Below, piece by piece: positions 1 through 64,000 of a stretch of 64,000 nucleotides of DNA (position 1 is the first letter of the stretch; the number at the start of each line of letters is the position of its first letter). The notes beneath the pieces were generated by a model. The model worked only from the letters and a program-made list of their open reading frames with translations. It searched no databases and was not told where the DNA came from. The position numbers were made by a program, and so were the translations under genes. Source of the stretch: Bolinopsis microptera (Eukaryota; Ctenophora; Tentaculata; Lobata; Bolinopsidae); contig NC_087076.1 of the NCBI RefSeq assembly GCF_026151205.1, positions 18,525,419 to 18,589,418 of the forward strand. Reading direction: 5' to 3'.

Positions 1-1965
1 TGGAGCTGGAGACCAGAGAGATCCAGAGGCAGATAGATCTGTTGAGAAAACAGGTTCCAGACAAGGCTAACATTGAGAGCTCTCTTGTTGACTCCCAGAT
101 CGAGGTATGTTGTGTGAAATTTATCCTGGGATTGGGTCAATCGTTTAGTATCTTTGTGGTCGAACATATTTAAAACACCCCCCTCCTAATAGCTAAAAAA
201 CCCCTCCTCCCAGCTTGCCACGACACAAGAACACTTGTACGATCTGGAGAAGAAGCTAGAAACCCCCGAGAACAAGGGCCGAGTGAGGCTGCTCAAAGGA
301 CAAGATCCTGATCCAGATAAACTGGAGGAGGATTGTGAGAAGCTGGAGGAGAGACTAGCCGAACAGGAACAGAAACTTCTGGAAAAGGAACTCATTTTAG
401 AGGAAGAGACTCGACTCACTGATAGAGTCACAAAGAAGGTTAGTTTAGAAAACAGTATTTTGTATTTGTTTTCTTTTGTAAGTTCGTAACACTTCCGACT
501 TCCCCTTCTCATTCACTAGATACACACTCTACTACTATCTAAGACACGACCTACCTTACTAGTTAATGTTTTAACGTGTAAGTTAAAGATGATGCTCAAT
601 GTTAATTTCAGGTTGATTTGGGTCAGCAGGATACGTTACAACTAGCAAAGCAAGTTAATGAGTATCAACGTAAACTTCAAGACACTACCCGCAAAATGAT
701 GGCCGTTGTTTCAGAACTCAGCATGAATCAAGTAATTATTAACCTTTTGTAACATTCATAGCAGTACTGGAGGTCGACATGAACCAATTAAATCAAAAAG
801 ATAAAATTTGTGATCTGAAAATTCATAGCTATTTCAGAGCTCAACGTGAACCAAATACTAATCAATATTTTGAACTCAATATTTATATCAAATACTGAAT
901 ATTCATATCAATGTCTGGCAATGTATTTTATAACTGTTCAGATATCACTCGCTGTTATTGTGGCTTGTTAAAGTCACTATTTAACAACTTTCCAATCAAT
1001 CAGGCCGAAACCATGAAGTTGCAGCAACATGCTACTGATAGGAGATCCGAGGTTGAGGACGCTTATCGTAAGTTGGATATGGGTCTACCACCAACTGAGG
1101 ACGCCGAGATGGAGTGGCAACGAATGTTGAGGGATGATGAGATGAAATCTGCCAGGATACTTCAGAAGCAGCAGGTACTGATACTGGCAATCTTGCGCAG
1201 AATTGTTTTTTTTTGGAATTTTACGTAGCCCGCGCAGTCAATATGGTGATGAAACATCGAGTTTTTTCGCGCAGTTTCCCTAGCAACGATCTATTGATAC
1301 AGCGTGTATTCTATCGATTCGTATTTTGAGGCTTTTTATTGCAACAATGGGACATTTTGGCGAGGGCTGAGTCCCAGCCATACATTTACACTCATCGATT
1401 ATACTGAAAGATTAATTCTTAAATTGGACGGCAGTTAAGTCGATGTGTTCATCATGCCTGTCCAAGCATATCATTCAACTGTTAAATTCCCGGACGGACA
1501 AGGCTTAAGGCCACCAACCCAAACTAATATGTATTTGGAAGTGCCTTGATGAGCTATGTACACTTTCGATCTAATGTCGGTAATATGTGTCCTACTCATC
1601 TAAATCATCTTGAGCACTGAGCAGTGCAGTGTAGAGAGGCCTTCCATATTAATGCCAAAAAGAGAGGTGACGGACTGGTGTACCACTGAGATTTTATCGG
1701 CCTTGAAATGATATTAAACCTACTCCCATATAAACATATATAAAATTTACCCGTATTCCAGGCTGAAGAGGAAGCAGAACAATACACTGTACCGGGTGGA
1801 ATCACCACTACAGCAGAACCGCGACCCAACGCTTACATTCCTGACGATCTCACGGAGCTGCCCGTTCCTCGACCATACGGTGCTTTGGCTCCCTTTAAAC
1901 CCACAGAACCTGGAGCTTGCATGCGGCACATCAGAAAACCGATCGTTAAACCGATCGAAATCTAG
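1..1965 (+). CDS. CCDC146: CCDC146-like coiled-coil protein, C-terminal part (5' end outside window)
   Basis: Five exons join in one frame: 1-104, 214-438, 612-731, 1004-1174 and 1762-1965 (stop TAG 1963-1965). All have GT-AG borders and every intron is phase 0. The product is a charged coiled coil ([20 protein letters not shown]) ending in a conserved tail with [15 protein letters not shown] and MRHIRKP. I recognise this tail as the C-terminus of CCDC146, a centriole, microtubule and sperm-flagellum protein. About 275 residues are visible; the N-terminal two thirds lie upstream of the window. The family assignment comes from recalled tail motifs and the ETRLTDR / [12 protein letters not shown] segments, not from a search. 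The alternative is another ciliary CCDC paralogue. Nothing in the exons suggests decay. Confidence 0.85.
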
Positions 1966-2028
1966 AACTGATACAGAGTATTTGTTTTATTTGTTTGTAG
2001 AATCAGATATTCCAGGATTTTATACATC

Positions 2029-2303
2029 GCTCCAGTTGGTGCGTGTCTACTTTTACCCGGATGTGTTTTCATTGGTCGAATGACTGTTCAAAAAAATGGT
2101 CGAATGTTAAGTCGAAACCTGATAACTGGATCTCTAGAAACAATAACTTCTGTTAAATTTACATCATTTGATTTGGCAAATGGTTGTCATAAACATCTCA
2201 AACATGAAAACGCTTCAAATCCAGACTCGACCAAACTTTCAATCATTCATTCGACCTGTTATTCGACCAATGAAAACACATCCGGGTTAGACGCATTGGA
2301 GCT
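2029..2303. mobile_element. Foldback/MITE-like element in the 3' flank of CCDC146
   Basis: Two arms are inverted copies. A 27-bp stretch at 2055-2081 (it contains CCCGGATGTGTTTTCATTGG) is found perfectly reverse-complemented at 2261-2287. Similarity extends outward in diverged form to GCTCCA at 2029 and its complement near 2303. The middle contains several further GGTCGAAT/TTCGACC words and no transposase. The structure fits a small non-autonomous foldback element. I could not see a convincing target-site duplication. Confidence 0.6.
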
Positions 2304-2837
2304 GCTTTTGATGAAGAGTGAGATTTTTGTACATTTAGTTTTTTCTGAACTTATCAGATAAACCGATGTAACATAAGATGAGGAGATGAAACAATTTTTG
2401 TTCTACGATATTCAAGAATCAGACTGAAGTTATAGTGAAGATTAACCAGAAAATGTACATTGTATGTAGATATTTTTAATTGGAAACTTTTTAGTTGACT
2501 AGTCTACATTCTGACTTGTAATTGATCCATTGCAACTGATTTGATTTTGAAACTTTCATCAAATAGTACAGAATTACACAGCAATGAACTTACCTGGGGA
2601 CCCCAGGCTATTATGTTCATAAACATAGAATAGAGATTCGGCGGAATGACATGCAGAACGCTTCCCAGTAATTAAAAAATGGTGACAACGAATTTTAAGG
2701 CTCAGGAAATGATCAGACTGGTTAGAGCAAGCACAAGTAATAATAAATTGACTGTATACTAAATGATTGGACTCTTACTCTGGCCCCCGTATAGTCATAA
2801 TATAGTAATTAGAAATGTACTATTATATATGTATAAA
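2304..2837. other. Intergenic, no gene seen
   Basis: AT-rich sequence downstream of CCDC146. I see no ORF with coding character, RNA gene or repeat structure here. An AATAAA near 2741 could be a distant poly(A) signal but is weak evidence. Confidence 0.5.
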
Positions 2838-3245
2838 TAGGGTGGGCCAAAAATCAGTGTGCGAACGTTTGGTCTTATACCTCCGCCGTGTTTTATATTT
2901 GAGAGCTGTTGCTTTGCAGATGGCATACTGTACCTTCTTGTTCGAGGATTCCGTCGCCAAAATTTGAAAATTCGAATATTTTAGACCACGCCCATTCAAT
3001 ATTAAAACACCTATATTGTTCTCTCTGAACATGCTGGACGCCTAATTTTTTCAGAGACGGTAGATCATTAAATGTTGCATCTGATCTGAAAAAAATGAGG
3101 CAAAACGGATTAGAAATGACGAAGTTGCCAAGGATTTTGTGTATCTCGTTAACAAAATTGACTGGGTGATTATGTTACACCGTGACACGACACCTTAATT
3201 GGGCAGCCTTAACGATTCCCGTTAAATGTTTAACGGGGTCCGGGG
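2838..3245 (-). mobile_element. Truncated copy of the Tc1/mariner-type MITE found at 51549-52317
   Basis: The left end reads AGGGTGGGCCAAAAATCAGT, close to the terminal inverted repeat of the complete element at 51549-52317. The body is the reverse complement of 51900-52317 with scattered substitutions: the CGCCGTG / GAGAGCTGTTGCTTTGCAG, GACCACGCCCATTCAATATT and TTAACGGGGTC segments all match. Similarity stops near 3245, so the other half of the element is absent. There is no transposase gene. The terminal C has become T and the TA duplication is not recognisable, consistent with an old copy. Confidence 0.75.
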
Positions 3246-4017
3246 TCTACAATTTTAAATTGATGCGATGCTTGGCTAAATAAGGAAATTTATTATCAGG
3301 TCAATATTCTCATCCACTTTATTACACTATGTATACATTGGAATTGTAAAGAATTTGTAATTCTCGGAAAATTTGTAAACTCTGTATTTACCGACTAAGT
3401 AATCTAACATGGTCATTAGGTCATGGAGCACATGTAGTGACGTTGCTTGACTGTTTCTCAGTATCAATCCTTATATGGACATGGCATTTAACTTGTACTA
3501 AAAACTTGGATCTCCTGAAACCACGTCAACTTGGAGTTCAGTTGAAATGGTTAATGATTGCTTCGTTTTATTTCAAAGACTTTCGTTGATTTGTGCTCAC
3601 AATTATTTGAAGTCACTTTTACCACAACTTTTTATCTTAAATCTCCAGTTCTCGTGGTGAATTATTGTCATTAACATCTTTAACACGAAACACGCTTAAG
3701 CAGCATAATTTATGAACACTTTGAGCCATTTCAGTTTTCCGAACTTTCTACCAAACTTTCGACCATAGTTTCAACCCCACTGTATTAAACTTTTGAGCAC
3801 ACGCAACGTCGCCATATATCCAGTCAATCCCACAGTTCCTGGACCAACTTTTCCTCCACTTTAAACACTATCATTACAATTTAAAATCCATATTAAAAAA
3901 TTTGTCTCTGGACCCATTGATAAGCTATTAATTGTTAATTATCCGGCTTTTACTCTGCAATGATCAAATATCTGATCACCTCCCCAAAGTTTGTCCTTCA
4001 CTAAATCTCTAGCAGTA
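3246..4017. other. Intergenic, no gene seen
   Basis: Non-coding, AT-rich sequence between two MITE-like elements. No supported exon, RNA gene or repeat was found on either strand. Confidence 0.5.
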
Positions 4018-4194
4018 AGGGGTCGTTCACATATAATTACTTAATCAGCCAAAGGGGGGGGGGGGTTTCCAAATGATTACGCTGGTGTAATTTTGACTCA
4101 ATATGCAATGGTTATGGGTAAAACTGATTACGGAGGGGGAGGGGGATTAAAAATTGTCCAAAAAGTGATAACGTAATATGCGAACGACTCCTGG
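4018..4194. mobile_element. Short MITE-like element with imperfect terminal inverted repeats
   Basis: The left end GGGGTCGTTCACATATAATT and the reverse complement of the right end (AGGAGTCGTTCGCATATTAC) align over roughly 27 bp with a few mismatches. The interior has a poly-G run and a G-rich tract and no coding potential. This end type is common among small non-autonomous DNA transposons. The superfamily cannot be fixed because I see no clear target duplication. Confidence 0.5.
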
Positions 4195-4611
4195 TACGAA
4201 CAAAGTACAGATTAGTCCTTTGTCAATCAGTCCTCATATTGTGCAACCAAACAATCGAGATCTCCCTGATCGTAGACTGAACAAATCTGTTGAACTATTG
4301 TATGCTTGTGTGTGCGTGTGTGTGTGCACATACTGTGTTTTGTTCTCCAATTAGCTCTAGAATGAATACTGAATAGGCTGGTAAAATACAGCCGTATTTC
4401 TCTGGTACGTGATTTTCTTTCCAACGCACATGAAGTTGTACATTCTGAATCTAATAATAATTATATTTTACTATCATTTGTAAGATGCTCTAAGCTCTTA
4501 TAACCGAGACCATCAAATAACGGTTCTAGACTTTAGTCCCGTTTGTACTGAATATTCTCGTTTTGTACTAGTTGACGTTGTTGTTTGAACCATTTCTTTA
4601 TCGGGGATTCG

Positions 4612-6131
4612 ATGAACTCAATCAGTATCACAGGTATGCTGTTGGATGTTGATAAATATTTAGTTTGAAATCAATAAACTTAATCCAGTCTTAAACTTAA
4701 ACTTCAATACTAACTTCCAATTATCACCAACCAACATGTAGCGTTTGAAAATAATACCACTACAAGTATAAAAGTTTAAAATGCAAAACAGAGGTGATCG
4801 ATCATATAATCAATAATTTGATCTTGTTTCAGTTACCCTTGTGGCTGTCAGCTTAGTGGTCTCCTCAAATGGTTTTGCTGTAGGTTCGTAACACATAAAT
4901 TGCAGCTACTCTGCTGTTGCAATCACCCGAAATCTCCACTATTAACGGATATATTTTGTCGTACATTTTATTTGAAAATCAGTCCACAATTGCAAGTTGT
5001 AGAAATTATAACCCAAATTTATAAAGCTCCCTTGGAACACCGCAGGAGAGTTGGTGACATGTAACCTATGTCACCCGTTTGCTGGCGACACGGCACCGGA
5101 GGAATGTGACACGGACCCTGAGTACGGAGTGGAGTGTCCGCTGTGTTATCAGCTCTCTGGATCTGATAACTTCTTCAGAGAGATCTGCGTTCCTGTCAGC
5201 AACTACATGACCATCAGTGAGTTTAGTGACCATTAGTGAGTTTACAGAGTCGTTTTCATCCCCTCTCGGGCCTTCAACCTCCGTCTAGTAAGCTGCGACA
5301 AACTCCCCACCTCCCTCTCCCCCCAGACAAACCCCCCGGTCCTCATTAAAGCAAATTTAAACCTCCGTGTTTCACCGCCATTTATGGTCCGGTTTTCGTC
5401 ATTTTCCAGTTCCGGAGTAGAAACAATGTTCGCCCTCACTTCTCAGTACTTTATAGCTTTGGTTATGAGTATTTGTAAGCTTTAAACGTGATTTTATGCA
5501 ACATGTTTTTCAATAACCACCTCTCCCAGTGAACACGGTCATTCAGCCGGAGTTAGAATTGTGTTGGATGAAGAACCAAGGTAACTGTGTCCTACGACTG
5601 GTCGGACCTGTTTCTTCCTCGTCACCAACAATCTCTCCGGAGCCGGCAACCACAGATCCAGACTGCGCGAACTCTACTGATGAAGATGATGCTAGTTTTG
5701 TTGAGGATGAGATCGATGAGATCGATGAGAAAGGGGTGGATGAAGGTTATGATGTTGAGGACAGTGTTGTTCAAGGTAATGGCATTGAAGACAATGATAT
5801 TCAGGGTGATGATGTTGAAGACGATTCTATCGCTGACGGTGCTGTTGAAAACGATTCTGTCGCTGACGATACTGTTGAAGACGATTCTATCGCTGAAGAT
5901 GATACTGTTGAAGATGATACTGTTGAAGATGATACTGTTGAAGATGATACTGTTGAAGATGATACTGTTGAAGATGATACTGTTGAAGATGTAAATGTTG
6001 ACGATGATGAAGAAGATGTCTCCGAAACTTTGGATATAGATGATGAAGATGAGGACAGTACTGTCTTATTTGAAGAAATATTTCTGCTGTTTGTTAATGA
6101 GGAAACATCTATGGCAAGCACACTTGAGTGA
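4612..6131 (+). CDS. Secreted Cys-rich protein with acidic VEDDT-repeat tail (four exons)
   Basis: Exons 4612-4633, 4833-4883, 5046-5216 and 5530-6131 give 846 nt, i.e. 281 residues plus TGA. All three introns have GT-AG ends and are phase 1. Exons 1-2 encode a signal peptide (MNSISITVTLVAVSLVVSS). Exon 3 and the start of exon 4 form a Cys-rich domain of about 75 residues: CNLC, then C, CPLC, and single cysteines in REIC, LELC and GNC. From about residue 110 the protein is Asp/Glu-rich. It contains a run of VEDDT pentads (about seven copies, 15-bp units) encoded near 5900-5990, then DDDEEDVSETLDIDDEDEDS. No known family is recognised. An extracellular calcium-binding, matrix or mineral-associated role is only an inference from composition. 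AATAAA lies 41 bp after the stop. Confidence 0.8.
5896..5990 (+). repeat. 15-bp coding minisatellite (VEDDT units)
   Basis: The unit GAAGATGATACTGTT repeats nearly perfectly about six to seven times inside exon 4 of the acidic secreted protein gene. The 15-bp period keeps the reading frame, so copy number can change without breaking the protein. Diverged units extend upstream to about 5815. Confidence 0.9.
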
Positions 6132-6171
6132 ATTACGCTTTATCTGTACTTCTAACACCACGATTAACTGC

Positions 6172-6177
6172 AATAAA
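6172..6177 (+). terminator. Poly(A) signal AATAAA of the acidic secreted protein gene
   Basis: A canonical AATAAA lies 41 bp downstream of the TGA at 6129-6131, a normal distance for a short 3' UTR. Confidence 0.6.
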
Positions 6178-6199
6178 TATGCACAAACTGAGGTTTATT

Positions 6200-7336
6200 T
6201 CAAACCCCACGTAAATTACGCAATTTATATCACAGTCCTATGATGATAAAAAAGAAAGTACATTTTGGGATTTATTTAATAATTGATAACAGTGAACCCT
6301 TGTAATTTGTATTCGTATAATGAATGTTGTGAGCTTTGTAAGAGCCTAGTAGATATTTGAAAGTTTATCCATAAAGCAATGAACGTGACCGATATTGTTT
6401 TATAGGGCTAATATCAGTCCATTAGAGCGTAATCTCTTATCGTTATTGCTGACTATCTGTTAACATTAAAGGCAGTGCTATGATAAAAGAAGATATATCT
6501 TATTATATCTCAAAGTTCTTGTTGAAATACAAAAACTATAAAATACCGACTATCACTAACTGATGAAAATGGAACCATTGTCAATATCCAACCAGATATT
6601 ACATTAATCTTGTATGCATGTTCCAATATTTTGGATTGTCAGTGTCTGCTAATGCTTTTTTGGCCTGCGAGACTTTGGTGAGTTCCGCCAGATAATGGAG
6701 CCTGATCTACTCAGACAGCATTATGAATACTATATACTATGTATTAGTGTTATTATCATATCAATGATCGACAGTTATTATCGCGATAAACCGATGGAAT
6801 TGTTTGATAGTTGATCTGCAACTTAGCTCATGTATAAAAATAGTATTGTCAGCATTTTTATTCATTTCAAAAGAACTCATCCGAACTCTGACACGTTTTC
6901 AAGCAGCATATGACTCAGATATAATTAATAAAGAATGCTCGATTTGCATATTATGCGAACCAGCAGATACTCTTAGCTTTGCTATTAACAGAATATCTCA
7001 CATATTATGATGATACCAATAAATGGCTCATCTCAACGCTGCCCCCCGCTGAGATATGATCTGATTCCTATCTGTCACGTGAAGCAACTGCAGCTACTTT
7101 TTTATTACTTTTCTCAGCGCATATCTGCGAGCTAGCGTTGTTATTTGCAGTTCGTTATCTGGATTAGAGTTAAATGTCAGCCTTCTTGTGATAGTAAAAC
7201 AGTTAAACCCCAATTTAACGGGGTTGTCGAGAGAAAGGAGCTACCCCAGTAAATCTCACTAGATGCATGTAAATATGATAATTTCCGGTGATCTGAGAAA
7301 GACTGTTGGGGTGAGGTAAACCAGGGTTTCACTACA
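6200..7336. other. Intergenic, no gene seen
   Basis: AT-rich sequence without splice-bounded coding blocks. Short open frames here (for example near 6804-7010) have no protein-like composition or start context that I can support. Confidence 0.45.
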
Positions 7337-7424
7337 CATTCTTACCTTCTCATTCTTACCTTCTCATTCTTACCTTCTCATTCTTACCTTCTCATTCTTA
7401 CCTTCTCATTCTTACCTTCTCATT
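7337..7424. repeat. 14-bp tandem repeat
   Basis: The unit CATTCTTACCTTCT is repeated six times without visible change, followed by a partial CATTC. The period is not a multiple of three and there is no surrounding ORF, so it is a non-coding minisatellite. Confidence 0.95.
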
Positions 7425-9867
7425 CAAGTTAGAATGGTTAGATATTTGCTCATTCAGCCCCAAAACGTGTCGGTAAATGATCATTGGATAACTGATCTTT
7501 ATGAATGAATATTATGTGTCTTAGACAAATATTTCCTAAGTGAATGGTTATTTGATGTCACCAATTATTAGATTATATATTTGTATGGATTGTTCTCAAT
7601 TATGACATACTGTCATTAGCCTGACATGCAATTGTACCATTATGTTAATTGATAATCAATTCATTGTAATTAATAAAAGATGCATGCTCAATGCTCATGT
7701 GGTACAACTACATATTATACCATATTATACCAGTAAAACTTTTATATACCAGGCATCTCGGGGAAACGAAAAGTACACGGTATAGAAACAAAAAGGTATA
7801 ATAGATAAGAGAGAGAGGGTTACATGATCCCATCCCCAGTATCAGAATAAGCCTCCTAAATAATCTCTCATAAACCCCGTTATCTACTTATATGCATAAA
7901 CCGTTTCAATGTATCGTGAACACCCTGTATTGTTTCGTATTGCCATGCGATGCAGCTTGACGTGAAGTTTTGGGGGAAAGAAGAGGAACGGTATATCGAG
8001 GTGTCCGGTATAGAGAGGCACGGTGTGTAGACTTATAGAGGTTCGACTGTACAACATATTGAGAGGAATGTAGACTACGATGAAGTACGGCCGATCTAAT
8101 TTAAATTTTATTGAATTAAATCTGGTCTGGCATTGCCATTACTTTATATCAGGATAATTTCGTATCTGGATGCCATCGAGTTTGTGAGTCGCCACAGTGA
8201 AAGGAATCAGTTAAATGAATATGTTCCTCTGAAAGAGGCATTACATACACTATACAGTTTATACATATAAAGACCACTTAGGCTGCGTTTTATCACTGTT
8301 TTGATTTAGTACAGCTCAACCATTTGTTTTTACAGTTGCTCTCTGTCATGAAATAGAGCGGGTTTAAAGAGCATAACACGGGATAGCTGGACTATCCAGC
8401 CTCGTCATTAGCATTTTTACAGAGCCAGCCCTGTAAAATACAGGGAATGGAGACATGCTGCTTGTCTTTAATCATCCTCACATAAACGGGAATAGTTAAA
8501 ATTCTCTAACTTTATTTGGGTTAGAGTGTGAGTCTTCTCAACCTGATACGTGAAGTCTGTTCTCTTTTCCTTCCGAGCGCTGTCTCCAGCTCGCTCAGCT
8601 CGCAGATGCGTCCTAGCCTCGTCTGTGAGTCGTGCAAATAATTGTTTTTTAAATTTACATCAATCTATTGTTCTAAATGCTTCTTATTGGTAGGTTTTAT
8701 TTAATTTTCAGCTGACTACATTGTCTAATTAATCTCGGGGTTAGCAGTGATTGTCGTTTGTGTCGCCGAAAATCTTTATTCTGAAATGAATCTCATTGAA
8801 AACTCGTTATTATTCCAATACGATAATGAGCCCTACATTCGAAGTAATGCGTTCCCATTTTCCTGGTCGCATGCCCGAGCGTCTGTAATTGAGATATCCT
8901 ATAACAAAATCTACCACGATATTCCTCATCGTTTTCTGATAAGAACCCGTCAAAACTTGTCTTAAACGAGTTGAACCCCCTATTTCAAAGAGAGAGTTGC
9001 CGTCTCCATCGTGGCGCCAATTATTTGCTTCGCAGCCTATCATACCTGCTCCCAATTGAATTTATCGAAATCGGTGGCCACATATTATAATTCGCTGCAT
9101 TGTTGAGCTCATTATTTGGTTTGATGTTGACAAATTGGGGATCACGTCCCCAAGTATTTGGTAAACTTTTTGTTTAAAATGAGTTTCCGCAACACTAACA
9201 ACATCAGCCGTGTGTGTGACGGGGTGGTCGATAGTACTTCTATTTGTTTTCATAGTCAGAGTAGAGCAGGATGATAACTATTTTAACTATTTAGGGGCTT
9301 CCTCATTCGCATGTTTATAATGTAAACTGGGAACTGTTTGCCGCCTCTCTCCTGTACGCTGTAGTACGCCTGTCAGCCTGTAAGTATACGCTGTAGTATT
9401 AGTGGCAGTGCGCCTTTGGACTCTAGGAATTAGACAAGGTGTAGGAACTCGCTCAAGTTGCTCATTATGGACACTTAAAAGAAAGGGGAAAGCGCATGAA
9501 TAAAAACGTAACACCACGACATAACATAACAGGGCTATAGTACAAATAGTCAAATAGGGCTACATTTTTTTTAAATTAGCAAAGGGCTAAAAAATCAAGA
9601 ACTATAAGGTAACTCTACAAACCTACAAAATGACTGTAAAACTTACAATAGACGGATCCTCGCCAGACCAAGCAGTGAACTGTTAGCTCGTTAAGCGTGT
9701 AGGCAGCGTGCAGAGCTACTTATAAAGGCGCATAATACCTATTAGTGAACACCTTAACTCTTAAACTCCGTAATTTTATCAGTTAATTCTATTGGATAAT
9801 TGAGAAAGCACCTCTATTTCATGGACAATACAGATCTGCGCTTCAATTGTGATTCATGTTTCAACTG
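7425..9867. other. Intergenic, no gene supported
   Basis: Mostly AT-rich sequence with several short open frames on both strands around 8750-9550. None has matching splice sites, a signal peptide or a recognisable domain. No RNA gene was seen. Confidence 0.4.
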
Positions 9868-10262
9868 TAACTGTAAGTTTGTCTGCACGGAACCTCCCAG
9901 CCTCGATTCCTTGCTTAACTAGCCGTGCAGCAAGGATATCCACTGCAGGTTCACCAGGTTAGGCACATCACCAGCTCTGCATCGCACATGTTCAGTACTT
10001 ATAGGCGACCATAAGTCTCATCACACATAACTTTTTCTTTATTGTCAGATGTTTTATGTAAGCTGGCCTTTATGTGAGGAGCGAGGCGGAGGAACCTTAT
10101 ATACTTATTTAAACACAATCTAGACTACGGATTCAATCTAGATCTGGGTTCAAAGTAGGATTCGACTGTAGGTTGGTCTGTACGGAGCCTCCCAGCCTCA
10201 ATTCTTTGTTTAACTAGCAGTAGCTATACAGCAAAAATATCCATTAGGTTTACCTGTTCAGG
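9868..10262. repeat. Pair of diverged direct repeats
   Basis: About 100 bp at 9868-9966 recurs at 10159-10262. Shared blocks include CTCCCAGCCTC, a TTAACTAGC word, ATATCCA and a closing CAGGTTAGGCACA / TGTTCAGGCACA. The copies differ by substitutions and small gaps. The 290-bp spacing suggests a local duplication or two copies of one dispersed repeat. No coding sequence is seen in either copy. Confidence 0.6.
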
Positions 10263-10693
10263 CACAAGGAATTTTGCTTCATAATTTCCTGTCGTTCAAT
10301 TATCCGAGCCGAGAAGGTTTTGAATTGAATTTTTGAAATTAAGGGTACTGAGCAGCAAGGTGTCGGAGGGACTGAGGACAAAGCTTTCTTCGTGATACTC
10401 AACCCAAACATCTAATTGGATCAGCATATTCTGAGAAGATTTCACATTTCCCGAGTTCGCTACGCTGTCTCAACAGTCAGTGGAACCCATATCGGGGTAC
10501 CCAGTACCCACCCTCTCTCGGCAATAGGTCTGGGAGGGGCTCGCTCCTCCCAGTTCCAGTACATTCCTCCATCTTCTCCCTCTTAACATATGTCTTGATA
10601 TGTGCATATTATACAATAGTCTGTACAGTGTACAGCATAACGTCCGGCTGGTGGCTTGAAAGAGCTCACACCAGCAGACACCTGATTGCTACA

Positions 10694-10969
10694 CTAGTTT
10701 CCGGACACCTCCCGCCCAATCACAGCGTAAGGTTTCTGTAACGTGAGAGGGAGGGAACCAATCAGGAGAGCGGGTGGTATGTTTGTATTATTATTGTTAT
10801 GGAGCAGCTGCCTGGTTATCGGTCTTATGTTGTCCCCCTTCTCCAGTACAAATACTTGAGGGGTAGTCTTGCTACGTGGTTTTACTACTAATACTATACG
10901 TGGTTTTGTTCTTCTAAAATAGCCATCATAAAATTGGGGTCTTTGTCGTCGTACGCTCCATTTTTCCAT
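10694..10969 (-). CDS. Uncertain 91-codon ORF, possible exon or small gene
   Basis: An ATG-started frame encodes 91 residues with a basic N-terminus and KPRIVLVVKPRSKTTPQVFV followed by EKGDNIRPITRQLL. The strand-like alternation and the RPITRQLL segment faintly recall a doublecortin-type fold, but I would not assign a family on this. There is no obvious splice donor inside the frame and no flanking exon on the same strand. It could be a chance ORF. Transcript evidence is needed before it is treated as a gene. Confidence 0.25.
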   Translation of the reverse strand: MEKWSVRRQRPQFYDGYFRRTKPRIVLVVKPRSKTTPQVFVLEKGDNIRPITRQLLHNNNNTNIPPALLIGSLPLTLQKPYAVIGREVSGN

Positions 10970-11173
10970 GATGATTCATCAGTGTTCCAAAACAAACTTT
11001 GTCAGATTCAAATTTCTCTGTTCTTTTCTTCGGGTAATGTAGCCAGTGTTTAGGTTTGAACCGGTTCAGCTTCTCTGTATGTTTATCCAGTCATTCCGTC
11101 CGTTGGGGATTCAATCGGTTACCACGTAGTGAAGTCATTTAAATATCCAATCGTACAGCTGCCATAAGCAAGC

Positions 11174-11350
11174 GGGGTCTACTGTTCAACTAACCGTACA
11201 TTACTGGGGTCTACTGTTCAACTAACCGTACATTACTGGGGAGTACCTACTATTCAACTAACCGTACATTACTGGGGTCTACTGTTCAACTAACCGTACA
11301 TTACTGGGGTCTACTGTTCAACTAACCGTACATTACTGGGGTCTACTGTT
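11174..11350. repeat. 32-bp tandem repeat, about five copies
   Basis: The unit begins GGGGTCTACTGTTCAACTAA and ends CCGTACATTACT. One copy carries a short insertion (GGGGAGTACCTACTATT). The array is bounded by single-copy sequence and is non-coding. Confidence 0.9.
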
Positions 11351-12371
11351 ATAGCATGCATTTCTCAATGTAAGGTTTGTTCGTTCAACTTACAAAGATT
11401 TTCCGATTGATAACTGATTGCCTTGATTTAACCAAAGACTTTGCGCCATGCCGTAGTTCGTATCTGATTTCAGTTGTTTTGGAGAGAAATTAACTATTGC
11501 TTGATTTAATTCTGGATGTTCATTTTATATTATTGATAGACATATCATTGGCATTCCTTCTTTTAAATTTCAAAAATTTCGATCAATCCGGCCCTTGATC
11601 ATCGAGCAATATTTACTCTTCCCATTTTACCGTTCTTTATTGTAATTTTAGGTTATTTTAAAACTCAGGAATTTAAAAATTCTGCTCCTCTAATCTAGTT
11701 ATCATGTTTTGAATGAACCAAATAACAAATAAATGATCCAAACAATACCGAAGTTTATCATCAACTTGATGCTGTTATGAAATACCGTGCATATTGAATT
11801 GGAGCCAAAAATGTGCTTGCTTTCAAAAGTTTTTAATCTGAACACAAGGGTCCCCCCTTGTGAAAAATTTTGAACAAATTTTCGAAAACTTTGGTGCTTT
11901 AAATATTATAATTTTGGTACCAAAAGTTGCGTCTGATTAAGCTCATTACGATCCTGTAAGAATTATTTCAAAATATTCAATATTTTAGGAGTTATAGGTA
12001 TTTAAAGCAATACATTAACCATCGTCCTTTGTACACTTTTGCAATGCACAGGAGGCCCACATACATCTTGACGTTATCGTGCTACACGGTGAATTTTCAT
12101 TATTCACAGTTAAAGGCAACTTTTGGTACCAAATTTATCAAAATCAGAGACCAAAAATTCTGTGCCAACTCATGGCGCTTATTACATAGACTAATAGGCA
12201 GTAAAACAGCACTGCAGTTTTATACGCTGCAGATTTGTGGGAGTGAAATAGAATTTAAATTAATGGTGATTTTTATTAATGACTCCTGTCGGAGTAGTTA
12301 TGACATTATTGAGAACAATAAATCTTTATGATCAAACATCACAGAATTGCAATTAATATTGCAGATAACAA
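11351..12371. other. Intergenic, no gene seen
   Basis: AT-rich sequence. The open frame around 12029-12331 has no coding signature that I can support. Confidence 0.4.
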
Positions 12372-12520
12372 CGGCTTAGTGGCTCAGTTGGTTAATCCGC
12401 CTGGTATTGCTTGAGGTACCAGGTTCGATTCCCGACTCTGTCACTAGCCGTGGGGTGAGCGTCGTCGACGCTCAGCTAAGGATTCTGAGTGGTCTATGCA
12501 GCCCCCCCCCCCCCGGTCCA
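12372..12520 (+). mobile_element. tRNA-derived SINE-like element (3' end undefined)
   Basis: The head carries both internal RNA polymerase III promoter boxes of a tRNA. An A box, TGGCTCAGTTGG, lies near 12380-12391 and a perfect B box, GGTTCGATTCC, at 12422-12432, with normal tRNA-like spacing. The flanks do not fold into a proper acceptor stem, so this is not a functional tRNA gene. Behind the B box come a GAGCGTCG/CGACGCTC palindrome and a C-rich tract, as in a SINE body. The element may extend to about 12650, but I cannot define its end or flanking duplication from one copy. Confidence 0.6.
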
Positions 12521-12659
12521 CTCAGCCAAATACTCGAGAAATCAGGTGTGAGGGTTAAATGAGGAGCTGCCCATTGCAGCAAAGTCTCGGGCGAAGAAAG
12601 TATGGTACACACTACCTTAACCGTCACTGGCCTAATGTATAATTGAATCCTTTGGCTTC

Positions 12660-13671
12660 CTGTAATTGGCTGGTTACACACTTGTGTAACAATGTGGCTG
12701 TTGGAATGTCCGAAGTAAAATAAGTGTTGAGATAAAAATATAAAAAAACAGCATTTGAATTCGCAGAATTGTCAAGATTGTAGATCCGTGGGATGATCCA
12801 CTGAGGCAGCTGCCTTGTAACTGGAAGTGTGATCAGTATTATATGAGAAAATGACAATTTTTCAACTTCGCATTCATTATAATTTTATTACATAATTCCA
12901 TATTATTATGTTAATGATGTTAATAATTTTAGTACGTTATTGATATGCTTATTATGCATATTAACGTAATTGTGGTATATTGATGTAATTGTGGTATGGA
13001 TCCCTTTGTTTGGAAATTTAAATCCTTTATGACCGATTACTGGTGGGTGTTCACTTCAATATCTTGTTCTAAAAATGCTGTTGCCACTGATCGTTGCTTC
13101 TTGCTTTTCGAATAATCTTAATCTATGTTTTAGTTTTACATTCTGTAGTTTGTTTCTCTACAGTTTCAATTAAGTATATCATTTTTAGCTTGCGTCCAAT
13201 TACGGCTGGAAGTTGCTTAAACCTTTTAAAAGACTTCTAAAACCACTTTTACTTCTGAGGTAAATCTCAGGAGAAATTATTCAAAATGACACACGCATCA
13301 TCAGCAAATGAAAATGTTTTGTGGTACATAGGTGGTAAATAACTCAGTTCACGAATTTGATATTTAATAAGCTTTATGAGCTGTTAACGGAGAAGGAGGA
13401 AAATCAAATACCGTTCTTATTCTTAAGGCTTAATTAAAGATACATACTTAGATGAACATTGAACACTGAAAAATCCGAGTAAAGCGTGCTCTGAGTTCCG
13501 CTAAAGTAGGTTTATATTCAATTTTCCGTTCCTTTCAGGATTCAGATAGGCCAACATATTTGTAATTATAATAAAATAATTATTGATTAATCTATTTGTC
13601 TTTTAGTTATTATCACATTTGTACATTGATTCTGGAGAAAATATTTACTGTTTACATGAAGATTCACGCTT
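12660..13671. other. Intergenic, no gene seen
   Basis: AT-rich, with short ATTATG-type simple motifs near 12890-12990. No supported gene. Confidence 0.4.
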
Positions 13672-14019
13672 ATGATAACTTCATCGAATTCGATGCTAAA
13701 AGCAGTAAAAATGACGCCTCGGAATGAACATAAACGTCTTGAATAATTAGAAATATTGAAAAAAATTCTTGCTGTATCACTATTCATATAAATTAAAATT
13801 ATCCTCCAATTATATGTTTGGACGGAATAGAATTCTTTGCCTTTGGTACAAATAATTCAACAGGGGTTGAAAGCTTAAAATAGTTTTTATTACCTTTTAT
13901 TTAATTTTTTTACAGTTTTGAGAACTTCCACGAAAATTTATCCATCCTCAGTCATTTGTGGTGTCCGATAGCAAAAAAAACTCAGTCACTCACCTTGGAT
14001 TTTTTTGATAAAATCGATC
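13672..14019. repeat. Repeat copy 1 of a pair (with 16181-16470)
   Basis: This segment and 16181-16470 share, in the same order and orientation, AACTTCATCGAATTCGATG, GTCTTGAATAATTAGAAATA, AATTATCCTCCAATTATATG, GACGGAATAGAATTCTTTG, TTTTATTACCTTTTATTTAA and GTGGTGTCCGATAGCAAAAA. Copy 1 has about 45 extra bases after its first block. No ORF or terminal repeats were found, so I cannot say whether it is a dispersed element or a local duplication. Confidence 0.8.
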
Positions 14020-15261
14020 GTGTGAGTAACATTTTTTGAGGTCCATTACCATTATCAAAATGCAATTACTGCTCGCAGACTTCGTGCTTACGTTAATGAA
14101 GATATATCATGTTAAAAGTTGAGAAAATTTAATGGTTAAATCAGCATCGTCTAGACAGCCCACTCCAAAAATCACAATAAATTATTGACTTAGTGATTTG
14201 ATTTGGCAGTTAAAATGTCCAACATTAAACTGCTCTTCTGACACATTAGACTCAATGGATTTAGCAACATAAAGAGTTTTAAGAGTTTCTGTCTGCTATA
14301 ATTTTTACATAACACGCGTCGTATTGTCAAAGATACGAGCCATCAAAAGCCTTATCAAAGCCCCGGTTCCAACGCCCTGATGGACAGTGGACACGTTTCA
14401 AGGCTACTGGCGGTATTAACAATATCAATATTTCCAAGCAGACGTTAAAATTCTATTTGAATTTTAAGGCCAGAAACCGGTGACCATACAAGAAGAAGAA
14501 AGACTATAGTTGTCAGTATATACTGCTACCGAATTTTGTACGGCTCCTTCAGGATTGGGAAAATGGAGAATGAAATTTAGTCTAGATGTTTTTAAAGTGG
14601 TGGAGTTTTATCCGCGGGGGATGATACCGTGGCCGAGCTCGCTGCGGTCGTCAAAACCGATTGTTCTCCTTGTATTACAGTTGAAATTTCAAATGTGCTT
14701 GTAAAAGCACCGTCCTGTAACAATGCCCGCACCATACTAAAGTATCCGCCGAGCAAGTCCGTGCGGTCAAATATATACTTGCTTTAAAATTTCACATGCA
14801 AAAGATCATTGGTACATATGAGATGCTCAGGAGTTTTAGTATTCCTCATCTCTCTCACTCTCGAAGCGCGTTTGTTAAACCTTTGATTAATATTCATCGC
14901 ATAATCCGGCTATATTTTCGTCGCGGCTCTCTAGACGTTCAGGGATGGTCACAGGACCCCTGACTGGCTGGTGAGTGGTTGCCCGGTAATTTGGAGTTGT
15001 CTGATTGGGTAATGGGACAGTACCATGTCCTGCTTGACGGAGAAGAGGGCCAACAGGCGTGTTCTGCCCACTCTACGGGGAATTCCCTCAATGATCACCC
15101 ATTTGATTGCGATGTGTGTCTTGCGTCTGTTTTCTTACTCGGTCTTCTCCCGTTTTCAGTTGCCCGTTTGTCTAGTCTCGCACAGGGTGGGTTCCCAGTT
15201 TTTACTAGCACAGAACGGCCAGGTACACGTACCGAGTTAGGAATCAGGATGTACAGTGTCA

Positions 15262-15790
15262 CTTGAGAGTCTCCACTATCTGTACTGAGTCACTTTCGAG
15301 AGTCTCCACTATCTGTACTGAGTCACTTTCGAGAGTCTTCACTATCTGTACTGAGTCACTTTCGAGAGTCTTCACTATCTGTACTGAGTCACTTTCGAGA
15401 GTCTCCACTATCTGTACTGAGTCACTTTCGAGAGTCTTCACTATCTGTACTGAGTCACTTTCGAGAGTCTCCACTATCTGTACTGAGTCACTTTCGAGAG
15501 TCTTCACTATCTGTACTGAGTCACTTTTGAGAGTCTCCACTCTCTGTATGGAGTCACTTTCGAGAGTCTCCACTATCTGTACTGAGTCACTTTTGAGAGT
15601 CTCCACTATCTGTACTGACTACTGAGTCACTTTCGAGAGTCTCCACTATTTGTACTGAGTCACTTTCAACTTCAAGAGTCTCCACTATCTGTACTGACTA
15701 CTGAGTCACTTTTGAGAGTCTCCACTCTCTGTATGGAGTCACTTTTGAGAGTCTCCACTCTCTGTACTGAGTCACTTTCGAGAGTCTATG
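15262..15790. repeat. 33-bp tandem repeat, about 15-16 copies
   Basis: The unit begins CTGAGTCACTTTCGAGAGTC and continues TCCACTATCTGTA (33 bp). Variants include TTCGAG/TTTGAG, CTCC/CTTC and TACTGAG/TATGGAG, and a few copies near 15610-15700 carry 10-bp insertions. Because 33 is a multiple of three, both strands stay open through most of the array. I see no start context, splice sites or neighbouring coding exons, so I treat it as a non-coding minisatellite. Confidence 0.9.
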
Positions 15791-16180
15791 TAGACATGTC
15801 CATACTATGGACCACATTAGATTCCTCCATAGATCTCTACTGATAAGTACAAATCAAAGATATGCATTTAATTTTATCACCAGCAACGAAGCGATAAATA
15901 AATTTCGCATTTTCATATAAATGAAATCGGAGAAGCGTAACGTACTAAAATATTGGCTCTTTTTTCAAGAATTAATCTCATTAAAAGTAAAACTGTGTCC
16001 ATGTTTAAACTTGAAAAGGCCCCCTTCTTTTAACAGTGACAATTGATACTTATCATAGAAATTCAACCTGTTTGGAATTTTTTCTTTTAAAATCTACTGG
16101 AAGCTCATGTTCTAATTTTATTTGCTCATGTTTTAATTTTATTTGTCAAATATTTCGTGTATATTAAATAGTTACAAATA

Positions 16181-16470
16181 TAACTTCATCGAATTCGATG
16201 TCTTGAATAATTAGAAATACGTATCGAAAAAAATTCCTGCCACTAATAATTATAAATTAAAATTATCCTCCAATTATATGTTGGGACGGAATAGAATTCT
16301 TTGGTACAGATAGTTCAACAGGGTTTGAACTTGTAATAGTTTTTATTACCTTTTATTTAATTTTTCTAGTTTTGAGAACTTCCACGAAAATATATCCATC
16401 CTCAGTCATTTAGGATTTTGTGGTGTCCGATAGCAAAAAAACTTGGTCATTCACCTTGAATTTTTTGATA
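16181..16470. repeat. Repeat copy 2 of a pair (with 13672-14019)
   Basis: It matches copy 1 in block order, with internal deletions and point changes, about 2.5 kb downstream in direct orientation. No coding sequence. Confidence 0.8.
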
Positions 16471-18742
16471 AAAGTTAAACTGTGTCATGTTGGGAGCTCA
16501 TGTTCTAGTTTGTCTTTCTTTTGCAGTGAAACTGAATTATTAATGTCACATTTTTCTGGGAAGATGTCACTTTTCTCAAAGTGGTTTTATTTCGGATTTT
16601 TACTCGAACTTGATACATGCACTATGCTATGTTAAACTTTTACCAGCTTTTTATCGTTTTCAACTCAATCAGAAGTTTCGATTCGGAAAATAATTCTTCT
16701 CGAAAGTTTCTCAATGAAACAGACTGTAAAAAGTTTGAGTTGTAAAACTTAATAACATCTGAATTGGAACGTGACGGCGCCAGTCATTTCTCTTTGTATG
16801 TTTGTTAAGTTTGTTAAGTTAAATTATCGACTGCACACCGAACATTCTAGAGGGAACCGTAGATTAATAATTGTGCTTTGTTCCCTGTAATTACAGCTAT
16901 CTCATCAGAACCAAGTCTCACTCACCTAATAGTTTTAACAAACGTGTTCCTAGTTAAAAAACTATCGGCTCTTTCTTGTGATCATTTCACTACAAAGCAG
17001 CAGCAGCAGCACCAATGATATGCACGCTGATGTCACGGAGCTGTCATTGTCAAACGGTTCCTCACCGTCTGTCTGTTCCCCTGCTAGATTATATGAGGTA
17101 AGGATCAGGATCTAATTAGACCCAGTAAACAGAGCGGCCCTCCAATTACAAGGACTCATACGTCTCTCCCTTCTCTCTCGGATGTTTTGATAAGTAGTCG
17201 TGTATAAAGTGAGCTGGGGGCAGTGTGATGACTGATCCTGATCTCCCAGGTGGCACCTGTGTAATATGTACTCAGCACCGTCGCACTACAGTATTTCAGG
17301 TCACAGTATAGCATACTCCACGTCATTAGTGCATCATCCAGCACCGTTTGGAGATCGTGACCCCGGAGACCCCTGGTCAGAATGGTCCGAACTGATGGTT
17401 ACTAACCCAGGTTAGGGCAATATCCAGGAAACCGAATTAGGGTCAAAGAGTGTGAAGGGAGAACATCTGGACCCTGTACGTCTGACCGGTAATGGGGGTT
17501 TCAGGGGGCTCCGGGAGCACGGACATCATATAACGTCTAGCAACCTCTTTGTTCCAAATCTGATTTGAGTTTGTGTTGTGTGAGGGAGATGGGGAGAGAG
17601 ATGATGGTCGTGTTGGCTAGGAGATCTGTTCTACTTAGTAGTGTTGTTATACCGTGTCCTGTATGAGGTTCGCAAGTACGCATCACACTCCATCCTACTC
17701 TACTCTCTGTAATTACCTCACGCGTTTGCTCACTAGTCCGCTGCTCCCTCTCTCTCTCTCCCTCTCCCTCTTTCTCTCACTCTACAACCTGCTCACAGAT
17801 CTCTCATCACCAGGGCGTGTGGTTGTCCTCCAGCTCCTCTAATATCTCATCTCACGTGACCCAACATCTTATCATATGACCCAACATGGACTCAACTAAC
17901 ACCCGCCACAAGGAACAACTGCTCCAGCACTCTTAATGACATCCGAGCCCCTACCTGGCACTTAATTATTGCTCATCGACCAATAGTTCCCCTGCTATTA
18001 ATTAATTAATTATCTGTGCAGTGTTAGTTGAGCATATTTCCTTACACGCTGTGCCTCACATTCCCACTCCGCCAGCAGCAAAAGTAGTTTTCCCACAGCT
18101 TAAGTAGCTGAAATTTAATTTAGATAATCGATCTGTTTGATATTCTTTCGCCTACTAATGGTGAACCTTTTGATCGGGTTCCCTTGATTTTATAAACTTT
18201 CAGTATCATCCACAAGATTGAGTTTCCGATAGATCTAATTCCTAGACCCTAATCTTAATCACTCATCAGAAGTCGGGTGATGGCAGATGATGAGCTCCAT
18301 TTTCAGATTTTTATGCTCGAATGTGACTTGTGCTGACAGTTCATTATTCTCCCTATCATCCTTGCATTGTTTGCAACACCATATACAAATTATAACTTAA
18401 CATTGTTTGCGCCCTTTAGTGATACTACTAGATACTCAGATAATGTCGTTTGCTACCTCATGATTTTTGTTGGTTGAACTTGAAGGGGATATGATCGTTC
18501 TCTAGAACGCCTAGAGGAGCGGAATGCAACCAGAGTTTCCTTTTCACACAAAACACATGAATTTAGCACATATATGCAAGAATTTCAGACGGCGTGTTCC
18601 GCCGTCGTCAAACTTTTTAAGCTAATCGATCGTCTGAGAATTGGGAGGTTCCCGATGACAGTATCACAATCCATTTCATATTTTCATGCTATGATCAAAA
18701 ATGTCGGCAGGAATTTGCAAGCATTTGATTAACAGTACTTAC
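16471..18742. other. Intergenic or intronic, no gene supported
   Basis: Mixed-composition sequence with a CAG-rich stretch near 16996 and a CTCTCTCC-rich tract near 17743-17775. A short open block before a GTAAGG at 17099-17104 and a minus-strand frame at 17156-17344 look mildly protein-like. Neither has a matching pair of splice sites or a recognisable product. Confidence 0.35.
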
Positions 18743-19000
18743 GACGGCCACCACACGGCCACTGACACCTGGATAGTCATGGGAGAGATCAGGGCTCGAC
18801 ATCACCACGGATATTATGTGCATATATTCAAACTGCTGGTCTCCATACGCTCGAATTATATTCGACAAGGATGTGGCAAAATCCCTCTCTCTCTCGGCAG
18901 CAGTGTATTCGCGGTCCCGTCCGAACAAACAGTCACGTGTAAGCCCCCGCTCACAGTTTCCTTTGTCAGTTCTACGACGTGTAGTTCTATTGAGAGCTAG
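18743..19000 (-). CDS. Candidate internal exon of an unidentified minus-strand gene
   Basis: On the minus strand an acceptor (TTCCAG) precedes position 19000 and a strong donor (GTAAGT) follows 18743. The 258-bp block between them is open in one frame (86 codons, phase 0 on both sides). It encodes a charged, protein-like sequence including CLFGRDREYTAAERERDF and QFEYMHIISVVMSSPDLSHD. I do not recognise the family. No partner exon with matching phase was identified nearby, so it may belong to a gene with long introns or be a relic exon. Confidence 0.35.
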
Positions 19001-21366
19001 CTGGAACGCAGTGTCGTCTACACTATCAGACTGTCAGCCTGGCAAATTGTAACATACTTTAGTTACTAACTTATAGTGTCACGTGACTGCTAGACTTGGG
19101 GTTTAGTTCCCGTTACCGGGGTTGTGATGACGTTATGGCATGTGGGAGAGTTGCACTTCTGCTGTGGTTAACCAAACCTTTAAATACGGTGCTTTGACCG
19201 GTTGACAAAATAATAATATACCGGACCGGCCCAATGCACGCTTTTGTCATGCAAGGGTTTAAATTCAGGATTAAATTTAGGGATTGGATAATTTTGGGAG
19301 CAGCAGCTGTAGTATTATTCGTTTGATCACCTTGAATTGAGGTCACTTTTAAGCATGTTATACAAGCACTGATGTGATCGTCATGCATTATGAGTACCAT
19401 ATGCATTTGTCACGCGCCGTTCTAGTATCAATTTAAACACTTTTCACAAGTTGCTGCTACTGCTGCTACTTAACTTTGACCACTGAAAATATGATGATAT
19501 GCGCCTTTTAAAGAGCGATCTTTTAAAAGGTAGACGTCAGTCAAGATCTCGTATTAATTATTCGGTCAATAGTTTTAGCAGAGCTACCAACATGATAGTG
19601 TTCAGTCTCTCGGAGTAGGAGAGTACATCAAGCACCGCCATTCTAATTCAATACTTCATGTTGATTAAATTGTACTTAGTCTTCAAAGATTAATCGTGTA
19701 GATATTTGCTCTTTTAAAAGTCTGCCGAGAAATACGGCACAGTTTTTGCTGCTTTTCGTTTGATGTAGTATGTCGTCTAAACAGAGTTTGATTTATTACA
19801 GCACTTGATTCACGATTCTAGATCAATTTCAAGATGACCCATTTTCTGTATTTAGTCGTTAGATCAAATCATTTTAAAATTTGGTAACTCTTGAGGACAT
19901 GCTTCATTTCCGCATTCTAAAATATCGTGTTGGTGTTACCTAATACTCCATTTTTCGAAGGTATGCCTGCTATGCCAGGACGCAGGGTTTTGGATTTCCT
20001 TATCATACTGATTGGATCCTTAAATTGGATTTTATGGTCACGTTATGTTTTTTGCACCTTTAAGGAAGAAATTTTTCATTCCTAAGAATAGCTGACTCTC
20101 ATTCGTAATTGTATTATTTCATATATTGCAAAGAGTTTTACAAGAATTTTCTTTTTTTGCGAGATTTGATCCTAAAACTTTCAGCTCGCTTTATAGCTTT
20201 GAATATTTTTATATTACGATTCACAAATACCTAAAACAAATACCTAAAAAAACGATTATAGTTAATCCGATCCAAACAGACACAATATAGTCAGGCAATT
20301 CCTGGTTTAAATTTACATTGTCACTCCCAACAAATTGCATTTTAAGACAGACAAGCTTTGTTCAGGGCTCCATTTCTCAACTTTATCTCCATTACCGTGC
20401 GTGATCCTGTAAGATTTTCTGCGTTTAGAATCAGGTATTATTTTATTCATGCAACAGTCTCATCCGTCCACGTAATTATTGTACAGCTAACCTGAAACCT
20501 TGCTGCAATCCCAAATCTCTGGTTACAATACATTACAAGTGTCTGCCAGCAGCGGTTCATGCTCAGCTAGATACTTGTTCCGGAAAACAATGTAAATGTA
20601 GGTTCCGACTATACTACCGCCCTATTCAGAGAGCTGCTCTAATGACTAATTTGAGTGTGTGGAGAGAGTGAGAGGACGGGAGAAGTGCCCCCAATTAGGG
20701 GTATTGGGGACTCGGAAATATTTCGAACAGATTATCGGCTATCATTACATTGTGTTCACTTGAAAAGAAACAATTGTCATGTTAATGACAGGAAAGGAGG
20801 ATGGACCTAGTAGAACGGGGGTTAGGGGGTCCCTCTCCTCCAACTATCCACTCCTCCATTTAATTGTGAGTTTGTATGTGTGTGACCATATGTTCGGGTA
20901 ATTTGATTCACCCGGAATCATCGTCATCGTCCTGGTCGCGGCAGCAGCAGCCGATATTAAATTGTATTTATAGTACTCGGACCTCTAATTATGTGTATTT
21001 TATGTTTGTTATTAGTGAACCGAACGTTGTTTAGGGTTCACCTTATTTTAGTATTAATCTTCGACATTTCATCAGACGGTTAGATCATGTTAACCTTTGG
21101 TTGTGCGCTGTGGGAAGGGTGGTGACTTATGGTTATTGTACTTGTAGGAGTAAGGGTTGGCAGGATTTTAGGATGTTTGTTAGGCATTGAGGAGGGTAAG
21201 ATATCGGAGTTAAGATAAAGGGTAAGAGAGGGTAAATGTAAGAATTGTTGAACTTGATGCTTACCCATTCATGTTTAATCGAACTTGTCATTCCTGACGA
21301 CTAACCAAAATTGATTTTACCAGCAATTGCGATGGAATGCATGGAAGACACGTGACTAACTATAAG
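19001..21366. other. Intergenic region upstream of the TGF-beta locus
   Basis: No supported gene. It contains short CAG/CTG-type runs (for example near 19452 and 20940) and AT-rich tracts. It presumably includes the promoter of the TGF-beta gene, but I see no clear TATA box or other diagnostic element. Confidence 0.4.
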
Positions 21367-24300
21367 ATGTTCTACCTGATACTACTCCTGCCCCTTCTCC
21401 CTCGTCCCGCCTACCAAGTCTGCTTACCCCAGTACGATTACATGGTAAGTACAACATCTACCACTTTGGCCATTTGGCTTATTCTCTACATGATTCTTTA
21501 CACTTTACTCCGACAAATACTTCCCCACCAAACCCTCACGCTCAACTCAAGTTCACCCCTTTTACCTTTACCACTTTACAGCACAACCCAATATAGATTA
21601 TAGAACTCAATATTATCCTTCACTCACATCTCCACCTCGATCCTCGGCACGATTACCCGATCAGTACAACCCCCTACAGATCAGTACTTTACATCCTTCC
21701 CCTCTCATCTCCCTCGTGGTCGACCTGTCCGTACCAACCGCAAATGGTTGGGTTTAATCCCAGGATGAATTTTTAACTATTTATGATTTAAGACAAATTA
21801 TGCAAATTTGAGGGCGTTTTTGTTCGCTCCGTTCTGTCGCTCCCAAAAGAAAGTTCTAGGAATGGGAAACATTTTTTCACACTTAAAAAGCGTTCAGAGA
21901 CAAAATCACCGGAAGGGTCCCACCGGAAGATGAGTAATTGAGGTTTAATTCTGCAAAGAACCAGCTGCCGGTTGGCAACGGTCCCTCATTCAAATAATGA
22001 CGTTTATTACCTTCCTAACACCCAGACGTAGGACAAGCTCACAGGGGCAGGGAGGGAGGGAGGCGGAAGCGACTTAGTCTACTAGTCTACAGTCAATTAC
22101 CCTTCACCCGCTCCACCCAGCTCTACCACAACTATTTTGTGCATCTCTTCATTAGCCGGGAGGCGGTAGAAATACCAGGAATATGCTGTGACACCAGGAG
22201 CCATGAAACGGCTTTAAGGGTTTGAAGGGACAAGCAGAGGGTAGGAAATTTGCTGGTAGATGGGATTTGTGGTCATTTTCTGGGATGTTGTGGACCCTGC
22301 CCAGTGCGCAAATGTTGCCAAATGGAGAGGTCATTGGGGATTCGTGATCTAATTTCAGAGTAGGTTGACCCTGTAAAGATGATGAAGTAACCAATTGGGG
22401 CTAGTCAATCAAAGTACCGTAGTTCTTAGTTTGGGGTATGAATAGCAAACGCGTTGCGAGTAGCTGAGTAGATTGCCAAACAACTATTAGCCGCCCTTAT
22501 AAGTTTATATGTGATTCCATCCAAAATTTATTCGATCACAAAGCTGCTGGAGCATAGAAACTACTATGTTTTCTGGTATCCAATTTCACAAATTTCTAAT
22601 TTTCTTAGGCCTCTGACCTAATATTAATATAAAATCATGCCTTTTAAGTGAATAATCAAAATTATTTTCATCCATCAAAATCATATACCATTATTATTCA
22701 TGATCCGACACAGATTTCTTCTTTTATACCGACATGGCGAAACTGCAATATGACCGTAAAATCTAGCTGTTTATTTGCCAGTACGTGGATACGTGATATA
22801 TAGCTATTAATTTGTCATCACTATTACGACTTGGATATAACAACTAAATTAACTTCTAATTTACTATATACAACGACATTTTCTCACACAATCTCCCTTT
22901 TCAGGTTAACCTTTACGAAGAATCCCAAGACAACACCTCCTCAAAGACCAAAGTCCACAGTTTTGCCAGCAACGGTAAGTGCACACTTTTACCCGTTTCA
23001 CTTGTACATCATGCATGGCGTGTCGTCAGTGTTTTGTAGTATATCTCGCAATGATGACGTCATTTGACCCTGTATTCTCTAAATGATGACGTCACAGATC
23101 GTGGGTTCCTCCCTTGTACTATATTTGACAACTCTATGATCGTTTGAACTATTTCTACTGATGATCGTTTTAAACTCAGAGCTGGCCAATCCTCACGTGC
23201 GATTTTTATTCAAACAATTATTGAACATACTGATACATGGTCTTAAAACTTCATTGAATAAGATCGCATTTAAAACAACCACAGCTTTTGAATCGCGAAG
23301 CTCTCTCCGCATAATAAAACTATAGATTAATATTATGTCGTCGGCACTGGGGAGGAACCTGCGATTCTTATATTAGCGGGTGTATTGTGATGTAGCATGC
23401 TGCACGCTTGTGCTGATGAATACAACTTAATAGTTTAACTTAGATTTAAAGACTGTGAAAATGACCTCAGATTTTATGTCACACCATCTCTAAATCTCTT
23501 GAGGACATTTTATCCCACGAGAAATTGTAAGAGTAAAAGTAGGGGGAAACTGTGCCGGGGTCCGATTGTGCGATTTTTCAACCCCGACCCGCACTTTCAG
23601 GCAAGAGTCGCAATAAAAACAACATAATATTCTCGTTTGAGAACGACTGGAAGATTCCCATGAGCTCGATGGTGGGTGCGGATCTGCACGTCATCTCAGT
23701 TTCAGATCTCCGGAGTAAGCTAGCCCAGTATCAGCTCCCTGAACCAGAGTTCGTCGTGGTGGAACTCTTCTTCAAGAAACGGGGCTTCAGGACCTTCCCC
23801 CGCCGAATATCCTCCACTGTGGTGGATCTAAGGAACTCTAGTACTATCAGTGTGAACGTGATGGACTATTTGTCCCGGGTCATGAACCGACCCTACCCTC
23901 AACCCAAGCTCATCCTCTCCCTGGCTTTTATGGGAGGAGACGCTCTTCCTTCAAAGTTCCTCATAAACCGGGGCTGTGTGACACCCTTCCTGATCGTCCG
24001 AACCAGGGAGAATCTCGACACAGACGTGGTGAACGAGATCCAGAAACCCTTCATCACTACTGGAGACAGACCCTGGGTTGGAGACAACAAGAGGACCAAG
24101 AGACGGGCCAAGAACTGGGCCACACCTCTCCTTTACCGAGACGTGACAGAGCTGGAGAAAGTCAACTACCACTGCAGGAGACAGGACCTGTGGATCAACT
24201 TCGACGAGATAGGCTGGGACTTTGTGATCACGCCTAAAGACGTAAACATAGGGGACTGTGGCGGGCAGTGTCTGGACGCTGATAACAATATTGCTCATGC

Positions 24301-24469
24301 AGTGGTCAAGCAGCTCCTTCAGAAAATGCACCCTGCTAGAAACGCGGGCATCTTGTGCTGCCAGGGGGCCAATTACAAGGAAATATCGGCCCTGTATTTC
24401 AAGAGCAAACACGAAATCGTTATTGGGAGCATGCCTAAAATAATTGTAAAGGAATGTAGATGCCGCTGA
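21367..24469 (+). CDS. TGF-beta superfamily ligand A (three exons)
   Basis: Exons 21367-21444, 22905-22974 and 23601-24469 give 1017 nt, a 338-residue preproprotein. Exon 1 encodes the signal peptide (MFYLILLLPLLPRPAYQ). The intron phases are 0 and 1. Exon 3 carries the prodomain, a basic furin-type site (KRTKRR) and a mature domain of about 120 residues. That domain has the seven cysteines of the cystine knot: YHC, GDCGGQC, ILCCQ and the terminal ECRCR. WDFVITPKD sits in the place of the usual W-x-x-W/I-AP segment. Such ligands are secreted dimers that signal through serine/threonine kinase receptors and SMADs. The subfamily (BMP/GDF or TGF-beta/activin) is not clear: the single Cys before the first knot residue argues against the nine-cysteine TGF-beta/activin type. 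An in-frame ATG at 21337 would only lengthen the leader. Confidence 0.9.
23055..23094. promoter_or_regulatory. Two CRE (TGACGTCA) sites in the last intron of ligand A
   Basis: Perfect 8-bp CRE palindromes lie at 23055-23062 and 23087-23094, each inside ATGATGACGTCA, 24 bp apart. CREs bind CREB/ATF bZIP factors. An enhancer role here is inference from the sites and their recurrence at 24901-24940. Confidence 0.45.
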
Positions 24470-24898
24470 AAACTTTCTTTTTACATTATGAGTTTATACT
24501 ATTCCTAACACTAGAGAATATTTATTGTATATTTGTGTAAAATACTAGTTGGATGTGAGCAGTGCATGTCACGTGGGACCACCCATTATTGACTTATGTT
24601 GAAAACAATGAATAGCTTTTGTCAGATGTTAGTGGATTTAAATATTTACATCGAGATCTTATAAGATGTTGCGTAAAATGTTTGTTATATTACTTCACGT
24701 GACATAAAACTGTTTCTTTGAAAGTACCTTTGAATATATATACGCTACTCAGATATGTTGGGTTCTTTGAGAAATATCGAGATCTTTATGTCACACAACT
24801 CACCCACATACCTTTGTAATACTACCCGAACACTCCCAGTCTCTTAAAATCTTAAATGTGGAGGCGGGTGGCATGTTCTAGTTCTGCATGATACGTGC

Positions 24899-24942
24899 GA
24901 TGACGTCACGTGACATTCCAGCAGTCCCCACGTGACGTCATC
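24899..24942. promoter_or_regulatory. Inverted pair of CRE + E-box sites between the two TGF-beta ligand exons
   Basis: GATGACGTCACGTG at 24899-24912 is repeated as its exact reverse complement, CACGTGACGTCATC, at 24929-24942, with a 16-bp spacer. Each arm fuses a full CRE (TGACGTCA) to a CACGTG E-box. The pair lies about 50 bp upstream of the acceptor of the second ligand exon. This is the place for a promoter of ligand B or an intronic control element. The function is inferred from the sequence only. Confidence 0.55.
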
Positions 24943-24991
24943 ATCCCAAATACAAGGTGAGGCATGTTTTGATCCCTACCTCTCCTCTCAG

Positions 24992-25854
24992 GGCAGCATT
25001 GGACGGGGAACTCACTGGACTTCACCTTCTACATCGGCTCCAAGGAAAGCGACCTGACAGTTCTGAAGGCGGAGCTGGTGGTCATATCCCATGAGAAGTT
25101 GAAGGAAGTCCTGATGCTGAGTGCTGGAGAAAGGGTCAGGGTAACGGTAATTATACACTTCCTTAGGAGGGGTCACCAGCAGGAGTTCAAGTTCCCGATC
25201 TTTAACGAGACCTTCATGGTGTCCGGAGAGGACTCCACCATGCCGTCCGGGTACATCAGTGCCAATCTGACCCCGTACATGAGACGAGAGTCTCTGGATT
25301 TCCCGCGGTTCCGGGTCAAAGTGCTGGTCCACGACGTGTCCAGACAGAGACTACCGTACACAGCCCAGGATATCCTACAGGAGGACACCAGCTGTACCAC
25401 GCCCTTCATTGTTATCACTACTAGCAAGAAACAGGAACTAGCTTACGTAACCAACATCATCGAGAGGAAGAAAAGAGGTGCTACCGGCTTCACTCCTGAC
25501 TCTCAGCGTACCATCCAATACAAGGACGTCACTCCTCTGGAAATACCGGCTTTCCCCTGTCAGAAAGTTAAGTTTGACCTGAACCTGGCTGACATAGGCT
25601 GGGACTCCTGGATGTTGATACCTAAGATGGTGGATATTGGAGTGTGTCAAGGGACCTGCACCAACATGGACATGCTCATCCCTCACGCTCTAGCCAAACA
25701 CAAGATCGCCCAGATGATGCCCAATGAGAAGATAGGTAAGATTTGCTGTCAGGAGGCCTCTTACAAGGAGATTGTGGCGCTCTACCAGATAGACGGCTCC
25801 CTGGTAAAGTCCATCCTGCCCCAGTTTGTGGTAAATGCCTGCAGATGCAGGTAA
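24992..25854 (+). CDS. TGF-beta superfamily ligand B, terminal exon
   Basis: After an acceptor (CCTCTCCTCTCAG ending at 24991) the frame stays open to TAA at 25852-25854. It encodes a prodomain, the furin-type site ERKKR and a seven-cysteine mature domain: FPC, VCQGTC, KICCQ and NACRCR. The exon enters in phase 1 with two bases completing a codon, exactly like exon 3 of ligand A, and the two are homologous along their length though well diverged. No signal-peptide exon could be recognised in the 520 bp after ligand A. Either its first exons are short and unrecognised, or it is spliced to exons 1-2 of ligand A. Product: a secreted growth factor; subfamily open. Confidence 0.85.
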
Positions 25855-27984
25855 ACTTTCTAACATCGGGTGATACGTAGAATGTACCTGATAAGGACTG
25901 ATTGAAGCTTGAGAAAGATGGAAGCTGGAGTGGCTGAGCGGCTAGCCAGGACGAGAAGTTGGTGCTGGCAGATTGAAAAGAGAGAGATGGAGAGCGATAC
26001 GGCAGATTTATAGGACTAGGACTACACTACATTACTTGACGCAGAATATCCGAAAAGACTTGAATTACAACAACTACGGCATGAGCTCTATTTATCGAGA
26101 AAATGTCTGCTGGAATCACATGATAAACGATTGTTAATGACTGTATGGTGATTTTCACGCGTAATAATATGATTGCTGCACCCCGAACATGCCACCTTGC
26201 CCCATAAACATTTCCTTTTTTAATCGATTCCAAATTCTTGGACCCTAAAATTCGGTTCCCAAAGTACACCCTTTTAAAAATTGCGTTTCATTACGTCAAT
26301 AATAAGTTTGTTTTTTTCTGAGTCAGATAGGTTTGTGAAAGGCGTATTACTATTCGCGTGATTTGTGATGTAACATTTTGTTGATTTGAAAATATGTTTT
26401 TGAGTTAGGAACATTCGATATGTTATTCAAATGCTGATGAACGGCTGATTACTAGTCTAGCTTTGAAAACTCGAAGGAAAAATAAGCAACAAATTTAATT
26501 TTAACGAGATATTTTAGTCAACATTTGATTAAAAAATTCCATATGACGTTGCTCCTTTTTCCTTCTCGCTTCAAATAGTCAAACTTTAATTCAATATTCA
26601 TGTTCACTAAATTGTTAACTAAAACTAAACAGTGGTTTACTAATTTTATACGTTTTTAGGCGGGAGTTTGATAAAGCTGAATTGCATAACTTAAGATGCA
26701 ATCAAGAGGATTTTTCATGGTTTATAATCGCATTTCCATCTTTCATTTCTTAAATAAAACCGAGAGAACATTCGAGATTCGGTCCAACATTACCATATTT
26801 AGTATTACCGGATGCTTGAGTTACTATTTTGAGCTGTACATGTACGCAACAATTTACACACTAAAATTTATATTCGTCACGATGCCGTGAAATTCGTCAC
26901 ATCCCTATTGATATCCAGTTCCAAGGATTCCGCGTACATTCAGAGATTAATTTAAACGCATATTATACTTGGGTAACGAGTAGTAATTTAATCCTATTTG
27001 TAGATTAGATTAGCTGATGTCACCCTCCTAAATAGTGGCTATGATGATGATATGTCGTGTATACCTAGAATCTGAAAACCGATGCGGACTTGGAAAATTA
27101 TTTGTTCACACACAGATGGACAATGTCATTATATAACGAGGAAGGGGATTATTATACCGTAATATTTGAAATTTAAGACGGTAGTGTTACTGTAAACCGC
27201 GTGCCATGAGCTGTTGTGTCCTTAGTTTTTGTTTGAATGGTCGCTCACACATCAGGCCAGGATATGGATATTTCAGATTCTTTGAATTAATGCATTTAAA
27301 CAGTCACTGGAGAGGACTATTTGGAATGTTAATTCAAATATTTTTTTTCAAAATTGTTGTTTTTTCTCATTTAACTTCGCGTGTTTTACTTTGTGTCAGG
27401 AGAAGAAATCAAGGAAAATACATGGAATTATAACAAACGCTAAAAAATTATCGCTTACAGCATAATTTCACAAATTTAATCCTTATTACATCACTAAAAT
27501 ATTAATAAAGCTCCAGCAAATACATCACAGATGTCTAAATCATTATCAACGCTATATATACATGCAATTTTATATTTCCATCCATCTAAACCAGATATAA
27601 TACTGTACTAAGCTACAAAAACGTCCTCACGCAGCTATCAAATTTGTATAATTTAACTCTTAATTTACACACACATTGGTGGTCAAATACTGCAAAACGG
27701 AAAGATTTTGTGCGATCATCACTTAATTTGTACGGGTTAAAATGTCATAATTATACAGAAAGAATTGCAACAAAATGGAACGGGGGGTTCCTTCTTAAAG
27801 TCTGTCATCACATTATGTTGGGGAGGATTTGTTATTTAACCGGTGCTCTAAAATTCTTACGTCTTATTAGGAATGCCGTGGATCCAATTATTGAGTCCCC
27901 AGACGGCGCCACAATAATTTTCTCTTTAAAAAATCTCTTGAGTTCCGGTAGCCGTTAGGCTTTATAATTTATATGTCAGAGAGA
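25855..27984. other. Intergenic, no gene seen
   Basis: AT-rich sequence downstream of ligand B. No exon, RNA gene or mobile-element structure could be supported. A tRNA-like A-box word at 25928-25946 lacks a B box. Confidence 0.45.
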
Positions 27985-27985
27985 A

Positions 27986-28092
27986 AAACTCACTGTCACA
28001 CTACAGTAGAGTTGTTACTGTCACACTACAGTAGAGTTGTTACTGTCACACTACAGTAGAGTAGTTACTGTCACACTACAGTATAGTTGTTA
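27986..28092. repeat. 25-bp tandem repeat, four copies
   Basis: The unit is CTGTCACACTACAGTAGAGTTG plus TTA (25 bp). Copies 3 and 4 carry single substitutions. It is non-coding and bounded by unique sequence. Confidence 0.9.
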
Positions 28093-29794
28093 ATAACAAG
28101 ATAAATACTCTTTATTCTTACCTTTCTGAGATCATAAACAAACAATAATATTAAAATCTTTATTAGTTTTGCTCAGAAAATGTCTTTGTTATATCAAACG
28201 TCAAGAAAATTAACTGCACCAGCAGCGTCACATGGGCTCTTAAAGTTCGCTACTTGATGACTGGAAAGTGGAAATCCAGTTCTTACTCCGCAAGCTTTCA
28301 ACTTGTTACTCCGCAATTATTCTACTTCGTAATCCGCATATATTTTGGAGATTTCACTCGTTTACCACCACGTACTCGTCAGCTGCATCTAGAAAATGGT
28401 AGAAATATAGTCAAAATTGACAGTTCACACTGAAAGACCATAAGATGTTAAAATAATGAAATTCATAACCTTGGTAGGATATCTGATATGATTGTCACAT
28501 GATAGTCGACCAGTAGGAAAGTGCCAAGTGTGATATTTCAGATAATGCTATAGAAATATGTTGATAAATCGAGAAGCACATTGCACATAGAGCAATAAAT
28601 ATCTTGTTATTTTCAGATCTCCCAATTTCTGGGGAATTATCGATCTGTAGTTAGACTGATTTGGAGTTTAAAATTTCACTAAATTTTACGCTTGTGAATG
28701 TGAACTATTTAATACGGTCAAACTTGAAGGATCTGTTTAAGATGAAAGTTTCTATTTGAACTTATTATCAAGACTTTTAAACTTTTGCCTGTTTTGATAC
28801 TTTCAATACTGGCTCAAAACAAATAGTCTAAATCTTTGTGCCAGGATGCATTAAAAATCAAATACTTGTCGTATCATCCCACGCCAACAAATTCTAGATT
28901 TTAAACTCATCTTCATCTGTTAAACAACAGATTTAAATAACTTCTGACAAATGCACGTACAGCATCTTGGTAACAATTCTGTAATTCTCAATTGGAAATA
29001 ACACGAAATGAGACTAATAAGTAATATTATATATGATAACATGATTTTTTCACGCTTTTTTCTTGTATGAAATTCACGGACAAGTGAACACGTTCAATAT
29101 TACCTTTTACTTTGACAAACCCAACCCACAAATAACATTTTTGGATTATCTTTATCGGGTTTAAGAAATTTACATTTTCTCACATTCAAGCTGCAACCCT
29201 CATCTTCAACTAAAGACGATTATTTCAAACATTTTTCACCAAACATCTAGATATGTAATATTACTTCTATCTCTAATATACCCTCGAACATGTATATGCA
29301 TTGTTTAAAACACTTGAACTAGATTATGCAGCATTAGAAAGTTAGAATGTATACTGTATGTATATCGAGAGAGTAGTAAATGTAACAGAAGACGGTACAA
29401 TCCCCGGCAACCTGGATCAACTGCACACCATACCATGATGAACACACCCCCACATCAACCATTTCACCTCTCTTTAAAAGGTTTTAATCCACTGTAGTGT
29501 GTCCCACCCTAAGTGTAAATCTAACCCAGAATACCCCCGTATCTCCCACCTTACATCTTGTTTGAAAGAAGCCTGCCAGTACAATTATATTCTATATCCC
29601 CAATCTCCAGCACAGTATCTATACACAACACATTACACAGTACCACGTGACAGTACCACATGACTAATACACTCGGATAAAGAGCGAGCAGGACCACACC
29701 AAGTAACGTAGGTTTAGCTCCCCGAGCTCGCACCTCCCCACCGGTCAGGGGGTGTTGCTAGTTAATTACTGTAGTAGTCTCTGAGTGTACAAAC
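28093..29794. other. Intergenic, no gene seen
   Basis: AT-rich sequence upstream of the lectin-like gene. No supported coding or RNA feature. Confidence 0.45.
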
Positions 29795-31846
29795 ATGTTG
29801 TTGTCGGCGGTTTTATTGGTGTTTTGTAGTGTGGCCATCACAGGTTCGGAGGCCAATACTGAAGAGATCTTCAATCAGGTTTGTGCGGTTTTACATATTT
29901 CCACAAAACTTCCAGACCACAGTCGAATTTGTTCATACTTCACAGTTCACCGCAAATTTTGGAAAATATTTTGACATGAAAAGAACGACTTTCATCAGAA
30001 ATTTTCAGCCAACCTGAAATGGGCAGCACATAGGAAGTACCTAAAGAGCGAGGGAGGACAGCGCTCTAAAATTGCATGTCTGTGAAAAATTAAAATGTTA
30101 AAACTGCCCCGGCCTCGCTAGCTGTTCCTCATGACATACAAGTCTTCAGTGTTTGCCCTAAACACGAGTGACCCGTGACGAGCACGCCGGACTATTCCTG
30201 CCACATTCTCACTACGTTGCTTGTTGCTCGCAAACTTGAAACATCTTTGCTACTTAAAAACGTTAAAACACTGTGAACTAACTGACACCGTACATCGCAA
30301 CTTAGACCGGATGGGGTGGTGGGAATTTATCAGTGTGGTGGCAAATATTCGGTTCTAAATTCCAGTTTAATTTGAGAGAACACTTTTGGGGCAGGTGGCC
30401 ACTGAAAAGTCATGAGTTGAAATTATAATAGTAGCGACCAAAACACAAATACCGGCCCTAAGTTTGCCGCCTTTTAGTTCTCCGTTTCTGACTTCAGTGG
30501 AAACAGTCGACGAAAAACAAAAGGCTGCAAGAAATCAAACCATGCTTACAAAAATAGAATTTTGTAAAGATATTGTATCCATGCACAGGAGTCCATAATT
30601 AAATCACCCGGTTCTTCATCAAAATATAATTTGTCAAATTTCTGCAGATTTGGAAAACATAATATTTTTTTGAGTGCATCTAAAGCCTATAATATAAGCC
30701 TATTTCAGTATTTCTAGCAGAAATCAAGATCATATTTCCAAAACCAATTTAAGTCCATAACCCATCAAATTACTACAGATTCAAGAGTTGCTGCGAACAA
30801 GGCGGTCAGTTTTAGGAGAAAGCGACTACCAGTGCTTTACCTCGGGAGAATGTGTATCCGAATACCAAATGGAAGGTCTGGTGACCTACAAAGAGGAAGC
30901 TTTGTGTACCCGAAGTGAGGAGGGCTGTGGAGAAGGAGTCATGGTTCTGGAACGAGCCAAGAGGGAGGAAATGTGCATGAACATGGATGAGGATATGGAG
31001 TTGTGCAAGAGATCAGTTGAACCACAACCAGCCTGCGGTATGGTTATGGAGAAGATCGAGGAGATGGGTTGTGGAGAGATTATTGTGGAGAGAAAAGTGA
31101 GGAGGAAGAGAGATATGTGTGTTGCTTTAAAGAAGAGGTTCTCTGGACTCTGTAGTGGACGGAGAAAGAGAGCTATCAGTGATGGGTGTAATAGAGTCAT
31201 GGAAGCAATGGAAAGTAGTGACTGTGCCAGTGAAGTTGAGTTTCTCAGTAAGAGACAGTCAGGATGTCCAGATGGGTGGACAGCAAGACAAGGTGTATGT
31301 TACAAGTACTTCAAGGACCCACTGAACTTTGCAAAGGCCAACAACTTATGTAAAGGAGCAGCTGCGGACTCGAGCTCTAGGTTGGCTACAATCCAGTCAA
31401 TGTCGGTGGACACACTGGAAGACAGGAAGTTCTTTGACTCTCTGATTGAGAGTTCCGGAGCAGTGGAGCACATCGATTCTGTCCTCTCCACAATGGACGA
31501 CATGTTCGAGGGTAAGAACTGGAAGGAAGTGATTGAGTATTATGATAACTGGGCTTGGATTGGAGTGAAGAGCTCAGGGGACGACTGGAAATGGGCGGTA
31601 CCCAGTCAGAAAGAGGCTGATTGGTCCCCAGTTAAGATAGGTCAAGATGATTGGAGGAAGAGCGAACCTTCTCAAGACCATGACCTGAGAATGGATAACG
31701 GAAACTGTGGGGTTTACTTCCACAACCGTAAGGAAAGGATAGACAGCTCTTTATCGGACAAAACAGACGAGGGAGAAGTCAAGGCCTGGTGGAACGCTAA
31801 CTGTGAACTGGAGCTGCCTTTCCTCTGTGAAGTCAGAGCTAACTAA
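29795..31846 (+). CDS. Secreted C-type-lectin-like protein with multiple dibasic cleavage sites
   Basis: Two exons, 29795-29878 and 30779-31846 (phase 0 intron, GT-AG), encode 383 residues. Exon 1 is a signal peptide (MLLSAVLLVFCSVAIT). The middle region of about 150 residues is Cys-, Met- and Glu-rich and is cut by basic motifs suited to furin-like proteases: RTRR, ERKVRRKR, GRRKR and LSKR. The C-terminal ~200 residues are a C-type-lectin-like domain starting GCPDGWTARQGVCYKY. It has WIGVKSSGDDWKWA in the WIG position and ends WWNANCELELPFLCE, matching the family's W-x-x-x-C...PFLCE close. No EPN or QPD sugar/calcium motif is visible, so carbohydrate binding is uncertain. It may be a precursor releasing Cys-rich peptides plus a lectin-like domain, which is inference. 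Confidence 0.85.
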
Positions 31847-32033
31847 TTGGTTGTCAATTAATTAGTTGATAATTTGACGAACAGCAGTCAACAGACATGG
31901 TAGAAGTTTTGTTTATTTCACAGAATATTACCAAATTTTGTCCGTGTTCTTGTGTTTACACTTTAAATTCAGTTTCACTTTATTACTACTAAAAAACTTT
32001 TAGTTGCACGAGTAATTTCTTTAGCAATAGAAA

Positions 32034-32039
32034 AATAAA
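32034..32039 (+). terminator. Poly(A) signal AATAAA downstream of the lectin-like gene
   Basis: AATAAA lies 188 bp after the TAA of the lectin-like CDS, a plausible 3' UTR end. It is not exclusive in this AT-rich region. Confidence 0.4.
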
Positions 32040-32799
32040 TTGAGAATTTCTGAAGAAACTTTTAAAAATGTTGTTATTCTAAAATTATTATTTCGTATTT
32101 ATAACTTTTTGGAGACGATTTAAAGAATTTAACCCAGATGACAACATGTAATATAGATACTAAAATAGACATGCTCAGAATAGTAAATATTGTTTAACGT
32201 GCAGTTTACTAGCTATAAGTAAATTGTATGATAACATTAACATATAAGGCGCCGATTTTTATTATTTTCAACTTGAGCTTGAGTCATTTTAAACACTAAG
32301 CGGTAAAGCCATAATACCTAAGATGCAGATGAATGAATACGGAACCGTTTTTGAGAACTAATTCTTCTAGCTTAATCGAATAATGATAGGATAAAAATAA
32401 AAAACCCGCTACAGCTAGCCGTAAAGTCTATAGAGAAGTCGGACAGAATCTCTTGCACATTAAACCGACCCGGCTTATCAAAATCTGCTAACATGAGTCG
32501 TTACATATTATATTATGGAGATATATCACGCTAACCTGGGTCATTAGATATAGATATTATCTGAATATCTCGTTCGTTGAGCACTTCACCTCTCTCTGCC
32601 GGCACATGTTCGAGGCTGATATCCACCAATTCCTCTTTTTCTGATGTACTTTCTTCCGGAGACGATATAAGGTCCACTTCAGGCGAGTTAATTTCCTCGG
32701 GGGACGATATAACGTACACTTCTGCTAGCGTTACGTCTACTTCTGTCTGTGTAACGTTTACTAGAGAAGGTGTCAGGTCCACTTGTGGTGGTTTGGATT

Positions 32800-35700
32800 C
32801 TATGACTGGGGTAGGATATTCTCCAGCGGGTCCTGTATCTCGGCCATGCTGTCTTGATCTTCTAATGCTGCAGTTCCTACACGATCTTTATGTTAGTGTG
32901 ACTAGTTAGTGTGACTAGTGATAACAGATGTAAACACTTAGGCACCACACTGAAACCGTGCAGCTTATAATAATTGTATACGGTAGTGATGTTATTGAGG
33001 GAAGGTGAACTTTATCTTTCCGTTAAATTATACACAACAGTTAACCACACATATTACAGAAGGTCTTGAAATGGCAACGCCCAATGATCAAATAAAAATA
33101 TGAAAGTAAAAGGGCAATTTGACGTGAAGGGTTACAGCTAAGTGTAAAAGTTGAAGTGCTTCTGAAGTTCTGATCACCTTTCACAATTCCCGGGTCCAGG
33201 ATATCTTCGTCTTCAGGATCAAGCAGGGCATCGTCAGCTGTGTCAAGATCCTCTGGATTAATTACGGATTAGAATTGGAGAGGGAACAACACAATTGAAC
33301 ATTAGGGGCGATACAATTAAACAATTCATTCTAAAAAATGTATACTAATTTGAAATTCCTCCCCGCTACGTCCAGTTTTCGATATTATTTTAAATTCGTT
33401 GTGAGTTATGTTAACTTAAGTTGAATACAGGCTACCAAATTCTTTGAAATTCTAGCTGTCTTGAAAAAACTGAAATAACCTTGAGGTGTCTCGATGAGGT
33501 TTCCAGATAGAGTTCTAGTCCTAATATTAGACCACATAGTGGCAACCTTCTGTGAAATATCCCTCAGTGGACTGTTGAGATTATCATTATCAGAGCCTAC
33601 TCTTTCTCTCATCGGGTTCATGTTACCCAACATGTTACCCACAGGAAACACTCTTTCCTGGAGAGAGGAGATTGTTTCTTCTAAAACACACACACACTAG
33701 AGACAAGTCGACGAGCGACCTGGTGTCGGGTACAATGGCAATCTAATTTTAAAAGTTTTCCCAGTGCCGTAATGTCGTGAAATCACTAATTCTCACAGGA
33801 GCACAGATCACACAAAACTATTTAACATCTCACGTCCACAGTTTGTTACTAATAAAACTGATTTGATGTTGCATTAAAAAACACTAATGCGACTAAGGAC
33901 ACACACACACAGCTGTATTTCTAGCTGTCCAGCACCTCCGGGGCATCATGCTACGCACCTGGATGTTGTTGAAAAACTTCTTGGCTGGCGTTTGACAGTA
34001 CTGCATCATTTCCGACCGGGACATGTTGAGTCCGAGGTCTCCAGGGGGCTCGGGGGAACTGCATGACATACTGTACCGCACTGAGTTGGAGGGTGGTGTG
34101 TTAAATACTGTGGAGGTTGCAGGTAGCACAATGTTTAGAGAATTAGAGGGGTCATGTGCAAATAATGACACTGTTAGAGGGGGAGAGGGGTTTCCGGAGT
34201 TGGTGGACTAAGGTTGGAGAGGGGTTCATTTCAAGTGTTAAATCCATCATTTTCTCTCGACTGTGCAGAAGGTGCTATAACAAAATAGCTCTTTTTCGCA
34301 TTACTAGATGTTACATTGTACAATATAAAATTATTATAATATAATATAGATATATCCGTGGCAGAGTTCATTTGTTGTACTGTGAACGTAGCAAACAAAG
34401 AATAGTTTGGGTTGTTGTAACAATATTAGATGAAGAGATGAAGATTATGAAAAGCATTTAAAATGTGGGCGTTATGTCTGACCGCCCCCGAGAGCAGGTA
34501 ATATTAATTTCTTGTTAAAATATAGCGTATAAATAAATAAATAGGTATAATCTATCGTGTACCGATAAGGTCCTAGCTCAACACTTCCTTGTTCGAAATT
34601 TGTCTGACAGACACCGCCTAAATTAAACGTCAGATGGTGTCACGTCATTTAGTCATGTAATTTGTTATGTAATTTGGGAGCAGCCGCTGTATTACGTGAT
34701 GCACGAGACATTAAATAGTGAATTATTAACCAAGAATAACGCTAAAATATTCAAAGTATTCAGATTTCAGATGACTGCGTGTTGGGGTGGGTTTGCCCAG
34801 GAATGTGGGTTATGTCTGAAATGTTACCTGATTCTGCAGCAGACTGAGCGGCGAGGAGGGTGGATGAAGTGGTAGAGAAGGAGGTGGAAGTGGAGGTGAT
34901 GAGAGAGGTGAAGTGACCCACTGAGTCGCAGACAGCTTCCACTCGCCGTACTGACGTGTTGTTGAGCTCCTGATGAAAGAGGGGGATAAGTTACTGATAC
35001 AAATAACTGATCGTGTAATTGGACAATTAGTGGAACAAATCTCATTGGTAAATCATATATGAGTGAATTACATTTTTTCAGTTGCTGACCCTGTTTTGGA
35101 AAATTATTACTGAACGGATATCAAGCACAGTTTAATTACACGTAAAGTGTGAACGTGGTCCAGTACAGTTCAGAACCAGCGACCAGTGTTAGCACTATGT
35201 ATCCTAAAAACCTTGTCTGCTCTAACCACCATACCCTAAGTATGTGTTAGGGCAGTACTCGGAGTTCAAAGAGGGTTTATAACTTAACGCTAGGTATGGG
35301 GAGACAATGTTGGGAAGTGGGCGAAAAAAAGTGGGATACAAAGTACCAGGCCCGGAGGAGGTAGTTAGGAAAAGGATCTGGGGACCCAAGTACACTGTAC
35401 AGAAGTACTGGGCCTGAAGGGGATAGTGTATCTAAACCTTTTTACAGTACGTGACAATTAGATTCAAGAAAACTCAGTCATCTGATTGATCTTGTCTGCA
35501 GCAGAGGATTTATGATTGATTTGTCCTTGAGAATTATAATTTATTCCATGCTAAAAATGTTTGGTCCCTCGCCGAGTGCATCCACATTCCGATACTTCAA
35601 ATCAAGATGTAATGATGGTGTGTCTATCCCTGTCTACAGTGTAGCCTCTACTCTGCAATGCAGATTAAATACACTGAATATTAACTTTATTCTTGGTACT

Positions 35701-38700
35701 CAGATAGCTGGACCAGTAAAGTGTATCTAGCATCATTAGACATGCTGATTGTGCTGTCTGTACGCTTTAATATGCAATCGATCAGACCAGCTTGTAGCTT
35801 GCATATCATTATTATATGCCAGCATTCCCAATGATTAGCAAATTATCACAAGCCCTTTTCAATCGACGTGACGATTAAACTGTCGAGTGAGTGCGTGGTG
35901 TCCTCAACTTGGCCACTACTGGTTGGTTGGATTTTTGGGCATCTACTTTACCTCCCATGAGAGGATATGTGACGTCTATTGGGATCCCTGGTACTTGGAT
36001 GAGAGCCAAACCATTTCCTGGGCTAACCTGAAAATCAGCTCCAGAGGCCACTACCGCATTCAATAATCTTCGATAAATTCACAAATTCTCCACATTTGGT
36101 ATCAAAAGCGGGCGGCATGTGAGAAACAAATATTCTCCTCCCTGCAGCAGCTCCAATACAGTTCTGAGGCAGGAGTCTAGGCTGGATCTCCTTCAAACCC
36201 TGCTTGCAATAATATTGCTAACTCTGGTTCTACCCAAAAAGAGGGCAACTACCCTTAAAGAGGGCAACATCTTGTCTGGGCACCAAAACTGACCAGACAG
36301 GGTATCCAGACGATTCTCAGGATCTATTCTTGTATTTAGCAGACTCCTCTCGGAGCTCTGTCTGGTCCTGTGGTTTATTCACCAGGTTTTATAGGTATTA
36401 CAATGCTGACTAGAATGTTGGCTCCGCATGCTAGAACGGAATGCAGGGCTCGACAAACCACATTCTATCAACTTAAAGTTAGGGCATCGGTCAGGGCAGC
36501 GAAACAAGGATGTCACTTTCGACTGTAACCTTAGGTTAGCAAGTAAAAGTAAGCAAGATGTCCTGATGTGATAATTAGCAACCACTAATTTTCTTTCTAA
36601 CTAAAACTCTTCCCAGGCATTGTCCGCAGACACAAAGAGGTGGTCTTAAAATGTAACGGCATATTTTACTTGCGGGGAGGAGTAGTAAGCCATATTTGTT
36701 ATGACACGTGACAGCTATTAACCAATCAGCTTCCAGCAGTGTCCTATCAAAGAATCAATCCACCACGTGTCAAAACAAATATGGCTTATTTATCACCATT
36801 AACCAAGTCTACACTTTCGTCTCTCACGATGGTTAAATGGGTGAAACTTTTAAAACCACAGATGGATTTCAAATACGTGAAAAGAAATCCGTTACAAGCG
36901 GAACTAGCAGTTCCAGTGGCGTAACGAAGGGCGCCATTTTGACAATTTTGAAAAACTTAACTGAGGTACTAGCTTTTTCGGCGGGATGCACCAACATGCA
37001 ACGTTACGCCACTGAGCAGTTCCTGCTAAAGTTTATATCACGAATATTATGTATGTCATGCCCGACCAAAGAAGAGATAAGTTGTTTTCATGACAGGAAG
37101 ATTATCCACTATATTAGAGAGTGTAAGTAGTAGGGTTCCGAGGATCTCACGTGCTCATGTATTGGAATATACGGGCTAGCCTGTACTCTAGTCCAGACAA
37201 GGACTAGTTCCAGTGATTATAATACTAAACTGAGTAGCATCACCCCGTCACGTGATTCATTTCTGTGCAACAGTCCCTGAATGGCAGGAGCAGATAATAT
37301 GGTGATTTGCGGAACTTTAGAACTTCTGGAATTTTCGATTTGATGATATTGAATTGAGTAGCTGTTGCAGAAAAAGGGATCATTAGGTTATGAACAACTG
37401 CTTATGTCGTGGTAGAGGAAGCTGAAAAGGCTACCCTAGATCTTTGAAACTTCAGATATTGACTCTCCCTCGGGTTCACATTTGCTGAGTATTAGAATAC
37501 TTTACAAATAACAGTCTACCTTTTTTGGACGTCATTTTTTACTATGAAGTCGCTAAAGTATATAAGCCATTCAGATCAGAACAATAAAACATCTAACAAC
37601 AAGACATGGGATAACACATGACACTGAGCGATAAATTCTAATTCTATGGAGCACTATAGTTCTTCTCATATCTCTAATAGGGGACAGCATAATCCTCATA
37701 GCTACCATAAAATACAAGGCTATCAGCGACACAAGGTGATATTAGCCGTGATACAGCACTTGGCAATCTGTGATCTTCTGGAGACTGTTTTCAGAGTGTT
37801 TCACTCTAGTGCTGATACATGATGGTTAGGTGATGGGAACACTGTTCTGTCACCTCGGAAGAGATTGTTAGTAATGTGGGTAATATACAGGCACTTCTTC
37901 TGCCCTGCACACTTACGACTGTGGTGAAGTTCTCCCTCAGAACCCTAGCTTGGTCTTTTAGGTTCAGACCAGATCACATATCATCAGATCTACAGTGTGG
38001 GTTATAACGGTGTGTTGCCCCAACTCTAGTGATGCTCATGATACACGTGATACACACTTAAGTTACCGAGAGTACCAGTGTAACTATGGTTACAGCTCGC
38101 ACGATCTCATTCTCCCAACATGGTTTCTACGGTTGTTATCGGGTTATCTTATCAGTCCTCCTCTCTTATTCCATACTTCTCATCACATCAATACTCTTGC
38201 TAGTGGTAGCAAAGAAGGCACGGTAAGAGACTAAGGTAGGAGGGGATGAGCTGCTAACTGTGGGGGTGCTGTTACTATCCTATCTGCCATGGAGCGTGAT
38301 ACTCTTTACAGGGGTTTACAGTGGGATACAGCACTGTTACCACCCGAGCAGTTCGATACCTGGCTAACTTCTTCGTTTACTCTCTTGCCGTTCGAAGTTT
38401 TAGAAAATTTCTTAAACTGAAGATATCCAAACTAGTTCTCATCATGATCCAACAACAACACAGCAGAGACGAGGAACGATTTCAAGACAGAGGTGCCCAG
38501 AAGTACAGGATGAAGTTGCCCTGACTGCAGCAGTTTTAAATCAAGCAGACAATCTCGTGTATATACAGGATAAGAAAATAAAGGATAAGAATGTTTATTA
38601 ATACGTGTTCACAATTTCTGATCAAGATGATGACTCATTCCGAAAATAAACCACTGTACAACATCTTCCAACACACAGAAATGTAATTAATGTAGAAAGT

Positions 38701-41389
38701 CGTACCTCTAGGATTGAGGGCATGGTAACACTGAAGGCATGAGCGTGACTATCTTTACTTCTGATCCAGAGTTTTTGTAACTGCTTCGTCTTACTTACAT
38801 TGTCCTGTAACGGTTTATTTTTGTTACTTATAGAAGCAGTTAGTTTCACTTATAATTACTTGAATAAGTCACGGTGTGTTTTACAGAAATGCTTAACGAC
38901 GCCTGACTGTCGCCTCAAAAATCCATAATTATTAATTATTGTTACTTTTTATTATTAAGTAGTTTAAACAGCAACTTATTGTCGAATCGATACATCTTCT
39001 AATTAAATGTTAGGTTTAACATACGTTTACATCGTCGCTTATCTCTTTCATCTCTTCTGAAATTAAATTTTCTATTCATTAACCTTATTTGTGAAGTCGG
39101 CGGTAAATAAATTTAGTTACATTAATGCTTCGTAAATCTAACGAAATCTCAATCACAAAAGAATAATGTTTAAAAGCAAATATTTTTCTTAAAATAGTAA
39201 CCTGCATTTTCGGACAACATCGTTTTATACACTTTCTTTCGTTCCTGGAGAGAGTGTGTGAATTATGGTACACATTTGACATAACACAGGTATATTGTCA
39301 CTGCACATTGACTTCCTAAATTTAGGTAATTTAAATAACCTCATCAGACTACTATTCAGCACAATGATATTTAAGTTCACATTATGCCTTATGGGAAGGA
39401 GTCTCACCTTTGATCCACCTCCCCTCCCCCGACCCCCACAATGGTAGTTTTGACAATTCTGACTTATAACTCTTATAGAATAATTCATGAGCTTAAACGG
39501 CCAACTACAGCAACTAGCCAATCATTTATTTTAAATCTGTGTAAAATTTGTCTAAATCAGAAATAAGGAGTTCGTTCTTACCCCGTCAAGTTTGCCCAAG
39601 TCGTCTTTAAGACCAGTCATAACCTTCTTACCGTGAACTGCGACCTCAATCTGAAGTTACATTTATTAGGATGTATATTCTTAACTCTCAGTAGGATAGA
39701 CAAAATTATTGATTTTAATTGACTTACGCTGTTAGAGTCACTCATCAGCAAGGTCGTGATGAGTACAGAAATGTATTTCAATCTCGGTTAATGGTGGTAA
39801 ATATTAATTGCGCTACGTAAGTCATAAGTGGCCACATGCAATGTCGGCTTTACAATGCATTACATGTTACGGTAGCCAGAATTCGATGATAGGGACAAGA
39901 TAGACTTCCAAATCTGCCTGTACTCCTCTAGGATTCAAGTCTAGTACACGCCCGCGCGCGCAAAAATAAACACTCGTGTGCGCGAACATATTAATAATTA
40001 GTTACACAGCGCCTTCCAAAATTAATTTGAGAAGACTCTCCACAAACGTAAACAATCCGTGTTACAGCCTGAAGAATTATCCGTGTCGACTGTATAATAA
40101 CCTAATCAGTTATAATGACCTGATAATATTGTTATAACCGTGCATGCACCTGTTTAGCCAAGTCTTCTTGGCTGAATGAGCTGAGAGCAGGCTTCACTTC
40201 TCGTTGCAATGTGTATGCCACATTTAGATGAGATTCAGAGTACGTTAACATATCTTCTAGCACTGCACCCCACAGACTTTGCAATGGCCTGAAAATGTTG
40301 CAATGCAGATGGTGGCCAGTGAATATTAAAAAACTGTTTTAACAGTTTGCTTAATATATCTGATTACATTATACTAGAAAATGAGAAGATCGACAAATTG
40401 CAATTATAACATGTCATAACTACCAGAAAATAATGATTCTTCTAATAACTTGTGTTTTAAACACTATTCGAAGGAAAAAACAAGGTCTAAAACTGATGAT
40501 AACCTTACCTGAAACACTCAGATGGTTTATCGTTGAACATTTTGAATAGTTTACCCTGTCTACTGTTACACAGTTGAGCAATACTGAAGTGGAAATATTG
40601 TTGAGATGTACATTTTAAAAGTGAGCCCTTACTAACGTCGCTGGAATAATGCCAGTAACAAAAAAGTGTCTTTAAAAGTGCTGGGCACTGTTACTGCTAT
40701 ACTAATATCGATATATTCGATAGAAATCCAATTATTTAGCAGTCTGCATGAGATACGTGCATATTTACAGATCATCAAGATTTTTGTGGGTGTACGACCT
40801 AATCCGTCAAATAGAGCACTGTAAACTAAAAGTTCAAATAGAGCACATAGTTGCCATACCTTCTTGCATAGTTGTACTCGATGTGGGCAAGCTTATCCCA
40901 AAACTCACTGATCATGTCCACTGCATCTTTATCGTTAACAAGTCGCTCGGTCAATATGGAATACTCCGCCTGAGAGAATGGAAATACTGATTCCTTAATT
41001 GTCAGGATCCTTCGCACATTACATAAGAGGGGGGGGGGGGGCAGGGGGTCTAAAATGGCTTAAATCTAGCTTCTGTAATATGTAATATGTAAATAATCCC
41101 TGAACATCTTTTAGTTCATCTACACTTATGGTAGAGTTCTAGTACCTATCATAATAAATCAGTAGAGAAATTTTGATTCTAATTTTAATGGACTGAATAC
41201 TGAGAAATGTTATTTAGTACGTACTATACACACATGTATAGGCACACATGTATAGGCACATAAATTTCAAAGTTTATTAAGCCTTTTTTATCACATTTAA
41301 GTTATACCAACATTGCATAAGATGTATAATCATTTTGAAACTAAACTACTTACAAAGTATATGCTTGGCTGGTCCATGACCTTCGCCAT
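32800..41389 (-). CDS. F-BAR (FCH) domain protein, eleven coding exons
   Basis: Minus-strand exons: 41354-41389 (ATG), 40860-40969, 40509-40583, 40150-40288, 39582-39650, 38706-38804, 34828-34969, 33959-34107, 33480-33657, 33178-33252 and 32800-32867 (stop). All joins keep frame and have GT-AG borders; the total is 1140 nt, 379 residues. A splice acceptor directly before the ATG shows a non-coding 5' exon. Residues about 10-190 look like an FCH/F-BAR membrane-curving helical domain: EFWDKLAHIEYNYARS, then SLWGAVLEDMLTYSESHL and QIEVAVHGKKVMTGLKDDL. The C-terminal half is low-complexity and acidic (DPEDEDILDPGIV), with no SH3 domain. The nearest recalled relatives are NOSTRIN/PSTPIP/FNBP-type proteins; the exact subfamily is uncertain and the F-BAR is short. 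The largest intron (34970-38705) holds a MITE and a GPCR relic. Confidence 0.7.
36686..36788. repeat. Short inverted repeat in the F-BAR gene intron
   Basis: TAAGCCATATTTGTTATGAC plus ACGTG (36686-36710) reappears reverse-complemented at 36764-36788 with one mismatch, around a 53-bp centre. It may be the core of a tiny foldback element. No target duplication was identified. Confidence 0.5.
36914..37014. mobile_element. 101-bp hAT-type MITE with 8-bp target-site duplication
   Basis: The element has perfect 13-bp terminal inverted repeats: CAGTGGCGTAACG at 36914-36926 and its complement at 37002-37014. It is flanked by an exact 8-bp direct duplication, AGCAGTTC (36906-36913 and 37015-37022). 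Eight-base duplications with CAGTGGCG-type ends are hallmarks of the hAT superfamily. It carries no transposase and sits in the large intron of the F-BAR gene. Confidence 0.85.
37644..38524 (+). pseudogene. Degenerate intronless class A GPCR pseudogene
   Basis: Pieces of a seven-helix receptor follow in order but in changing frames. TM1 is LLISLIGDSIILIATIKYKA (frame of 37644). TM2 is KVILAVIQHLAICDLLETVF, shifted, with the LAxxDLL signature. A TM3-like stretch is LLLPCTLTTVVKFSLRTLAW (third frame). TM5 is LLSYSILLITSILLLVVAKK. TM6 is LLTVGVLLLSYLPWSVILF. TM7 is YLANFFVYSLAVRSFRKFL, shifted again, resembling the NPxxY-to-helix-8 region. At least three frame changes and in-frame stops, including TAA at 38005 and 38224, break it. 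It lies antisense within the F-BAR intron. The ligand class is unknown. It could be a decayed single-exon receptor or a retrocopy. Confidence 0.6.
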
Positions 41390-42133
41390 CCTATAAGGAA
41401 AAACGTTTGTTCAACAAAATAAAATACAACACAATATTGGATATTATCGTAAAGTAACTGGTTAAATTCGCACCGATTGCTAAGGGCACTGCTCGTAAAA
41501 CATTTCATTAGCAAACTGCGTGTAGATTAATACAGGACAAGGAAAGCAGCCTATATAATACTATTATAACAACAATATGTCTCGGATAATAACAGGAGAT
41601 ACTTTAACACAATGTTACTTTACTTTCAGTAGTGTGCAAAGGAAACGTAGTGAATTGCACAATTTGTAGAAATATGATGTACTACCATTATATGCTACCA
41701 GCGCTAATATACTATCAATGTATTATTTGAAAGTGAATGCACTCAATGCCTTGATAATTAAGATATGGTCACATTTTATATTATGTAAAGTTGTTATTCA
41801 TGAGCTATTACTGAATTTAATTGAGATAATTTGTTTCAGGTTCTTTGTTAACTGTTGATAACCTTGATTATTTAGTTCTAAGTTGGCAAAAATAACACTT
41901 ACAATGATACTCAAATGATACTCAAATGGACGACTCAGAAGTTCAAAATTACTAAAAATTATCACATTAATAATTTAATCAAAAGATTTACACAAAGAAG
42001 CTGTAATCAAAAACATCTGTTCAGTACACTTCATTCACATATCCATTATTCAAGAACACCTGGTAAACATGTAAGTAACTGTAGTTAAAACTGATATTAT
42101 TCTGTGTCTGATCCTCTAATATTATATCAGGAT
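41390..42133. other. Intergenic between F-BAR 5' end and SCCPDH 3' end
   Basis: No coding sequence is recognised. It should contain the 5' non-coding exon or promoter of the F-BAR gene and the 3' UTR of SCCPDH, both on the minus strand. No clear poly(A) signal or promoter box can be chosen. Confidence 0.45.
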
Positions 42134-45100
42134 TCAGGATGGTTTGACCGAACTGGTGATCTCGAATGAGATGCCACGCTGTTGTAGCCTGGCAACATAC
42201 TCGGGAATGTCCAGCATAGCACCGGGTGTTATAACTCCAACATTCCTGACAAAATTGTATTCATTAATACAATTAATTAAAAAGTTAGTAAATTAAAAAC
42301 TGGTTACACTCGTTGCCATTAATTATATGTTGATTACTAGTTGATAATGTGTATTACTGACTCTTTTCATTATTAAGCTATTAACCTAGGGTATTACATA
42401 TGTGTACGATGCACTCTAAGTAGAGCTTCAGAGCTTGTAAAGGCTATATTTAATCAGCTATTTGAGACAGTGTTCAGTGAATTTTACAGATAGCCGTGTT
42501 GGATAAGTGGTAGAGAAAACCTGTAACTTAAAGAGCAAGTAAGAGCCCCAAACCCAGTGATTTAAATGTGTTTAATTGTTGTATGTAATATCCGGGTAAG
42601 GAAATTATTTGTTAGTCGCATTGTTTTGATGTTTCTGATAATTCCGTATTATATGCGACCAAGGGAAAATGCTCTTTTCAGGTAAAGGAAACTGAACTTC
42701 AACGTTTCAACACAATCCATATTACCGCTGCAGTCTGCACAATGCATGTCACGTTCATTTTATGTATTCATGCAAAGTATTTCTTAGTCTTGTATTTATT
42801 TTGGGTTGCATAATTTTCTAGAAAGGTGTTTAGTCGTATCATGTTCATTGATTGTTCAATGTAAAATCTGGAGTGACCATATCGATGACAATCATAACGC
42901 TGTGATTTGTGAAAGGTATGGTTTCGTTAAAATAACTTTTTTGTCTGATCTGTCTGAACCTGTACTGCACTGCTGACTGCATATTTGATCGCATCCTAAA
43001 ACCGCTGTAAATTCCCAACTATCTGAATAAAAGTTGTAATAAAGCTAAGTTTCTTCCAATTACAGTAAAGGTATCGACCACACGACACCAATAAAACCGC
43101 ATGCGGTTAAATTCAATTATGCCTCCTCATCCTGGTTGACAGCTAATGAATTGTGCCAACACCTTGAAACTATACCATGTTGGCAGTAGATTGGCAGTCA
43201 TGAATCAGTATTACAAATACAAGACTCATATAATTTCCAAGAATCGGTCTGCGTCTTCTCATCGTCTCTAGAGATTAAATTGGCAGTTGTTCCTCCAAGG
43301 ATTTCTGTCTACATATATACATTGTCCGGTTCTTTTTGCTATTGTTAGTTCGTTTAAACAACATTTTGAAAATCATGTATAAGGGCTGATGAAGGTTAGG
43401 TTGTTTTCGCTTAAACCCTGGATGAGCTTATAACAATAGCTTCAGCCAAACCCTACATCGACTTTAGTATACGCCGTGTCGTCTTTGATTTCCCAATGAA
43501 CTGAATTTATAATCAATCAATTGTTCAGTAGTTCGAATTGTGATGTTTTGCGTCCAGAAATTTCTCCCCATCGTGCTGCTAATCTCACATACTGTGGCAG
43601 CACCACAAAGCTCCAGAAAGTGCTCGAAAACATTCAATGTCTTCGCAGAACAGGCAAACGCCCGACCCGAGAAAGTGGATGGCTCCCAAGTGTGTGATAT
43701 GTTCACAAAGAGCTGCTGTAACGAGAATACGGACCAGCTGATGAGAGACCTTGTCTCAACTGATTTCAAGGACCTGCTCCACACAGAGCTTCAGAACACG
43801 TTACACGTGCTAGGCAATTTAGTTGAGAGCTCACTAATTCCGACTTTGTTTCGGAAGGAGTTTAATGCTATGCTGAAGAACGACGAAAACCTGACCTACG
43901 AGGATCTTGCGAGAGCAGCAATTCCCTTGATGATTCGTGAGTCTTGTCTGGAGAAGCCTCATACGAGCCTGTTTGTAAGGGAACTTGCTCCAAGCATCAG
44001 GACAGCAACTGACCGGCTAAAAGTGCTTTACAATGGTCTTGAGGTGATAAAGGAGACTCTTGAAGCTGCCAGAGATATGGACCTTACTGAGGACTGTGTC
44101 TTGGCAGTGATGAAAAACGGTCTGTATTCTGGGCAAAACTTTGAGCTAAAGATGTGCCAGGTTTGCTCTAAAGAAACTGCAGGGGCTAAGCCATGTATCA
44201 GTACTTGTAAAAATGTGGCACGTGGATGTCTTCACCAGTTTACAGAAATTTCATACCTGTTAAACGAACTGACTTTACGGCTGGACAGACACCGCTCGCA
44301 TCTCAACAGCGACGTTGAAAGTATCTTTGAAGCGTTGGAGGATTGGAGGACAGATATAAGGAACTCAGCATACCTTAGAGAGTGTTCAACAGGTAGTGAG
44401 TTAAGTTTTTATCTCGAGGAGGCAGCTTCCATGGTCTTCTCAGGAAAGCCTCTAGAGCTGAGAGATATCTTTAGAAAGACTGCCGACACTGCCTGCCTGC
44501 GCTCTGAAGTTTACGAATTGGTAAACAAAGATTGTTGGACTGCAGAGGGTCTCACTGCAGTGGATACAGGAAATGTGGCCCCATTTACGACCCACGACCA
44601 GACCCATGGAAACCTCATTTTTCCCCGACCGGTGAACGTCGGCATGACCGTCACTGTCGCAGTGGAGTCGTTGAGGGATGCTATCGAAATGTCAGACAAA
44701 GTGGATCGAGAAAAGAATCTGTTGCTTATAAGGAGATCTGATAACACGGAAATTCCAACAGGAGTAACTGAACGAACATCACAAAGTGCTCAACAGCCTA
44801 CAATGTCTTTACGAGCACCGCCAGATGTCTCTACGTCTGAAATTGTACCGCCAGATGTCTCTACAACGTCTGAAATCGTACCGCCAGATGTCTCTACAAC
44901 GTCTGAAATCGTACCGCCAGATGTCTCTACAACGTCTGAAATCGTACCGCCAGATGTCTCTACAACGTCTGAAATCGTACCTCCAGATGTCTCTACAACG
45001 TCTGAAATCGTACCTCCAGATGTCTCTACAACGTCTGAAATCGTACCTCCAGATGTCTCTACAACGTCTGAAATCGTACCTCCAGATGTTTCAATAACTT

Positions 45101-48100
45101 CTTCCAAAGGCATCATCCTTTTTAAAACAACAATAACGCCAGTTTCATCAGTGGACTCTAAACGAGAACGCTTAACTGTCGGACAGACATCTGAGAGTAC
45201 AGGAGGTACCATTCCTCCGACAACAACATTTAAAGTAGATGTCTCAGAAGAACGGGAAACAACAACAATTCTCCAACCTCCCACCACCAAGGATTCTAAA
45301 GACCATCAAAAATCTGATGAGCAGCTCGATATATCAACAACGCAAGCAGTTGAACAGACATCTTCAGAGATTGTGCCTCCCAAAGATTTATCTACTTCTC
45401 CAGAAAGACAAGCTTTAACAGAGATTACTGCTCCAGTAACAGAAGATTCAACCGAGATTACTGCTCCAGTAACAGAAGATTCAACCGAGATTACTGCTCC
45501 AGTAACAGAAGTTTCAACAGAAGTTTCTAAAGAATTACCGCCAACAGTTGAACAGACTTCTTCTCAATTTGCGCTTGTTACTGCAACTGACCGTTCTACC
45601 ACTCATGATTCAGCCGAGATTACTGCTCCAGTAACAGAAGATTCAACAGAGATTACTGCTCCAGTAACAGAAGATTCAATAGAGATTACTGCTCCAGTAA
45701 AAGAAGATTCAACAGAGATTACTGCTCCAGTAAAAGAAGATTCAACAGAGATTACTGCTCCAGTAACAGAAGATTCAACCGAGATTACTGCTCCAGTAAC
45801 AGAAGATTCAACAGAGATTACTGCTCCAGTAACAGAAGATTCAACAGAGATTACTGCTCCAGTAAAAGAAGATTCAACACAGATTACTGCTCCAGTAACA
45901 GAAGATTCAATAGAGATTACTGCTCCAGTAAAAGAAGATTCAACCGAGATTACTGCTCCAGTAACAGAAGATTCAACAGAGATTACTGCTCCAGTAACAG
46001 AAGATTCAATAGAGATTACTGCTCCAGTAACAGAAGATTCAACCGAGATTACTGCTCCAGTAAAAGAAGATTCAGCAGAGATTACTGCTCCAGTAACAAA
46101 AGATTCAACAGAGATTACAGCTCCAGTAACAGAAGATTCAACAGAGATTACTGCTCCAGTAACAGAAGATTCAACCGAGATTACTGCTCCAGTAACAGAA
46201 GATTCAATAGAGATTACTGATCCAGTAACAGAAGATTCAGCAGAAGTTTCTAAAGAATTACCGCCAACAGTTGAACAGACTTCTTCTCAATTTGCGCTTG
46301 TTACTGCAACTGACCATTCTACCACTGATGATTCAGCCGAGATTACTGCTCCAGTAACAGAAGATTCAACAGAGATTACTGCTCCAGTAACAGAAGATTC
46401 AACCGAGATTACAGCTCCAGTAACAGAAGATTCAACCGAGATTACTGCTCCAGTAAAAGAAGATTCAACAGAGATTACTGCTCCAGTAAAAGAAGATTCA
46501 ACCAAGATTACTGCTCCAGTAAGAGAAGATTCAACCGAGATTACTGCTCCAGTAACAGAAGATTCAACAGAGATTACTGCTCCAGTAACAGAAGATTCAA
46601 CCGAGATTACAGCTCCAGTAACAGAAGATTCAACCGAGATTACTGCTCCAGTAAAAGAAGATTCAACAGAGATTACTGCTCCAGTTAAAGAAGATTCAAC
46701 CAAGATTACTGCTCCAGTAAGAGAAGATTCAACCGAGATTACTGCTCCAGTAACAAAAGATTCAACAGAGATTACAGCTCCAGTAACAGAAGATTCAACC
46801 GAGATTACTGCTCCAGTAACAGAAGATTCAGCAGAAGTTTCTAAAGAATTACCGCCAACAGTTGAACAGACTTCTTCTCAATTTGCGCTTGTTACTGCAA
46901 CTGACCATTCTACCACTGATGATTCAGCCGAGATTACTGCTCCAGTAACAGAAGATTCAACAGAGATTACTGCTCCAGTAACAGAAGATTCAACCGAGAT
47001 TACAGCTCCAGTAACAGAAGATTCAACCGAGATTACTGCTCCAGTAAAAGAAGATTCAACAGAGATTACTGCTCCAGTAAAAGAAGATTCAACCAAGATT
47101 ACTGCTCCAGTAAGAGAAGATTCAACCGAGATTACTGCTCCAGTAACAGAAGATTCAGCAGAAGTTTCTAAAGAATTACCGCCAACAGTTGAACAGACTT
47201 CTTCTCAATTTGCGCTTGTTACTGCAACTGTCCATTCTACCACTGATGATTCAACAGAGATTACCGCTCCAGTAAAAGAAGATTCAACAGAGATTACTGC
47301 TCCAGTAACAGAAGATTCAACAGAGATTACTGCTCCAGTAAAAGAAGATTCGACAGAGATTACTGCTCCAGTAAAAGAAGATTCAACAGAGATTACTGCT
47401 CCAGTAACAGAACATTTAACAGAGATTGCTGCTCCAGTAACAGAAGATTTAACAGAGATTGCTGCTCCAGTAACAGAAGATTCAACCGAGATTACTGCTC
47501 CAGTAACAGAAGATTCAACAGAGATTGCTGCTCCAGTAACAGAAGTTTCAGCAGAAGTTTCTAAAGAATTACCGTCAACAGTTGAACAGACTTCTTCTCA
47601 ATTTGCGCTTGTTACTGCAACTGTCCATTCTACCACCGACGATACTGAAGGTAATCAAGAACCTACTGTACCAGTTACGGAACAAAAAGAAGCAACAACA
47701 ATGAAAACAGATCCGCAGCCACTAACCACGAAATTCACAAATAAGCAAGAGAAACCTTCAACGGAACAGAAAGAAACTGATCAGATGGCAAAGACAGATC
47801 CTCAAGAATCTGAATGATAACTGAAGAAGCTCCAGAGGTACCAGTTGAGGCATCAGAAGGAGATCAAGATGATATTGAGTCGACCGAACAAAGTCTAAAC
47901 AACCTAATAAGACAGTTCCAAAAGATTCTACTGAGATAAAGGAGGAGTCAACCGCTCAAAAGACTGATAATGAATCAGATGGTTCAACCGAAGGAACTGG
48001 TATTTCTGATAATGAGGAAACTGATGAAGAATATAATAATGAATCCACTGAAGTGGATTCTAATGAGACATCCCATTTATCTCCAAAAGAATCTGAAGAA

Positions 48101-51100
48101 ACAACACAAGAATCTTTAGTCGATAAGCAAGAAACAACAACTACAGAAGTACTTGAAGAGTCTGATATGGCAACTGATGAATCTCCTCAGGAAATTGATG
48201 AGACATTAAAGACAGTTCAGAAGGATTCTGATGAAATAACGGTTAAATCATCAACTGACAAACCTGATCAAGGATATGATGGTTCAACAGAGGAAACTGA
48301 TGAATCTGAAAAGAAAACAGAGAAAGCTTCTGAAAAGAACTCCCGATGACGTATCAGAATTAGATGAAAAGAGTGCCGATGAAAAAGCAGATCAGACTCC
48401 TGAAGAAACTAGTGGGCCAATTGTAGAAACTGATGAGGGATCTGGTGGATCAACGGATAAAATTGATCACCAAATGAATAAGCCAACTGAAGAAACTGAC
48501 ACAGAATTTGAAACGAAAACTGAAGTAGCTCCAAATGTATCGGATGAAGAATCTGGTATGGCAACTGACGAACCTCCCCAAGAGCTTGATGGTGCATCTG
48601 AGACAATTCTTGAAGATTCAGATGAAATAACAGTTGACTCAACCGGCGAAACTGAACGAGGATCTGATGGTTCAATTGAAGAAACTAATGAATCTGAAAT
48701 GATAACGGAGGAAGCTCCAGATGTAACAGATAAGCCAACTGAGGGAACTTATGAAGAGTCTGAGAAGGAAATGAAAGAAGCTTCAGAGACATCAGATGAA
48801 GCGACCGAGTTGGATCAAGAATCCAACGAAACATATGATCTAACGGAATCATATGAGACAACTAAAGAAACTCTGCCCGAATCTACATCAAACACTGTTA
48901 CTGGCGCCGGGATTGACAACTTAAAGGTAACTTTAGCGCCTGATAATCAAGTTGTGATTGAAACAGAAAAACCTATAATCAAAAAAACGACACATGACTC
49001 TGATAAGGCAACAGAGGGCGTTACAGAGAGTTCCGATGTTGAAGATTCTAATGAGACCATTGAGGCGAGTCCAGAAAAATCTAATGAAGCAGCAGTTTTA
49101 GTTCCAGACGAATCTGTCCCACATGACGTTGTTCCTGGTGAAACTGTAACAGATGAAACTGTTACAGAAGAGAATGTTACAGAGGAGGCTGTTACAGAGG
49201 AGACTGTTACAGAGGAGACTTTTACAGAGAAGACTGTTACAGAGGAGACTGTTACAGAGAAGACTGTTACAGAGAAGACTGTTACAGAGGAGACTGTTCC
49301 AGAGGAGACTGTTACAGAGGAGACTGTTACAGAGGAGACTGTTCCAGAGGAGACTGTTCCAGAGGAGACTGTTACAGAGGAGACTGTTACAGAGGAGACT
49401 GTTACAGAGGAGACTGTTACAGAGGAGACTGTTACAGAGAAGACTGTTACAGAGGAGACTGTTACAGAGAAGACTGTTCCAGAGGAGACTGTTACAGAGG
49501 AGACTGTTCCAGAGGAGACTGTTCCAGAGGAGACTGTTACAGAAGAGACTGTTACAGAGGAGACTGTTCCAGAGGAGACTGTTACAGAGAAGAATGTTAC
49601 AGAGAAGACTGTTACAGAGGAGACTGTTACAGAGGAGACTGTTACAGAGGAGACTGTTCCAGAGGAGACTGTTACAGAGGAGACTGTTCCAGAGGAGACT
49701 GTTACAGAGGAGACTGTTACAGAGGAGACTGTTCCAGAGGAGACTGTTACAGAGAAGAATGTTACAGAGAAGACTGTTACAGAGGAGACTGTTACAGAGA
49801 AGACTGTTCCAGAGGAGACTGTTACAGAGGAGACTGTTCCAGAGGAGACTGTTCCAGAGGAGACTGTTCCAGAGGAGACTGTTACAGAAGAGACTGTTCC
49901 AGAGGAGACTGTTCCAGAGGAGACTGTTACAGAGAAGAATGTTACAGAGAAGACTGTTACAGAGGAGACTGTTACAGAGAAGACTGTTCCAGAGGAGACT
50001 GTTACAGAGGAGACTGTTCCAGAGGAGACTGTTCCAGAGGAGACTGTTCCAGAGGAGACTGTTACAGAAGAGACTGTTCCAGAGGAGACTGTTACAGAGG
50101 AGACTGTTGCAGAGGAGACTGCTCCAGAGGAGACTGTTACAAAGGAGACTGTTACAGAAGAGAATGTTACAGAAGAGACTGCTTCAGAGGAGACTGTTAC
50201 AGAGGAGACTGTTACAGAGGAAACTGTTACAGAGGAGATTGTTACAGAGGAGACTGTTCCAGAGGAGACTGTTACAGAGGAGACTGTTCCAGAGGAGACT
50301 GTTCCAGAGGAGACTGTTCCAGAGGAGACTGTTCCAGAGGAGACTGTTCCAGAGGAGACTGTTCCAGAGGAGACTGTTCCAGAGGAGACTGTTCCAGAGG
50401 AGACTGTTCCAGAGGAGACTGTTACAGAGGAGACTGTTCCAGAGGAGACTGTTACAGAGGAGACTGTTCCAGAGGAGACTGTTCCAGAGGAGACTGTTAC
50501 AGAGGAGACTGTTACAGAAGAGACTGTTCCAGAGGAGACTGTTCCAGAGGAGACTGTTCCAGAGGAGACTGTTCCTGAGGAGACTGTTACAGAGGAGACT
50601 GTTCCAGAGGAGACTGTTACAAAGGAGACTGCTCCAGAGGAGACTGCTCCAGACGACTCATCATCATTTGGTGTGGCTCATAAACAAAACATTATATTGA
50701 CAATCTTAAATGTAGTTTTTGTATGTTACTTGTTTAGATTGGTGTAGTAAATTTTTCAGAGTTTCAGGGATTTGAAGGGATTGAAATTGCAAACGGGTCT
50801 AAGTATGAAAGCATTATTGCAAGTTTACTTTAAATCTTTTACGTTAAGGGACGTTTTATAGTCCAACATTTGGCAGCTTATGTGTAGTTATACCTAAGTG
50901 CATATCTTTCAAGTCGATAAAATATGTATATGTAAGTTATGTTTGTCTTTTGATTAATTCGAAAGTTTTATTCTTATCGGCAGTGACTTACTATTTGCAT
51001 TCTGATTCCAGACAATTCAAAAATGTATAAATGAATGGGTCCACCAAGCCATACACAAAAGTAAATTTACTAAAATAGAAAAGATATTATATAAAATATC

Positions 51101-54100
51101 AAATCTGACAACAAAAGTGTATTTCCTCAAACCTAGGGCCGTGTTTTAGAACTGAATAAGCTGCCTGAGCAACAAAGCGACTGCAAGATACGTATCCAGG
51201 GTCAGGCCCAGAGACTTGACCCTCCACTGTGATGTCAGGATCTCCCTCTACAGCACCACTGTATCTGCCAAATTAAATCATTAGATCATTGAATTGATGC
51301 ACATTGAATAATCTGTAGAGGTTTTTACAAGATTCCACTCGGTCCTCGGAAAAAAGCCTTGCTTAATTTTTGTGGTACACTTTTAGGAAGTACGATGGAT
51401 TGGGTTGGAGTTAGCATTAAAGAGAAAGGGTCTCAGTACAGCCTAAGAACTTTGAATAGAGTGAAATTTTATCGGGTGGGATAATGCTCTTCTGCCCTAT
51501 CTAGGCAGCAATTTTTGACCTGCACTAACATGAAAATTATAAATTATACAGGGTGGGCCAAAAGTCAGTGGGCATACGTTGGCCTTAATAGCTCAGTCAC
51601 TGAGTGCCCAATTGAAATGATTCTTTCTGGTATGACTTAGGTTCGAGGAATTTGTTAAATCGAAAAATATTCGAGTTCATTTTTTTCAAATGAAGGTTCA
51701 TTTTTGCATTTATTTGATAGTTTGGATAGTCGGATCGAGCTAAATTTTATTGAATTGTGTTTGGCCATTCGAATTACGTTTGTCCTGAAAAAATTAGAAT
51801 TATAGCTTCTTAGATGACCGAGATATGAAGCATAACGACTAACGAGTTTATTCATTACGTGTGATCAGGTGATTGGTTTACCTAATCACGTGATAAGGTG
51901 ACCCCGTTAAACATTATGGGAATTGTTAAGGGTGCCCAATTAAGGTGTCGTGTCACGGTGTCACATAATAACCTAGTCAATTTTGTTAACGAGATACAGA
52001 AAATGCTTGATAACTTCGTCATTTCTAATCCGTTTTGCCTCATGTTTTCAGATCATATGCAACATTTAATAATCTACCGTCTCTAAAAAAAATTAGGCGT
52101 TCAGCATGTTCAGAAAAATCAATATAGATGTTTTAATATTGAATGGGCGTGGTCTAAAATATTCGAATTTTCAAATTTTGATGAAGGAATCCCCCCCAAT
52201 CCTCGAACCAGTAAGTACAGTATGCCATCTGCAAAGCAACAGCTCTCAGATATAAAACACGACGGAGCTGTTAAGACTTAAGGCCAACGTATGCCCACTG
52301 ACTTTTGGCCCACCCTGTATTATAATTTTACACTCTTTTCACTATTCCTTATTAGAAACTGTATTAAAATCCTGTATAAAATAAAATACCTACCCGCGCC
52401 CTTTAAGAGTGATAGAGAAAGAAGCTTGCTCGACTTGTTCAGGAGAGGCTCCTTCTGCAGAAACCAAACCCAAAGTGAAGATTTTAGGGTATTTTAGCAG
52501 TAGCTTTCTGGTCAAAATGGAGTGTCAAAAGTCGGTGCTACAAATCATGTGTATGATTGTGCTATACTATATGCATTATGGCTACACATAACCTACCATA
52601 TCATGATAAAATGACTTCCACTACTATGGAAACACTATTTAAAATTGAAATATCTTCGTATCATAGTACATTTCATCTGCTCCGTGCACGAACCTGCCTA
52701 ACTTTGTGTGAACCAGAACAATGAAAAATATGCCAAAGACACAAAGGTAAAGGAACAAAGCTGTACTCTGAAATGTCATATACACTCCAGCTTGTACCTG
52801 TGGGAATGTTGTGCATTACTTACATTATGCTGGGAAGATTTTTTGGTCTGCCATGTGGGAATATCGAAGATTCAAAATGTGCCGCGCAAGAACAGTCTTT
52901 ATAGTTATTGCTCATTGGTGGAATAAAATCCTATTTGTAGGGCGTTCCATATTCTATAGGTATAGAATATTATATTACTTCTACGTTCTATTGTACTAGT
53001 ATTGCGAACTTACAGGTACAACTTGCTCCTTTTCATGAAGATACCTCTGACTCCGAGCAATCACTGATCTATCTGACCCCGCAAACGGTGAACAAAACAC
53101 CCCATTTTCCCTCCAGACACCGGACTTTGGTCTAAATGGGGCTCCAAACTTGGGTAGCTTCGGTAGGTTACGTTCCTTTCTGAGCTTTATTAATGATGAT
53201 CGGTCGGAGAAGCCATTAACAACACATTGAAATGTGGGAAGATGAACTGAAAACCCTGCCGAAAATAAACAGTGTCAACTTATTGAACTATTTGAATTTA
53301 AAGTGGAACGTTTAATTCTTTAACCTAGTAACAACGCAAACGATTGAAATTGATGGACAAAAAATTTGTTTGCAGATAATGACATTATAACTTGAATGCC
53401 AAACATCAGTGCTTTCTCTAGGAAATTAGAAACGCTCATTAGAAACGATGCAACTCGATGCTACATCAATGTAATATTACATAAATTCAGAGTACAACTT
53501 AGATCCTCACACTCCTACCTTTCTCTCCAACTTTAGCATTAATATAAGTTTCAATTGAGGTCATGGTTCCAGGGAAGTTGGTCTGAACAAACCTCACACC
53601 GATATCAGCCGGAACACTGTCGAACCCACACGCGCTGACTATCACTAAACCTAACTCGGCAGCTTTGTCATGGTAATCAGCTTCCATCTGACAGAGGATA
53701 CGAAATTAAAGCAATACTAACACCATGTCCTGTAATTAAACTCGCTATGATCTGATTTACACTCAGACATCATCAAAATTATTAGCCATACTGTGTCGTA
53801 TCAAGTTAGTTTTTGTCCAACCATAGAAAAAGTAACAACATTCAAGGTGGTAAATAAAATTCACGACAAGCATGAAGAATTCAACATGACGAGTATGGCA
53901 GAGAACTGTTTGAGTGGTAAGTAACCTGTTCCATGAAGAGTGGCTCCCCACTTATGTCCAGATAGTGAGTATTACCGGCTAGACATCCCTCCACCACTTG
54001 GCGTCCCCAAAGGTAGTACTGGAGAAATACACTGTCAACAATTTATACCTTTAAACGTGTGCATAATATATACAGTGGATACTTCTAATGTAGAATTTAT

Positions 54101-54612
54101 TATTATACATATTGTTATATTCTTTTTCACCTAACTGTACACTTTTACTTGGATTAAAAAACCATTAAAAATTCACCGGTCCAACACAGTTTATCAAAAG
54201 TTTAGCTTTAACGCACATCTGTTCTATAGAGTCCAAATCGTCCACGTTAGCTATAATAACACCCACTTCTGGAAAAGTCAAATGGTAAGACATCATTATT
54301 ACAACGAATTCTTGGAAATTTTCCAGGAGCATGGCGAAAATGGCAAAAATTGCGAAACATTTATCTAGGTCTAATTTTTGCCATGACTCCCACCAACAGA
54401 CAGCCAGATCTTCCTTCTAAACACTTACGAGAGTAATCAGTTACACCTGTTTCTCCGGCTACATCCTGTAGAACTCTCCTCATTTTCTGATCTGACCGGC
54501 CAGCCAAGGCCCATGACAATCCCTCCTTCTCAGATGTGAGAAACAGCTCTCTTACAACATGAACCCCAGTGTAACCAGTGCCTCCAAATACTATAATGTC
54601 AAATTCTTTCAT
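42134..54612 (-). CDS. SCCPDH: Saccharopine dehydrogenase-like oxidoreductase, nine exons
   Basis: Minus-strand exons: 54429-54612 (ATG), 54177-54268, 53926-54018, 53519-53687, 53014-53246, 52694-52797, 52394-52507, 51133-51264 and 42134-42245 (TGA). They total 1233 nt, 410 residues, with every phase matching and GT-AG ends. The N-terminus is a Rossmann nucleotide-binding loop (DIIVFGGTGYTG). LLINCVGP, HYLDISGEPLFME and CGFDSVPADIG follow, then a hydrophobic membrane-type segment (LFLYLCVFGIFFIVLV) and a tail GVITPGAMLDIPEY. This order and length match animal SCCPDH (about 430 residues), a membrane and lipid-droplet-associated NAD(P)-type oxidoreductase of unsettled substrate. Intron 7 (51265-52393) holds a MITE and the last intron (42246-51132) a whole glypican-like gene on the other strand. 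Confidence 0.9.
43543..50747 (+). CDS. Glypican-like GPI-anchored protein with giant repeat stalk, frame broken three times
   Basis: The ATG at 43543 opens a frame to 47817. It has a signal peptide (FLPIVLLISHTVAAPQ), then about 340 residues of a glypican-type head: SQVCDMFTKSCCN, and MCQVCSKETAGAKPC followed by CKNVARGCL, matching the family's CxxC...KPC..xC.NV..GCL block. Next comes a Thr/Pro/Glu stalk. The frame breaks at about 47814, where one A is missing relative to a paralogous repeat (GAATCTGAAATGATAAC at 48690), again near 47892, and near 48336. Each time the acidic Ser/Thr-rich text resumes in another frame. The last frame runs to 50747. It has acidic-flanked Ser-Gly sites (DEGSGGSTD, DEESGMATDE) suited to glycosaminoglycan attachment, and ends in a GPI signal (ILTILNVVFVCYLF after DDSSSFG). 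Read through, it would be about 2,400 residues. There are no introns. Whether the breaks are assembly errors or real decay is undecided. Confidence 0.75.
44823..45090 (+). repeat. 33-bp coding repeat, PPDVSTTSEIV (about eight copies)
   Basis: This is an 11-residue unit encoded by near-identical 33-bp copies, first stalk block of the glypican-like gene. CCGCCAGATGTCTCTACAAC begins each unit; later copies show a CCG to CCT change at the first proline. Confidence 0.95.
45419..47550 (+). repeat. 33-bp coding repeat, EDSTEITAPVT, with higher-order spacers
   Basis: Roughly fifty copies of an 11-residue unit (EITAPVTEDST) are broken up by a conserved spacer of about 30 residues (EVSKELPPTVEQTSSQFALV and following) that starts near 45517, 46230, 46832, 47159 and 47553. 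Variants swap VT/VK/VR and ST/SA/SI. The spacer-plus-array blocks at about 46270-46510 and 46870-47110 are nearly identical at DNA level, so whole blocks were duplicated as well as single units. Confidence 0.95.
49150..50650 (+). repeat. 15-bp coding repeat, [VT/VP]EET pentads (about 100 copies)
   Basis: GTTACAGAGGAGACT and GTTCCAGAGGAGACT alternate with minor variants (AAG, AAT, GCT) for about 1.5 kb, forming the membrane-proximal stalk of the glypican-like protein. A block of about 180 bp seems to recur near 49740-49910 and 49920-50090, pointing to recent block duplication. Confidence 0.95.
51549..52317. mobile_element. Tc1/mariner-type MITE, 769 bp, complete ends
   Basis: The ends are 40-bp near-perfect terminal inverted repeats starting CAGGGTGGGCCAAAAGTCAG (51549 onward, and complementary up to 52317), flanked by TA on both sides. 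This fits TA target duplication of the Tc1/mariner group. There is no transposase ORF. It lies inside SCCPDH intron 7. The right half (about 51900-52317) matches the older, inverted partial copy at 2838-3245. Confidence 0.85.
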
Positions 54613-54854
54613 CCTAGTCAATAATATTGGGTTCAGAACAGGTGATAAATTTTGCAAATCAATCACGTTTTTTATTTTTACAGCACCTACTTAGCATGCA
54701 ATCCTACATTGCTAACAGAAAAAAGGTTATAATCTAAATGTTCATTGACTTTCAATAGTACAGATAAGCGATTTAGAGATTATAGATTACAATTGGATCA
54801 TTAATCACTATTAACACAATAAATAGGTTATGGGGGTTTAAACGTTATAAAAAG

Positions 54855-55464
54855 ATACTGATATCTGGATATTATCCGGTTGGAAGAGACAAGGACAAGT
54901 GAAACAAGGAAGTTAGGAGTAAGGGCAAATTTTCGGCGTCAACGCCATCTTCAGGCTAAAATTGTTATAAATGTTAGTATATAATAAATGCTTCTATACT
55001 AGTTAAAATGCTAAATTAAAATTACACACACTGAATACAGGTTACATCAAATGGTATTGTACATTACATTGAAAATAGTGATGTACACACGTTTTACACT
55101 CTGTCCAAGTACATAATATCTACTGAACAGCAGGGTCGTGTGCTATTTGTTTAAATTTGTCTTTGAATATGTTGTAAAAGAAATCCCTTAAGCTTCTCGC
55201 ACTCTTCTTTGTTATTGATACTAGGTTTAAATAAATTAATGTAGTAAGCTTCTGTCACTTTACGTTTAATGGTGCTATATAAGTTAATTTCTAAAATATC
55301 GAAGGAAATATCTGGTTCTATGTTATCGTGAAACTCTGAATAATGAGCAGCCAACGCATTATCAGGATAGGTTAAAGGCCTGTTGACTGCTCTTCGATGC
55401 TCTGAAAATCTATCGTGTGCTGTTCTACTCGTTTCCCCTATATATAGCTCTTGACATAATTTAC
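54855..55464 (-). repeat. Left arm of a 610-bp near-perfect inverted repeat (Penelope-like 3' end)
   Basis: This is the reverse complement of 55978-56587 over the full 610 bp with no net gaps; I noticed about one substitution (near 55110/56327). It contains the 3' end of a Penelope-like coding region and its 3' UTR, with a hammerhead-like core at 54931-54954. Confidence 0.9.
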
Positions 55465-55970
55465 ACGTAACTTTGTATATGACACATTTTGGTTTGCAGT
55501 CGTGATTTGTTGTGATGAGTGGACATATGATACAGTTTGGTATGGTGCAGTGTGGTTTGTCGTGTGGTCGTGATGAACATAAGATCTCTGAGAGTTTCTT
55601 ACCTGGTGTGAATATGAATTTGACCGGTAAGTTGTGTGAGAGGGCAAATTGAGTGACTTCTTTGGAAAATGGCTCGTTGATGAATGGTAGAGTGCATGTT
55701 ACGTGGTCGGTATCTTGTATGTTTGATGATGAAGGGTTATGACGTGTTGTAGGTGAGAGAGGGTGAAGTCGTCCTGTTTTGTTTATACGTCGTGGGTCTT
55801 GGTAACCGTTGTTGACCAACAAGTTGTCTACTATCTTCATGGACTCTTCTTTATACTCTGGTGTTGATGAGCAAAAAGCAGCCGTTTTGTAGAAGTTCTT
55901 GATGGTTGCTACTTTAGTTCCCTCATTGTGGTGGCTGTTGGCGTGCAGTGTGATATTCTTTTTCTGCTAT
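55151..55970 (-). CDS. Penelope-like element protein, C-terminal part with GIY-YIG endonuclease
   Basis: The frame is open from about 55970 (after an in-frame stop) to the stop at 55151, with an internal ATG at 55840. Upstream residues (KVATIKNFYKTAAFCSS) fit the end of the reverse transcriptase/linker. Then come the Cys/His linker typical of Penelope-like endonucleases (CTIPNCIICPL, HDCKPKC) and the GIY-YIG nuclease core IYKVTCKLCQELYIGETSR with FSEHRRA. The catalytic reverse-transcriptase motifs are absent, so this is a 5'-truncated copy. The nuclease would nick DNA during retrotransposition. Confidence 0.85.
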
Positions 55971-55977
55971 TAAATTA

Positions 55978-56587
55978 GTAAATTATGTCAAGAGCTATAT
56001 ATAGGGGAAACGAGTAGAACAGCACACGATAGATTTTCAGAGCATCGAAGAGCAGTCAACAGGCCTTTAACCTATCCTGATAATGCGTTGGCTGCTCATT
56101 ATTCAGAGTTTCACGATAACATAGAACCAGATATTTCCTTCGATATTTTAGAAATTAACTTATATAGCACCATTAAACGTAAAGTGACAGAAGCTTACTA
56201 CATTAATTTATTTAAACCTAGTATCAATAACAAAGAAGAGTGCGAGAAGCTTAAGGGATTTCTTTTACAACATATTCAAAGACAAATTTAAACAAATAGC
56301 ACACGACCCTGCTGTTCAGTAGATATTGTGTACTTGGACAGAGTGTAAAACGTGTGTACATCACTATTTTCAATGTAATGTACAATACCATTTGATGTAA
56401 CCTGTATTCAGTGTGTGTAATTTTAATTTAGCATTTTAACTAGTATAGAAGCATTTATTATATACTAACATTTATAACAATTTTAGCCTGAAGATGGCGT
56501 TGACGCCGAAAATTTGCCCTTACTCCTAACTTCCTTGTTTCACTTGTCCTTGTCTCTTCCAACCGGATAATATCCAGATATCAGTAT
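55978..56587 (+). mobile_element. Right arm: second Penelope-like fragment in opposite orientation
   Basis: It carries the last part of the GIY-YIG endonuclease frame (LYIGETSR onward, stop at 56291) and the complete 3' UTR, mirroring 54855-55464. The two copies converge on a 513-bp centre that belongs to the longer left copy. Inverted partial pairs like this are known for Penelope-like elements. Its endonuclease is truncated at the N-terminus. Confidence 0.85.
56488..56511 (+). ncRNA. Hammerhead-ribozyme-like core in Penelope 3' region
   Basis: CTGAAGA is followed by a 4-bp stem with TTGA loop (GGCG/CGCC) and then GAAA. This is the CUGANGA-stem II-GAAA core of a hammerhead ribozyme. The same core is mirrored at 54931-54954 on the minus strand. 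Penelope-like elements are known to carry minimal hammerheads. Stems I and III are not convincing here, so activity is uncertain. Confidence 0.5.
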
Positions 56588-57069
56588 TTCAATCATGAGA
56601 CTAATAAACAGCGAACTACTCCGTTATTTGTTATAAAAAGATAGAAGAGATTTAAAAAGTTATAAAAAGGTTGAGTGGAGTTGGGTTAAAAACATATAAG
56701 AGATACGATGATTTAACTTGTAGAAGCTTTCAATAAACATGTGTTAATCGTCGTCAGCTGAATGTGATGTGGTGGACAATGCTTATATGTGATTGAGTGG
56801 TGTCAGGGATGGAGGGTGGGGGAGGTGTGGGTGGGAAAGTGAAAATTACAGTACAATGTCAATAAAAATTTAGTCTTCTGTTGAGGTTGAGAAGGAAATG
56901 CCAGATGGTCTGGACTTTAAGGATTTGGCAATTTTAGGAAGAATGGGGTCCCAGAGGGAACTACATTTGGGTGCGCGGTCTGTTCTGTTCATTAACAGTA
57001 AATAAATATCGAATTAATGTTTTACAATATTACTTCAACAGAAATGCCTCCTTCAAAGAAGAAATGAAA
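56588..57069. other. Intergenic, no gene seen
   Basis: Sequence between the Penelope fragment and the DXO-like gene, including a G-rich stretch near 56810-56840. No exon or RNA gene was found. Confidence 0.45.
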
Positions 57070-58431
57070 TTAATCGGAATCGTCCCATGTATCAGGAACA
57101 TCGTCATCACAAACCTCAAATCCACCTCGATCAATTGAATCACCCTTGAGTTTAATAACGTGTTCAAATTTTTCTGTGATCGCTTTCTTGAACTCACGGT
57201 TATTACCGGGGGTTAATCTGATGAAACCATCCCCCACACCAATTAAATTAAACATGGAAGCCTCTTCGCTGTCCAACTTAGATTTTATCCACTCTTCACC
57301 ACGCTTGTTGCGAACTGTGTTTTTGTTTAGCTTTTCTTTTAACCAGCTCAGGAAGTTGTCCAGAAACGTAAGAATATCGTTGGGTGTCCAATAATTCTTG
57401 CCAATCGCAGCTAATTCATCCATGCTGTACTTCTTTACGTCGATCAGCATCCCTTCCACGGTTCTGACTCCACAATAAACGGTATCAACCCCAAGCAAGG
57501 CGCAATGTATCCATAATTTGCAAGATTTGTACCTTGCAAATGTCTCCCTTTTCATAGGAAGCATGGTTTTAATTTCTACATAATTCTCTTGTTCGTCAAT
57601 GGGACCATCAGGAAATTGGCAGCTTATTCTCGTTGCTGTAAAAATAGTGTGACTCTCCAGGGTTGCAAGCTTGATGCACCTTATATCAGTATCCTCGCCT
57701 CTGTATAGTGGGTTTCCTGGCCCTCCACTTTTCATTACATCCTCAAACTTCTTCCCGTGTTTCATCAGTTCCTTGTCTTTCAAAGCAGCTGTCTTTAAAG
57801 CTACATGAGGAAAAAAACCAAATTTCTTATGAAGCAGTGATAGATCAGTAATAATCTTTCCATGATCAGAATCTGGCTCATGGAAACCTTCTAACCAGTA
57901 TTTCAACTCCCTTTTCATTTGTCCGCCCATGAATATTTTCCCCTTATAATGCAGTAAAGATATTTTCCATGGTGTGGATTTAGGCTGGTATGCAGCCATA
58001 GCAAATGTTCTTAAAACAAGGCCACCTGCAAAGAATTCAACATGACTGAGACTGACTTTCTCCCTCAGTGCCCAAGTGAGACACTTTTCTATGGCAAAAA
58101 AGTCGGGCAAAAACGCTGGCATATCCACAGGAGGGATTTTAATGTTGAAATCGTTACGGTGAGGATTTGTTTCATCCGAATAATATTGATTGTCATCCTC
58201 GACCCATGTGTCCATTTTAAGGCTTAGTGGTAATGATAAAGGACGAGGAGGTCTAACAAAAGGTATTTGACATTGCTCTGGTATCGGTTGACCTGATTTC
58301 TTTGACCATGTTTCTATGTCAACTGGATGAGATTTGAAGGTTCGTCCAATTTCTTGTATATGGAATTTACAGGAACTTCTCTGGTGATCTACTCTCTCAA
58401 CTGGAAACTTTAAACAGTCCTTGCTATTCAT
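57070..58431 (-). CDS. DXO: DXO/Rai1-family decapping nuclease-like protein, intronless
   Basis: A single open frame of 453 residues. The family's core is recognisable: HGKKFEDVM (position of the motif II Glu, E230) and NYVEIKT (motif IV E-x-K, E286 and K288), with a YCGVRT segment behind. DXO/Rai1 enzymes remove incomplete or NAD-type caps from mRNA and degrade the RNA, using metal ions held by these acidic residues. Motif III, normally E-x-D in a FSGEVDC-like context, reads TATRISC here, so both acidic residues are replaced (R268 and S270). The motif V glutamine position also appears to be His (LWIHCALL). The protein may therefore be catalytically weak or dead. The absence of introns suggests a retrocopy. 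A paralogue in the same orientation starts beyond the LINE at 63550. Confidence 0.75.
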   Translation of the reverse strand: MNSKDCLKFPVERVDHQRSSCKFHIQEIGRTFKSHPVDIETWSKKSGQPIPEQCQIPFVRPPRPLSLPLSLKMDTWVEDDNQYYSDETNPHRNDFNIKIPPVDMPAFLPDFFAIEKCLTWALREKVSLSHVEFFAGGLVLRTFAMAAYQPKSTPWKISLLHYKGKIFMGGQMKRELKYWLEGFHEPDSDHGKIITDLSLLHKKFGFFPHVALKTAALKDKELMKHGKKFEDVMKSGGPGNPLYRGEDTDIRCIKLATLESHTIFTATRISCQFPDGPIDEQENYVEIKTMLPMKRETFARYKSCKLWIHCALLGVDTVYCGVRTVEGMLIDVKKYSMDELAAIGKNYWTPNDILTFLDNFLSWLKEKLNKNTVRNKRGEEWIKSKLDSEEASMFNLIGVGDGFIRLTPGNNREFKKAITEKFEHVIKLKGDSIDRGGFEVCDDDVPDTWDDSD

Positions 58432-58699
58432 TATATATTGAACTGAAAGTCATGCGACTGGCCTGGGTTGAAATTTGAATTATATGGAAATGAATAGTTC
58501 GATAGGAATTAAAGAATTATAAAAGCTGTTAGGGTAATAATTAACCTATCTATTTTAGAAGTTGAAGTTAAAGGTGATCTTAATATTTCATTGATTATGG
58601 TTTTTGAATAAACTTTATTATTTATTATATGAATTTAAGAAATTACATCATTACATGGCCTTTTTGGAGTTTTAATCATTTTGACAAGAAATGTTGTAA

Positions 58700-61600
58700 A
58701 ACTTTGAGTAGTTGGAACTGAAGATAGCCAACATGATGCAACATTAAAGAAAAAAGTTAAAATATTCGAGAAAAAAGGTGATACAGTTTATTATTATCCA
58801 GAGCATTTGACATCATTGCCATTGGGACTCTTTAAACAAGCTAAAACTTTAAATGATTACATTATCATATCGATTATACTTTTATCAATCTCCATATCAA
58901 TCACTAAAAATGCAGTCACTGCCTTAAGAGCTTATGTTTAGGTCAAAAATTTGTTGAATGTTTTAAATGTAATTGCATTATACATGAAAAATGTTTCAAA
59001 AACTCTGAAGCAACCGTGATCAACTCAAATTACTTTTGTAGTCAGTGCAAAGCGCTAATCCTTAAACAGTACAACCCGTTTAAAGATATGATTAGTAAGT
59101 CGGATAACAATAACAACGACCCCTTGATTCTGAAAATGTCACAAGTTCTAGAATATTGTAAGCCTTACTCCACCAACAAATTTAATAACGAACTTAGTGC
59201 CGATCTTCATAAAAATGGTGGCTCTTTCTTCCTGAATATCGACGGCAACAAAAGCAACTTCGACCATCTCATATCTGAATTAGAGTGCCTCAAACACAAT
59301 TTCCCTATCATAGGCCTTGCCGAAACCAATATGAGCCCAGAAGAGAGTTCCGTTTACCCTATTAATGGATTCAATAGTTTCTACCAGACTACAATGCATA
59401 ACAAATCGAAAGGAACGGGCGTTGCAGTTTATGTTCACAATGCTTTTAATGCAGTCGTTAATGTAGATGTATCAAACGTCACCAGTAATTTAGAAAGCCT
59501 CTTTGTGACTATTCATCAAGAATCTAAAACTATAAACGTAGGAGTAATCTATAGACCCCCTAGTGGAGACATTGACGAGTTTCTCGCTGAGCTACAAGTA
59601 ATTATGGGTAAACTCCCAAAGTTAAATGTACATGTAATGGGTGATTTTAATATTAACCTCCATAACGGCAATAGAAGATGCACACAAGAATTAGAAAACA
59701 TAATGCTCGGATTAGGGTACTCACCAACGATATCTATCCAAACACACGAAAAGCCTGGATGTAAACCATCCTGTATTGATAATATTTTCACTAATGAAAT
59801 CGAAAGCACGTTGTTTACAGGAACGTTGCAACTCAATGTTTCTCACCACCATGCCATCTTTCAAATCAATAGTTGTCTTAATTTTGTAGCTGATGAACCT
59901 AAACTTAAACACGCACAATATTACGACTATAGCACCTCAAATGTAGACGCCTTTCTCACATCAATTAATAATGAACTACATACCAATCCTCCTGAAAACT
60001 TCAGTAGTTTCTGCACTACTTTTCAGAAGCACCTAGACGAGGCATTCAAACTTGACAAACCGAAATTATCTAAACGTAACGCTTTGAACAACCCATGGAT
60101 TACTAGTGGTATTGTTACCTCAATTCGAACGAAAGACTCGCTCTATGATTTGTGGAAAAAGTCTCAGAAGAAAAAATGTTTATTGCTAACTAATAATAAT
60201 AATATTAAACGCGAGGAGTGTAATTGCCTCACTTGTATGAATATAGCAAAAAGATACCTTGAATATAAGGATTACAGGAAGCATCTCAAGGTACTTATTG
60301 ACCGTGTCAAGAAGAATCATTATGCAGGTAAATTAACTGACTGCTCTGGTGATAGTAAGAAAACGTGGGAAATCATAAACACTATTCGTGGAAAATCCAG
60401 GCGTGAAATAAAGCCATGTTTTATCCTTAACGATCAAAAAATAATAAATCGTAGGATGATTGCTAATGAATTCAATAAATATTTTCAGTCGATTGCATCC
60501 AAACTAAATGAAAATTATTCTGAAGATTATATAACCCTGGATGCAATTCCCTCATTCTCAAACTTCTTACCTAAAACCTGTGAGTCAAGTATATATCTTA
60601 GTGATTGTACACAGTATGAAATTATAGATATTATTAATGAGTTCACAAATGGTAAATCTAGTGACATTCCAATTCACGTTATAAAAAAGTCTGCTAGAAT
60701 AATATCTCCCTTTTTAGCCAAGCACTTTAACCATTGCATGCAACAGGGGATATTCCCAGATGAACTTAAATTAGGAAAGATAAGTCCCATCTATAAAAAA
60801 GATAATCAGGAACTATTTGAAAACTATAGGCCAATATCAACCTTACCAGTATTTGGAAAAATTTTAGAGAAACTTATTTATAAACGTATGTACAGCTTCC
60901 TAATTGCTAAAAGAATCATTTATGAGAACCAATTTGGATTTAGAAAGGGTCACTCAACAAGCCACGCACTGAACTTATCTGTTAGCCATATCGAATCACA
61001 CTTAAAAGACAGGAAACACGTTCTTGGCATTTTCATTGATTTAAGTAAGGCTTTCGACACGATATCTCACGAGAAGCTTTTATTCAAATTAAATAATTAC
61101 GGAATTAGGGGCAACGCACTGAATTTGATAAAAAGTTACCTGTCAAACCGGAGCCAATATGTTCACGTCTTAAATGAAAACTCCGATAAACTTCCTGTTG
61201 AGTGGGGAGTTCCCCAAGGCTCTGTTCTTGGTCCCTTACTATTCCTCCTGTATATAAATGACCTATGCAACGTATCTAATAAAGGCAAGTTTATCTTATT
61301 TGCTGACGACACTAACCTATTCGTTTCTGCAGACTCGAAAAAAGACGTTTATAATGTAGCTAACGATATTCTTTCTTCTATTTCTAGATACATGAAATGT
61401 AATCTACTACATATTAACGCTAAGAAGAGCTGTTATATGTATTTCTCCCCAAACAAACGTGTAAATGAATCGTCTACATGCAGTACACCCGATGATTTAA
61501 ATCTCTCCATAGACGGCTCCATAATAATACGTGTTAAAACAACTAAGTTTCTAGGTGTGCTGATTGATGATAAACTGAACTGGAAACCTCACATCGAATC

Positions 61601-62800
61601 ACTAAATAAGAAACTAAGAAGTGCTTGTGGACGTATTTACCGCATAAAAAACTGTCTACCTATAAAACTGCACAAGCAGATATACCACACACTATTTGAA
61701 TCACACCTTACGTTCGCCATCTCAGTATGGGGTGGTGTCTCTAACCAAGTTATCAACCCTGTATTCTTAACACAGAAGAGATGTATTAGAATAATTTTTG
61801 GAGATGCAAACTCATATCAAAACAAATTCAAAACATGTGCTCGTTCTAGACCTATTCAATGTAAAATACTGGGTAAATATGAGTCTAATGTTAATAACTC
61901 TGTTAATCCACGTATTAAACCATGTGCAAAGTGTGTCCGCTCTAAATCGGTAGTTCATAATAAACTTGTTAGACCCTTATGTTGTCAAAAACTAGGAGCT
62001 GAATTCTATTCCAAGGAATCAACCAAACCATTATTTAACAGTCATAAACTCCTTACTGTTCATAATCTTTACAAACTTCGTACTATAACTGAACTTTTTA
62101 AAATAGTGAAATATAGGGTACCCATATCTCTCTACTCTTTACTTAACATGTCTGAACTGAGGGATGACCGTCTAATACCACCAAAGCCAAGCCATAACTT
62201 TATTTATAAATCTTCTTGGCTTTGGAATCAATTCAAGGACTCCAATCCACAGAATAAACCTGACTTTGTGAACACATCCTGTAACTCAATCAAATCAAGG
62301 CTAAACCGATCTCTTCTAGATGCCCAAAGCAGGTTCGATAATGAGTGGCATAATGACAACTTTAACAGTTTTGGACCATGCTAGATTATTGATAAAAACG
62401 TGGAATTTATGTAAACAAATACTTAATTACTTAAATATTGCCGTTTCCGTACGGCGCTATACGTAATATATGTTAAAAGCGCGCCGCAGCTACTCCCTAC
62501 CTCAACATTTGCGCGGGTTTCTTAAGCGCGCACGTACGTTTATTCTTGGCCGTTAATCAGACCCATGACATAACGCTATAGGTGGCAGTGACTGTAATTT
62601 TCTTCAACAATTACTGAATTATCCATCCATAAAGTGATTTACAAAATGACACCTAAACCTCGTGTTTCGGTGTTCACTTAAACGGTACTTGGCGGCTGAA
62701 CTGTGGTGTCTGACGTTTGCAGCTAGATCGGACTCTGCATGATATTGTATTAGCAAATTTGTATAGTGTATAATTGTTTAGTGTTTATAATACTCTGCAA
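58700..62800 (+). mobile_element. Non-LTR retrotransposon body (ends approximate)
   Basis: The coding part is described separately. 5' of it, 58730-58900 has a short protein-like frame (PEHLTSLPLGLFKQAKTLND) that may be the leading part of the element or unrelated host sequence. 3' of the stop, 62385 to about 62800 may be its 3' UTR. No poly(A) tail, microsatellite end or target duplication can be fixed, so both ends are guesses. It lies between the two DXO-family genes. Confidence 0.5.
58908..62384 (+). CDS. LINE (CR1/L2-type) ORF: zinc finger, AP endonuclease, reverse transcriptase
   Basis: After a stop at 58905-58907 the frame is open to 62384 (about 1,158 codons). The first in-frame ATG is only near 59088, so the true start is missing or upstream of the stop. 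The order is: a PHD-like Cys/His finger (CSHC, CFKCNC, HEKC, CSQC; 58911-59050), an APE-type endonuclease (GLAETN, YRPPSGD, MGDFNINL, IDNIFTN, SHHHAIF) and a reverse transcriptase (PISTLPVFGKILEKL, QFGFRKGHST, FIDLSKAFDTISH, GVPQGSVLGPLLFLLYINDL, and the catalytic FADDTNLF near 61299-61322). The C-terminal part has CxxC-type motifs. The motif style points to the CR1/L2/Rex1/Daphne group of non-LTR retrotransposons. It copies its RNA into nicked DNA. Confidence 0.9.
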   Translation, partial: KCSHCLKSLCLGQKFVECFKCNCIIHEKCFKNSEATVINSNYFCSQCKALILKQYNPFKDMISKSDNNNNDPLILKMSQVLEYCKPYSTNKFNNELSADLHKNGGSFFLNIDGNKSNFDHLISELECLKHNFPIIGLAETNMSPEESSVYPINGFNSFYQTTMHNKSKGTGVAVYVHNAFNAVVNVDVSNVTSNLESLFVTIHQESKTINVGVIYRPPSGDIDEFLAELQVIMGKLPKLNVHVMGDFNINLHNGNRRCTQELENIMLGLGYSPTISIQTHEKPGCKPSCIDNIFTNEIESTLFTGTLQLNVSHHHAIFQINSCLNFVADEPKLKHAQYYDYSTSNVDAFLTSINNELHTNPPENFSSFCTTFQKHLDEAFKLDKPKLSKRNALNNPWITSGIVTSIRTKDSLYDLWKKSQKKKCLLLTNNNNIKREECNCLTCMNIAKRYLEYKDYRKHLKVLIDRVKKNHYAGKLTDCSGDSKKTWEIINTIRGKSRREIKPCFILNDQKIINRRMIANEFNKYFQSIASKLNENYSEDYITLDAIPSFSNFLPKTCESSIYLSDCTQYEIIDIINEFTNGKSSDIPIHVIKKSARIISPFLAKHFNHCMQQGIFPDELKLGKISPIYKKDNQELFENYRPISTLPVFGKILEKLIYKRMYSFLIAKRIIYENQFGFRKGHSTSHALNLSVSHIESHLKDRKHVLGIFIDLSKAFDTISHEKLLFKLNNYGIRGNALNLIKSYLSNRSQYVHVLNENSDKLPVEWGVPQGSVLGPLLFLLYINDLCNVSNKGKFILFADDTNLFVSADSKKDVYNVANDILSSISRYMKCNLLHINAKKSCYMYFSPNKRVNESSTCSTPDDLNLSIDGSIIIRVKTTKFLGVLIDDKLNWKPHIESLNKKLRSACGRIYRIKNCLPIKLHKQIYHTLFESHLTFAISVWGGVSNQVINPVFLTQKRCIRIIFGDANSYQNKFKTCARSRPIQCKILGKYESNVNNSVNPRIKPCAKCVRSKSVVHNKLVRPLCCQKLGAEFYSKESTKPLFNSHKLLTVHNLYKLRTITELFKIVKYRVPISLYSLLNMSELRDDRLIPPKPSHNFIYKSSWLWNQFKDSNPQNKPDFVNTSCNSIKSRLNRSLLDAQSRFDNEWHNDNFNSFGPC

Positions 62801-63549
62801 CCTGGTAGCACGGCTGACACAAAAACAAAATGTTGGCCTGGCTTGTGCATAACCAAGTAAATAACACGCACTCCGATAAAAGCCGTCTGGAGAAACTCCG
62901 CAAAATGTTCATTGTAGTCAACGGGCACAAAGAAGCACTACTAGCAATTGTGTCCTTTACCCTCCTACATAATTTGAACATTTTTGTGGCTAACTTATTG
63001 AGCGACATCTGAATTAAAATGTGTCTAGTATTAAAAGATTCAGTAAGTAATTTTTTCATGTACGCTGTATTTAGTACACTGTAGTTAGTAAATCAAATCA
63101 AACTTTTTCGATCAGCCGCGCGCTGAACCAGTGTTGCACTAGGTAAAAATTGTGTATATTTTGTTCATTTTTGAGTGTAAATTAATTTATTAATTTATCA
63201 CAAATTATTTTATTATAATATAACCACTTATGTGAAATGGTTATTTTGACTTTAAATATTTGAACTAAATATGAATTGATTGTGGGTATAAAATAAAATT
63301 TGTTTTACTAAAATTTGTTTTACACTATGTCAATCAAATTACTAAAAATGTCTACAAATTTACAAAAGATTAAAAGGGTCACCTAAGTTAACGGAATTTT
63401 TAAAAAAGGGGATCCCAACCAATGAAGCTGAAACACCTCACAGCAAACAGACGTAGACCAAGGTGGCACTTGTTTGAAGAACGTGCATCAACTACCTTGC
63501 TGAATCACAACATTATCAAAATAATTCAAAAGTCTCCCAAAATTGATTT
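62800..63549. other. Intergenic, no gene supported
   Basis: AT-rich sequence between the LINE and the partial DXO paralogue. A 60-codon ORF at 62830-63012 has an ATG but no recognisable domain, and I do not call it a gene. Confidence 0.4.
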
Positions 63550-64000
63550 CTAATCAGAATCATCCCAATTATCTGGAACATTGTAATCACTATCCTCAGA
63601 AACACTGGTTGATTTCCTATGATCACACTTAATGCTTTCCTGGTTTTTAAGAGCCCAGTCAAATTTTTCAGTTATAACCTTCTTAAACTCTGGATAGTAA
63701 CCAGGAGTAAGTCTAATGAATCCATCTTCAGCACAGCTGAGGGTAAGAGTACTACCCTCTTCATAATCCAATTCTGATTTCAGCCACTCTTCCCCATGTT
63801 TAGTGCGAGTAGAATTTGTATTTAACTTTGTTTTCAGCCAATTTAAAACAGTGGCCAAGTATGTCAAAATTTCATTGGGCTTCCAAAAATCCTTGCCAAT
63901 CTCAGCCAACTCTTTGGTGGTATATTTCTTTATTTCCTTTAGGATGCCATCAGCTGTTCGGAATCCACAATAAACAGCACTAGCACCAGTTAAGGTACAG
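63550..64000 (-). CDS. Second DXO/Rai1-family gene, C-terminal part (cut by window edge)
   Basis: The minus-strand frame is open from the window end to the stop at 63550. It aligns with the C-terminal ~150 residues of the DXO-like protein at 57070-58431. SAVYCGFRTADGIL, LAEIGKDFWKPNEILTYL, RTKHGEEWLKSEL, EDGFIRLTPGYYPEFKKVIT and the closing NVPDNWDDSD all have direct counterparts there. It is intronless over the visible part, like its neighbour. The catalytic motifs would lie outside the window, so activity cannot be judged. The two copies are clearly diverged, so the duplication is not recent. Confidence 0.75.
   Translation of the reverse strand, partial: CTLTGASAVYCGFRTADGILKEIKKYTTKELAEIGKDFWKPNEILTYLATVLNWLKTKLNTNSTRTKHGEEWLKSELDYEEGSTLTLSCAEDGFIRLTPGYYPEFKKVITEKFDWALKNQESIKCDHRKSTSVSEDSDYNVPDNWDDSD

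Follow-up and report, generated by a model that had tools for sequence, protein, structure and literature searches.

The open frames between positions 43543 and 50747 (+) of the window, the whole 64,000-nucleotide stretch analysed here, probably belong to a single-exon or nearly single-exon ctenophore gene, which would encode a secreted, probably GPI-anchored glypican core on a minisatellite-grown stalk of ~1,970 residues, with the breaks in its reading frame being assembly errors. The product is an extreme variant of the known glypican family and not a new kind of molecule; what is new is the stalk.

Judged from its sequence, the head (43603-44748, +) is a genuine glypican core, ordinary though divergent. 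This placement is based on a profile score and on a pattern of 14 cysteines found in the head and in two paralogues. The Pfam Glypican profile (PF01153) scored the head at 41.6 bits (cut-off 26.4), with only ~87 of the 555 profile positions strongly matched. Exactly 14 cysteines lie between the leader and the linker (C27, 51, 58, 59, 135, 185, 205, 208, 218, 222, 229, 281, 318 and 331), and 14 disulfide-bonded cysteines are a hallmark of the glypican family (PMC3828384). The best Pfam match falls on a conserved core block, CQVC...KPCISTCKNVARGC (44155-44229, +), which aligns with the Glypican-1 and Dally-like structures. These two also head the PDB sequence matches, which are weak (E 0.004 to 0.05). 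The cysteines of the head match those of human Glypican-1 one to one in order and spacing, and the aligned part of Glypican-1 agrees with this. The protein begins with a putative signal peptide, MFCVQKFLPIVLLISHTVAA (43543-43602, +), a hydrophobic N-terminal segment (Kyte-Doolittle 11-mer maximum of 2.17) preceded by an in-frame stop codon at 43510. The initial annotation had described the head as glypican-like, with a signal peptide and a CxxC and KPC...GCL block. The block is where it was said to be, and the first Met, at 43543, does begin a hydrophobic leader. The profile search and structure prediction that it proposed for the head fared differently: the former scored over the cut-off, whereas the latter, an AlphaFold2 single-sequence model, reached a mean pLDDT of only 38.6, too poor to judge the all-alpha elongated fold of glypican cores or to support a fold search. 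A scan of viral and prokaryotic contigs with the head alignment found no relatives.

Genome-wide (264.65 Mb, 232 contigs), PF01153 matched in only two places at an E-value of 0.001. When the head was used as a query, two clear paralogues were identified on the same contig as the focal gene, 0.18 and 2.6 Mb away, and the glypican profile matches all three genes. The head of paralogue 2 (C5:18388029 onward) is 37% identical to the focal head and lies in a single-exon open frame, while that of paralogue 3 (C5:15956731-15957711, minus strand) is 28% identical and also encoded by a single exon. Hydropathy indicated a hydrophobic N-terminal leader in all three, and the cysteine order C, C, CC, C, C, CxxC, CxxxC, C, C, C, C is common to the three heads. 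Exactly 14 cysteines follow the leader of paralogue 2; in paralogue 3 the count is 4+10 across a frame break of its own near the signal peptide, which leaves the leader and CC motif shifted by one base relative to the remainder. Because the spacing is conserved, one additional base is the indicated cause of this break. Paralogue 2 resembles the focal gene in its 14 cysteines, acidic linker, hydrophobic tail and single exon, but its linker is only ~200 residues long, with 40% Asp/Glu and acidic Ser-Gly motifs nearer the tail. Its head, acidic Ser-Gly linker and hydrophobic tail all lie within one 601-residue frame, so the same order of parts does exist in one protein. Paralogue 3 likewise shares the 14 cysteines and hydrophobic tail, but has a linker of just a few tens of residues. 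Similarity between the C-terminal tails of the focal gene and paralogue 2 was not significant (shuffle fraction 0.20), and was therefore discarded as proof of linkage.

The focal linker, nominally ~1,970 residues of the 2,401 codons between 43543 and 50747, consists of three tandem arrays and acidic spacers. TRF recovered each of the three successive arrays previously proposed: PPDVSTTSEIV (array 1, 44817-45089, +; 33 bp x 8.4, 97% matches, score 490), EITAPVTEDST (array 2, 45393-47555, +; 33 bp x 66, 82% matches, score 2482) and VTEET/VPEET (array 3, 49143-50646, +; 15 bp x 100.3, 92% matches, 0% indels, score 2441). These scores place the arrays far beyond chance. An in-frame count gave ~49 full units in array 2, interspersed with EVSKELPPTVEQTSSQFALVTATDHSTTDDS spacers. 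Translation and a motif scan identified an acidic, Ser/Thr-rich spacer with three Ser-Gly motifs at 48339-49142 (+), ahead of array 3. Ser and Thr make up 27-32% of the linker over its three frames and Asp and Glu 22-34%, and its net charge is about -440. The proposed stalk length of ~2,000 residues holds, at ~1,970, if the frame breaks are single-base indels, but an intron at 47651-48357 would give a protein of ~2,165 residues in total. Matches of the arrays to Apolipoprotein, HC2, DUF520, YajQ and BigA (Pfam/NCBIfam) were taken as artefacts of repeat composition.

The paralogue linkers have a few tens and ~200 residues. The history that assumes least is that a length-tolerant linker grew by minisatellite expansion, from the tens to 200 residues of the paralogues to ~1,970 in the focal gene. 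A codon-position test detected no clear constraint on the array sequence: substitutions in array 3 are 70 non-synonymous to 11 synonymous, near the neutral expectation. None of 139 array substitutions creates a stop codon, which is weak evidence as the substitutions are non-independent. The length and composition of the stalk would matter, and its exact sequence would not. The linker is presumably disordered, and an extended, O-glycosylated, polyanionic stalk with a contour of ~500-700 nm (at 0.25-0.36 nm per residue) would keep the ligand-binding core well away from the membrane. Such a spacer function is plausible.

The initial annotation treated 43543-50747 as one gene. This agrees with the complementary character of its two halves and with homologous repeat units on both sides of the breaks, but the head frame stops at 47817 and the frame then changes three times. 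The frame at 43513-47817, whose first Met is at 43543, is open for 1,434 codons up to a TGA, and no single frame spans the entire region. Three frame changes (from frame 1 to 3, then to 2, then back to 3) instead fall between 47814 and 48349 (+), a zone that is itself coding-like and homologous to downstream units: frame 3 covers 47814 to ~47937, frame 2 covers 47879-48349, and frame 3 resumes from ~48339 to 50747, this last frame being open from 48240. Degenerate repeat units can be aligned across the breaks (47796-47879 with 48680-48764, and 48154-48333 with 48545-48721 at 76% identity), and in comparison with its homologous unit the first break corresponds to one missing A (GAATCTG-AATGATAAC versus GAATCTGAAATGATAAC). 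When the units are read in their piecewise frames, mismatches at codon positions one, two and three number 26, 21 and 38, and this third-position excess (38/85, p=0.019) supports the translation of those frames.

A leader but no anchor is found in the head frame, whereas the frames downstream finish in an anchor-like segment and contain nothing resembling a leader. The C-terminus (50647-50747, +) resembles a GPI signal, with small residues, a spacer, a hydrophobic end (...DDSSSFGVAHKQNIILTILNVVFVCYLFRLV before the stop codon) and no cytoplasmic tail, and the last 17 residues have a Kyte-Doolittle value of 2.3. A hydrophobic GPI-type tail is therefore present at 50747 as annotated, but it is reached from the head only across the three frame changes. 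The complementary halves, the homologous units flanking the breaks, the mismatch bias and the frame break in paralogue 3 together make it likely that head, stalk and anchor form one protein, which would be the outcome with an intron as well; such a protein would probably be secreted and GPI-anchored. The genome is that of a ctenophore, most likely Bolinopsis microptera. The ligand-binding part of one of its ionotropic glutamate receptors has its best match in the Mnemiopsis structure ML032222a, and a search with part of that sequence recovered copies at 75-80% identity; a COX1 search gave no match. The best-matching published assembly, of Bolinopsis microptera, was built from PacBio data with wtdbg2, gap closing and pilon polishing, and the paper names both CLR and HiFi libraries for its species (PMC10232365). 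Residual indels may well persist in that assembly, and leftover single-base errors of this kind are the best reading of the three frame changes.

Other accounts of the breaks place the cause in the gene itself. One gene with an intron of ~700 bp (for example 47651-48357) would remove the frame changes and explain three clustered breaks by one event. Candidate splice sites exist: the donor, AAG|GTAATC, is fair (98th percentile of the window), and the acceptor, TATCAG, is compatible in phase. We nevertheless consider an intron unlikely: the acceptor is weak (83rd percentile) and has no pyrimidine tract, the putative intron looks like coding sequence, is homologous to coding units further downstream and carries the third-position excess in its own frames, and the paralogue frames are single-exon. 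It is less likely still that the breaks are real, as they would be in a decaying allele or in a gene for a secreted, unanchored protein that ends at 47817 with a stalk of ~1,000 residues. The three frame changes are present in the DNA as sequenced and variation in the arrays is near neutral, but all three fall within ~530 bp of 7.2 kb, for which our own arithmetic gives a chance of ~0.015 with three random events, while 4.3 kb upstream and 2.4 kb downstream are open and 100 copies of the 15-bp array contain no indels. Two adjacent genes, one with the head and the other with the VTEET repeats and the anchor, would account for the stop codon at 47817 and the different frame that follows it. We give this very little credence, as the downstream frames feature no signal-peptide-like segment (most hydrophobic 11-mer at or below 0.9) and homologous repeat units flank the breaks on both sides.

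Assembly errors within one gene remain the preferred reading, and the protein so reconstructed departs from vertebrate glypicans in the position of its Ser-Gly sites. In vertebrate glypicans, clusters of Ser-Gly lie in the last 50 residues before the C-terminus (PMC3828384). A motif scan of the focal gene found no such canonical heparan sulfate site and only three Ser-Gly sites (48411, 48441 and 48552), which have acidic neighbours and lie 731-778 residues from the C-terminus. The view that the usual GAG-bearing linker has been replaced therefore needs qualification: none of these motifs is membrane-proximal, but three acidic-flanked ones persist. Genome-wide searches with models for EXT GT47/GT64, NDST, the XYLT C-terminal region and CHGN (PF03016, PF09258, PF12062, PF12529 and PF05679) returned no matches, a result from which multi-exon genes may escape. 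The same genome yielded three GT43 matches, of which the one inspected is of the B3GAT type, and 82 Sulfotransfer_2 matches, so the search was sensitive to related enzymes. Carbohydrate sulfotransferase frames (PF03567) are also abundant, with at least 50 strong and mostly single-exon examples, alongside no match to a GAG polymerase model; one top sulfotransferase candidate had no PDB match. Against reading the empty searches as absence, the heparan sulfate 6-O-sulfotransferase family has been reported in 21 of 21 animals, including Mnemiopsis (PMC6040629). Ctenophores reportedly lack perlecan (PMC4398486). It is conceivable, though doubtful, that ctenophores have glypican cores and no standard GAG initiators or polymerases, with the long polyanionic stalk of this protein, which is probably O-glycosylated and may be sulfated, taking the place of heparan sulfate chains. 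If true, this would be a GAG-free glypican, informative on whether cores or chains came first.

Several other frames were observed in the window. Two single-exon frames for TGF-beta ligands (23543-24469 and 24973-25854, both +; Pfam TGF_beta, 78 and 60 bits) are located ~18 kb upstream of the glypican. In flies, TGF-beta-type ligands are regulated by glypicans, but proximity by itself is no proof of a connection. Further upstream, a 204-residue frame of acidic DDTVED repeats (5517-6131, +) had no Pfam match at 0.001; the same was true of a 361-residue frame (30761-31846, +) that resembles a C-type lectin domain by eye. Downstream are a 459-residue RAI1/DXO-like PD-(D/E)XK nuclease frame (57070-58449, -) and a 1,158-residue non-LTR retrotransposon open frame with endonuclease and reverse transcriptase (58908-62384, +). 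A frame at 55151-55966 (-) with an LYIGETSR motif and a weak GIY-YIG-type endonuclease match (TIGR01453) may be a fragment of a Penelope-like element.

Ctenophores probably branch as sister to the other animals, and in those animals that have been studied, Wnt, Hedgehog and TGF-beta/BMP signalling is shaped by glypicans. We found no description of a ctenophore glypican, including from Mnemiopsis, in searches of an open-access library. The three 14-cysteine heads suggest that the earliest animals already had the glypican core domain. As EXT, NDST, XYLT and CHGN were not found, it becomes testable whether this core preceded, or has outlived, heparan sulfate. A single genome with linkers of tens, 200 and 2,000 residues also provides a natural test of the effect of linker length.

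In comparison with known glypicans (GPC1-6, Dally and Dally-like; PF01153), the focal gene shares the signal peptide, a 14-cysteine core of the same order and close spacing, the CxxC...CxxxC...GC block, a linker and, across the frame changes, a putative hydrophobic anchor signal. It differs in having a stalk of nominally ~1,970 residues rather than tens, probably a single exon, and no Ser-Gly repeat in the last 50 residues. The stalk itself is comparable to those of membrane mucins and other Ser/Thr-rich stalks, which also feature tandem repeats rich in Thr, Ser and Pro and of minisatellite origin, and Pfam Mucin-like and other low-complexity profiles match the focal arrays. This likeness implies no homology, and the focal protein is far more acidic than membrane mucins and bears a glypican head.
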